From contig JAGCRW010000019.1 in the NCBI GenBank assembly GCA_017964485.1, positions 1 to 47,680 on the forward strand: DNA of 47,680 nucleotides, in the 5' to 3' direction. Under the pieces are notes generated by a model. It saw only the letters and a list, made by a program, of their open reading frames with translations, did not search any database and had not been told where the DNA came from. Positions within the stretch are counted from its first letter, which is position 1. The number at the start of each line of letters is the position of its first letter. Position numbers and translations under genes: made by a program. This DNA comes from Muribaculaceae bacterium. GTDB taxonomy: Bacteria > Bacteroidota > Bacteroidia > Bacteroidales > Muribaculaceae. Below, one piece after another: positions 1-47,680 of this stretch.

Positions 1-219
1 ACGCTGACTCTCCTCTTCCTGTAGCGAACCTACACGCTGAGCGATGTAGAAGTTTACACGGTGCTCAGGCCAGTTGTTCTGCTTGATGTAGTAGGTGAGT
101 CCGTTAGGCAGCTTGCCTGTACGCACCGAAGGGTCGTTCTCGATGGGGGGCAAATCCTGCGCCATTGAGCCAAGAGCTATAAGCATCATGGCTGCAAAAA
201 AGATTTTTCTCAGTTTCAT
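1..219 (-). CDS. M16 family zinc peptidase, N-terminal fragment
   Basis: The first 73 codons of a minus-strand gene that runs off the left edge. The start reads MKLRKIFFAAMMLIALGSMAQ, a clear signal peptide ending in an A-Q type cleavage site, so the product is exported. It continues into LPNGLTYYIKQN and a stretch ending RVGSLQEEESQR, which is the usual opening of pitrilysin/insulinase-like (M16) peptidases just before the HxxEH zinc motif. The zinc motif lies outside the window, so activity cannot be judged. By family knowledge these are periplasmic or outer-membrane-associated proteases. A possible -7 element (CAAAAGTA on the plus strand, 289-296) lies upstream. Confidence 0.8.
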   Translation of the reverse strand, partial: MKLRKIFFAAMMLIALGSMAQDLPPIENDPSVRTGKLPNGLTYYIKQNNWPEHRVNFYIAQRVGSLQEEESQR

Positions 220-358
220 ACTTGAAAACATTAAATTTTAAAAGGTATATAAATAGAATTTTATTGTTAATGACATTAATTAAACCTACAAAAGTAGTTA
301 TTAATTGAGAAATAATGCCGTTTTGTATTATTATTAATTGTTAATTCGTTGATTTTAC

Positions 359-1495
359 TTAATTTTTGTCTTCATTTTGTGTGTCAAGAAGGCGTTTCAT
401 CAACTCAATGTCGCCCTCAACCTCGCCTTGCATGAGATAACTGTCGCGGCGTGCGACAACCTCGTTGTAGAGCCGCTCAGCCTCTGCGCGATTACCATCA
501 AAGAGCAGAGCTTTTGCCATAAGCACACGTTGCTTTGACGACATCACTGGAGCGTACTTAGTGATGTATTTCATCAACAGATTGTCGTTAATAGTCTTTT
601 GCGCAACATCTTTGTCGTCAGTGACAAGGCTTGTGAACATCAATTCGCATCCTGCCTCTAACCGATACAAAGGAAGCAACTCTTTTCTGTGACTATTTAA
701 CAACTCCTTGAATTGCTCATGGGCAAGTTCAATATTTCCCTTGTCGAGTTCACGAGAAATTCTCACCAGTCCCACATTTGCCTGCAATGGGTCGCTGAAA
801 TTAACATCTCCTCCCAGGTCAAAAAGCTCATCGGGCATCATCGATAGACGCATGCCGTTTTGCAGTTTCTCATTGACAACCAACTGAACGCCAAATGCCT
901 TAACGGCCTGCTTGTCGCGCTTGAGATATAGAATATTATAACCATCATTGGCAACACCGCCCAGTTTCATGGGGATGCCGTTAAGAAGGGCAAAAACGAA
1001 ACCTATCGCCATTGTTGCTGCGAAGAAATAGCGCAGCGCCATAGGCATTCCACCACAGTATTTCAACAATAGCAACGACACTATGGCACATAACAAGTTA
1101 ACAAGCGCTCCGCCAGCATTATAAAGTGCTGTAGGAATCTTGTCAAGAGGCACATTCTCGGGTGGCGACATCAGGCATTGACCGCCAGTGCCGGCCAGAT
1201 TGAAACGCTTGAAACGCAATTTGCCATCCTTGTCTTTGAGGAGTGTAATCGAACCTATGCGGAACGACACAAAACTATATCCGCTCAGCAGTCCGCACAC
1301 AAGGTGCCCAGCCTCGTGAAGGATAATCTGCAGGTAAGCGGCAAGTGCCACAGCAACAAAGAGCACTATGACATCAACAATAGGGTTAACAACGTTGCTA
1401 CTCGACGAGCCACTACTCTTGCCAAGCGCTACTATTGCTAATCCTATGGCTGCACCCACAGCCAGCGACAACACAATTGTAAAAGATTTCTTCAT
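359..1495 (-). CDS. M50-type (site-2 protease-like) membrane metallopeptidase
   Basis: A 378-residue membrane protein. The zinc-binding motif HEAGH is at residues 60-64 inside a hydrophobic segment. A second M50-like motif, LLNGIPMKLGGVANDGYN (around residues 170-187), supplies the distal N/P and the acidic ligand D184 followed by G185. Two or more further hydrophobic helices (about 120-150 and 150-175) surround them. The C-terminal half (about 195-378) is soluble and helical, with TPR-like character. M50 enzymes cut substrates within or next to the membrane and often release transcription regulators. It is the last gene of an operon behind an ECF sigma factor and a multi-pass membrane protein, with only 3 bp separating it from the latter. 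A role in releasing the sigma factor is inferred from this context. Confidence 0.75.
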   Translation of the reverse strand: MKKSFTIVLSLAVGAAIGLAIVALGKSSGSSSSNVVNPIVDVIVLFVAVALAAYLQIILHEAGHLVCGLLSGYSFVSFRIGSITLLKDKDGKLRFKRFNLAGTGGQCLMSPPENVPLDKIPTALYNAGGALVNLLCAIVSLLLLKYCGGMPMALRYFFAATMAIGFVFALLNGIPMKLGGVANDGYNILYLKRDKQAVKAFGVQLVVNEKLQNGMRLSMMPDELFDLGGDVNFSDPLQANVGLVRISRELDKGNIELAHEQFKELLNSHRKELLPLYRLEAGCELMFTSLVTDDKDVAQKTINDNLLMKYITKYAPVMSSKQRVLMAKALLFDGNRAEAERLYNEVVARRDSYLMQGEVEGDIELMKRLLDTQNEDKN

Positions 1496-1498
1496 AGC

Positions 1499-2101
1499 CT
1501 AGTCCTCCTTAGTGATCTGGTTTATTTGTTCAATAATCTGGTTATTGGTATTCTGCATCTTGCGGAATATGTATAATGCGAAAATGAGTCCGACAATTAT
1601 GCCTATCACTGCGCCTCCTATCACAATGTATGACATAGCCACATCACCAGCGGCTTTTGAGGCCATAATCAGTTCGGCGCAGAACCACACAAACCATATC
1701 AGCAAAATAATAAGTCCTATAATAAACCACTGAGTGCGTTGTTTTTTCATCTTTGCCAAGCGCTGACTTGTCTCCACCAAGTCTCCGCTCAGCAGCTGAC
1801 TCTTAGGGATGCGGTTGATAATAAGGTCGCCAATTACGTCGGCAACCATTCCCACGGCAAGAAAGGCAAAAAGCCACCATGAGAGCCCTAATTTGGCATG
1901 GTAAGGAGCAAACAACAGCAGGAAGATTGGCACTATGATAATCTCTCCCCATACATAATTCTTTATCCATGACATCTTGCCGCCCATGCTGTTGCGCACC
2001 AGTTGCTCATTGATAATCTGCTGCTTATCGAGGCGGCTCTTGAAGATGCTCATTTGCTCTCGCATCTGCTCAAGCTCAGTAATGTTATTATCAGCTTCCA
2101 T
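1499..2101 (-). CDS. Hypothetical multi-pass membrane protein between sigma factor and M50 protease
   Basis: A 200-residue protein I do not recognise as a named family. The first 45 or so residues are polar and probably cytosolic (MEADNNITELEQMREQM onward, with coiled-coil character). Then come about four hydrophobic helices: two around residues 50-95, one near 122-148 (FIIGLIILLIWFVWFCAEL) and one near 155-180. The tail is short and charged. The gene begins 12 bp after the sigma-factor stop and ends 3 bp before the M50 gene, so the three are almost certainly co-transcribed. A soluble N-terminus on a membrane anchor is what a membrane anti-sigma factor would look like, but I see no zinc-binding ZAS motif, so that role is only inferred from context. 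Confidence 0.6.
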   Translation of the reverse strand: MEADNNITELEQMREQMSIFKSRLDKQQIINEQLVRNSMGGKMSWIKNYVWGEIIIVPIFLLLFAPYHAKLGLSWWLFAFLAVGMVADVIGDLIINRIPKSQLLSGDLVETSQRLAKMKKQRTQWFIIGLIILLIWFVWFCAELIMASKAAGDVAMSYIVIGGAVIGIIVGLIFALYIFRKMQNTNNQIIEQINQITKED

Positions 2102-2113
2102 ATCTTATCGTTT

Positions 2114-2596
2114 TTAGTTGTCATTCATTTGTTTCAATTGCTCGCGTATTCTCACCAGGCGCACACCCACCGCTTTGGTTGTAATGCCCACAATGGCAGC
2201 TATGTCGTCATAGCTCATATTCTCCAGCCACAGCAGCACAATGGCGCGGTCAAAGGGCTGGAGACGGCTAATGCGCTGGTGCAGCAGCTTTACCTGGCGG
2301 TTATCGGCAGTGTTTTCGTCATAGAAATCGCGGTCGATGGTCAGCGGCACAGTATCAACTCGCCTTTTCTTCTTACGATCGCTAGTGATGCAGGTGTTGA
2401 GGGCAATGCGCCACACCCAGGTGCCTATGCCACTGCGACCCTCAAACTTGTCAAGACCATTCCACAAGTTGATGAGCGTCTCCTGAAACAGGTCCTCCAC
2501 TTCATCATGCTCTTGCGAGAACATGTAGCAAACCGAGTAAATAGTACTCTTGTGCTCCTGAAGCAGCTGCCTGAAATTGGATTCGGTTTTCTCCAT
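2114..2596 (-). CDS. ECF-type RNA polymerase sigma factor
   Basis: A 160-residue sigma-70 family protein. Region 2 covers about residues 10-80, with DLFQETLINLWNGLDKFEG and the following GTWVWRIALNTC stretch that is typical of ECF sigma factors. Region 4 (about 105-155) holds a helix-turn-helix: FDRAIVLLWLENMSYDDIA, then IVGITTKAVGVRLVRIREQL. Length and domain order match the ECF group, with no region 1 or 3. It is the first gene of a three-gene operon with a membrane protein and an M50 protease. A perfect 8-bp inverted repeat lies 17 bp upstream of the start and could be an operator or an mRNA hairpin. Confidence 0.9.
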   Translation of the reverse strand: MEKTESNFRQLLQEHKSTIYSVCYMFSQEHDEVEDLFQETLINLWNGLDKFEGRSGIGTWVWRIALNTCITSDRKKKRRVDTVPLTIDRDFYDENTADNRQVKLLHQRISRLQPFDRAIVLLWLENMSYDDIAAIVGITTKAVGVRLVRIREQLKQMNDN

Positions 2597-2612
2597 TTTC
2601 TTTTATGTTACA

Positions 2613-2634
2613 CTTATTAGACGCCACTAATAAG
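2613..2634. promoter_or_regulatory. Perfect inverted repeat upstream of the sigma-factor gene
   Basis: CTTATTAG (2613-2620), 6-nt spacer, CTAATAAG (2627-2634). It lies 17 bp before the ATG of the minus-strand sigma gene. It may be an operator or a 5'-UTR hairpin. No T-tract follows it, so a terminator is unlikely. Confidence 0.4.
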
Positions 2635-2702
2635 GTAAAAACTACAATAAAAACTATTTTTTTCTCTATTTTTATAGAAAAACGCAGTCTTCACGGCCTT
2701 TA

Positions 2703-2735
2703 TTTTTTGTGTTAACCGAAAAATCTGTATCTTTG
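2703..2735 (+). promoter_or_regulatory. Predicted Bacteroidetes promoter for the L,D-transpeptidase operon
   Basis: A T-run ending in TTTTTTG (2703-2709) and a perfect -7 element TATCTTTG (2728-2735), separated by 18 nt. The predicted start of transcription is near 2742, leaving a short leader before the ATG at 2770. Confidence 0.55.
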
Positions 2736-2769
2736 TAAGCTTGAAATTAATTAAAAAACCAAATAAAAG

Positions 2770-3396
2770 ATGAAGAAATTATTGACATTATTGGTTCTTA
2801 TCGGCTTGGCATGGGGTGCTAACGCACAGATTGTTGACGCCGAACTTGCCACCAAGCCCGCCGACAAGACAGTGTTTTACCAAACGCCACAAATCGATAA
2901 AAAGAACACTTTTATCGTAGTTTCCAAGACCGAACTGCGCCTCTATGTTTATGGCGTTGTTGGTAAAGATACCGTGCTCATGGCGAAGTTCCCCGCTTGC
3001 CTTAGCCGCAACAAGGGACAGAAACAGCGCAAGGGTGACAACAAGACTCCTGAGTGCAAGCAGAGCAAGCCTTTTCACATCCAGGCAATTCGCAACGCCT
3101 CGGCATGGACTCACAACTTCCATGACGGTCGTGGAAACATCAAGGCCTATGGTGCTTGGTTCCTGAGCCTTTACACCCCTGGTCACACGGGCATAGGCAT
3201 CCACGGCAGCACCAACAATGAGAGTAGCGTGCCTGGCCGCCACAGTGAGGGCTGCATCAGGCTTCGAGATCCCGACATCATCATCCTCAAGGAGAGATAT
3301 GCCTACCTCAACATGCCTGTAATCATAAAGAGTGAGACCGAAGGCACATGGCCCTGGGAGCTCAAAGCCCACGCTAAGGCCGTGCCTGTTCAGTAG
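2770..3396 (+). CDS. Periplasmic L,D-transpeptidase (YkuD fold)
   Basis: A 208-residue exported protein with signal peptide MKKLLTLLVLIGLAWGANAQ. The YkuD-type catalytic signature is present: H145 in GIGIHGSTNN and the nucleophile C162 in SEGCIRLRDPDI. The domain starts with FIVVSKTELRLYVY (about residue 48), the usual first strand of the fold. L,D-transpeptidases form 3-3 crosslinks in peptidoglycan or attach proteins to it; which of these applies is not visible here. It is the first gene of a cluster with an SH3b protein and a second, lipid-anchored L,D-transpeptidase that is clearly a paralogue. A GCGC-TTC-GCGC mini-hairpin overlaps the stop codon. Confidence 0.9.
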   Translation: MKKLLTLLVLIGLAWGANAQIVDAELATKPADKTVFYQTPQIDKKNTFIVVSKTELRLYVYGVVGKDTVLMAKFPACLSRNKGQKQRKGDNKTPECKQSKPFHIQAIRNASAWTHNFHDGRGNIKAYGAWFLSLYTPGHTGIGIHGSTNNESSVPGRHSEGCIRLRDPDIIILKERYAYLNMPVIIKSETEGTWPWELKAHAKAVPVQ

Positions 3397-3440
3397 CGCT
3401 TCGCGCCTATATAAAATATTATCAATTAAAAAACTAAAAT

Positions 3441-3965
3441 ATGAAAACAAAACTCTCAAGACTCATTATGCTGGCGCTGATGGCGCTGGTATCGATAGGT
3501 GCTTCTGCTCAATATGTAGTATGCACAGGTAATAATGTTAGGCTGCGCTATGGCCCCTCGACCAATGCTCAAATGCTCAAAAACAGCAAGGGACAGCCAG
3601 TGTATATTCAGAAAGGTCAGTCATTAAACTACTTGGGCAACGACGGCCGCGACTTCTATAATGTTGAGTACAACGGCAAGAGCCTGTTTATCTCAAAAGA
3701 CTTTTCTCGACTGGTCAACAACGATGATAATCGTCGATATACCGTCGACAAAAACACACGCTACGTGGTGGTTAATGGCAACAACGTGAGATTGCGCTAT
3801 GGGCCATCGACCAATGCCAACATCTACCGCGACAAGCGTGGAGCGCCCATTTTCCCTACCAAAGGATGTATGCTAATCTACGCAGGGCAAACAGGCGACT
3901 GGTACAAAGCATATTATGATGGCCGCATTTTTTATATCAGCAAAAAACATTGCTACCTAAAGTGA
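3441..3965 (+). CDS. Exported protein with two SH3b-like repeats
   Basis: A 174-residue protein with signal peptide MKTKLSRLIMLALMALVSIGASAQ. It consists of two copies of a bacterial SH3-like domain: about residues 25-90 and 107-174. Each begins YVV followed by GNNVRLRYGPSTNA and ends with a FISK or YISK strand. Such domains commonly bind peptidoglycan peptides. There is no catalytic domain, so it probably acts as a wall-binding partner. It sits between two L,D-transpeptidase genes, 44 bp after the first and 1 bp before the second, which suggests a joint wall-remodelling role (inference). Confidence 0.85.
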   Translation: MKTKLSRLIMLALMALVSIGASAQYVVCTGNNVRLRYGPSTNAQMLKNSKGQPVYIQKGQSLNYLGNDGRDFYNVEYNGKSLFISKDFSRLVNNDDNRRYTVDKNTRYVVVNGNNVRLRYGPSTNANIYRDKRGAPIFPTKGCMLIYAGQTGDWYKAYYDGRIFYISKKHCYLK

Positions 3966-3966
3966 T

Positions 3967-4584
3967 ATGAAAAATATACTCACTTTTACAATCATACTTC
4001 TCACATTAACTTGCGTCACAGCTTGTGGCGACAAGAAGAAAGATGACGAAAAATCATCGCCTAAGAAAGAGAAGAAAGAAGAATATAAGAACATCTACAA
4101 GGGCGACTACGACAAGAGCAAAACGTTCATAGTCATCTCAAAGAAGGACTTATTGCTAACCGTATATGCTCCTGTCGAGGGCGACACTGTGCCTGTGGCG
4201 CAGTTTCCTGTGTGTCTGAGTCTCAACAAAGGCCAGAAGGAGAAAGAGGGCGACATGAAGACGCCTGAGAGCGAACCCGGCGAACCCTTCATCATTGATG
4301 CCATAAAACCCGCAAGCGACTGGACGCACGACTTTGGCGACGGACGAGGAGCGATACTCGCCTACGGTGACTGGTTCCTGCGCCTTAAGACTCCTGGCCA
4401 CAACGGCATAGGCATCCACGGCAGCACCAACAATGACGAGTCGGTGCCTGGCCGCGCCAGCGAAGGCTGCATCCGTCTCCACGACTCCGACATAATCACG
4501 CTCAAAGAGCAATTTGCCCGAGTAGGTATGCCAGTAATCATCAAGCAAGAAGAGCAAGGGCTGAAACCCTTTGAGAAAAAGTAA
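3967..4584 (+). CDS. Lipoprotein L,D-transpeptidase (YkuD fold)
   Basis: A 205-residue paralogue of the gene at 2770. The N-terminus MKNILTFTIILLTLTCVTAC is a lipoprotein signal with the lipidated cysteine probably C20. It is followed by a highly charged lysine/glutamate linker (residues 22-45) and then the YkuD domain from about residue 52. The catalytic residues are H151 in GIGIHGSTNND and C168 in SEGCIRLHDSDI. It is therefore membrane-tethered where its neighbour is free or only signal-cleaved. The start is 1 bp after the SH3b gene, so translation is likely coupled. Downstream, 47 bp separate it from the prolyl oligopeptidase gene. Confidence 0.9.
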   Translation: MKNILTFTIILLTLTCVTACGDKKKDDEKSSPKKEKKEEYKNIYKGDYDKSKTFIVISKKDLLLTVYAPVEGDTVPVAQFPVCLSLNKGQKEKEGDMKTPESEPGEPFIIDAIKPASDWTHDFGDGRGAILAYGDWFLRLKTPGHNGIGIHGSTNNDESVPGRASEGCIRLHDSDIITLKEQFARVGMPVIIKQEEQGLKPFEKK

Positions 4585-4631
4585 ACTATTAAATCTAGAG
4601 CATTGAAATAAAACAAAAAAATAACAACCAT

Positions 4632-6737
4632 ATGAAGAAATACATTATTATGTGCGCAGCACTCACTATTGCTGGCTCGGCAGTAGCACAGCAAAAAATC
4701 AATTACCCAAAGGCCAAAACCGTCGATGTCACCGACGACTACTTTGGCACTAAAGTCGCCGATCCTTACCGTTGGCTCGAGGACGACAACAGCGCTGAGA
4801 CTGTCGAGTGGGTGAAGGCCGAGAACGAAATAACTCTAGCCTATCTCAAGAAAATTCCTTTCCGCGACAAGGTGAAGAAACGTCTTACCGAACTCGCCAA
4901 CTTCCCCAAGATGGGCACTCCTTTCTATGTGAAGGATAAAATCTATTATTTCAAGAACGACGGTTTGCAGAACCAGAGCGTCCTCTATGTCAAAGACAAG
5001 CTCGACGGAGAGGAGCGTTTGGTCTTCGACCCCAACACGCTGAGCAACGACGGCACCGTGGCACTCCAGAGCCTCAACTTCTCGAAGGACGGACGTTATG
5101 CCGCCTACACCATCACCCGTAACGGCAGCGACTGGAACGAGATTATCGTCCACGATCTCAAGACCGACAAGATGCTCGACGAACATATTATCTGGGCGAA
5201 GTTCACCGACGCGCAGTGGCTAGGCGACGGCTTTTTCTACAGCGCCTACGACAAGCCCGAAGATGCCAAGTCGTCTAAGAACGAGTGGCACAAGGTGATG
5301 TACCACAAACTTGGCACACCCCAAGACGATGATTACCTTGAGTTCCGCAGCTACGACAACCCGCTTCTTTTCCATCAGGTGGGTGTTGATGAGGAAGAGC
5401 GTTACATCTTCATACTCCAAAGCGCTGGCGAAGGCAATGCGCTCTACGTCAAAGACCTTAAGAGCCTTAATCCACATTATGTGAAGGTTGCCGAGGACGG
5501 CGAGTATGCCTTCGGACCCATCGGCGTTGACAACGGCAAGATTTATGTGATGACCAACCAAAACGCACCTTGCTATAAGGTGCTTGCCTATGATGCCGAG
5601 AACCTCGGTCCCAAGAACTTCACCGAGTTCATCCCCGAGAAGAAATGGGTGCTTAGCGGCATTCAGATGTCAGACCACAAGTTCATCGTAACTTACGACC
5701 GCGATGCCAGCACTCATGCCTACCTATATGACAAAAACGGCAAGGAACTGCAAGAGATTAAACTCCCCACACTTGGTTCTGTAGGCTTCAGCAGCAAAAA
5801 CAAGCGCAAAGAGGTGTTCTACACTTTCACTTCCTACACCTTCCCAAGCACTATCTACAGCTATAACGCCGAGACCAACGAGTCAACACCTTTCTTTGAG
5901 CCAAAGATTGCCCTCAATCCTGAGGATTACGTCACCGAGCAGGTATTCTACCCCAGCAAGGACGGCACTAAGATCCCTATGTTCCTCATCTACAAGAAGG
6001 GCATGAAGAAGGACGGCAAGCGACCAGTATTCCTTTATGGCTATGGTGGCTTCAACGTGTCTATGAATCCTGGTTTCAGTTATGCGCGCACACCATTCGC
6101 CATGATTGACAAAGGCGGTATATGCGCCTACGCCAACCTGCGTGGCGGTGGCGAGTATGGCGAAGAGTGGCACAAGGCTGGCACCAAGATGCAAAAGCAG
6201 AACGTCTTTGACGATTTCATTGCTGCTGCCGAATGGCTCATCGACCAAGGCTACACCCAAAAGGGCAAAATCGCCTGCAATGGCGGCAGCAACGGTGGCC
6301 TCCTCGTTGGTGCTGTAGTTAACCAGCGTCCCGACCTGTGGGGTGCAGCAGTGCCTCAAGTGGGTGTCATGGACATGCTCCGTTACCACCTCTTTACCAT
6401 CGGTTGGAACTGGGCTCCCGACTATGGCCGCAGCGACGATAGCAAGGAGATGTTTGAGTACCTCAAGAACTACTCTCCTCTTCACACCATCAAGAACGAC
6501 GGCACGCCCTATCCTCCCATCATGGTCACTACCAGCGACCACGACGACCGTGTAGTGCCTGCCCACTCGTTCAAGTATGCCGCACAACTCCAGGCCAGCA
6601 ACACCGGCAACGCCGTTAAGCTTATCCGCATCGACGTCAACGCCGGCCATGGCCACGGCAAACCTATGAGCAAGGTAATTGAGGAGTATACCGACATCCA
6701 GTCGTTTATCATGTATAACCTCGGAGTTAAGCCCTAA
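4632..6737 (+). CDS. Prolyl oligopeptidase family serine protease (S9A)
   Basis: A 701-residue exported enzyme that cuts short peptides after proline. Signal peptide [20 protein letters not shown], then the conserved start [27 protein letters not shown]. The N-terminal beta-propeller runs to about residue 430 and the alpha/beta hydrolase domain follows. The catalytic Ser is residue 553 in [10 protein letters not shown], the catalytic Asp lies in DHDDRVVP (about 636-643), and the catalytic His is residue 673 in NAGHGHGKP. These positions and the total length fit the classic prolyl oligopeptidase almost exactly. The signal peptide makes it periplasmic, unlike cytosolic relatives in animals. It may belong to the preceding wall-enzyme operon. 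Confidence 0.93.
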
Positions 6738-6829
6738 GCGCCTTTGGCGCAGGGATTGGAAAACGTGATCGTGAATGGCATAATAACGAGGCAATCACGT
6801 TCACGATCCACGTTCACAATCACGAAAAT
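6738..6829. repeat. Intergenic hairpins: GCGCC-TTT-GGCGC and diverged inverted repeats
   Basis: A mini-hairpin GCGCC-TTT-GGCGC (6738-6750) sits directly after the stop codon of the peptidase gene. It is followed by AACGTGATCGTGAA (from about 6762) and several partial copies of its complement (TCACGTTCACGATC, then CACGTTCACAATCACG), up to the LolD-like start codon. The repeats are imperfect and there is no T-tract, so this is probably a dispersed REP-like element, not a terminator. Confidence 0.45.
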
Positions 6830-7492
6830 ATGATTCAAGCACTCAATATAACAAAACGCTATGGTGACCTTGAGGTCCTGAAAGGGGTCTCGGTCACCAT
6901 CAACGACGGCGAGATTGTCGCCATCGTGGGACCTAGCGGCGCGGGTAAGACCACGTTGCTGCAGATCATTGGCACACTTGATGCGCCACAGGGCGGACAG
7001 GTGCTGTATGACGGCAGCGACATGCTGAAACTCAAGCAACGCGAACTAGCACACTTCCGCAACCGCAACATCGGTTTCGTGTTCCAGTTTCACCAGCTGC
7101 TACCAGAGTTCACCACACTCGAGAATGTCGCTATCCCTGCCCTTATAGGCGGCGATAAAAAGAGTGATGCCTATGAGCGAGCACGCAAGCTACTCGACCA
7201 CCTGGGCCTTGGTGGCCGACTTGAGCATAAGCCTGCACAACTTAGCGGTGGCGAGCGTCAGCGGGCTGCCGTTGCACGCGCACTTATCAATAACCCTAAG
7301 GTGATTCTCGCCGATGAGCCATCGGGATCGCTTGACTCGCAGAACAAGCAGGAGCTGCACCAGCTCTTCTTCGACCTTCGCAAGGAGTTTAACCACACCT
7401 TTGTCATCGTCACTCACGATGAAGGCCTCGCAGGAAACACCAACGTGGACCGAGTGCTCCACATGCGCGACGGTTTAATAATCAATGCATAA
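6830..7492 (+). CDS. lolD: ABC transporter ATP-binding protein, LolD-like
   Basis: A 220-residue cytosolic ATPase of the LolD/MacB group. Visible motifs: Walker [10 protein letters not shown] (about residues 34-42), Q-loop in [13 protein letters not shown], signature [15 protein letters not shown], Walker [10 protein letters not shown] and H-loop VTHD. LolD works with LolC/LolE permeases to extract lipoproteins from the inner membrane for transport to the outer membrane. No permease gene is adjacent, so it is an orphan ATPase here, as often seen for lolD in Bacteroidetes. The gene symbol rests on similarity to this subgroup; a MacB-type or FtsE-type partner cannot be excluded. Confidence 0.8.
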
Positions 7493-7615
7493 TTCATAAT
7501 GCACAATGCAGATTCTTGCCGGCTACGCCGGAAATTAGTGAGCCTGTGGCTCTAAAATTATTATAAATTAAAATTTTAGCGCGAAGCGCTCCAATTTCCA
7601 CTCCGACAGGAGTGG
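7493..7615. repeat. Cluster of four short perfect hairpins (REP-like)
   Basis: The gap between lolD and the next gene holds four perfect mini-hairpins: CCGGC-TAC-GCCGG (7519-7531), GAGCC-TGT-GGCTC (7540-7552), AGCGC-GAA-GCGCT (7578-7590) and CCACTCC-GACA-GGAGTGG (7598-7615). They are preceded by degenerate AATGCATAATTCATAATGCA-type repeats. The AGCGC unit is the same family as the hairpin at 3396-3406. Confidence 0.65.
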
Positions 7616-7630
7616 CAAAACAAGTTACTT

Positions 7631-8314
7631 ATGCGTAATCTACTCTACTTAATCTTAGCCATCTTTGCGCTCTCAGCTTGCGACCGCAACCATGACGGGA
7701 AGCTTGACGAGACTTTTGAGACGCAGGTTGTTGACATCGTCACCTACACGGGTCTTGATCAAGACAACCACGCCACCTTCCGCCTTGACGGACGTGACGA
7801 CGACCCATCGGTCACTCTCTTCTCTAACGCGGGAGCGCCAAACAAGGTTAAGGAAAACGAACGCTTGCTCCTCACCTACTCGATCAATCACCGCGCCAGC
7901 GATAACTCCTATTGGAATATCGACGCCATTGGTTTCTCACGCATCATCAACGACTCTCTGCGTGTCAACGCCAATCCTCTTGACACTTATCAAATGCGAC
8001 CAATACGCCTCATCAGCGCATGGCGCACAGGAGAGTATATCAACCTCTATGGTCAGGCCGAAGCGACATCAAAAAGCCGATTGCTCTACATGATGATTGA
8101 CAGCGAGACAAAGTACAACGAGACCGTTGACGCCTACCTCGTTCACGACCTCCTCAACACACCTAGCGACAGCATTTTCCAATGGCGCGACTTCTACATG
8201 TCGGTAAACGTTGCCGCCCTGAAAAGCCCCAACGCCCCCTGCCACACCCTTCGCCTTTACCTCAACGACCTCAACAACCAAAAAATCACTTACCGTGACT
8301 TCCACATAAAGTAG
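7631..8314 (+). CDS. NigD-like lipoprotein
   Basis: A 227-residue probable lipoprotein. The N-terminus MRNLLYLILAIFALSACD has a lipobox with C17 as the lipidated residue. After it comes a small beta domain (about 35-100: FRLDGRDDDPSVTLF and NERLLLTYSINHR) and a second beta-sandwich domain to the C-terminus (DAYLVHDLLN; HTLRLYLNDLN). This two-domain order matches the NigD-like family, first seen next to a Bacteroides bacteriocin gene and mostly of unknown function. No bacteriocin gene is visible beside it. The assignment rests on pattern recognition and is moderately certain. Confidence 0.6.
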   Translation: MRNLLYLILAIFALSACDRNHDGKLDETFETQVVDIVTYTGLDQDNHATFRLDGRDDDPSVTLFSNAGAPNKVKENERLLLTYSINHRASDNSYWNIDAIGFSRIINDSLRVNANPLDTYQMRPIRLISAWRTGEYINLYGQAEATSKSRLLYMMIDSETKYNETVDAYLVHDLLNTPSDSIFQWRDFYMSVNVAALKSPNAPCHTLRLYLNDLNNQKITYRDFHIK

Positions 8315-8377
8315 AATTCCCCGCCCTTAGTTGTCAATGCGAGACGACAATCCGCATCAACAACAATCACAGATAAA

Positions 8378-8412
8378 GTGCTATATCGGTAAAAAAATCG
8401 CCGATTTAGCAC
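8378..8412. terminator. Hairpin after the NigD-like gene, possible terminator
   Basis: GTGCTATATCGG (8378-8389) pairs with CCGATTTAGCAC (8401-8412), with one T-T mismatch and an 11-nt A-rich loop. The flank is AT-rich but has no long T-run. It lies about 65 bp after the upstream stop codon and 70 bp before the next promoter. Confidence 0.5.
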
Positions 8413-8484
8413 TTGATTATTGAATTATTTTCCCACACAAATTGCCTTTAATTGACCGCAAATTGTCAATTAATGGCATTTTTT

Positions 8485-8516
8485 TTGGAAAGATGGCATC
8501 TTTTTTTGTAATTTTG
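8485..8516 (+). promoter_or_regulatory. Predicted strong promoter of the RNA leader / restriction cassette
   Basis: A T-tract ending TTG (8485-8487), 21 nt, then a perfect -7 element TAATTTTG (8509-8516) followed by CA. This fits the Bacteroidetes consensus TTTG-N19-21-TAnnTTTG. The predicted transcript starts near 8522, about 310 nt ahead of the first large coding region. Confidence 0.7.
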
Positions 8517-8522
8517 CACTTG

Positions 8523-8835
8523 TCTTGCAGGAGCCATAGAGATGGAGCAACTTTTAGCAAGCACATTTTAGACATATAACGGAAGCGTTAAAGATATTAT
8601 CCTGACACGAAATCTGGACAATTTCAAAAAGAGTAAGGATGATAGACAATAACGCTCACGCTATGTGCATGTTATATCACCCTTGGGTGAACTATATCGT
8701 GCCAGAGCGTGGGCTATTGTTTGTTACTTACTCTTGGTAGTCCAGAACCTCGTGTCGGTAGCAATTCAATAGTCCCACGCTTTTTTGTGCCACCATATCG
8801 CGGCATCGGGACTTTGCCGCCACCCTGTGCCTTTT
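8523..8835 (+). ncRNA. Highly structured RNA leader upstream of the restriction-like cassette
   Basis: A long, nearly continuous hairpin runs from 8604 to 8756. The paired segments, from outside in, are GACACGA (8604-8610) with TCGTGTC (8750-8756); TCTGGAC (8613-8619) with GTCCAGA (8740-8746); AAGAGTAAG (8629-8637) with CTTACTCTT (8727-8735); ACAATA (8646-8651) with TATTGT (8715-8720); GCTCACGCT (8654-8662) with AGCGTGGGC (8706-8714); GCATG (8667-8671) with CGTGC (8698-8702); and the apex CACCC-TT-GGGTG (8678-8689). A second helix pairs AGTCCC (8771-8776) with GGGACT (8808-8813). It follows a clear promoter and ends at the start codon at 8836. It could be a cis-acting leader or a processed small RNA. 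I cannot name an RNA family for it. Confidence 0.7.
8542..8571 (+). CDS. Possible 9-residue leader peptide (uORF)
   Basis: ATG at 8542 encodes MEQLLASTF followed by TAG. An AGGAG motif (8529-8533) lies 8 nt upstream, an ideal Shine-Dalgarno spacing and rare in Bacteroidetes. It begins about 20 nt after the predicted transcription start and ends 32 nt before the large hairpin. It is too short for any homology judgement; translation is a hypothesis. Confidence 0.3.
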   Translation: MEQLLASTF

Positions 8836-9987
8836 ATGGCAAATGATAACGAAATCACCATCAATCAGGTAGATATTCAGGAAAACTATATCCTTAAGAA
8901 CTATGGCGAAGCTGTGCTTAAGCGGCTTCTCAAAGACCACACCACGTCGCGCACACGCAAAAAAGACGATGGCGAGTACACCTTTATTATATGGGCCACC
9001 GACAATTACGAGCCGCTCGGCACGGGCTACCATTTCCACGATGAGATAACGATAGAGCGCATCACCGGCAAAAACAGTGGTGTGATAAAGCCGCGTGTAG
9101 TAAAAAGCCGCGAGGAGCAGCAGCGCCGCGTGCGCGACAAGGCCGAGGTGTTCACCCCTTCATGGGTGTGCAACAAGCAGAATAACCTGATTGATGAGGC
9201 GTGGTTTGGTCGCAAAAATGTGTTTAATAGCGAGATAGACAACCCTGATGGATCCCACACTTGGCACACAACCGAGGGAAAAATAGCTTTCCCCAACGAC
9301 TCAGAAAAGACGTGGCAACGCTACGTGGAGGACACACGCCTCGAAATCACCTGCGGCGAGGCACCCTATCTTGTGAGCCGCTACGACACCATCACTGGCG
9401 AGTTCATCTACCCCCTTAATGCTCGCATCGGCCTCCTCGACCGAAAGTTCAGAGTCATCAACGAGAATGTCAACGACCGCGCTGAATGGGAATATTGGGC
9501 AAAAATCGCTTTACAAAGCACCTATGGTTATGAATGGCAGGGCGACAGCCTGCTTATTGCACGAGAGAATCTGTTGTTCACTTTCATCGACAACTACCGA
9601 GATAAATTCCAATCTGAACCAAGCAAACGCCTACTACAATATGTCGCCTATGTCATCTCCTGGAATATCTGGCAGATGGACGGACTGAAGTTTGTGGTGC
9701 CACGAAGCTGCGAGAACGCTAATCCAAAGCCCGTTTCGGTGCAGATGTCACTCTTTGCAGAGCCCGAGATAGAGCCTTTCCAAAAGTCAATCTGCGACGG
9801 CTGCACCACTGGCGACAACACTAAGCACGATGGCGACTATTGTATGATAAGGGACTGGAAAGCGAAAAAAAAAAGCGAAAACGACTGTAGCGAAGACGAA
9901 GACACCGAAACCATAAAACTATATATAAACTTGACCACCACTAACACAAAAATAGCAAAAAAAATTGACAATCAAATAATAAGATAA
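8836..9987 (+). CDS. Restriction-modification-associated small subunit ('subunit M' type)
   Basis: A 383-residue protein taken from ATG 8836 (MANDNEITINQVDIQEN). An in-frame ATG 17 codons earlier lies inside the RNA helix at 8771-8813 and is unlikely. Residues 103-110 read AEVFTPSW, followed by VCNKQNNLIDEAWFGR. This resembles the FTP motif at the start of many N6-adenine methylases, yet no motif I or NPPY follows in this protein. The middle part (about 150-290) is alpha/beta with many aromatic residues. The C-terminal part contains cysteines (CDGCTTGDNTKHDGDYC) that may bind metal. A run of ten A (9865-9874) precedes the last 35 or so residues. The stop is 2 nt before the next start, so the two proteins are probably made as partners. 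Confidence 0.65.
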   Translation: MANDNEITINQVDIQENYILKNYGEAVLKRLLKDHTTSRTRKKDDGEYTFIIWATDNYEPLGTGYHFHDEITIERITGKNSGVIKPRVVKSREEQQRRVRDKAEVFTPSWVCNKQNNLIDEAWFGRKNVFNSEIDNPDGSHTWHTTEGKIAFPNDSEKTWQRYVEDTRLEITCGEAPYLVSRYDTITGEFIYPLNARIGLLDRKFRVINENVNDRAEWEYWAKIALQSTYGYEWQGDSLLIARENLLFTFIDNYRDKFQSEPSKRLLQYVAYVISWNIWQMDGLKFVVPRSCENANPKPVSVQMSLFAEPEIEPFQKSICDGCTTGDNTKHDGDYCMIRDWKAKKKSENDCSEDEDTETIKLYINLTTTNTKIAKKIDNQIIR

Positions 9988-9989
9988 GC

Positions 9990-12900
9990 ATGAAATACTC
10001 ATCATTCAAATTCAAGCTCATCTATGTTTTCAGGATAAACGATGAAGAGCACAAAGGTTGCCTCAAGATAGGTGAGGCAACCATTGAAAGCGACAAGCAC
10101 GGCGACCTTACCCCCAATAGCCACTCTCTCAACCAAGCTGCCAAGCAGAGAATAAACCAGTACACCAACACTGCTGGCATCACCTATGAGCTGCTACACA
10201 CGCAACTGGCAATGAAAGGCTACAAGATGATTGGTGACCACGATGTGCACAAGGTGTTAACGCGCTCGGGCATAAAACACAAGTTCTTCAACACTAGCAA
10301 CAAGAGCAACGAGTGGTTTAAGTGTAACCTTGAGACTGCCAAAGCGTCAATAGAAGCCGCTCTCGATGGAAAAAGCGCACTTGACAATGTGTTAGAGACA
10401 GTCGAAATCCCTGACCCCATCATCTTCCGTCCCGAGCAGCGAGAGGCCATCGACAAGGCAGTGAAGCACTTCCGTACCCACAAAAAATACCTCTGGAACG
10501 CGAAGATGCGTTTCGGCAAGACATTGTGCGCCTTGCAGGTTATAAAGGAATGCGGTTTCAAGCGCACCCTGATTTTCACTCATCGTCCCGACGTGATTGA
10601 TGGCTGGAGCACCGATTTCAATAAAATATTCTTTGAGAAGGACAGCCATTACATCTTCAGCTCCAAGCGACTGGGCAGCGAGCTCGAAGAAACCGAGAAG
10701 CGCGCCAAGAACGACAAAGACTTGTGCTATATCTATTTTGCCTCGACACAAGACCTGCGAGGCTCAAAGATTGTGGGTGGCAACCACGAGAAAAACGACC
10801 TCGTATTTGGCACCAACTGGGACTTGGTAATCATCGACGAGGCGCACGAGGGATTGCAGACTGAGCTGGGCAAAGCAGTGCGTGATGCCGTTAAAAGCGA
10901 ATCAACAAAAGAGTTGCTGCTTTCGGGAACACCATTCAACTTGTTTAGCGAGTTTGATGACGACAGCACCTACACTTGGGACTATGTGAAAGAACAGAAA
11001 GCAAAACATGACTGGACACAAAACCACTATCTTGACCCCAACCCTTACGATGTATTGCCCCAGATGCACATCCTCACCTTTAACTTAGGTGATATGTTGG
11101 GCAAAGAGGGCGACTATATCGATATTGAAGATAAAGCCTTCAATTTCAGGGAGTTCTTCCGCACTTGGCGCGGCAACAAAGCCGAAGACTATCGCGAAAT
11201 GCCTGCTGGCGCACAAATTGGCGACTTTGTGCATGAGCAAGACGTGAATAATTTCCTGAACTTGCTTATTCGCCCCAACGAGGAGAACAATATGCCCTTC
11301 TCTACTGATGCTAATCGAACAAACTTCCGCCATACCTTGTGGATGGTGCCAGGAGTGAAGGAAGGTGCAGCTCTTGCTAAATTGCTAAAAAACCACGATG
11401 TGTTTGGGCAGTTCACCATTGTCAATGTGGCTGGCGAGGGTAGTGTTGATGATGAAAAAAGTAACGACAAAGCGTTGCAAGAGGTACGTAAAGCCATCGG
11501 CGAGCATCCCGAGAAAACACAAACCATCACCCTCTCGTGCGGTAAGCTGACGACTGGTGTCAACATCAAGGAGTGGAGCGCAGTACTCATGCTTGCTGGT
11601 TCCTATTCCACAAGCGCATCGAGCTACATGCAGACCATTTTCCGCGTGCAGACTCCAGCCGAGATAGCTGGTCGTGCAAAGACCGACTGTTACGTGTTTG
11701 ACTTTGCTCCTGACCGCACTTTAAAAGTGATGTCACAAGCCGCACAGCTCTCAAACAAAGGCAAAAAGAAAGAGGACCAGCAGAGCGACAAGGCGTTGAT
11801 AGGCGAATTTCTGAACTTCTGCCCCATCATCTCCTATCGTGGTACACAGATGACACACTACGATGTGAACTCCATGCTTGAACACTTGAAGCGAGTGTAT
11901 GTTGACCGCGTGGTAAGTCGAGGCTTTGAGGACAACCACCTCTATAACGACCAATTGCTGAAACTCGAGGGCATTGAACTGAAGCAGTTTGCACATCTCA
12001 AAGAAATTATTGGCAGCACCAAAGCGAGCCATAAGACCGACGAGATTGACGTCAACACCACTGGCATGACCGATGAGGAGCGTGACAAGGAAGAGAAGAT
12101 CAAGAAAAAACCAAAACGCGAACGCACGCCCGAGGAAGAAGCCCTGCTCGCCGAGCTGCGCAAAAAGAAAAAGCACCGCGATAGTGCCATCAGCATTTTG
12201 CGAGGTATTTCGATAAGAATGCCACTAATGATTTATGGTGCCGACCTGAAAGACAAAGAGGAAATTACCATCGAGAACTTCGCCAGCAAAGTTGATGACA
12301 GCTCATGGGAGGAATTTATGCCCAAAGGCGTTGACAAGCAACTGTTTGCGCAATTCATCAAGTATTATGATGCCGACATCTTCCGTGCCGCCGGGCGGCA
12401 GATTCGTGACATGGCAAGAGCCTCAGACCAGATGCCCATCACCGAGCGAGTGAAGCGCATAGGCCAGATCTTCTCGTCATTCCGTAACCCCGACAAGGAA
12501 ACAGTGCTCACACCCTGGCGTGTGGTGAATATGCACATGAGCGACACCCTAGGCGGCTATGATTTCTTCGCACCCGACCACCCCGACACAATGCTCGCCG
12601 AACCTCGATTCGTGGACCAAGGGGAGGTGACGAAGAATGTATTTGGGGCAAAGAACACGCGACTCCTAGAAATCAACTCAAAATCAGGACTTTATCCACT
12701 AAATCTCGCCTACAGCATTTACCGCTACCGCATCGACAACAAGCTAGAGAAATTTGCTGGCGACGAACCAACATTAGAGGAGCAATACAATCTGTGGGAC
12801 AAGATTTTACGTGAGAATCTATTTGTGATTTGCAAGACCGAGATGGCAAAGTCCATCACCAAGAGGACATTGCGAGGATTCCGCACGGCAAAGGTCAATG

Positions 12901-14021
12901 CCAAGTACTTTGAAGATCTCGTTAACCAAATCAAAAACAAAAAAGATAAATTCATTAAACAAATCGCGAAAGGTAACACTTACTGGAACGCAAACACCGA
13001 CAACTTTATGAAATTCAATGCAATAGTAGGAAATCCGCCATATCAGATTGTTGATGGAGGTGGTGGCAGTAGCTCTATTCCAATTTATAATGCTTTTGTT
13101 TCTATTTCTAAAGCTATTTGTCCCAATTATATTTCAATGATTATGCCAGCTCGTTGGTATAGTGGAGGTAAAGGGCTTGATGAATTTAGAACTGAGACCA
13201 TAAAAGATAAGCATTTTATGATACTTCACGATTATGTGGATTCAAGCGTTTGCTTTAAGAATGTTGCAATTGAAGGAGGTATTTGCTACTTCCTATGGAG
13301 CTCAAAACACAATGCTGAGTGTAAGGTATCTACCCATTTAATTAATGGTGAAATCGAATGTTCAAAACGTTTCCTCTCTAATGATGATACAGATATCTTT
13401 ATTCGATTAGAAAAAGTTGAAGAAATCATTTTAAAAGTGATAAAGCATTCTTCTTTTACACCATTTTCTAATAGTGTTTTCCCAAGAAATTATTTTGGAA
13501 TATCATCAATAGATGAAAAAGATATTATTAGCAAAAATTCCAAGGAATATAGTTATAACATTCTTGCAAGAATTAACAATTCAAGAACTTGGAAGAAACT
13601 TAGAACTGATTTTTCTATTAAAAAAACAAGCGGAGATATTGATACATTAGCGAATAGCTGGAAGGTGTTTGTCAGCAAGGCAGATGGGGCTGCTGGACAA
13701 ATAGGAAATCCTATTCCAGCAAAAATCATTGGTAAAGCGGAACTTGGAGAACCAAAATCAATATGCACAGAAACATTTCTTGTTGTAGGTCCTTTTAAAA
13801 ATAAAACTCAAGCTAAGAACGTAGTTCATTATATGACTACAAAATTCTTCCGATTCTGTGTTGGTTCTCGTAAAACAAAGAATATGACACAAGACACCTA
13901 TAAATTTGTCCCCCTCCAAGACTTCAATGAGGAGTGGACAGATGAGAAGTTGTACAAGAAATATGGGTTGAGTGAAGATGAGATAGCCTATATCGAGAGC
14001 GTAATTAAACCTATGGAGTGA
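9990..14021 (+). CDS. GIY-YIG-like / SF2 helicase / N6-adenine methylase fusion (type ISP- or IIG-like)
   Basis: A 1343-residue protein. Residues about 8-130 resemble the GIY-YIG-like T5orf172/MUG113 domain (KLIYVFRIN; CLKIGEAT with K26-I27-G28; EWFKCNLETA). An SF2 helicase follows: motif I MRFGKT (173-178), motif II DEAH (283-286), motif III SGTP (312-315), TTGVNI (521-526) and QTIFRVQ (548-554). After a charged linker (about 690-740) comes a coupler and a methylase. NPPY, motif IV of N6-adenine methylases, is at 1015-1018. Upstream, LLEINSKSGLYPL (892-904) sits where the SAM motif LEPSAGSG is expected, with the first glycine replaced by lysine. The C-terminus (about 1030-1305) would be the target-recognition domain. 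Architecture parallels single-chain ATP-dependent restriction enzymes, with a GIY-YIG-like domain in place of an Mrr-type nuclease. Confidence 0.8.
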   Translation: MKYSSFKFKLIYVFRINDEEHKGCLKIGEATIESDKHGDLTPNSHSLNQAAKQRINQYTNTAGITYELLHTQLAMKGYKMIGDHDVHKVLTRSGIKHKFFNTSNKSNEWFKCNLETAKASIEAALDGKSALDNVLETVEIPDPIIFRPEQREAIDKAVKHFRTHKKYLWNAKMRFGKTLCALQVIKECGFKRTLIFTHRPDVIDGWSTDFNKIFFEKDSHYIFSSKRLGSELEETEKRAKNDKDLCYIYFASTQDLRGSKIVGGNHEKNDLVFGTNWDLVIIDEAHEGLQTELGKAVRDAVKSESTKELLLSGTPFNLFSEFDDDSTYTWDYVKEQKAKHDWTQNHYLDPNPYDVLPQMHILTFNLGDMLGKEGDYIDIEDKAFNFREFFRTWRGNKAEDYREMPAGAQIGDFVHEQDVNNFLNLLIRPNEENNMPFSTDANRTNFRHTLWMVPGVKEGAALAKLLKNHDVFGQFTIVNVAGEGSVDDEKSNDKALQEVRKAIGEHPEKTQTITLSCGKLTTGVNIKEWSAVLMLAGSYSTSASSYMQTIFRVQTPAEIAGRAKTDCYVFDFAPDRTLKVMSQAAQLSNKGKKKEDQQSDKALIGEFLNFCPIISYRGTQMTHYDVNSMLEHLKRVYVDRVVSRGFEDNHLYNDQLLKLEGIELKQFAHLKEIIGSTKASHKTDEIDVNTTGMTDEERDKEEKIKKKPKRERTPEEEALLAELRKKKKHRDSAISILRGISIRMPLMIYGADLKDKEEITIENFASKVDDSSWEEFMPKGVDKQLFAQFIKYYDADIFRAAGRQIRDMARASDQMPITERVKRIGQIFSSFRNPDKETVLTPWRVVNMHMSDTLGGYDFFAPDHPDTMLAEPRFVDQGEVTKNVFGAKNTRLLEINSKSGLYPLNLAYSIYRYRIDNKLEKFAGDEPTLEEQYNLWDKILRENLFVICKTEMAKSITKRTLRGFRTAKVNAKYFEDLVNQIKNKKDKFIKQIAKGNTYWNANTDNFMKFNAIVGNPPYQIVDGGGGSSSIPIYNAFVSISKAICPNYISMIMPARWYSGGKGLDEFRTETIKDKHFMILHDYVDSSVCFKNVAIEGGICYFLWSSKHNAECKVSTHLINGEIECSKRFLSNDDTDIFIRLEKVEEIILKVIKHSSFTPFSNSVFPRNYFGISSIDEKDIISKNSKEYSYNILARINNSRTWKKLRTDFSIKKTSGDIDTLANSWKVFVSKADGAAGQIGNPIPAKIIGKAELGEPKSICTETFLVVGPFKNKTQAKNVVHYMTTKFFRFCVGSRKTKNMTQDTYKFVPLQDFNEEWTDEKLYKKYGLSEDEIAYIESVIKPME
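13030..13905 (+). other. AT-rich, probably exchanged target-recognition segment
   Basis: Composition changes abruptly inside the fusion gene. My hand counts give about 57% GC for 12361-12420 and 52% for 12601-12660, but 23% for 13381-13440 and 27% for 13441-13500. Normal composition returns near 13905 (from the codons for FVPLQDFNEEW). The segment starts just after the NPPY motif and ends before the last 35 or so residues, the part expected to determine DNA target specificity. Confidence 0.75.
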
Positions 14022-14131
14022 TGTCGGGATTGTGGAACTAAACTACGTTTGTAATATGCTAAATAAGCTAAGTTACTGCGTGGAAGTTCGTCTTACCATT
14101 TAACGTGTCACTTTGCTTAAAACAATAAAAA

Positions 14132-14163
14132 GTGCCTCGGGACTGTCATCAGTCTCGAGGCAC
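14132..14163 (-). terminator. Rho-independent terminator of the beta-helix protein gene
   Basis: GTGCCTCGGGACT (14132-14144) pairs with AGTCTCGAGGCAC (14151-14163), 13 bp with one G-T pair and a 6-nt loop. On the minus strand the hairpin is followed by TTTTTATTG, so it serves the minus-strand gene ending at 14203. It may also stop the converging restriction-cassette transcript. Confidence 0.8.
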
Positions 14164-14202
14164 ACAAGTAATTAAGTTTGGGTTTATTTAGGCTAATTAC
14201 TT

Positions 14203-17200
14203 TTATTGTGCAGTAAATGAGGTGAACGAGGTTGTTCCCTGATGGGTGCTGCCCAGATACACGCCGTGCCATGCTGTAGTGGCATTGGTTGGAGCTGTGG
14301 TGCTATACTTGATGGTGTAGCTCTGGTTCTTGGTCATGCCCTTAGCAGTGAACAGCGACAGAGAACTAGAGAATGCAGCCTCTACACTATAAGTAATCAG
14401 GTTTGTGCCACTGCTGTTGGCAATGGTATAGTAGCGCCCTGTGCTATAACTCAATGAACTGGTGCTCAGGTAGTAACCTTGCACAGCGCTACCAATGCCG
14501 CTGGATCCTCCCCAGCCGCCGCCACCGCCTTGGTTGGCACCACCACTGATGGCGTAGCCGTTGCCGGTAATGGTGATATAGCTATTGTTGTCGCAGTCGA
14601 GACCTTCCTCAGGAGCGCCCTTGCTGGTGTAGGCAAGGATGCATCCGTTGCCAATTTCAACAGCTCCTGTGCGTCCGTAGTTGCTATCAACAGCGTCGTT
14701 GCCGTTGGAGTAAACAACTGTCACGCCACCTGCAAACTTGATGGGGCCGGCGCAGTTCATACCATCGTCGTAGGCCTTGTAGTAGTGGTTGCCACCATTG
14801 ATGGTGATACTGGTCTTAGACTCAATGCCTTCGGCGCCATTGGTAGCTGTAGAAATTTCACTCTGGCCACCATTGATAACGATAGTTCCCATTACCTTGA
14901 TAGCCTTAGCGCTGCCTGAGCCGGTGGATTGGCCACCGCCTGGCCAGCCACCACCGCCGCTGTTGCCTCCTGCTGAGCTGCCAGTGGTGATAACGGTGAG
15001 TGTTGGGCCTTCGCCACCGCTCACACCTTGCACGTAGTTGCCGTTAACCTTGATACCCTTGCCACCAGTGCCGGTCATCTTGATGTAGATGGTACCACCC
15101 AGCATGTTCAGGTTGCCGTCGGTCTTGAAACCCTTGGCTGTGTAGTAGTCACCCGACGATGCCGACTGAGAAGTGCCAGTGTTATTGATAGTGATAGAAC
15201 CGCCATTAGTAGTGATGTTGGTTGTAGAAACAGCCTTACCAGCCACACCGCTCGAGTTAATCTTGAGCACGCCATCGTTCATCACAAAGTCAACAGCCTT
15301 GATGCCGCTGCTGTAGCTGGCATCGCTATTGATAACCTGCATAGCACCGCTTGGTGTGAGGGTGATGTCGCCACCGTTGATGGTAACAGTAGCCTTGCTC
15401 TTGATGCTCTTGCTCATTGAGCCGTTGTTGGCAACAGTAATTGTGCCGGCATCGATAGTGATGTTGCCATCGGCCTTGATGCCTGCAGCATTGTAGCTTG
15501 TGCCAGTGTCCTCGCTGATGTCGCTTGTGCCACCATATTGTGATGTAACATTACTAATAGTATAGACGCGGGGATTGGCACCCTGACTATAGCTGTTGGT
15601 AATCATGTAGTAAACATCTTGCCCTGAGGTTGGACCGCTAAATGTGGAAGTCTGAATACCAACAGTGCCATACATACTACTATTATAGTTGTCACCCTTG
15701 ATATAATAGGTGTCACTGCTAGCTTGTCCAAAGTCGTAGTAGTAGAACGTGGTAGTAGTGCTGCCCGAAGTTTTTTGAACGGTGTTGTTGGTGATATTTG
15801 CCACTAATGTTCCATCACTCTTGTAAAGATACATACTTGAATTGGTCCACGCATTGCTACCACCACCAGTACCACCTGAGCCACTTGTGGGTTTGGCAAC
15901 ATAAACCTTGTAAGAATTTTGAGTCTCGCCACCACTAGAGCTGCCTGCCTCTACAGTGCCACCCTGGCCGTTGGCCTTGATGTTGATGGTAGTTGTGGCG
16001 TTAGCCTCATCGATGGTGATAGTGCCGTCGGCATTCAGGCCCTTGCCACCCTGTGCGGTGTTGGTAAGATCAACGTTACCACCATGAATCAGGATGTCAC
16101 CGCCAGTCTTCACGCAAGTGCCGTAGTCAACATCGCCGTCGCCAGCCACAAGGTTGCCGCTCTGAACCACCTTGAGGGTGCCCTTGAGCATGATAAAGTT
16201 GGAAGCGGCCTTGATGCCCTTGCCACCAACGCTTGTCATAGTCATGTCGAGAGTACCGTCTTTGAGAGTCACCTCACCGGTGTTCTCCTCATCTTCTATG
16301 ATATTGTCGTCGTCATCGGTCTCATAACTTACCTGGATGCCGTCGTCAGTAACGTTCTTGATAGTGACCTTACCGCCATTCTGCAAGTAATACTGGTTGA
16401 TGTTGAAACCATCGCCCTTAGCGCCTAAAATGTTGATTTCGCCTACGGTCTTCTTAACTTCCACATACTCTTTGCCCCAGAAGGCGTTCTTTGAGTTACC
16501 AGTGATGTTAAGGATACCAGCGCCCTTAAACTCGGTGTGGCCCTTCACAGCGAAGCAGCCCTTCTGCGAGCCACCTTCGCCGTCGGTGAGGGTGTTGGTT
16601 GTTCCCTCTACGAGCTCAACAGCGATGCGCTTGCCGTCACGTATGTTGATGGCTGCGCTGTCGGGGTTGTTCAGTGTAAGTCCATTGAGTCGCACAGTGG
16701 CTTTGAAACTACCATCTTGATAGAATGAGCCGTTGTTGGTGCTGCCAGCGAGGGTATAGGTAATCTCGTTGGCCACGTCAGCGTCTTGCAGAGCCACCAC
16801 ATGAGCACCATTGACCGAAGCAGTGATGTTCTTGGCTATGTTACCTGCCACAATCACTGTGGCGGTGTTGCCGTTGTAGGCTACATCCACGGTGTTGTCG
16901 GCAACAGGAGTGTTGTCAACATAGATTTCATCCACGTCGGCGATGTTGAAGGTCTTGCCCTGAGCAGTAAACGAGGTTCCGTTATTGTAGGGCATAGATT
17001 CAAGCTGAGCGGTAGTGAACGCCCATTTCACGTTGCCAGTAACAACCCACATCGTCTGGTCACCATCTGTAATCTCGCCTAGTGAGCGACCACCACCCAA
17101 GAGGATGTTGTAAACAAATGTCACATCGCTAGCAGTAATAGTGCCGTCGCCGTCTTGGTCGCCGTTAACTATAGCGCTGTCATCATTGTTGAGCAGCCAG

Positions 17201-17511
17201 TTGTAGAGGGCTGTGACATCAGAACTAGTTACAATACCGTCACCATCTACGTCGCCAGCAACTACAGGATTTTCATCGGCTCCCAGTCCAAACATCATAT
17301 ATAGCACATTGCTCAGGTCGTTACTGCCAAGCACCGTGCCGTTATTGGAAGCCACAAGCTTGCCATTCTCAAAATGAAGTGTCAAGCCCTCGGTTGCAGG
17401 ATAAGAAGTCTCTGAACCGCCTGACAGTCCCACATTCAGATAGGGGTAGATAGTAGCCGATGCCACCATCACTCCTGCAAGAATGAGGATTGATAAAATC
17501 GTTTTCTTCAT
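14203..17511 (-). CDS. Secreted carbohydrate-binding beta-helix protein (Cthe_2159-like) with dockerin-like repeats
   Basis: A 1102-residue exported protein with N-terminal signal MKKTILSILILAGVMVASA. Residues about 83-140 form a dockerin-like pair of calcium-binding loops (DVDGDGIVTSSDVTALYNWL and DQDGDGTITASDVTFVYNIL). From about residue 215 there is a long parallel beta-helix built of short turns such as AAINIRDGK, GDGFNINQ, GGKGIKAA, TINGGDITL and AEGIESKTSITINGG, the pattern of the Cthe_2159-type carbohydrate-binding domain known to bind polygalacturonate. A non-helical glycine/tyrosine/serine-rich insertion lies at about 560-690. The C-terminus (about 1010-1102) is a separate beta domain. 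No catalytic motif is seen. A role in binding plant or host polysaccharide at the cell surface is inferred. Confidence 0.75.
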   Translation of the reverse strand: MKKTILSILILAGVMVASATIYPYLNVGLSGGSETSYPATEGLTLHFENGKLVASNNGTVLGSNDLSNVLYMMFGLGADENPVVAGDVDGDGIVTSSDVTALYNWLLNNDDSAIVNGDQDGDGTITASDVTFVYNILLGGGRSLGEITDGDQTMWVVTGNVKWAFTTAQLESMPYNNGTSFTAQGKTFNIADVDEIYVDNTPVADNTVDVAYNGNTATVIVAGNIAKNITASVNGAHVVALQDADVANEITYTLAGSTNNGSFYQDGSFKATVRLNGLTLNNPDSAAINIRDGKRIAVELVEGTTNTLTDGEGGSQKGCFAVKGHTEFKGAGILNITGNSKNAFWGKEYVEVKKTVGEINILGAKGDGFNINQYYLQNGGKVTIKNVTDDGIQVSYETDDDDNIIEDEENTGEVTLKDGTLDMTMTSVGGKGIKAASNFIMLKGTLKVVQSGNLVAGDGDVDYGTCVKTGGDILIHGGNVDLTNTAQGGKGLNADGTITIDEANATTTINIKANGQGGTVEAGSSSGGETQNSYKVYVAKPTSGSGGTGGGSNAWTNSSMYLYKSDGTLVANITNNTVQKTSGSTTTTFYYYDFGQASSDTYYIKGDNYNSSMYGTVGIQTSTFSGPTSGQDVYYMITNSYSQGANPRVYTISNVTSQYGGTSDISEDTGTSYNAAGIKADGNITIDAGTITVANNGSMSKSIKSKATVTINGGDITLTPSGAMQVINSDASYSSGIKAVDFVMNDGVLKINSSGVAGKAVSTTNITTNGGSITINNTGTSQSASSGDYYTAKGFKTDGNLNMLGGTIYIKMTGTGGKGIKVNGNYVQGVSGGEGPTLTVITTGSSAGGNSGGGGWPGGGQSTGSGSAKAIKVMGTIVINGGQSEISTATNGAEGIESKTSITINGGNHYYKAYDDGMNCAGPIKFAGGVTVVYSNGNDAVDSNYGRTGAVEIGNGCILAYTSKGAPEEGLDCDNNSYITITGNGYAISGGANQGGGGGWGGSSGIGSAVQGYYLSTSSLSYSTGRYYTIANSSGTNLITYSVEAAFSSSLSLFTAKGMTKNQSYTIKYSTTAPTNATTAWHGVYLGSTHQGTTSFTSFTAQ

Positions 17512-17553
17512 AAATAATGTATTTTGAGTTTATGTTATTTTCATTATGAAAGG

Positions 17554-17584
17554 CAAAAGTAAATGCAAGAAATGAAGTAGCCAA
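17554..17584 (-). promoter_or_regulatory. Predicted promoter of the beta-helix protein gene
   Basis: On the minus strand: TTG (17584-17582), 20 nt, then TACTTTTG (17561-17554), a perfect TAnnTTTG. The expected start of transcription is near 17547, giving a leader of about 36 nt. Confidence 0.65.
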
Positions 17585-17641
17585 CTTTTTTCAACTAAAA
17601 TGTGTATTTTTTAAGCAAACACCTAAATATATATAAAAAAA

Positions 17642-17666
17642 ATGAGGCAAGTGACACCTGCCTCAT
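17642..17666 (-). terminator. Rho-independent terminator of rsmA-mgtE
   Basis: ATGAGGCA (17642-17649), 9-nt loop, TGCCTCAT (17659-17666). On the minus strand the hairpin is followed by a run of T (complement of the A-run ending at 17642). It lies 24 bp after the mgtE stop codon. Confidence 0.85.
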
Positions 17667-17689
17667 GTTACTATAAAAACATTATCAGA

Positions 17690-19072
17690 TTATATCATTG
17701 TCTGAATGAGTATCGTGCTGATAAACATATAGATGAGCATACCCACGATATCGTTGGTCACCGTCACGAACGGGCCAGTGGCTATCGCTGGGTCTATTTT
17801 CAGTTTCTCGAGGACGATAGGCACCATAGTACCGAATACCGAGGCAAACAGCACCACAGCAAACAAAGAGATGGTAACTGCCAATGAGGTAATCATAGCT
17901 TTCTGTGAATCGCCATCGGCAGGGAAAATCAAATTGTAGATAAACACCAATCCGGCAATGAGCACAGCATTTAACGTTGCCACAAAGAACTCCTTTGCCA
18001 GATGCTTGCCAGCTTGCTTGAGTTCCAAACTGCCGTTGGCGAGACCCTGAACGACAATAGCGCTCGACTGGGTGCCCACGTTACCGCCAGTGCCACCAAT
18101 CAAGGGGATAAACAGCGCCAAACCAGGAAGTATTGTCTGCCACTGACCATCGTCGCCACCGCCAAGAATCAGCGCATTGGCGATACCGCCAACTATACCG
18201 ATTAACAACCATGGAAAACGGGCGCGGAACTGTGTCCACACGCTGTCGCCTGTCTCCACGTCGGCGACAAGACCGGTAGCCAACTGGTAGTCACGCTCGC
18301 TCTGCTCGCGCACCTCATCCATGATGTCGTCAACGGTGATGCGTCCCACGAGACGGCCTATGGAGTCAACCACTGGCATCGCCACAAGGTCGTATTTCTC
18401 GAAATCGAGAGCCACGTCCTCGATAGGCGTGTCGGTCCTCACCGAGATGGGATTGGGTTCCATCACATATTTTATCTTGTTGGCCGAGGGGTTGGTAATG
18501 GTAGTCTTCAACGGGAACACTCCCTTGAGACGGTTGTCGTCATCAACAACGTAGATGTTGTAAATCTCGTCCATATCCTCGGCCTGCTCACGCATTGTCT
18601 TGATGCAGTCAGGCATCGAGAGGTTCTCGTTCACGACAATCATCTCGGTTGACATGTGACCACCAGCGGTATCCTCATCATACTGCAACAGGTCAACAAT
18701 ATCACCCGCCTGCTCCACGTCGTCGATGTGCTTGATCACATCCTGCTGGTCATCCTCGTCAAGCTCCTGGATAAGGTCAACAGCGTCGTTAGCGTCCATC
18801 TGCTCCACGGTCCTAGCGATGGTCTCGTTAGGCATCATCTCAAGCAGGTCAGCGCGCTCGTCCTCATCGAGCTCGGCAAGCACATCGGCCACAGTCTCGT
18901 CATCAAGCTGCTGGAGCACAAAGAGCGCCTCATCGGCATCGTCAAGCTCGTTGATAAGCTCGGCAATGTCGGCGGGGTGCAAGTCCTGGATGTTGGCTTG
19001 CAGTTGCTCCATGTCTTTGGCCTCAATCAGTTCTTTCAACTGGTCGATATTTTCGATGTCAAACTCTTTCAT
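17690..19072 (-). CDS. mgtE: Magnesium transporter MgtE
   Basis: A 460-residue Mg2+ channel of the inner membrane. The N-terminal helical domain (about 1-130) is rich in acidic repeats (LHPADIAELINELDDADEA and DEDERADLLEMM), as expected for the Mg2+-sensing superhelix. A CBS pair follows (about 135-255; VDDDNRLKGVFPLK and VDSIGRLVGRITVDDIMDEV). Five membrane helices fill about 285-460, with the signature GGTGGNVGTQSSAIVVQGLA that lines the pore. Length and domain order match the family. Its ATG overlaps the rsmA stop by 4 nt (ATGA), so translation is coupled, and a terminator follows the gene. Confidence 0.95.
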   Translation of the reverse strand: MKEFDIENIDQLKELIEAKDMEQLQANIQDLHPADIAELINELDDADEALFVLQQLDDETVADVLAELDEDERADLLEMMPNETIARTVEQMDANDAVDLIQELDEDDQQDVIKHIDDVEQAGDIVDLLQYDEDTAGGHMSTEMIVVNENLSMPDCIKTMREQAEDMDEIYNIYVVDDDNRLKGVFPLKTTITNPSANKIKYVMEPNPISVRTDTPIEDVALDFEKYDLVAMPVVDSIGRLVGRITVDDIMDEVREQSERDYQLATGLVADVETGDSVWTQFRARFPWLLIGIVGGIANALILGGGDDGQWQTILPGLALFIPLIGGTGGNVGTQSSAIVVQGLANGSLELKQAGKHLAKEFFVATLNAVLIAGLVFIYNLIFPADGDSQKAMITSLAVTISLFAVVLFASVFGTMVPIVLEKLKIDPAIATGPFVTVTNDIVGMLIYMFISTILIQTMI

Positions 19073-19881
19073 AGTCCACCAGTGTTTATATTTTGAAGGT
19101 TTTTAATTATATTAGTTAACTCCACAAACTCGCTCACGCTCAATTGCTCGGGCCGTCGCTTGAATAGAGCGTCATATTGCTCATCGAGTCTTGGCATTGC
19201 TTCGGGAGGAATCATGCCGCGAAGCGAGTTACGCAAGGTCTTGCGACGCTGGCCAAAGGATGTCTTTACCACGCTCTTGAAGAGGCGCTCGTCGCAGCCC
19301 AGGTCGGTAACACCATTCCGCACGAGCCTGATGACTCCGCTCTTGACTTTGGGCGGTGGATCGAAGACGTTCTCATCAACAGTGAACAAATACTCAATGT
19401 CATACCACGCCTGTAACAGCACCGAGAGTATGCCGTAGGTCTTGCTACCAGGGCCCGCAGCTATGCGTTGTGCCACCTCGCGCTGGAACATGCCGCTGCA
19501 GCACACCACCTGGTCTTTGTAGTCGAGCACGCGGAAGAGGATTTGCGACGAGATGTTGTAAGGATAGTTGCCTATCACAACCATCTCGCCATCGCCACAT
19601 GCCTCACGCAGGTCAAGCTTGAGGAAGTCGCGCTCAATGATGCGACCGTCAAGGGCAGGAAAATGCGCTTTCAGGTAATCGACGCTCTCGCTGTCGAGCT
19701 CAACCACTTTGAGGTCATGGCCATTTTCCAGCAGGTACTGAGTGAGCACACCCATGCCCGGCCCTACCTCTAAGGCGGGCAAGTGCTTGTAGTCGCCGAT
19801 AGTAGCCGCAATGCGCTGAGCCACATCGAGGTCGATGAGGAAATGCTGTCCCAATGATTTCTTTGCTCTAACCTGCTGCAT
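19069..19881 (-). CDS. rsmA: 16S rRNA dimethyladenosine transferase RsmA (KsgA)
   Basis: Methylates the two adjacent adenosines near the 3' end of 16S rRNA during small-subunit assembly. I start it at MQQVRAKKSLGQHFL, the usual family opening, and not 26 codons upstream, where the residues are hydrophobic and unrelated to the family. This gives 270 residues. Visible motifs: the SAM-binding loop LEVGPGMGVLT and the catalytic VIGNYPYNISSQIL (NLPY-type motif with Y in place of L). The C-terminal helical domain contains SFGQRRKTLRNSL and KRRPEQLSVSEFVEL. It lies upstream of mgtE with a 4-nt overlap. Confidence 0.95.
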   Translation of the reverse strand: MQQVRAKKSLGQHFLIDLDVAQRIAATIGDYKHLPALEVGPGMGVLTQYLLENGHDLKVVELDSESVDYLKAHFPALDGRIIERDFLKLDLREACGDGEMVVIGNYPYNISSQILFRVLDYKDQVVCCSGMFQREVAQRIAAGPGSKTYGILSVLLQAWYDIEYLFTVDENVFDPPPKVKSGVIRLVRNGVTDLGCDERLFKSVVKTSFGQRRKTLRNSLRGMIPPEAMPRLDEQYDALFKRRPEQLSVSEFVELTNIIKNLQNINTGGL

Positions 19882-20091
19882 AATGGTCAATTTATTTGCA
19901 ATTTCTTTTTCAACAGGCAAAATTACAGAAAAATGCGTGAAAAACAAAATTAATTGCAAATTGCTTCTCGTAGAAGGAACGATTTTTAATTTTTTCTAGA
20001 TTGACACACATAGCAATTGTTTGATTCATTCACTTTTTCCAAAAATAGACCGTAAAAAATAGTTCAGTTCTTTTCCGGTGATTATGATTGC

Positions 20092-20117
20092 TATTCGCCG
20101 AAAAAAATCGGCGAATA
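20092..20117 (+). promoter_or_regulatory. Operator-like palindrome upstream of fic
   Basis: TATTCGCCGA (20092-20101), A6 spacer, TCGGCGAATA (20108-20117): a perfect 10-bp inverted repeat touching the -33 region. A related half-site TTCTCCGAAAA lies between the -33 and -7 elements (about 20127-20137). This arrangement suggests binding of a dimeric repressor. Confidence 0.5.
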
Positions 20118-20118
20118 A

Positions 20119-20150
20119 TTTGGTTATTCTCCGAAAACTATGTAAATTTG
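20119..20150 (+). promoter_or_regulatory. Predicted promoter of the fic gene
   Basis: TTTG (20119-20122), 20 nt, TAAATTTG (20143-20150) followed by C. It overlaps the upstream part of the longest reading frame, which rules out a start at 20078 and favours ATG 20168, close to the predicted transcription start. Confidence 0.7.
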
Positions 20151-20167
20151 CAGCCAAACTAAAAGAT

Positions 20168-21265
20168 ATGCAATATATACATAACCACGAAAATTGGTGG
20201 AAGTTTCGTTATGACAGCGAGCAGATAATGAATGAATTGGGACGCGTGCGTGCCAAACAAGGGCAAGTTCTAGGAAGAATGTTGTCATTGGGATTTAATT
20301 CTCAAGATGAAGCAGTTCTTTCAAACATGTCGCTTGAGCTTGTTCGTTCATCAGAGATTGAGGGCGAAATACTGAATCTTGCCGAAGTTCGTTCGTCAAT
20401 TGCTCGCCGTTTAGGAATAGAGACAGCAGGACTTGTGCCTGTTTCTCGTTACATTGATGGTGTTGTGGAAATGCAACTGGATGCGACACAGAATTACGCT
20501 AAGCCACTTACTCGCGACCGATTGTTCGGGTGGCACAATGTGCTGTTCCCAACTGGAATGAGCGGAATGTATCGTATAGATGTTGGCAAATATCGTACTG
20601 GCGATATGCAGGTAGTGTCAGGGGCCATGGGCAAAGAAAAAGTTCATTACCAAGCGCCATCGGCTCAACGTGTGCCCGCCGAGATGGAACGCTTCATTGC
20701 CTGGGTGAACAACGAAGAGGATATTGATGCAGTTCTGAAAGCAGCGATCGCCCACTTGTGGTTTGTGTCGATACACCCATTTGATGATGGCAATGGCAGA
20801 ATAACTAGAGCATTGACCGATATGCTTCTTGCTCGTTCCGAAAATTGCAGCAAAAGGTTTTATAGTTTCTCTGCCGAGATAAAAGCAATGCAAAAAGAGT
20901 ATTACGAAGTTCTTGAACGCACTCAACGTGGCGATGGCGACATCACCGAGTGGTTATTATGGTTCTTGCGTTGCTTCAATCAGGCACTGGATTCAACCGA
21001 AAAGACACTGTCATCGGTAATGCGTAAAGCCGAATTTTGGGAGCGCTATCGCGATGTCTCTTTCAACGAAAGGCAACGAAAACTATTGAACATGCAATTC
21101 GACGGCTTTTTTGGCAAACTCACCAGCAGCAAATGGGCAAAAATAGCTAAATGTTCATCTGACACTGCACTTAATGACATAAATGACCTGATTGCAAAAG
21201 GGATATTGAAAAAATCAAATGAAGGTGGCCGTAGCACAAACTATATCTTGAGTTTTACAAAATGA
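20168..21265 (+). CDS. Fic family protein (DUF4172 N-terminal domain)
   Basis: A 365-residue protein taken from ATG 20168 (MQYIHNHENWWKFRYDSEQ), the typical DUF4172 opening. The Fic core carries the complete active-site motif HPFDDGNGRITR starting at H203, so AMP transfer (or a related transfer of a nucleotide part to protein hydroxyls) is expected. An N-terminal inhibitory motif of the S/T-xxx-E-G/N type is present at S61-E65-G66 (RSSEIEGEI), which normally blocks the site through its glutamate. A winged-helix-like C-terminal region follows (KLTSSKWAKIAKCSSDTALNDINDLIAKGIL). No antitoxin gene is adjacent; the internal motif would provide self-inhibition. An operator-like palindrome overlaps the promoter, so the winged helix might autoregulate (inference). 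Confidence 0.9.
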   Translation: MQYIHNHENWWKFRYDSEQIMNELGRVRAKQGQVLGRMLSLGFNSQDEAVLSNMSLELVRSSEIEGEILNLAEVRSSIARRLGIETAGLVPVSRYIDGVVEMQLDATQNYAKPLTRDRLFGWHNVLFPTGMSGMYRIDVGKYRTGDMQVVSGAMGKEKVHYQAPSAQRVPAEMERFIAWVNNEEDIDAVLKAAIAHLWFVSIHPFDDGNGRITRALTDMLLARSENCSKRFYSFSAEIKAMQKEYYEVLERTQRGDGDITEWLLWFLRCFNQALDSTEKTLSSVMRKAEFWERYRDVSFNERQRKLLNMQFDGFFGKLTSSKWAKIAKCSSDTALNDINDLIAKGILKKSNEGGRSTNYILSFTK

Positions 21266-21332
21266 AACAACCATCTAAGATTTGGTTTTGTGACAAAAAA
21301 ATGCAGATTATTTCAGATAAATCGCATATAAA

Positions 21333-21362
21333 TTGTAGGTAATAAAATAATTGTCTATCTTT
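21333..21362 (+). promoter_or_regulatory. Predicted promoter of the flippase-like gene
   Basis: TTG (21333-21335), 19 nt, TATCTTTG (21355-21362). The TTG codon at 21361 that opens the longest reading frame lies inside this -7 element, so the start codon must be downstream. Confidence 0.65.
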
Positions 21363-21408
21363 GCATGTTACAAAGCATTTTAAGCAAATCATTAAGACGA
21401 CAACTGAA

Positions 21409-22464
21409 GTGAAAAAGATTATATCGGCATTATTAAAATATGGCATTCCTATAGCTATCAGCGTGGGACTAGCGTGGTTTCTGTCAAAGAATGTGGACTG
21501 GACAGCCATTAAAGACAGCCTGCGCAACGACGTGAATTACTGGTGGTTCCTGCCAGTGATTGTGGTGAGCATCTTCAGCCACATCTTCAGGGCGCTGCGC
21601 TGGCGATTGCAGCTGCGAGCAATCGATATTCATCCTTCAACAAGCGCTCTTATCAACAGCATCTTCGGCACCTATTTTGTGAACCTGCTGTTCCCTCGCC
21701 TTGGCGAAGTGTGGCGCTCGGGCTACATCGCCAACCGCGAGAAAGCATCGTTCACACAAGTGCTTGGCTCTATGGTAGGTGACCGCTTGAGCGACACGGT
21801 TACTGTGGCGCTGCTCACGCTGTTCACCTTCTTCATTGCCCAGGACAAGTTCTATAAGTTCTTTGACCAGCGCGGCGACGGCAGTGGCTCGATGTTTACC
21901 TCATGGGTGTTCTGGCTGCTTGTGGCGATCGGCGTGCTCGGCGTGCTGGCGCTAGTATGGATATTCCGCAGCAAGAGCGAGAACAAGGTCATCGCCAAGG
22001 TGCGCCTCATGCTCCGCAACCTGTGGGACGGCTTTGCCGCCATCGGCAAGATGGACGGAAAGTGGATGTTCGTGCTCTATACCGTACTGATATGGGGTTG
22101 CTACTTCATGCAGCTCTATCTCGCCTCATTTGCCTTCGCCTGCACCAAAGACCTGGGCATAGTGGCCATACTCGTCCTTTTCGTGCTTAGCAGCATAGGC
22201 ATGGCGGTACCAAGCAACGGCGGCCTTGGACCATGGCAGTTTGCCATTATCTTCGGCTTGACGCTCTATGGCGTGGGCGCCTTCCCGCCCTCTACACCCT
22301 ACGATCCACAAGCTTCGGCCTTCGCATGGCTGGTATGGGGCGTGCAGACCTGCCTTCTCATTGTGCTCGGCATCTATGCCTTTATCAGCATGGCAATCGA
22401 CCGGCGGCGCATAGCCCAAGGCAAGACAATTGTCAAAACCCAGAGCAAGGAAATGACAATTTGA
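21409..22464 (+). CDS. Flippase-like membrane protein (YbhN/AglD/MprF-N type)
   Basis: A 351-residue integral membrane protein. I start it at GTG 21409 (MKKIISALLKYGIPIAISVG), since the earlier TTG sits in the promoter and no ATG is available. About seven or eight hydrophobic segments are visible, with the family hallmark FRALRWRLQL in loop 1, NLLFPRLGEVWRSGYIANRE and GSMVGDRLSDTVTV. The C-terminal GMAVPSNGGLGPWQFAIIFGL is also typical. This family (lysylphosphatidylglycerol synthetase transmembrane region) is thought to move lipid-linked molecules across the inner membrane; the substrate is unknown. The gene downstream, 68 bp away, encodes a small membrane protein. Confidence 0.8.
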   Translation: MKKIISALLKYGIPIAISVGLAWFLSKNVDWTAIKDSLRNDVNYWWFLPVIVVSIFSHIFRALRWRLQLRAIDIHPSTSALINSIFGTYFVNLLFPRLGEVWRSGYIANREKASFTQVLGSMVGDRLSDTVTVALLTLFTFFIAQDKFYKFFDQRGDGSGSMFTSWVFWLLVAIGVLGVLALVWIFRSKSENKVIAKVRLMLRNLWDGFAAIGKMDGKWMFVLYTVLIWGCYFMQLYLASFAFACTKDLGIVAILVLFVLSSIGMAVPSNGGLGPWQFAIIFGLTLYGVGAFPPSTPYDPQASAFAWLVWGVQTCLLIVLGIYAFISMAIDRRRIAQGKTIVKTQSKEMTI

Positions 22465-22503
22465 TTATTGATTAGAGCACTAATTTACATTGGCAAAACT
22501 TTG

Positions 22504-22529
22504 AACTATGAACTCTTAACTATGAACTA
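22504..22529 (+). repeat. AACTATGAACT direct repeat
   Basis: AACTATGAACT occurs at 22504-22514 and again at 22519-22529, just upstream of the next gene. The same 11-mer recurs at 37260-37270, where it overlaps a candidate start codon. This is a low-complexity dispersed repeat. Confidence 0.5.
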
Positions 22530-22532
22530 TAT

Positions 22533-23084
22533 ATGAAACTTATCAACGACAATTTCGACGATTATTTTGAGGGCAATGCTCCTTCTAAGAAGAGCAACGA
22601 ACCTTATGTAGAAACCGAAGAAGAACGCGAAGAGCGCGAGCTCAACGAGACCACCATTGAGCGGCGTTCCAACAAGAAACGCATACTTCTTGTCATAGGC
22701 TCGTTAGTCATCCTGTTTTTCCTCTTTTTCTTAGTGAGGTGCCAGTATTACAACCCTGAGCTGCGCACTACCAAGGGACAAGTGGTAGATGTGGTGCTGC
22801 GAGGCACGGTGTTCAAGACCTATGAGTGCACTTTCAATTCTATTGACGTGCAGTCACCTAACGGTGTCATCAAGAAAGAGTTCAAATTCTCGGTCACCAA
22901 CGATTCCATCGCAAAAACCCTCAACGAGTTGAAACAGACCAACATACCTGTGCATCTGTTCTATAGGGAATATAAAAGCTCGCTGCCCTGGCGTGGCGAC
23001 ACCAAGTTTATTGTCGATTCTATCAGGACCGAACTGCCTATTCAGTATGTAAATACCCTTTATCGCACCGCTGGAACAAAATAA
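22533..23084 (+). CDS. Hypothetical single-pass membrane protein
   Basis: A 183-residue protein of no recognised family. The N-terminal 48 residues are highly charged and cytosolic-looking (EEREERELNETTIERRSNKK). One membrane helix follows (about 49-68, RILLVIGSLVILFFLFFLV). The C-terminal 110 or so residues are probably periplasmic and beta-rich (GQVVDVVLRGTVFKTYECTF; IPVHLFYREYKSSLPWRG). It starts 68 bp after the flippase-like gene, within a run of short direct repeats. No functional inference is justified. Confidence 0.65.
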   Translation: MKLINDNFDDYFEGNAPSKKSNEPYVETEEEREERELNETTIERRSNKKRILLVIGSLVILFFLFFLVRCQYYNPELRTTKGQVVDVVLRGTVFKTYECTFNSIDVQSPNGVIKKEFKFSVTNDSIAKTLNELKQTNIPVHLFYREYKSSLPWRGDTKFIVDSIRTELPIQYVNTLYRTAGTK

Positions 23085-23117
23085 TATTCCCAAAAATCTT
23101 CTTACACCATATTATTT

Positions 23118-25502
23118 ATGAGCAAGAGAATAGCCCTACTACTATTAGTGGTTGCTGCCTCTTTGTCTTTATTAGAGGCAAAGCAAATCAGTGAGAATCA
23201 AGCAAGAGCCATTGCCGGACAGTTCTTCAATGTGGATATGCCACAGAAGCCCGCCACATTGAAAGGTCGAGGCGCTTCGGCAGCATTTTATGTGTTCAAT
23301 AACCCCGAGCAACCAGGATGGGTGATTGTCGCCGGCGATGACCGGGCGCGCACCATCTTAGCCTACAGCGACGAAGACTACTTTGATGCCGAAGATGTGC
23401 CCGAATGCGTTCAAGACTGGCTCAACGGCTATGTGGAGCAAATCGAGAATATTGGCGCCCCCAAGGAAGAAGTTCCCGAGACCACCGAGGCAAGCGTGGT
23501 CGCTTCTGGCAAGTCAAAGATTGTGCCACTACTCTTCTCGAAGTGGGCGCAAGGTCTGCCTTTCAACCAGCAATGCCCAAGCTATACCAACTCGTCGGGA
23601 GAAACCACATACTGCCCATCTGGCTGCGTGGCAATCGCTATGGCACAAATCATGTACTACCACCAGTCAAGCTTTGGCAGCAAGGCGATTCCCGCCTACA
23701 CCTCAACGAAAGATGGTCTTACATACGAACGCCCAGAGCTTCCTTCCACCACTTTCAACTATGATATCATGAACCCCTGGTACCACAATGGATCAAACAC
23801 CAGTGCCAGCGCCGAGGAGGTACAGAAACTGGTGAAATATTGTGGTCAGGCAGTGGAGATGAAGTATGGCAAAAAAACATCGAGTGCCACCAGCGATCGC
23901 AACGCATTTGTCTTCTACTTCAACTACGACAAGCATAGCCAGCAAATCCATCGCGAGGACGTGACAGCAGCGGTGTGGGAGAACAACATCTACACCGAGC
24001 TGGCAGCGGGTAGGCCAGTATATATGAGGGCAGAGAAGCTCGGAGGAGGACATGCCTTCATCTGCGACGGATATGACGGCAATGGGTTATACCACATCAA
24101 CTGGGGATGGCGAGGAAGCAACAACGGCTACTTTGCCCTCAACGCCCTTAGCGACGGCAACACAGGTGGCACCGGCGCCGCCAGCGGTGAGGAAGGCTAC
24201 ACCATTGACCTGCAAATCATCATAGGCCTTGAGCCCAGTAATTCATCGCAAACCAGCACCGACTACAACTTGGTATCGATTTATTCCAGCAGAAAAAACA
24301 ACATCTTAGGCGTTAGCCTCCCTAACGGCACCACTGCTACCACCGCTACTTATAGCCGCTCGGGGGCATCGTCGTCGTTTAACAACGTGCAGCTTATTGC
24401 CAACTACTGGAACACCTCGCGACAGACCTATACCTACGACCTTGGATGGGCTCTATATGACTCAAACGGCAATCTCAAAAGCACTCACACCGTGGTAAGT
24501 GGTAAGAGCCTGCAGGGCGGGTATTATACCTATCCCACTGGCAATATCTCATTTGGCAATGGCATCTCATCGGGAACTTACTACCTGAAACCCATCTGCC
24601 GCCTTAAAAACACCTCGTCGTGGAATCTCGTCCGTGGCAGCAGCGTGAACTATGTAAAGTGCGACATCACCAACACCACCCTCACCATGCAAGTATTTGA
24701 CCAACTTAGTGTTCAGAACTTGCAAATCAACTCGGTGACTTTTGGCTCGGTGAAGAAGGTTGGCAGCCCATTGGAGATGAAATTGGGAGTCTTTAATAAT
24801 GGTTTGACCGATTATAACTACATATATATGTGGGTAAACAACACCCTCGTGAGCGGTACAACCACCGATGTGGCGATAGGCAGCAGCGGCTATGTAACGA
24901 TGTATCACACCCCGTCGCAAGCAGGAAGCAACTCTATCAAGTTCACTGCCGATGAGGAAGGCACCAAAGAGCTTTATGCCACCAACGTGAACGTTGATGC
25001 CGCTACAGCCGCCTCGTTCACCGCAACTAATAGCGGCAGCGTATCTGGTAATACTATCACGCTTAAGAGTGTGCTCAAGAATACCGGCTCCAACACTTAC
25101 AACGACTATATAGTGGCAAAAATGTGGAAGCACTGGCCCACATCGGGCACCACAGGCTATGGCGACAACTGTATCGCACAGCCGCTGTATCTCAACAGCG
25201 GTGGCACGACGACGTTGACTTTCCCATTCACCGGTCTAGAGAATGGTGTGACCTATCATTTCTCAATCTATTATTATAGCAATGGCGAGATGGTGAAGGC
25301 TGGCTCAAACGTTAAAAGTATGACTATCAACCTCTACGACATCAACGAGGACGGCGATGTAACCGCAAGCGACATCACAGAACTCTACAACTACCTGCTC
25401 AACGGAGATATACATTATAAGGGCAACTGCGACCTCAACCACGATGGTTCAATAACCGCCGCCGACATAACCACCTTATATGATTACCTACTAGGAAATT
25501 AG
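23118..25502 (+). CDS. C10 family cysteine protease (streptopain/interpain-like) with C-terminal dockerin-like domain
   Basis: A 794-residue secreted protease precursor. Signal peptide (about 1-21), then a pro-domain of the SpeB/Spi type (ENQARAIAGQFFN; GWVIVAGDDRARTILAYSDE). The protease domain has the catalytic Cys170 in PSGCVAIAMAQIMYYHQ and His312 in GGHAFICDGYDGNGLYHINW, both with typical surroundings. About residues 375-735 form beta-sandwich, Ig-like regions. Residues about 738-794 hold two dockerin-like calcium loops (DINEDGDVTASDITELYNYL and DLNHDGSITAADITTLYDYL). Relatives include Prevotella interpain, which degrades host proteins. The dockerin-like tail resembles those on two other secreted proteins in the window. 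Confidence 0.88.
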   Translation: MSKRIALLLLVVAASLSLLEAKQISENQARAIAGQFFNVDMPQKPATLKGRGASAAFYVFNNPEQPGWVIVAGDDRARTILAYSDEDYFDAEDVPECVQDWLNGYVEQIENIGAPKEEVPETTEASVVASGKSKIVPLLFSKWAQGLPFNQQCPSYTNSSGETTYCPSGCVAIAMAQIMYYHQSSFGSKAIPAYTSTKDGLTYERPELPSTTFNYDIMNPWYHNGSNTSASAEEVQKLVKYCGQAVEMKYGKKTSSATSDRNAFVFYFNYDKHSQQIHREDVTAAVWENNIYTELAAGRPVYMRAEKLGGGHAFICDGYDGNGLYHINWGWRGSNNGYFALNALSDGNTGGTGAASGEEGYTIDLQIIIGLEPSNSSQTSTDYNLVSIYSSRKNNILGVSLPNGTTATTATYSRSGASSSFNNVQLIANYWNTSRQTYTYDLGWALYDSNGNLKSTHTVVSGKSLQGGYYTYPTGNISFGNGISSGTYYLKPICRLKNTSSWNLVRGSSVNYVKCDITNTTLTMQVFDQLSVQNLQINSVTFGSVKKVGSPLEMKLGVFNNGLTDYNYIYMWVNNTLVSGTTTDVAIGSSGYVTMYHTPSQAGSNSIKFTADEEGTKELYATNVNVDAATAASFTATNSGSVSGNTITLKSVLKNTGSNTYNDYIVAKMWKHWPTSGTTGYGDNCIAQPLYLNSGGTTTLTFPFTGLENGVTYHFSIYYYSNGEMVKAGSNVKSMTINLYDINEDGDVTASDITELYNYLLNGDIHYKGNCDLNHDGSITAADITTLYDYLLGN

Positions 25503-25519
25503 AGAGATATATACAATGA

Positions 25520-25559
25520 AATTGGCGCTATGCTGTGATACCACAACATGGCGCCAATT
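25520..25559. terminator. Bidirectional hairpin between convergent genes
   Basis: An 18-bp stem with one mismatch and one G-T pair: AATTGGCGCTATGCTGTG (25520-25537), a 4-nt loop, then its near complement at 25542-25559. It lies between the stop of the C10 protease (25502) and the stop of the converging gene (25579). T-runs are weak on both sides. Confidence 0.6.
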
Positions 25560-25578
25560 GTTATTCAGATAACGGACT

Positions 25579-28635
<3,057 letters not shown>

Positions 28636-28701
28636 AATATCGGGTCTTTTAAGTGATTGATTTCCAAAAAATGCAACTGCTTTTTATAATAGCAATTTTT
28701 G

Positions 28702-28709
28702 CAAAGATA
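28702..28709 (-). promoter_or_regulatory. Predicted -7 element of the FGE-domain gene
   Basis: CAAAGATA on the plus strand, TATCTTTG on the minus strand, followed by GC as is common. The expected start is near 28695, leaving a leader of about 60 nt. No clear -33 element is seen. Confidence 0.5.
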
Positions 28710-29144
28710 TATGCTTTTTGCTAATAATTAAAATCATTCCTTTATTTTTTTAAATTTCAGGCATCAATTTCCTTCGAAAATATATTGGAATGCCCGCTCC
28801 AGTCAACACTTCTCAAGTGCTGTTTTGAAAAAAACAAGCGATTTTTGTTAAAATTTCAAATATTAAAACAATAATATTTTAACACTTTGTTTGCGACTTA
28901 ATAAGGATTTTCCAGAAGCATTTGCACATTGTGCTCACATCACTTTTATTTAATGTCCTGATTCATTAATCAACTGCTTAACAAGCACTTAATTTGGCAT
29001 TTTGTCATTTTTTTAATCCACAAAACATACGTGTGAAATATAAAAAACACATCATTTGTTAAGAAGATTAAAAATATGCATAAAAAACCAAAACACAAAA
29101 ATCAAAGAACAAACAAAGTCGCAAAAGTTAAAGTTTAAATTAAT

Positions 29145-29176
29145 TTTGCCACATAAATTTATAATATGTAATTTTG
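29145..29176 (+). promoter_or_regulatory. Predicted promoter of the susC-susD operon
   Basis: TTTG (29145-29148), 20 nt, TAATTTTG (29169-29176) followed by CA. The -33 element is itself part of another perfect TAATTTTG (29141-29148). The leader would be about 185 nt before the susC-like ATG. Confidence 0.6.
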
Positions 29177-29366
29177 CAATCGTTGTTCCCGTATGTTCAC
29201 GGCATTTTTTTGAAAATAAAACGACACTGAAACAAGCCTCTCCCCACAGCCGGCACCTAAAGAGAACAGCAAAGATAAAACGTTATATGACAACCTTTTA
29301 ACAAAAAGAATTGAATTTATATTTTCGAGTATAAAAATTGAAGTTTAATCATTAATTGTTTACTGT

Positions 29367-32300
29367 ATGAAGAGACTTTTATCAACTCTGATGGTCGTGT
29401 GCCTTATTGCATTGGGCGCATCGGCCAAGACCGTTAAAGGTAAGGTCGTAAGTGCTTCAGACAATGAACCACTGATTGGCGCGACTGTGCAGGCAGTGGG
29501 CTCTAACCAAGGCACTTCAACCGACATTGACGGTGAATTCACAGTAACTGTAAACGACAATGTTACCCAGCTCAAAATCAGCTATGTGGGCTATAGAGAA
29601 CAAATCGTTGCAGTTGCTAGTAATCTAACAGTAGCCCTTGAGGAAGAAGACAACACCCTCGAGGAAGTGATTGTGACCGCTATGGGTATTACCCGTAAGG
29701 AGAAATCACTCGGTTTTGCCGCTACAGCAGTTAAGGGCGACGAGCTCGTTAAAGCACGTACCAACGACGTGATGACAAGCTTGCAAGGTAAGGTTGCCGG
29801 TGTGCAGATTAACTCTACCTCTTCCGACCCTGGTGCTTCTAATGCAGTTATTATCCGTGGTTTCAGCTCACTCAGCGGAAGCAACCAACCTTTGTATGTT
29901 GTTGACGGTGTGCCCCTGAACAACTCAGCAGTTTTCAGCAGCAACGGTCTGAACAATGGCTTCGACTTCGGTAACGGCGCCAACATGATCAACCCCGATG
30001 ATGTTGACAACATGACCGTGCTGAAGGGAGCTGCCGCTACAGCACTTTATGGTAGCCGCGCCGCCAACGGTGTTATCCTTATCACCACCAAGAGCGGTAA
30101 GAAGCAAAAAGGCATCGGTATCGAGTACAACGGCGGTCTCCAATGGGAGAGCGTGCTCCGTCTGCCACAGCAGCAGAACGAGTTCGGTCAGGGCTGGTAT
30201 GGTGCTAAGACCATGGACGAGAACGGTTCGTGGGGTCCAAAGTTTGACGGCGCTTATCTGCGTTATGGTAAGGTTTACAACCACTCACAGCAGCGCAAGA
30301 GCTATGTGGCTATTCCAACCAACATGCAGGACTTCTTCGACACTGGTTTCCGCTACAACAACAGCATCTCGTTTAATGGTGCTACCAACCAGAGTACTTA
30401 CTTCCTGTCGTTGTCGCAACTTACCGACGATGGTATCATCCCAACCAGCAGCGACAAATATACTAAGTACACATTCTCGGCTCGTGCAAGCCATCGCATC
30501 AACAAGGTGATGCTGAGCACTTCGCTCAACTATGCCTACAACCGCAACAGCTTCGTAACCACTGGCCAGAAGACAGCTTCTATGTACAACGCTATCATGC
30601 AGACACCTCGTGATATCTCTATCGTAGAGCTCAAGGATCTCAACTATCCATTTGCTAGCCCTGGTTACTACTACACACCTTATGGTGTAACCAACCCATA
30701 TTACATCCTCGAGAACTACGAGAACAAGTATGAGCAAGAGCGCTTCTATGGCAAGATGCAGGCCGACTACGACTTCGCCAAGAACTTCAAGTTGATCTAC
30801 CGCTTCGGTTTGGACACTTCTACTGGTCACCGCAACGCTGGTCAGCCTAACCTTGAGACTCTCTTTGCTGGCACAGCCAATGGCGAGGACCTCGTGGGTG
30901 AGACTGGTTACGCATTGCAGCAGACCACTCGTCGCCGTGAGATCAACCACGATTTGATGGTAACCTACGACAACAGCGAGCTCACCGAATGGATGGGCAT
31001 TAACGCTTTGGTAGGTTTCAACGGCAACGAGCGCAAGAATTCTTATCTCTACGCCGACGTTGAGAAATTGACTATCCCAACATGGTATGACTTGGGCAAC
31101 TCGGCCGAGAAGCCAACTGTTGACCAATATCGTTCACATCGTCGCTTGCTGGGCGTTTATGCACAAGCTGAGTTCGCCTTCAAGAACCAATTGTTCCTCA
31201 CGCTCGCAGCACGTAACGACTGGTCTTCTACTCTACCTAAGGGAAACCGCTCATTCTTCTATCCTGGCGTAACTTTGAGCTGGGTATTCACTGAATTGCT
31301 CTCAAGTGAGGTTCGCGAATGGATCTCTTACGGTAAAGCTCGCTTGGCTTGGGGTAAGACAGGTAATGATGCCGACGTTTATATGACTCAATCGGTTTAC
31401 GGACAAGCATCTGCAAGTTCTAGTGGTTGGGGTACTAGTGCATTCCCATTCGCAAGAACTGGCACAAACGCCTACACAGCAGGTAATGTTCTTGGTAGCG
31501 CTACCTTGAGTCCTGAGATGTCAACCGAAACTGAGGTTGGTCTTAACATGGCATTCTTCCACAACCGTCTGTCGTTCGACTTCTCGTGGTACAACCGCGA
31601 GAGCGACAAACAGATCTTCTCACTGAACATGGATCCCGCCTCGGGTTACACCGCACAGAACACCAACCTTGGTAAGATCCGCAACCGCGGTATCGAGTTG
31701 TTGATCAATGCCACTCCACTCCAGATTGGCGACTTCCAATGGGATTTGACTTGGAACTTCACTAAGAACAAGAACAAAGTGATTGACCTTCCCGACGAGA
31801 TGGGCTCTGAGGCTATGATCTATGGCTTCTCTGGTGGCACTGGCCTCTACGCTATCGAGGGCGATGAGATGGGTGTATTCAAGGCCTACACTTCGCAGCG
31901 TGACCCCAACGGCAATGTGATTGTTGACGGCAGTGGTCTTCCTGTTACTACCTCCGACGTAGTAAGAATTGGCACTATGAACAACAAGTACCAAATGGGC
32001 TTCGGCACCACATTAAAATATAAGGGCGTAGCTCTGAGCGTGAACTTCGACTACCGCAAGGGTGGCTTGATGTACTCGCGCACCAAGGACATCCAGTACT
32101 TCACTGGTAACGCTATGCAAACCGCTTACAACGACCGTAACCCATGGGTAATTCCCAACTCTGTAGTTGCTGTTACTGATGGTGATGGTAATGTTTCTTA
32201 TGAACCCAATACCACACCTCTTAACCCAACTAACATCTATAACTACTGGAACAACGGTGCCGACGAGATGGATGCTGCATTCCTCGTTGACAAGACCTAC

Positions 32301-32543
32301 TTAAAGCTGCGTTCGGTAGCCCTCACTTGGGATATGCCAAGCCAGTGGTTCAAGAACATCTTCCTTACCGGTGTTTCACTTTCGCTCTTCGGCAACAACC
32401 TCTTCTTGTGGACTCCTAAGAGCAACACATTCATTGATCCCGAGACCACCTCATTTGGTAACGACCTCGAAGGTCAATTCGGTGAATATTCGACCAACCC
32501 AACTTCTCGCAAGTTAGGTTTCAACGTTAATATTAAATTCTAA
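29367..32543 (+). CDS. SusC-like TonB-dependent outer-membrane transporter
   Basis: A 1058-residue outer-membrane protein. Signal peptide MKRLLSTLMVVCLIALGASA, then the carboxypeptidase-regulatory-like beta domain typical of SusC (about 22-92; VKGKVVSASDNEPLIGATVQ and STDIDGEFTVTV). The TonB-box-like LEEVIVTAMGITRKEKSLG lies at about 97-115, followed by the plug (QGKVAGVQI; VIIRGFSSLSGSNQPLYVVDGVPL; AAATALYGSRAANGVILITTK). The rest forms the 22-strand barrel and ends in LGFNVNIKF with the terminal aromatic. It imports a large ligand together with the SusD-like lipoprotein encoded 15 bp downstream. Ligand identity cannot be read from sequence; the absence of glycoside hydrolases and the gene order favour peptides (inference). 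Confidence 0.93.
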   Translation: MKRLLSTLMVVCLIALGASAKTVKGKVVSASDNEPLIGATVQAVGSNQGTSTDIDGEFTVTVNDNVTQLKISYVGYREQIVAVASNLTVALEEEDNTLEEVIVTAMGITRKEKSLGFAATAVKGDELVKARTNDVMTSLQGKVAGVQINSTSSDPGASNAVIIRGFSSLSGSNQPLYVVDGVPLNNSAVFSSNGLNNGFDFGNGANMINPDDVDNMTVLKGAAATALYGSRAANGVILITTKSGKKQKGIGIEYNGGLQWESVLRLPQQQNEFGQGWYGAKTMDENGSWGPKFDGAYLRYGKVYNHSQQRKSYVAIPTNMQDFFDTGFRYNNSISFNGATNQSTYFLSLSQLTDDGIIPTSSDKYTKYTFSARASHRINKVMLSTSLNYAYNRNSFVTTGQKTASMYNAIMQTPRDISIVELKDLNYPFASPGYYYTPYGVTNPYYILENYENKYEQERFYGKMQADYDFAKNFKLIYRFGLDTSTGHRNAGQPNLETLFAGTANGEDLVGETGYALQQTTRRREINHDLMVTYDNSELTEWMGINALVGFNGNERKNSYLYADVEKLTIPTWYDLGNSAEKPTVDQYRSHRRLLGVYAQAEFAFKNQLFLTLAARNDWSSTLPKGNRSFFYPGVTLSWVFTELLSSEVREWISYGKARLAWGKTGNDADVYMTQSVYGQASASSSGWGTSAFPFARTGTNAYTAGNVLGSATLSPEMSTETEVGLNMAFFHNRLSFDFSWYNRESDKQIFSLNMDPASGYTAQNTNLGKIRNRGIELLINATPLQIGDFQWDLTWNFTKNKNKVIDLPDEMGSEAMIYGFSGGTGLYAIEGDEMGVFKAYTSQRDPNGNVIVDGSGLPVTTSDVVRIGTMNNKYQMGFGTTLKYKGVALSVNFDYRKGGLMYSRTKDIQYFTGNAMQTAYNDRNPWVIPNSVVAVTDGDGNVSYEPNTTPLNPTNIYNYWNNGADEMDAAFLVDKTYLKLRSVALTWDMPSQWFKNIFLTGVSLSLFGNNLFLWTPKSNTFIDPETTSFGNDLEGQFGEYSTNPTSRKLGFNVNIKF

Positions 32544-32558
32544 ACAGGACACAGAATT

Positions 32559-34064
32559 ATGAAAAAGATATTTTTATTAATGTTTGCTGCTGGAATGATG
32601 GCACTCACCAGCTGTGACCTGGATATAAATGAGAATCCAAACTATCCATTGGAATCCACAATAACAACCGACCTGATGTTCCCCGCTGTGGAGAATGCCG
32701 TGGCCGATGTTGTGGGTGACCAAATGTTCAACTATGCAGGCTTCTTCGCACAGTACTTTGAACAAGGACCTACTGCCAACCAGTACAACGACCTCGCCGA
32801 GCTTAACATTGATGAGGGTTCCGACCTGTTCAACCGTTGCTACAGCCTCCTATATGCTGGCGCACTCACTGACATACAAGATATTATGGGCAAGACCGAC
32901 AACAAGTCCGACATTTTCGCTTGCACAGTGATGCGCGCACAGGCTTTCCAACTCGTTGTTGATAACCTCAGCGACGCTCCTTACACTGAGGCCCTGCAAG
33001 GCGCCAGCGGAAACGCTATGCCAATTTGGGATGATGGTAAGACTGTCTATGAAGGTGTGCTCAAAGAGCTTGACGACGCCGAGGACGAACTTGAAGGTGA
33101 CCCTATCACCATGACCGACCCCTTGCTCAACAAGAACCTGAACCAGTGGAAAGGTTATGCCAATGCACTGCGTTTGCGCATGTACATGCGTCTTATTGAT
33201 GGTGGCATCAATGCTGCCGACTACACAGCAAAGGCCAAGAATCTTGTTGCCGACAATGAGTTCTTCAGTGGCGATGTTTGCTGGAACGTGTATAGCAACG
33301 CCGTAGGGCAATACAACCCTTGGTATGATGGCTTCATTAGTCTTAGTGGTACCAAAAACCACTGCGCTGCTTATCCTATCACTAGCTACATGAACCTTAC
33401 CAATGACCCACGTCTGGCTTACGCCTTCAACAAGAGTGTCAAGAACGACGAATACGATGGCCAGATTCCTGGTGCCAAGACCACGACCGGTGACTGGATG
33501 GGCATTTCTTCTAGCTACAACACCGACTATGTCAGCGTTGTCAACTATCCTATAACCACTGCAATGCCAATCTATCTGTTCACTCAAAGTGAACTGCAGT
33601 TCTTGATTGCCGAAGTAGAGCTCCGCTTCAACAACAACGATGGTGCCGCCATGGCTGCCTATGAGGCTGCCATCAAGGCCGACTTCGAATCGAAGCTTGC
33701 CGATCTTGACCCAACCGATTTCCTTTCGGGTCCTCGTATCGCATGGACTGGCTCAAAGGACGAGAAGCTCAAAAAGATCTATATGCAGAAGTGGGTTGCC
33801 TTCCTTATGAGAAACCACATGGAAGCTTGGTCGGAGATTCGTCGTACCGACGTTCCTGCTCTATCTCCCAGCACTGCAAAACAGATCTTTGATGACCCCA
33901 CCGAGACCTATAATGCCGGTGACATGATTAACCCCGCTGTTAACCACATCAACGGAGGCGGTCTTGCCAAGCGTGTTCCTTATCCAAGCAGCGCCCGCAC
34001 CCTTAACAACAACACACCTCCTGCTAAGCTGTTAAGCGACCGCGTGTTCTGGGATGCAAAATAA
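32559..34064 (+). CDS. SusD/RagB-like nutrient-binding lipoprotein
   Basis: A 501-residue surface lipoprotein with N-terminus MKKIFLLMFAAGMMALTSCD and lipidation at C19. The following FAQYFEQGPTANQYNDLAELNI, the tetratricopeptide-like helices (AQAFQLVVDNLSDAPYTEA) and the C-terminal RRTDVPALSP and RVPYPSSARTLNN stretches are typical of the SusD-like_2 branch. SusD proteins form a lid over the SusC barrel and capture ligand. It is encoded 15 bp after the susC-like gene and clearly in the same operon. Confidence 0.92.
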   Translation: MKKIFLLMFAAGMMALTSCDLDINENPNYPLESTITTDLMFPAVENAVADVVGDQMFNYAGFFAQYFEQGPTANQYNDLAELNIDEGSDLFNRCYSLLYAGALTDIQDIMGKTDNKSDIFACTVMRAQAFQLVVDNLSDAPYTEALQGASGNAMPIWDDGKTVYEGVLKELDDAEDELEGDPITMTDPLLNKNLNQWKGYANALRLRMYMRLIDGGINAADYTAKAKNLVADNEFFSGDVCWNVYSNAVGQYNPWYDGFISLSGTKNHCAAYPITSYMNLTNDPRLAYAFNKSVKNDEYDGQIPGAKTTTGDWMGISSSYNTDYVSVVNYPITTAMPIYLFTQSELQFLIAEVELRFNNNDGAAMAAYEAAIKADFESKLADLDPTDFLSGPRIAWTGSKDEKLKKIYMQKWVAFLMRNHMEAWSEIRRTDVPALSPSTAKQIFDDPTETYNAGDMINPAVNHINGGGLAKRVPYPSSARTLNNNTPPAKLLSDRVFWDAK

Positions 34065-34104
34065 TGTCTAACACTGCTATAAATTATTTATTATGGAGAT
34101 TAAC

Positions 34105-34818
34105 ATGAAAAAAATATTTTTTGCACTGGCAGCTTTTGTGCTCGCATTGGGATTCTCTGCTTGCAGTGATGACAATGACGCACTGACCGACACCACGCTC
34201 ACGCACTATGTGTCGTTCGAGTTGAACGGTGATGATTTTGTGATTGTTCCTGTAGGAACAGAATATGTCGATGAAGGCTGCAGGGCCGAAATGAATGGAG
34301 AGGACTACACATCTAAAGTTACCGTTGATGGACTTGACGATATTGATGTGAACTCTATCGGTCTCTACGAAGTGACTTACTCGGCAGTGAGCCCCGATGG
34401 TTATCCATCGTCTATCAGCCGCACCGTGGCTGTGTGTGACCCCAATGTCAAGACTGACATCTCGGGCATTTACACCTCACAACCTGGCTCTGGCTTCGGA
34501 TCAGTTTCTTTGGCAGGCTTTGATTTCACTATCAAAAAAGCCGCTCCTGGCATCTTCTATATTAGCGACATGATGTGTGGATTATATGCTCAATATGTTG
34601 GTTATGGAGCAAAATATGCTTTGGTAGGATACATCTCGCTTGACATTGACAACAACATTGAGGCCATTTCGGCTGAAGTTCCAGGCTGGCATGACTCTTA
34701 TGAGTATTTTGAGACTGGCACTTACGATCCTGAGGCTAAGACAATAACCTACGATGTGTATTACTATAAATACCTCATCCACACTATTCTTAAGTTTAAA
34801 AAATCATTAGAAAGTTAA
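34105..34818 (+). CDS. Surface lipoprotein with Ig-like domain, SusCD accessory (BT_2262-like)
   Basis: A 237-residue lipoprotein. I start it at ATG 34105 (MKKIFFALAAFVLALGFSAC, lipidation at C20), because GGAG at 34096-34099 is well placed for that codon; an upstream ATG adds four residues. Residues about 40-115 form an Ig-like fold (VPVGTEYVDEGCRAEMNGED; IGLYEVTYSAVSPDGYPSS). The C-terminal half is beta-rich (FTIKKAAPGIFYISD; TYDVYYYKY). From memory it resembles the accessory lipoprotein BT_2262, which sits with a peptide-importing SusCD in Bacteroides thetaiotaomicron. That match is a recollection, not a search. Confidence 0.7.
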   Translation: MKKIFFALAAFVLALGFSACSDDNDALTDTTLTHYVSFELNGDDFVIVPVGTEYVDEGCRAEMNGEDYTSKVTVDGLDDIDVNSIGLYEVTYSAVSPDGYPSSISRTVAVCDPNVKTDISGIYTSQPGSGFGSVSLAGFDFTIKKAAPGIFYISDMMCGLYAQYVGYGAKYALVGYISLDIDNNIEAISAEVPGWHDSYEYFETGTYDPEAKTITYDVYYYKYLIHTILKFKKSLES

Positions 34819-34822
34819 CATT

Positions 34823-35356
34823 ATGAGAAAGTATATTTTTATTATAGCTTTATCATTGCTTGCCATTCCTGTTTTTACCTCTTGCGACACTGAGACTAAT
34901 GAGGAGCCTGGAGGAACAGCAATAGAGAAAATGTGCGGATACTGGGACGTGGTTTATGATTATGTCGATGAGGCTGGAAATGTCATCTATACAGATGAAG
35001 ATGTTTATGGTGCTGGTACTGTTACCGTTTTCACCTACAACCTTGCCGACAATGGCACCAACTATATGTGGATTGATGACCAGGGCACTTTCTGGGCCTA
35101 CAAGATGATTGTAAACATCGACTACGACAAGCGCACTTTCTGGTGCGAAGAGAAGGACTATGATGCAGCTGGTTCTGGTACAGCCATCATCACCGACGGT
35201 AAGATTATTGAGAATGGCGGCTTTAACGAGCACGGCAAACCCACCGACAGCATTTCGTTCTACATTAGCTTCAGCGATGATGATTATGCTGCTTTCTACG
35301 ACAGAATGTGGGTTCATGGCGTTCGCCACTCTGGTTTCTCAGCCGACACCGAGTAA
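34823..35356 (+). CDS. Lipid-binding-type lipoprotein, SusCD accessory (BT_2261-like)
   Basis: A 177-residue lipoprotein, MRKYIFIIALSLLAIPVFTSC with lipidation at C21. The rest is a single beta-rich domain (KMCGYWDVVYDYVDEAGNV; MWIDDQGTFWAYKMIV; SISFYISFSDDDYAAFYDRMWVHGVRHSGF) matching what I know of the lipocalin-like 'lipid-binding' family seen at the end of some SusCD operons. It starts 4 bp after the preceding stop and is followed by a strong terminator, so it is the last gene of the four-gene operon. Confidence 0.7.
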   Translation: MRKYIFIIALSLLAIPVFTSCDTETNEEPGGTAIEKMCGYWDVVYDYVDEAGNVIYTDEDVYGAGTVTVFTYNLADNGTNYMWIDDQGTFWAYKMIVNIDYDKRTFWCEEKDYDAAGSGTAIITDGKIIENGGFNEHGKPTDSISFYISFSDDDYAAFYDRMWVHGVRHSGFSADTE

Positions 35357-35441
35357 TAATGTATAACACATTATCTTTGTCGACAAGAAACACAACTTTC
35401 GAGCTTTAAAGGTTTCTAAAAACCTTTCCCAATAACACTTT

Positions 35442-35478
35442 CAAGGGCCGCACAAATTTGTGTGACCCTTGATTTTTT
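35442..35478 (+). terminator. Rho-independent terminator of the susCD operon
   Basis: CAAGGGCCGCACAAA pairs with TTTGTGTGACCCTTG (35442-35471) with one G-T pair and one mismatch, followed by a T6 run (to 35478). A second perfect hairpin, AAAGGTTT-CTAA-AAACCTTT, lies at 35408-35427. Confidence 0.88.
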
Positions 35479-35615
35479 GTCATCTTATCGTTGAATACTC
35501 TTTTGGGTGTTTTCATAAAAAATCCACAAATTATCATGCATAATTATTGAAACTCAATCTTTTTGTGTATATTTGCAAAGAAAACTATTCAACTAATCAA
35601 CTATTCCACTAATAT

Positions 35616-37187
35616 ATGCTGAAGACAATAAGACGAATCCTCGCTGTGCTCTGCTTTGTGGCGGTGACACTGCTTTTCCTTGACTTCACCGGCACACTGC
35701 ACCACTGGCTGGGGTGGACTGCCAAAGTACAGTTCTTCCCTGCTGTGCTGGCACTAAACGTAGCGGTGATAGCAGTGCTTGTGCTGATCACGCTGGTGTT
35801 TGGGCGCATCTACTGCTCCGTGATATGTCCACTTGGCGTGATGCAGGATCTCATCTCGTGGCTGCACGGCAAGTTCAAGAAAAACCGATTCTCCTATTCT
35901 AAGGAGATGAAATGGCTGCGCTACCCGGTGCTGGTAGTATTCATCGCGTTGCTCGTGGTTGGAGTTGGGTCAATACTCACTCTGCTTGAGCCTTACGGCA
36001 CCTACGGCATGATAGCAACCAACCTGTTCCAGCCAATCTACCAATGGTGTAACAACGGTCTGGCAGCCATCGCCGAGCATTACGAGAGCTATGCGTTCTA
36101 TAGCACCGACGTGTGGGTTAAGAGCGGCATTGCTTTGGCTTTATCGGCTGGATTGTTTCTCATCATCGGTTTTCTCGCTTGGCGCGGTGGTCGCACCTAT
36201 TGCAACACCATCTGCCCCGTGGGCACGCTGCTAAGCTTCGTGTCTAGGTTCTCACTCTTAAAGGTGCGCATCGACGATGACAAGTGCATCAAGTGCGGAC
36301 TTTGCACTCGCAACTGCAAGGCGTCGTGTATCAACCACGAAGACGGCACAGTTGACCATAGCCGCTGCGTGACCTGCGGTAACTGCATTAGCAAATGCAA
36401 GAAAGACGCCATCTACTACGGCCGCCCACGTAAAAACTCTGAGAATGTAGGGACGAAGCCTGCCTCGTCAGCCGAAACCGAGGGCAACAATGTAGGGACG
36501 AGACCTGTCTCGTCCGATGAAAACCAAAAAGAACCCATCGACAATGGCAAGCGTGCCTTCCTTATCGGTGCAGGTACAGCAGTAGCGGTAGCGGCCTTCG
36601 CTCAAGCCAAGAAAAAGGTTGACGGCGGTCTTGCAGCCATTGAGGACAAAGAGATGCCCAAGCGCAAGAACCCTATCACACCTCCAGGATCGTGGAATGC
36701 ACGACACATGCAGCAACACTGCACAGCATGCCAACTGTGCGTTGCCGAGTGCCCAAACCAAGTGCTAGTGCCATCTCACGGCTTGCTTACCTTGATGCAG
36801 CCTATGATGACTTATGAGCGCGGTTACTGTCGCCCCGAGTGCATTCGCTGCTCGCAGGTGTGCCCAACTGGCGCCATCAAGCCAATTACCTTCGAAGATA
36901 AGTCTTCAATCAAGATTGGCACTGCAGTGTGGAGTCATTTCCTGTGCATCCCCATTCGTGACAAGGACAAAGACGGCAACCCCATCTCCTGCGGCAGCTG
37001 CGCCAACCACTGCCCTACTGGAGCCATCACCATGATTCAGCTTGAGGAGAACAACGAGAACTCACCCATGGTGCCAAGCATCAACGCTGCCAAGTGCATT
37101 GGTTGCGGCGCCTGCGAGTATGTGTGTCCATCCCGTCCAGTATCAGCAATCCACGTGGAAGGTTTAGAGGACCACAGAACTATATAA
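35616..37187 (+). CDS. Membrane polyferredoxin (NapH/NapG-like fusion, 4Fe-4S)
   Basis: A 523-residue inner-membrane electron-transfer protein. The N-terminal half has about four helices with NapH-type motifs GRIYCSVICPLGVMQDL and GRTYCNTICPVGTLLSF. Two 4Fe-4S clusters follow (CIKCGLCTRNCKASC; CVTCGNCISKC, about 220-265). Residues about 277-300 contain two copies of NVGT(K/R)P(A/V)SS encoded by a palindromic DNA repeat. A second hydrophobic segment (about 310-325, AFLIGAGTAVAVAAFA) precedes a NapG-like part with four more cysteine clusters (CTACQLCVAEC; CIRCSQVCPTG; CGSCANHCPTG; CIGCGACEYVC). It could pass electrons from the membrane to the Fe-S aldo/keto reductase downstream; this is inferred from adjacency. 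Confidence 0.82.
   Translation: MLKTIRRILAVLCFVAVTLLFLDFTGTLHHWLGWTAKVQFFPAVLALNVAVIAVLVLITLVFGRIYCSVICPLGVMQDLISWLHGKFKKNRFSYSKEMKWLRYPVLVVFIALLVVGVGSILTLLEPYGTYGMIATNLFQPIYQWCNNGLAAIAEHYESYAFYSTDVWVKSGIALALSAGLFLIIGFLAWRGGRTYCNTICPVGTLLSFVSRFSLLKVRIDDDKCIKCGLCTRNCKASCINHEDGTVDHSRCVTCGNCISKCKKDAIYYGRPRKNSENVGTKPASSAETEGNNVGTRPVSSDENQKEPIDNGKRAFLIGAGTAVAVAAFAQAKKKVDGGLAAIEDKEMPKRKNPITPPGSWNARHMQQHCTACQLCVAECPNQVLVPSHGLLTLMQPMMTYERGYCRPECIRCSQVCPTGAIKPITFEDKSSIKIGTAVWSHFLCIPIRDKDKDGNPISCGSCANHCPTGAITMIQLEENNENSPMVPSINAAKCIGCGACEYVCPSRPVSAIHVEGLEDHRTI
36447..36515 (+). repeat. Palindromic repeat, two copies inside the ferredoxin gene
   Basis: Copy 2 reads GTAG then GGACGAGACCTGTCTCGTCC (36496-36515), a 9-bp inverted repeat with CT between the arms. 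Copy 1 (36447-36469) is a diverged version, GTAGGGACGAAGCC then TGCCTCGTC. Spacing is 45 bp, exactly 15 codons, so the frame is kept. The reverse complement of copy 2 occurs intergenically at 45755-45778. Confidence 0.75.
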
Positions 37188-37190
37188 GTC

Positions 37191-37216
37191 TTAAGTGTTA
37201 AGTTTTAAGTGTTAAG
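37191..37216 (+). repeat. TTAAGTGTTAAG direct repeat
   Basis: TTAAGTGTTAAG at 37191-37202 and 37205-37216, right after the ferredoxin stop codon. The exact reverse complement recurs at 45792-45803, next to the palindromic repeat found there. Confidence 0.6.
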
Positions 37217-37263
37217 TATAAAGGGTTTCTCCCCTCTCCCTTATAAAATATATAATGTAAACT

Positions 37264-38682
37264 ATGAACTCTAAACATAACATGAGTCGGCGCCACTTTT
37301 TTAAGGTGGCAGGTGGAGCAGCAGTGGCATCGGGCGTAGTTCTAGCCGCTTGCAACAACAAAGACGAAGCCAATACCTCGGGGGCAATCTCGGAGGCCGA
37401 TGTGCCCAAAGACAGAATGACCTACCGCATTAACCCCAACACGGGCGACCGTGTGTCGCTGCTGGGCTATGGCATGATGCGTCTGCCAGTGGTAGGCGGC
37501 AAGACGGCACCTCCCGATGCTCCTATCGACCAAGAGCTAGTGAACAAGGAGATAGACTTCGCCCTTGAGCATGGCGTGAACTATATCGACACATCGCCTG
37601 CCTACTGCCAGGGACGCAGCGAGAAGGCCACAGGAATTGCCCTGAGCCGTCATCCTCGCGACAAATATTTCATCGCCACTAAGCTCTCAAACTTCTCCCC
37701 CGACACTTGGCCGCTTGAGGAAGGACAGAAGATGTTCTACAACTCACTCAAGGAGCTGCAGGTCGATTATGTCGATTACATGCTCCTGCACGCCGTGGGC
37801 ATGGGAGAGAATGGACCCGAGGAGTTTGACCACCGATATGCCGAAAACGGGCTCCTTGACTGGCTCGTGGAGCAGAAAGAGGCGGGCAAGATACGCAACC
37901 TGGGGTTCAGCTACCACGGCGACATCTCGGTGTTTGACACCCTGCTGCAGTGGCATGACGAGGGCGACTACCATTGGGACTTCGTCCAGATTGAGCTCAA
38001 CTACCTCGACTGGAAACACGCCAACGAAATCAACAAAGACAATACCAACGCCGAGTATCTATATAATGAACTGAAAAAACGCGGCATCCCTGCCATCATC
38101 ATGGAGCCTCTGCTTGGAGGACGTCTTGCCAATCTGCCCGACGCCATCGTTACCGACATGAAACGGCGTGACCCTAACAGCAGCGTGGCATCGTGGGCGT
38201 TCCGCTACGCAGGCACCCCCGATGGCGTGCTCACCGTGCTGAGCGGTATGACCTACATGGACCATCTCATGGAAAACATCATCACCTACGCGCCACTTAA
38301 GCCCATCAGCGAAGAGGAGGATAAATTCCTCGAGCAGGTAGCCAACACGCTCGCGGCGCTGCCATTAGTGCCTTGCAACAGCTGCCAGTACTGCATGCCA
38401 TGCCCCTATGGCATCGACATCCCTGCCATCTTCACGCACTACAACAAGTGCATCAAGGAAGGCAACCTCATCGAGAGTGAGAGCGATGATTCTTACAAGC
38501 GAGCACGCAAGATTTTCCTTGTGGGTTACGACCGCAGCGTGCCCAAACTGCGTCAGGCCAATCACTGCATCGCCTGCCGACAGTGCGTAAGCCACTGCCC
38601 TCAAGAAATCGACATCCCCAAGGAACTAAAACACATCGATGACTTCGCAGAACAACTAAAACAAAGCGACAGGAAAGACTGA
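37264..38682 (+). CDS. Tat-exported aldo/keto reductase with C-terminal 4Fe-4S domain
   Basis: A 472-residue oxidoreductase. The N-terminus has the twin-arginine motif SRRHFFK followed by a hydrophobic stretch and VLAAC (C30), so it is likely Tat-exported and possibly lipidated. The aldo/keto reductase barrel spans about 55-340 (LGYGMMRLPVV; NYIDTSPAYCQGRSE; LGFSYHGD; IIMEPLLGGRL). The C-terminus carries Fe-S motifs CNSCQYCMPCPYGIDIP and CIACRQCVSHCPQEIDIP. The start codon is uncertain: ATG 37264 lies in a dispersed repeat (AACTATGAACT) and ATG 37282 (MSRRHFF) is also possible. It follows the polyferredoxin gene by 76 bp and they probably cooperate; the substrate is unknown. Confidence 0.85.
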   Translation: MNSKHNMSRRHFFKVAGGAAVASGVVLAACNNKDEANTSGAISEADVPKDRMTYRINPNTGDRVSLLGYGMMRLPVVGGKTAPPDAPIDQELVNKEIDFALEHGVNYIDTSPAYCQGRSEKATGIALSRHPRDKYFIATKLSNFSPDTWPLEEGQKMFYNSLKELQVDYVDYMLLHAVGMGENGPEEFDHRYAENGLLDWLVEQKEAGKIRNLGFSYHGDISVFDTLLQWHDEGDYHWDFVQIELNYLDWKHANEINKDNTNAEYLYNELKKRGIPAIIMEPLLGGRLANLPDAIVTDMKRRDPNSSVASWAFRYAGTPDGVLTVLSGMTYMDHLMENIITYAPLKPISEEEDKFLEQVANTLAALPLVPCNSCQYCMPCPYGIDIPAIFTHYNKCIKEGNLIESESDDSYKRARKIFLVGYDRSVPKLRQANHCIACRQCVSHCPQEIDIPKELKHIDDFAEQLKQSDRKD

Positions 38683-38721
38683 TAAGAGTTCTGCCGCTCG
38701 CCATTTGATATCACCATCATC

Positions 38722-39945
38722 TCAGAACCTTACTCCTGCGGTGATGGTTATGTCTTCTTGGGAGTTGATGAAATTGTGGTCTTTGCTGTGGTAGAGGTGC
38801 GCGTCAAGGAGCAGCTGCAGGCTCCAGAAGAAATATTTGCCCGCATTATGCACAAGGCTCATACGGCCCCTCAGGTCTAGTGCGAAAAAGTCGCGCTTGC
38901 CATCGACAGAGTCATCAAACGAGTGATTCCACCCCACTGATGGCGCGATGGTAATATTATAGAGCCAGTTGCGGTGAAAAACCCAGTTATAGGCATATCC
39001 CACCAAAAAGCAGTAAGACCGGTGATGGAACTTGTACTGCAACTTCTCGCCACCGCCGGGCATGAAGTCAATCATCTCTTGGGGCAGCTCCGAAAAATCA
39101 ACATCAACATTCTGCGAAGAGATGAGAAAACCACCTATTATGGTTCCCGCACTGCGCTTCTGAATTTTTGAGAAGCTATAGGCAGCCGCTTGCGAATACT
39201 TGCGGTGATTGAAGAAATAATACATGTCAAATCCCCAGGTCTGTTGCTTGATTCCGCTGAATTTCTGCCTTATCAAGCGCTTGTTGTTGTAGTCGCCAAA
39301 TCGACTGATAGTGACAGTTCCTGAATTGCGGGACTTATAGGCCTCAAATGAGAATCGTGAAGTGGCAAACGACAAATCCCACTTGGAGTGCCTGGTTGGG
39401 TCGCCTCCAAACACATTGTCAAGGTCAAACATATAAGTGTAACCAATTCCCAGATATGATAGATGCGCACCCACACTTGAATTGATAGCAGAGCTCATGA
39501 AAACCTTCATGTTGTTGTTGGCAATCATGCCTCCATAGCTATTGAGCCAGTTTTCGCTGATAATCATCGCCTTCCAGTTCTGGTCAATACCCACAACATA
39601 GGTGGTGTCGTAGTTATTGAAGGCCTTAGTATAGAAATTATAGACTTTCGACACCAAATCGAGAAAGAGAGGCTTATCAATCGTCGGGTCTATGAAGTAG
39701 TTCCAATCGCGATTGCGGATAGCGTGTTTCCAATTACGCACTACGACCATGGTATCACGGGATGTGTTATAGATGCTGTCGGCAGCAGGAGACATCTTGC
39801 TATTGTCGATAGGAACAAGTAAGGTGCTGTCGTTCACGTAGCGACTGACAACATTGGCGACACCATTTATGCCCCCATGATCATCCGTTACTGCCCATAT
39901 CGAGAGAGCAGTCAGCGCCATTATTATTGCTACCAATCGCTTCAT
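38722..39945 (-). CDS. DUF4421 domain protein, probable outer-membrane beta-barrel
   Basis: A 407-residue exported protein (MKRLVAIIMALTALSIWAVT signal). The region from about residue 95 (LVSKVYNFYTKAFNNYDTTYV) to the end (ITAGVRF) alternates polar and hydrophobic residues with many aromatics, as in a beta-barrel, and matches the DUF4421 pattern (LSYLGIGYTYMFDLDN; LDLRGRMSLVHNAGKYFF). Function is unknown. It lies 11 bp after the TamB-like gene on the same strand, so the two are co-transcribed and a role in outer-membrane assembly or surface structure is plausible. No catalytic motif is seen. Confidence 0.7.
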   Translation of the reverse strand: MKRLVAIIMALTALSIWAVTDDHGGINGVANVVSRYVNDSTLLVPIDNSKMSPAADSIYNTSRDTMVVVRNWKHAIRNRDWNYFIDPTIDKPLFLDLVSKVYNFYTKAFNNYDTTYVVGIDQNWKAMIISENWLNSYGGMIANNNMKVFMSSAINSSVGAHLSYLGIGYTYMFDLDNVFGGDPTRHSKWDLSFATSRFSFEAYKSRNSGTVTISRFGDYNNKRLIRQKFSGIKQQTWGFDMYYFFNHRKYSQAAAYSFSKIQKRSAGTIIGGFLISSQNVDVDFSELPQEMIDFMPGGGEKLQYKFHHRSYCFLVGYAYNWVFHRNWLYNITIAPSVGWNHSFDDSVDGKRDFFALDLRGRMSLVHNAGKYFFWSLQLLLDAHLYHSKDHNFINSQEDITITAGVRF

Positions 39946-39956
39946 CTTGATGAGGG

Positions 39957-42900
39957 TTATTCGCTGTTTTCTTCAGGTTTGCGGGGCGCAATTATCAGCA
40001 GGTTATCTTCAGGAGGAGTAGCTACTTTAGGCGATACTGTATCGGCAGGCACTGGCTGAGGTTGCTGTTTCTTGCCAAAGAGTCGGTCGAAATCGTGCTT
40101 GAACACCACTCCCACACCCTGCGTGGTCATCGCGTCGCGCACATAGTAGTTCTGGTCGTTGAAGTGGTTGTATGCTTTGAGGCGAATGGTGCCCTTGCGG
40201 TTGAGCAGGTACTCGAGGTCGAAGTCGCCAATGAAATTGGAGTTGCGCGTGTTGTAAGTATTGTCACGATAGCCAAAATTGCCGTTGAAGATCAAGCGGT
40301 TGTTGAGTAGCTGGCTCGAGAGGGCTAGGTTCACTTCCACGTCACTGAAATCGCCCTTGTCGCTACGGAAGTTTGGCGAAATTTGCCAGTTCTCGCTGAT
40401 TTGCCCCAAGATGCTCGAGAGCTGCGATGAGATTGTTGACGACGCCACCGAGGTAAACTCGTTGTTGGTCTTTTGCGACTGCATATAGTCGGGGGTGTAG
40501 AAGCGGTTAAGGGCGAGCAGATAGATTATCTGTCGGCTCATCATCTCGTCGGTGCTGATAATACTCTTCACCTTGCTATAAGCATCGCTGGTGAGAGTTG
40601 GGAACTCTAAGTCAAACGCCAACTCAGGTTCGGTGATGTCACCCTTCACTTTAAGCAAAGCATTAACGGGTACATTGGTTCGGTTGATGTCGCGGTCGGT
40701 GGAGAACGACGCGTCGAGGTCGCTCAAGTTGGCGTTGAGCGAATAAACGGCATTGATATCAAGATTAGCATTGTAGGGATTGCCGTTAAAACTGATGGTA
40801 CTGCCGTTGCGTATGGTGAAGTCCTTGATGATGATATCCTGCAATGTGAAGTTGTAGGAGCCTTTCTCAAGCACATACTTGCCAAACATATCGAAGCTAT
40901 CATCAATGCTGTTATAGTTAAGGTGCAAGTTGCCCGAACCAAACGCCCTGATGCGGTCGCCACCAACGGGGTCCATTACAAGCACAATCTCTGCCACAGG
41001 AGTGATATCGGTCTGCAAGTCGATGGTGAAACGTGTGGGTGCAGATTGTTGTTGCGCTTTATTAGACCTTTTTAGCGTAAGCAAGCTTTTCACCTCCTCG
41101 GGTAGCTCGTCGACATAGCTCTTCACGGTGTCAACCACCGCTACTTGTGGCAGGTCTTTCTTGTCGCGGTCGCGGAAGGTAATAAAGTTATACTCACTGG
41201 CCTCCTCGGCATCGCTAAGCACAAAGGTGAACTTGCTCCGCTCATCGGTCTCCATGTTCACGCCTATCCTTACCTCTCCTGGCTCGCCCGCAATTATCGC
41301 TGAACCGCTGCCATAGATGGTGCCATACCAGTCGGGGTTCATAGCCGGAGTGATGTCATAAACCAGCAGATTATCGGCATCGTGCACTGTGAAGTTAAAC
41401 ACTGGGTCGTGGAATGCGTTGTGCCGCAAATATCCGCTTAGCTTTGCCGTGTGGTTGTCGCGGTCGCGGATAGTAATGTTATCTAAGGCTATCAGGCCAG
41501 GCACGATGTGCACCGAGTCGTTGCAATGATAGGTAACATTGGTATAACCAATCTTAAGGCTGAGGTCATCGGCATATACATCGCCATAGAGGTCGATGGT
41601 CTTGAAATTGCCAAAGAGCACTGCCCTACCCGACACCTCGCCATGCACCTCTTCGGTAAACGCCTCCATAAAGGGTTTCATAAACTCCACATTGGCCTTG
41701 TTAGCGATAAACTCCATATATAGCGAGTCATCGGCAGCGAAGATCTCACCATTGATATAGGTGTGAAGGCCATTTTTTTGTGTCAAGTCGCAGTTGAGCT
41801 TCACGGCGGTATTCTCCACGTCAAAGCTGCTCTTGATGTCACCATTGCCCATGTGAGCCCCGTTGTAGGTCATATCCTCAACATGAAGGCAATCGGTACT
41901 CAGTCGAGGCGACTTTGAGAACAAGTCAGCAAGCTGGAATTCGCCAGTAGCGCTACCTCCAAAGGTGACATGGTTGATTTTCAGCGTCTCGAAGATATAG
42001 TCAAGGCGAATGTCATTGAGCGACACAGTGAGCATGTCGTTGGGGTCATGCGACACCCTACCGGCAATATTCACAAACTGGTCGGCGCGCGAGCCCCTTA
42101 TCTGCTCAACGTCGATTACGCCATTGCGATATTCCAAGTGCCCCTCGTTAATGTTCCACACGCCATCATTAATAACCACTTCGGTGGGATTGATATCAAC
42201 TGCCGTCTTGAACTTGCCATTGAGGTCACGCCCAAGCTGTGCCGACAGGCTCACATTGCCGTGGTAGTCGGTTGGACGATTCAACACCCAGTTGAGATTG
42301 GCATCCACGCCGTCGTTGATGGCATTGGCATCAATGTTGACGGCCAGGTTACCCTTGTCGCTGGGGAAGATGGTCTGGGCGGTCATTGTCACATTGTCGG
42401 CATTAGAATCTTTGCCCAAATGAATCTTGGTGCCCTGGATGAGGCGATTGCCCTGGATAAGGTATGGCAAATCCACATCCATCGCCAATTCCTTGTTTGC
42501 CTCATTGAAATATCCGTCAATAGTGGATTTGTAGGCAAGCTTCACTGGCAATTTGACATAAGAAGATATGTAGTTCTCAAACTCATCGTTGGGATCAACC
42601 TCAATGTTGAAAGTGAAATTATTGTTGCCAGTGGTGGGCGGCGTGTGGCCGCTCATAAACTGAGGGAAGCATTTCGACGCCATGCTCTTTATTGCGGGAA
42701 CTAGGCTAGCGAAGTCGTATTGTCCCTCCAGGTTGCCGTGCAGGAAGTCGGTGTCGATTGTCAAGCGCTTCTCGCCTCCACTCTCGCCAGCATTCACCTC
42801 GAGGTTGCTCACATGGAATCCTTTACCGGTCTCGCTGTTGGTGAACGACATATCATCAATCTTCACATTGCCTGCGATATTTGAGATATTGTTACCCGTA

Positions 42901-44576
42901 ACCGACGCTGTCATGTTCAGGTTCAGCGCATTGGCGGGATATTTATTGGTAAGGTTAAGCTTGGCGAAGTTCACATTCTTGGCAATAACGTCGAGGGCGT
43001 AGGAGGAGTTAGCGCCATCGAGGGTGAGGTCGCCCTTGAGATCAACTATGCCGTTGGGGTCGTTGATGGCGACCGTGCCGCTGTAGTTGTTGTGGTCAAC
43101 ATCCACATCAGCGATGATATTATGATAGCGGTAACCCTTCAGGTCGATGTGGTCAACCTTTCCGTTAACGTGGCCCACAAGGTTGTTGTCGGCAAGCAGC
43201 GATGCATCCACATTGACATCCATCGCCACCATGCCCAGCAGGTCTTCCTTGCTCAGCGCGCGCCCCAGATTGAAACCGCCAGAGTTCACATTGGCATCGA
43301 TGCGCTTAGCGTGACCGTCGTTGACGTAGGAGCCTTTAACCGCCAAGTTACCTAGGTCGGTGTCAAGCTTGGCGTCGGCTGTAAGGTCTGACGGGCTACC
43401 TTTGGCATTGCCCACAAGGTGCACCGAGCCGCATTTATCGACCACCTCCTGCGCTTTCGGCGGCAGCTTGGCAAAGTCGTGAGTGATGCGCGCTATCTCG
43501 CTGCGCGACGCTTTCAGGTCGATGTGAGGAATGTCGAAATCCATCACTTTGGGGGTGCGGAAGTTGGCAAACTTGCCCTTCAGGTCAAGGGCGATGTTGC
43601 CGTTCTGAGCGTTAAGCTTGAGATTATTCACGTCGATCGCGTCACGCGTCGCCACTGCATCAACAGTGAAATGCACAGGATCAACATACTGTGCCAACTT
43701 TGGGGCAAAGGTCTTCAAGTCGGCAAGAGTGACGTAGTTGTCGGTCATGTCGAGAGTGATGGGCTGCTGCTTAATCTCGTTGATGGCATTGCCAAGCGAG
43801 GTGTAGTGAAAAGTGGCATCGGCTGGAGCAAGATGCGTGCCCGGCAAGTCAACCACAAGGTTGCTGAATGATGCGCTCTTGTCGGTAATCTTGAACAAAC
43901 CGCTCACATTCTTCACTTCTAGACCGTTTTTCTCGTTCACAGCCAAACGTTTGACATCAATCTCAAAATCGTTGTTCTTGATACGCGGCAACGACAAGTC
44001 CACAGTCAAGTCGGTGGCATGCAGATGATTGGGATCGAAGACACCAGGTGCCTTGTGGGGCTCGTTGAGCACATCATAACTGATGTCGCTGTTGCGCACT
44101 ATGGCGTTTTGGATTTTGATGTCGTAGGGCTTTGGCGGCTTGCCAGGCTTGGACTTGAGTTTGTCGATTATGAACTGCAGGTTAGTGGGGCTATCCTTGT
44201 CGGGACGCGTCACATGGCCGTGCAAACCATTAATTTCGGCAAAGGTAAAGACCAGTTTGCGGTTTATTACCAAGTCATATAGACTGATGCCCGCCCCAAG
44301 CTTATCGACGTTTATGAGTTTGCCGTCGTTCTGGTCGGGAATATTTACCCCTGTCAGCACCACTTGGTTGAAAGGTGAGATGTTGATGCCGTCGATGGTG
44401 ACATTAGTGCCCAGGAACTCGCTCAACTCACGCTCCCCAACGGCTTTTATCTTGTTCTGGAAATAAGGCATGCTCACACCGAGATAGAGGAGGCCATACC
44501 CAACAACAAGCAACACGACAATCGTCACGAATGTCGCCCGCAGGGTCTTATAGGTCCATCCCAAAAATTTCTTCAT
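39957..44576 (-). CDS. tamB: TamB-like translocation/assembly (bridge) protein
   Basis: A 1539-residue periplasm-spanning protein. A single N-terminal membrane anchor (about 15-37, LRATFVTIVVLLVVGYGLLYL) is followed by an AsmA-like start (FLGTNVTIDGINISPFNQVVLTGVNI) and more than a thousand residues of repeating short beta strands. The C-terminal TamB domain (about 1180-1539) includes LHLNYNSIDDSFDMFGKYVL, GSYNFTLQDIIIKDFTIRNGS and QIIYLLALNRF. The last 40 or so residues are proline-rich. These proteins form long hydrophobic grooves between the membranes and are thought to move phospholipids or assist outer-membrane protein insertion. A tamA partner is not seen. It heads a two-gene operon with the DUF4421 gene. 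Confidence 0.85.
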   Translation of the reverse strand: MKKFLGWTYKTLRATFVTIVVLLVVGYGLLYLGVSMPYFQNKIKAVGERELSEFLGTNVTIDGINISPFNQVVLTGVNIPDQNDGKLINVDKLGAGISLYDLVINRKLVFTFAEINGLHGHVTRPDKDSPTNLQFIIDKLKSKPGKPPKPYDIKIQNAIVRNSDISYDVLNEPHKAPGVFDPNHLHATDLTVDLSLPRIKNNDFEIDVKRLAVNEKNGLEVKNVSGLFKITDKSASFSNLVVDLPGTHLAPADATFHYTSLGNAINEIKQQPITLDMTDNYVTLADLKTFAPKLAQYVDPVHFTVDAVATRDAIDVNNLKLNAQNGNIALDLKGKFANFRTPKVMDFDIPHIDLKASRSEIARITHDFAKLPPKAQEVVDKCGSVHLVGNAKGSPSDLTADAKLDTDLGNLAVKGSYVNDGHAKRIDANVNSGGFNLGRALSKEDLLGMVAMDVNVDASLLADNNLVGHVNGKVDHIDLKGYRYHNIIADVDVDHNNYSGTVAINDPNGIVDLKGDLTLDGANSSYALDVIAKNVNFAKLNLTNKYPANALNLNMTASVTGNNISNIAGNVKIDDMSFTNSETGKGFHVSNLEVNAGESGGEKRLTIDTDFLHGNLEGQYDFASLVPAIKSMASKCFPQFMSGHTPPTTGNNNFTFNIEVDPNDEFENYISSYVKLPVKLAYKSTIDGYFNEANKELAMDVDLPYLIQGNRLIQGTKIHLGKDSNADNVTMTAQTIFPSDKGNLAVNIDANAINDGVDANLNWVLNRPTDYHGNVSLSAQLGRDLNGKFKTAVDINPTEVVINDGVWNINEGHLEYRNGVIDVEQIRGSRADQFVNIAGRVSHDPNDMLTVSLNDIRLDYIFETLKINHVTFGGSATGEFQLADLFSKSPRLSTDCLHVEDMTYNGAHMGNGDIKSSFDVENTAVKLNCDLTQKNGLHTYINGEIFAADDSLYMEFIANKANVEFMKPFMEAFTEEVHGEVSGRAVLFGNFKTIDLYGDVYADDLSLKIGYTNVTYHCNDSVHIVPGLIALDNITIRDRDNHTAKLSGYLRHNAFHDPVFNFTVHDADNLLVYDITPAMNPDWYGTIYGSGSAIIAGEPGEVRIGVNMETDERSKFTFVLSDAEEASEYNFITFRDRDKKDLPQVAVVDTVKSYVDELPEEVKSLLTLKRSNKAQQQSAPTRFTIDLQTDITPVAEIVLVMDPVGGDRIRAFGSGNLHLNYNSIDDSFDMFGKYVLEKGSYNFTLQDIIIKDFTIRNGSTISFNGNPYNANLDINAVYSLNANLSDLDASFSTDRDINRTNVPVNALLKVKGDITEPELAFDLEFPTLTSDAYSKVKSIISTDEMMSRQIIYLLALNRFYTPDYMQSQKTNNEFTSVASSTISSQLSSILGQISENWQISPNFRSDKGDFSDVEVNLALSSQLLNNRLIFNGNFGYRDNTYNTRNSNFIGDFDLEYLLNRKGTIRLKAYNHFNDQNYYVRDAMTTQGVGVVFKHDFDRLFGKKQQPQPVPADTVSPKVATPPEDNLLIIAPRKPEENSE

Positions 44577-44955
44577 GCCTCAAGAATATGTTTCGTTTTA
44601 CTATTGTTTCGCCATTAAGTTCCCTCTCTAAGATAAGATAAAGAAAAAATGGTTTAATCGACAAAGTTATACAGAATTTTCCAAAATACCGCCATCACAG
44701 CGATAAATTAGCAAAGTTTTTTACACCCAGCAACCACTAATCACTAATTAACAAGTAATTATGGAATGAGTGTTGTAAACCCCATTTAGTATAACATAAG
44801 CGTATATATCACTACTCCACGAATGGGGAATAAAGACAATTATTTGGGTTTTTCTCCTTGAATTCTTGTATAGGTCAAGATTTCTTGCGAAATTTGCATC
44901 ATCAACATATAAAGAGGGCCAAAGAAACTTTTAAAACCATATTTATATCATCACA
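44577..44955. other. 379-bp divergent intergenic region
   Basis: Lies between the tamB and nadE starts. CAAAGTTA (44662-44669) could be the tamB -7 element on the minus strand. CCCCATT (44780-44786) can pair with AATGGGG (44822-44828) around a 35-nt loop that has partial internal pairing. No gene or known riboswitch is recognised. Confidence 0.4.
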
Positions 44956-45708
44956 ATGAAAGATTTTAATGCAAAACTAGTGAAGGACCAGGTGGTGGAG
45001 TGGATTCGCGACTGGTTTGATAAGAACGGCAAGGGCTGCAATGCTGTTATCGGCATCTCGGGCGGTAAGGACAGCAGTGTTGTTGCTGCGCTGTGTGCCG
45101 AGGCGCTGGGCAAAGACCGCGTCATAGGCGTGACAATGCCTAACGGAGTGCAGGCCGACATCGCCGACAGTATGCACCTAATCAACCACTTGGGCATTCA
45201 ACATTGCAGCGTGAACATTGGCGACACTTACAAAACGCTGATGGCCGCCGTTGAAGAGCAACTTGGTACACTCGATAAGGAGGTTAGCAATCAGACCATC
45301 ATCAATATGCCGCCACGATTGCGCATGACCACGCTTTATGCCATCTCGCAGTCGATGAACGGACGCGTGGCAAACACCTGCAACCTCTCGGAAGACTGGG
45401 TGGGCTACTCTACCCGCTATGGCGACGCCGCAGGCGACTTCTCGCCTCTGGGCGGACTCGTCGTTCGCGAGGTTATTGCCATTGGCAAGGAACTAGGGTT
45501 GCCAATCGAGTTGGTAGAGAAGACTCCTTCTGATGGCCTTTGCGGCAAAACTGATGAGGACAATCTGGGCTTTACCTACGCAGCCCTTGACCACTACATC
45601 CGCACCGGTGAGTGCGACGATCCCAAAACTAAAGCCCTCATCGACGACAAACACGCTAAGAACCTCTTCAAACTCAAACCGATACCACATTTTGAATACA
45701 ATGCTTAG
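44956..45708 (+). CDS. nadE: NAD(+) synthetase, ammonia-dependent type
   Basis: A 250-residue cytosolic enzyme that amidates deamido-NAD to NAD using ATP. The PP-loop motif GISGGKDSS (about 33-41) binds ATP. The family stretches INMPPRLRMTTLYAISQ, NTCNLSEDWVGYSTRYGD, AAGDFSPLGGLVVREVI and ELVEKTPSDGLCGKTDED are all present. There is no glutaminase (nitrilase) domain, so ammonia is expected to be the nitrogen source. It is slightly shorter than typical bacterial forms (about 275) but looks complete. It is preceded by a long intergenic region and followed by a palindromic repeat. Confidence 0.9.
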   Translation: MKDFNAKLVKDQVVEWIRDWFDKNGKGCNAVIGISGGKDSSVVAALCAEALGKDRVIGVTMPNGVQADIADSMHLINHLGIQHCSVNIGDTYKTLMAAVEEQLGTLDKEVSNQTIINMPPRLRMTTLYAISQSMNGRVANTCNLSEDWVGYSTRYGDAAGDFSPLGGLVVREVIAIGKELGLPIELVEKTPSDGLCGKTDEDNLGFTYAALDHYIRTGECDDPKTKALIDDKHAKNLFKLKPIPHFEYNA

Positions 45709-45754
45709 CACAGTTTAGTGTTAACTGTTGGCGCAGCCCACATGACACTTAAAC

Positions 45755-45803
45755 GGACGAGACAGGTCTCGTCCCTACTTAACACTTGATACTTAACACT
45801 TAA
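45755..45803. repeat. Palindromic repeat plus TTAACACTT repeats
   Basis: GGACGAGACAGGTCTCGTCC followed by CTAC (45755-45778) is the exact reverse complement of the second copy inside the ferredoxin gene (36492-36515). It is followed by CTTAACACTT-GATA-CTTAACACTTAA (45778-45803), the reverse complement of the 12-mer at 37191-37216. It sits between nadE and the rubrerythrin gene. Confidence 0.75.
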
Positions 45804-45840
45804 TCAAATATATTCACTTTAAAAATTTTAAAAACACATC

Positions 45841-46383
45841 ATGAAAGAATTAAAAGGCACCAAGACTGAGAAAAACCTGCTCGAGGCATTTGCTGGAGAG
45901 TCGATGGCTCGAAACAAGTATGACTACTTCGCAAGCAAGGCTAAAAAAGACGGCTATGTGCAAATCGCAGCAATCTTTGAGGAGACTGCCAAGAACGAGA
46001 AAGAGCACGCCAAGCTGTGGTTCAAGTACTTAGAGGGCGGAGCCATCAAGGCTACAACCGACAACCTCGCCGCCGCTGCTGCTGGCGAGAACTTTGAGTG
46101 GACCGACATGTATGAGCGCATGGCACGCGAGGCCGACGAGGAAGGCTTCACCGAGATTGCCGAGCGCATGCGTGGCGTGGCAGCCATCGAGAAAGAGCAC
46201 GAGGAGCGCTACCGCAAGCTCTTGAAGAACATCGAGGACGAAGTGGTGTTCTCTCGCGACGGCGACGTGATTTGGCACTGCAGCAACTGCGGACACATCG
46301 TGGTGGGAAAGAAAGCTCCCGAGATGTGCCCCGTGTGCAACCATCCACAAGCCTACTTCCAGATTAAAGCCGAGAATTACTAA
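45841..46383 (+). CDS. rbr: Rubrerythrin
   Basis: A 180-residue cytosolic peroxide-reducing protein of anaerobes. The N-terminal ferritin-like four-helix domain (about 1-140) carries the di-iron ligands in [41 protein letters not shown] and EKEHEERY. The C-terminal rubredoxin domain has two cysteine pairs, [10 protein letters not shown] and CPVCNHPQ. Both domains are complete and the length is usual. It protects against hydrogen peroxide using electrons from rubredoxin or NADH-linked partners. It appears to be a single-gene unit with its own terminator. Confidence 0.95.
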
Positions 46384-46410
46384 TCCTCAGTTTTGGCATT
46401 AAGAATTTCT

Positions 46411-46446
46411 CAACAGCCTCTCCCAACGAGGCTGTTGTTTTTTTGC
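46411..46446 (+). terminator. Rho-independent terminator of the rubrerythrin gene
   Basis: CAACAGCCTC (46411-46420), 7-nt loop, GAGGCTGTTG (46428-46437), followed by a run of T to 46446. Confidence 0.92.
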
Positions 46447-46519
46447 TCCTAAAACTCCGTTATTTCATTATTCTGCGCAAAAAAACATCTTTAATATCTT
46501 ATTCCTAAAAAATTTTTCC

Positions 46520-46527
46520 TATCTTTG
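46520..46527 (+). promoter_or_regulatory. Predicted -7 element of the TPR protein gene
   Basis: TATCTTTG followed by CG, 31 nt before the ATG at 46559. No clear -33 TTTG is visible. It sets the likely transcription start near 46533. Confidence 0.55.
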
Positions 46528-46558
46528 CGCTCAATAATAACACTAAAAATTGAAAATC

Positions 46559-47431
46559 ATGAAAAGAATATCATTACTTATTATGCTTGTCGCCATGCTC
46601 GCCACTGTTGCTGGCGCCGAGTCGGTGAAAAAGAAAACCATCAAGGCAGTGGTTCCTAAAGCTCAACAAACTCAAAATGTCATATTGTCGGACTTCGACA
46701 ATGCAATCAACGCTTTTTTTAATGACGACTACAACACTGCGTTCACTGCCATCAATAACCACCTCAAGAAGAATTCTAATGATCCTTTTGGATGGACTTG
46801 CCTTGCAGCTATTCAAGGTGAGTGCGACAACGATACCGAAGCACTTAAGGCTATTAAAAAAGCCCGCGAATGCAAGATCACCCAGAACGACCCAAATATG
46901 CTAAACTGGATGTACTTCACTCAATCATCGGTATATCTGCAGCTTAAAGACACTACCAACGCCATCGAGGCGCTTAACAAAGCCATAAAAAGTGTGCCCG
47001 AGGACGTGGACTCATATATGCGACTGGGCAACATCTACAAAAGGATGAGAGAATATGACCTAGCAATGGTGAACTATGGCTTGGCTGTGCAACACAACCC
47101 CAAAGAAGTGGAAGGCTACCTAGGACTGGGCACCGTGGCAGGGTCACAGGGCAAGCGCAAAGATTCCATCAAGGCCTACACCATGGCAATAAAACTAGAG
47201 CCTGATGTTGCTGAATCTTACGCTCTCAGAGCAGTAGAGTACTATAACGACTGGGATTATGAAAAAGCCATGGCAGATGTTATCTCGGCTCTCGAGCTTG
47301 ACAAAGAAAATGCGAGGGCTTTATGGATTCTGGAGTATTTAAAAGCCGACGCCAAAGATGACGTGGTGAAAGCTCTGAAAAAGAAAGCCAAGAAGAGCAA
47401 AGATGACTCGTGGCTGCTTTTCATACAATGA
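46559..47431 (+). CDS. Exported tetratricopeptide repeat protein
   Basis: A 290-residue protein taken from ATG 46559 (MKRISLLIMLVAMLATVAGA, signal peptide); the in-frame TTG three codons earlier is not needed. About six TPR units are visible from residue 40 on, e.g. INAFFNDDYNTAFTAINNHL, WMYFTQSSVYLQLKDTTNAI, YMRLGNIYKRMREYDLAMVN, GYLGLGTVAGSQGKRKDSIK and YALRAVEYYNDWDYEKAM. It probably mediates protein contacts in the periplasm. The C-terminus (KALKKKAKKSKDDSWLLFIQ) stops where another TPR unit might be expected, so it may be a shortened version of a longer relative. It ends 20 bp before the next gene. Confidence 0.8.
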   Translation: MKRISLLIMLVAMLATVAGAESVKKKTIKAVVPKAQQTQNVILSDFDNAINAFFNDDYNTAFTAINNHLKKNSNDPFGWTCLAAIQGECDNDTEALKAIKKARECKITQNDPNMLNWMYFTQSSVYLQLKDTTNAIEALNKAIKSVPEDVDSYMRLGNIYKRMREYDLAMVNYGLAVQHNPKEVEGYLGLGTVAGSQGKRKDSIKAYTMAIKLEPDVAESYALRAVEYYNDWDYEKAMADVISALELDKENARALWILEYLKADAKDDVVKALKKKAKKSKDDSWLLFIQ

Positions 47432-47451
47432 CATAATTCCTGCATCGGCTA

Positions 47452-47680
47452 GTGCAACCACAAACACGACTTAACGAACTCGACAAAGCACCCATAGGCA
47501 AGCTGTTGTTAAAATACAGCTTGCCTTCGGTTGTTGGTATGGTGGTGATGTCGCTTTACAACATCATCGACCGTATGTTCATAGGTCAGGGAGTGGGTCC
47601 CGATGCCATCGCGGGACTTGCCATCACATTCCCGGTGATGAACATATCGGCGGCATTTGGTGTGTTGATTGGTGGTGGTG
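47452..47680 (+). CDS. MATE family efflux transporter, N-terminal fragment
   Basis: The first 76 codons of a gene cut by the right edge. It starts with GTG 47452 (MQPQTRLNELDKAPIGKLLL), the only plausible start after an in-frame TAA at 47434. The first membrane helix KYSLPSVVGMVVMSLYNIID and the motif RMFIGQGVGPDAIAGLAITF are typical of the MepA/VmrA-like branch of MATE transporters, which export drugs or other cations by Na+ or H+ antiport. The substrate is not determinable from the fragment. Confidence 0.85.
   Translation, partial: MQPQTRLNELDKAPIGKLLLKYSLPSVVGMVVMSLYNIIDRMFIGQGVGPDAIAGLAITFPVMNISAAFGVLIGGG

Follow-up and report, generated by a model that had tools for sequence, protein, structure and literature searches.

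The window, that is, the whole 47,680-nt stretch of a Muribaculaceae bacterium contig (JAGCRW010000019.1) that was analysed, carries a folded RNA of about 260 nt that has a promoter on one side and a DNA-methylase gene on the other, and this RNA apparently represents an undescribed on/off transcription switch (Table 1). The two genes that follow it, a methylase and a helicase-methylase, would together form the controlled unit in the window. No Pfam match at E ≤ 0.001 was found for the 383-aa product of the first, which was recognised by PADLOC. Past this cassette, a 1102-aa ORF on the minus strand (14203-17511) looks secreted and, by eye, has dockerin-like repeats. Just 5′ of the RNA core lies a short ORF of 9 codons (MEQLLASTF, 8541-8570); among the members compared by eye, a similar one is found in the close member L010 (MALSQQAFF) and none alike in L028 or L030.

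Table 1 Features of the leader RNA and downstream genes, in window positions
Feature	Position	Strand	Basis
Bacteroidetes-type promoter: TTTG 8484-8487 and TAATTTTG (-7 type) 8509-8516	8484..8516	+	sequence
5′ hairpin H1 (CTTGC...GCAAG), sequence variable	8524..8561	+	MFE fold; compensatory change in L010 by eye
Strand a (CGTTAAAGATATTATCC), partner of strand b (helix P2)	8586..8602	+	P2 cis versus trans pairing
P6 5′ side, 8 nt	8603..8610	+	97.4% paired; two-sided change in all 8 pairs
hp1: AAT-[CTGGACA]-ATT, stem near-invariant	8611..8623	+	99% paired, little variation
P7 5′ side	8629..8636	+	97.8% paired; two-sided change in all 6 counted pairs
Strand b (GGATGATAGACAATAACGCTCACGC), partner of a or c	8637..8661	+	pairing counts, covariation
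Apical hairpin, variable	8662..8706	+	start of b core to start of c core 9-100 nt, median 16 (101 members)
Strand c (GCGTGGGCTATTGTTTGTTAC), partner of b (antiterminator) or d (terminator)	8707..8727	+	c-1 pairs both ways, 78/86 members
P7 3′ side	8728..8735	+	alignment pairing counts
hp2: GGT-[..GTCCAG..]-ACC; loop complementary to hp1 loop CTGGAC (kissing)	8736..8749	+	kissing-pair covariation
P6 3′ side	8750..8757	+	alignment pairing counts
Strand d (GTAGCAATTCAATAGTCCCACGC), partner of c (terminator, helix P4) or, in part, of the H3 loop	8758..8780	+	P4 cis versus trans; c-d counts
U6 run, immediately 3′ of the c-d hairpin (intrinsic-terminator form)	8781..8786	+	c-d fold energy
Possible H3 hairpin GCGGCA[TCGGGACTT]TGCCGC; loop GGGACT complementary to AGTCCC 8771-8776	8800..8820	+	combined-score test
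Gene 1, 383 aa, start codon ATG at 8836; PADLOC Type II methyltransferase model PDLC03390, E 9.9e-116	8836..9987	+	
Gene 2, 1343 aa, ResIII helicase domain and Eco57I-type methylase	9990..14021	+	Pfam PF04851, PF07669

The initial annotation of this DNA described a Bacteroidetes promoter followed by a structured RNA, and both were recovered: the promoter motif lies at 8509-8516, and the RNA at 8523-8835 has a minimum free energy (MFE) of -111.3 kcal/mol, compared with -77.2 ± 5.0 in 100 dinucleotide shuffles, none of which was equally stable (z = -6.88). The MFE fold also contains the two elements proposed at the time, a long hairpin (8604-8756) and a pairing of 8771-8776 with 8808-8813 (AGTCCC/GGGACT). 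However, the long hairpin proved to be one of two alternative pairings conserved by homologues, and the second may not be a plain hairpin: GGGACT could also sit in the loop of a separate 3′ hairpin, in which case the pairing would be a loop contact. The RNA had further been drawn as ending exactly at the start codon, which is not what we find: its core ends in a terminator-like hairpin and a U6 run, about 50 nt before the ATG.

BLAST of 8523-8838 against 150 related genomes gave matches in nine, including its own, three of them short (those of L017 and L019 were left out). As the element is close to a palindrome, the RNA at five BLAST loci proved to lie on the minus strand; after correction of the orientation, the same blocks were present in nine members. 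A covariance model (R1) was built from eight MAFFT-aligned sequences, including that of the window (202 positions; its E-values are rough). At E ≤ 1e-3, R1 matched 145 of 297 relatives, the source genome included, with up to eight matches within one genome and with the weak matches counted mostly by E-value alone; at E ≤ 1e-6, it matched 16 of 296 genomes sampled from the phylum. A pattern scan of genome contigs returned at least 120 stretches, and among those listed R1 matched 61 of 80 and then 34 of 40 at E < 1e-4, the matched ones listed being labelled Bacteroidota or Fibrobacter except for one MAG labelled Clostridium (L071). Twenty-four of the 25 listed stretches left unmatched were rescanned with a second model (R2; 68 rows, one of them antisense, L027:1514-1723:+), and none fell below E 0.08; they are labelled as other phyla (18), Bacteroidota (4), or without assignment (2). 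Since the unmatched stretches come mostly from other phyla, the model looks specific. With R2, 23 of 198 genomes from the phylum had the RNA (E ≤ 1e-6), and the window's own genome had it seven times (E ≤ 0.01, the weakest match at 1.2e-4).

None of the families of Rfam 15 matched the RNA at the gathering threshold in the window, in 17 loci, or in 17 further loci, the last set giving just two tRNAs, both outside the RNA. Relaxing the cut-off to E ≤ 10 on 8320-8900 yielded nine matches far below threshold, one of them inside the core (DUF805b, 12.7 of 35.6 bits), and E ≤ 1 on 12 loci yielded two, both outside the RNA. Bacteroidales-1 and 6S-flavo remained below threshold in the Rfam scans of the window and loci. 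No description of the leader was found in the literature searched, including the accessible portions of PMC13370916, PMC8040213 and PMC2864571; a large supplementary candidate list may hold an entry. The RNA is real, absent from Rfam, and widely distributed as a cis leader.

Structure was evaluated on an alignment (A5) made with a cut of E ≤ 1e-6, to which 100 of the 128 sources with a match contributed (L016, at 26.9 bits, dropped out), and which holds 102 rows, including the same antisense row. All 102 rows served for the structure and covariation counts, the c-d counts, and the comparison of G-U with A-C, and 101 for the cis-trans comparison of P2 and P4, the H3 score test, the hairpin energies and the P6 lengths. 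Over the proposed pairs, 91.9% of cells are standard, and two-sided changes number 1044, compared with 317.6 in shuffles and 114-158 in slid controls; as the shuffles ignore relatedness, these numbers are not probabilities, whereas the slid controls preserve it. The helices of R1 are biased toward themselves; P2, P4 and the hp1-hp2 kissing pairs lie outside R1. At least six of the seven P2 pairs form in cis in 93 of 101 members, the figure with partners taken from other members being 52%; for P4, the figures are 85 of 101 in cis and 42% in trans; in fixed alignment columns, P2 is 78.7% paired and the pieces of P4 66-81%. The kissing pairs (CUGGAC/GUCCAG) are 95.9% paired, with two-sided change in five of six. 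P6 measures 8 nt in 91 of 101 members, and these 101 contain 89 distinct 6-mers for P6 and 88 for P7. G-U pairs are far more numerous than A-C (371 versus 76, or 242 versus 74 minus two P3 wobble columns), which points to the sense RNA strand as the functional one. The covariance search and homologue collection suggested by the initial annotation thus brought out compensatory changes, and its proposal of a large cis-acting structured leader holds, with a promoter motif and a gene on its flanks. Having both covarying helices and a place between promoter and gene, the RNA is a cis-regulatory structured leader.

Within this leader, strand c is complementary to both b and d. The position test on c could be scored in 86 of 101 members (100 were used for the P1 part). 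The nucleotide preceding CGTG in c (c-1) pairs with b+1 in 80 of the 86 (shuffle maximum 69), with d+1 in 81 (shuffle maximum 67), and with both in 78. One position further out, the counts for c-2 are unconvincing (55/86 with b and 68/86 with d; shuffle maxima 59 and 71). Across 102 rows, c-d pairs are 81.9% paired versus 75.7 in shuffles, with 92 two-sided cells versus 41. By eye, the b, c and d cores of the distant L218, L220 and L222 have jointly changed to GCGTCC, GGACGC and GCGTCC-U run, and L221 retains the c-d match only via a wobble. Folded as 8707-8786, the c-d hairpin has an energy of -34.9 kcal/mol and runs straight into U6; over 101 members, the median is -28.4 (range -40.8 to -18.2). 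At the level of pairing, terminator and antiterminator share a strand and are mutually exclusive, as in an attenuator. A closing helix P1 (AAAAGCG/CGCUUUU), in which the A-rich 5′ flank would pair with the U run, looked plausible by eye but was discarded, with 90% in cis against 82% in trans at score 10.

In prefix folds of the leader, a-b forms first and b-c afterwards. The MFE prefers the antiterminated b-c fold, whose energy is lower than the simple sum of a-b and c-d by a median of 13.8 kcal/mol (101 members); termination would therefore need kinetic control or help. Past the U run, an H3-type hairpin with a loop matching d reaches a combined score of at least 24 in 43.6% of 101 members, compared with 20.9% with foreign d and 6.4% after shuffling, and a plain d-e complement test at score 14 gave 41% of 98 versus 14% (foreign) and 12% (shuffled). 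These scores suggest an H3-d pairing in a subset of members only.

The surroundings of the RNA were analysed for 125 matches of at least 33 bits. The flanking DNA sufficed for the ORF test in 110 of them, and an ORF of at least 60 aa was present in 108; the Pfam and PADLOC sets comprised 105 of these 108 (L138, L140 and L156 were excluded). For 72 of the 110, compared with 7 of 110 mirrored controls, an ATG ORF of at least 100 aa on the same strand begins 15-110 nt downstream. On the upstream side, 81 of 99 members have TAnnTTTG no more than 160 nt from the core; the count is 12 on the opposite strand and 8 in a more distant upstream window. A home-made signal-peptide rule classes 57 of 108 first downstream ORFs as secreted-looking versus 12 of 68 control ORFs, these controls being the longest upstream ORFs and hence another selection. 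The first genes are diverse: BspA-type LRR, dockerin, FGE-sulfatase and outer-membrane proteins and lipoproteins, and also DNA methylases (EcoRI type, Eco57I, HsdM, D12), restriction helicases and PLD-Snf2 proteins, with methylase and restriction genes in the minority. No single downstream gene function indicates a ligand.

Six further copies are present on other contigs of the same genome (L205-L210). Five precede, at 41-74 nt, ORFs with a signal-peptide-like start (by eye), and at the sixth (L210) no ORF of at least 70 aa starts within 250 nt. In other Bacteroidia, a SusC-like ORF, recognised by eye, starts 226-376 nt downstream at L190, L198, L199, L201 and L212 and 492 nt downstream at L194; none was seen nearby at L195, L213, L214, L217 or L219. 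The initial annotation had tied the leader to restriction systems, a link that the secreted-looking ORFs, both across the family and beside five of the six same-genome copies, do not sustain. The mixed neighbours rule out a restriction-specific role, and the restriction cassette is just one of many gene sets served by such leaders. Occurrence equally often away from such cassettes had been named as an argument against a functional cis-acting RNA, a test that does not hold in this form: the RNA does occur away from restriction genes, yet mostly directly upstream of genes. When first-gene proteins were scanned one by one, PADLOC matched 14 of 21 (6/10 and 7/10 chosen by eye, plus that of the window), but the 68 control ORFs also hold methylase and helicase families, so that we do not claim an enrichment in defence genes. 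Six members (L070, L086, L117, L140, L156 and L168) stand before a PLD-Snf2 helicase whose start is much alike in all of them, and the three of these proteins scanned (L070, L086 and L117) matched the PADLOC HKD+Snf2 model, making this helicase a candidate defence gene associated with the leader.

We consider it reasonably probable that the leader is a riboswitch-like, cis-regulatory transcription attenuator of a family outside Rfam. Transcription from the promoter would yield a leader of about 260 nt, which is seen as conserved sequence rather than as a transcript. As the polymerase moves, a would pair with b; once c emerges, b, P7 and P6 would zip into the long hairpin centred on b-c, the putative antiterminator. 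Alternatively, c and d would form a hairpin with a main stem of about 21 bp, followed by U6, the putative terminator. Covariation supports both pairings, and the prefix folds give their order; the timing is inferred. The hairpins hp1 and hp2 would form a four-way junction with P6 and P7, kissing through their loops. A ligand or protein that stabilises P6/P7, and with them b-c, would probably bind at this near-invariant kissing junction, so that binding should turn the gene on. We regard the conserved junction as a probable sensor candidate; its unpaired conserved bases are few for a small-molecule pocket. After read-through, the H3 loop just before the start codon could capture d (AGUCCC/GGGACU), which may lock the open state or alter access to the start codon. 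A broader proposal is possible, if rather doubtful: the leaders, with several copies per genome, may constitute a previously undescribed riboswitch-like class of Bacteroidota-Fibrobacter through which one common signal (a second messenger, or an envelope or phage cue) would control surface proteins, SusC-type receptors and restriction systems together as a regulon, via strand exchange in the kissing-loop four-way junction.

Several known RNAs share parts of this design. Terminator-type regulation before many gene classes is known from c-di-GMP riboswitches. The 6S RNA is, like the leader, a long bulged hairpin, of about 200 nt; however, seven R2 matches in one genome and a cis position set the leader apart, and 6S was rejected as an identity, as RF00013 had no match in the window's genome at E ≤ 0.001 and no Rfam model reached its threshold on the RNA. 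Processive antitermination RNAs (EAR/LoaP, PUT) are likewise large structured leaders close to the promoter, but the RNA described here has a built-in terminator that shares strand c with the antiterminator. As in trp-type attenuators, consecutive strands pair 1:2, 2:3 and 3:4 and a terminator is present; unlike in these, no conserved leader peptide was seen by eye among the members compared, no Rfam family matched (the trp-type Bacteroid-trp, RF01692, is listed in the accessible part of PMC2864571), and amino-acid genes are absent from the downstream-gene lists. As far as the same part of that paper describes them, the crcB and pfl motifs are 5′ leaders whose conserved structure is overlapped by a terminator and which precede several gene classes. 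The leader resembles them in these three respects and differs in its P6/P7 four-way junction with hp1-hp2 kissing loops and in its surface-protein and DNA-methylase genes. Fremin and Bhatt reported palindromic candidate RNAs from Bacteroidetes, among them HMP2_1032 (106 bp, near TonB; PMC8040213, accessible part). Like the leader, they are terminator-like palindromes of Bacteroidetes and may be part of the same RNA; going by the description in that part, lengths and neighbours of these candidates do not fit a 260-nt leader.

Other explanations must be weighed against attenuation. EAR/LoaP and UpxY-controlled leaders work by processive antitermination, and it is conceivable, although fairly unlikely, that an RNA-binding protein or a NusG-paralogue complex is recruited to the junction in this manner, the U-run hairpin being just the nearest terminator bypassed. 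The closeness of the promoter motif, the large pseudoknotted structure and the very diverse downstream genes would agree with this, as would the near-invariant hp1 sequence, which is expected of a protein site, but a processive device needs no covarying b/c/d exchange within the RNA itself. We consider it decidedly unlikely that promoter and U6 terminator release a 260-nt small RNA that acts in trans, with the downstream gene incidental. The leader does have its own promoter motif and a strong terminator form, and at seven loci inspected no same-strand ORF of at least 90 aa starts within 220 nt; however, the excess of same-strand ORFs 15-110 nt downstream over mirrored controls, the H3 pairing past the U run in a subset, and the fast divergence of P6/P7 sequences in a family with up to eight copies per genome speak against it.

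A static tertiary scaffold of stacked four-way junctions closed by kissing loops, acting on RNA stability or translation without switching, seems very unlikely. Written out, P2/P4 and P6/P7 leave each base with a single partner and might thus coexist in one static fold; indeed, P2, P4, P6, P7, P3 and the kissing pairs are compatible base by base, and the near-constant P6 length would fit a scaffold. Against this stand a position of c that pairs with b as well as with d, and the U run after d. Finally, the multiple copies per genome, and matches of some members on the other strand, which stem from near-palindromy, could point to a DNA-level palindrome such as a mobile repeat or recombination site. 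We find this scarcely credible given the excess of G-U over A-C pairs, the usual order of promoter, RNA and gene, and a P6 of almost constant length though its sequence has wholly changed.

If the leader does act as an attenuator, outer-surface genes, nutrient receptors and DNA-modification systems would be preceded by an unannotated RNA switch in a phylum of major importance in gut and rumen, and the trigger of this switch would be a regulatory signal overlooked by present annotation. The three-strand covariation makes the putative switch open to a direct reporter test.

Plasmid records of Parabacteroides distasonis and Bacteroides finegoldii also carry copies of the RNA, which overlap none of the features listed there (the gene table is incomplete), and R1 matched one of 16 viral contigs (L173). 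A further copy lies in a human faecal phage clone record that carries no annotation (L204; MT835917.1, 3012-3239).
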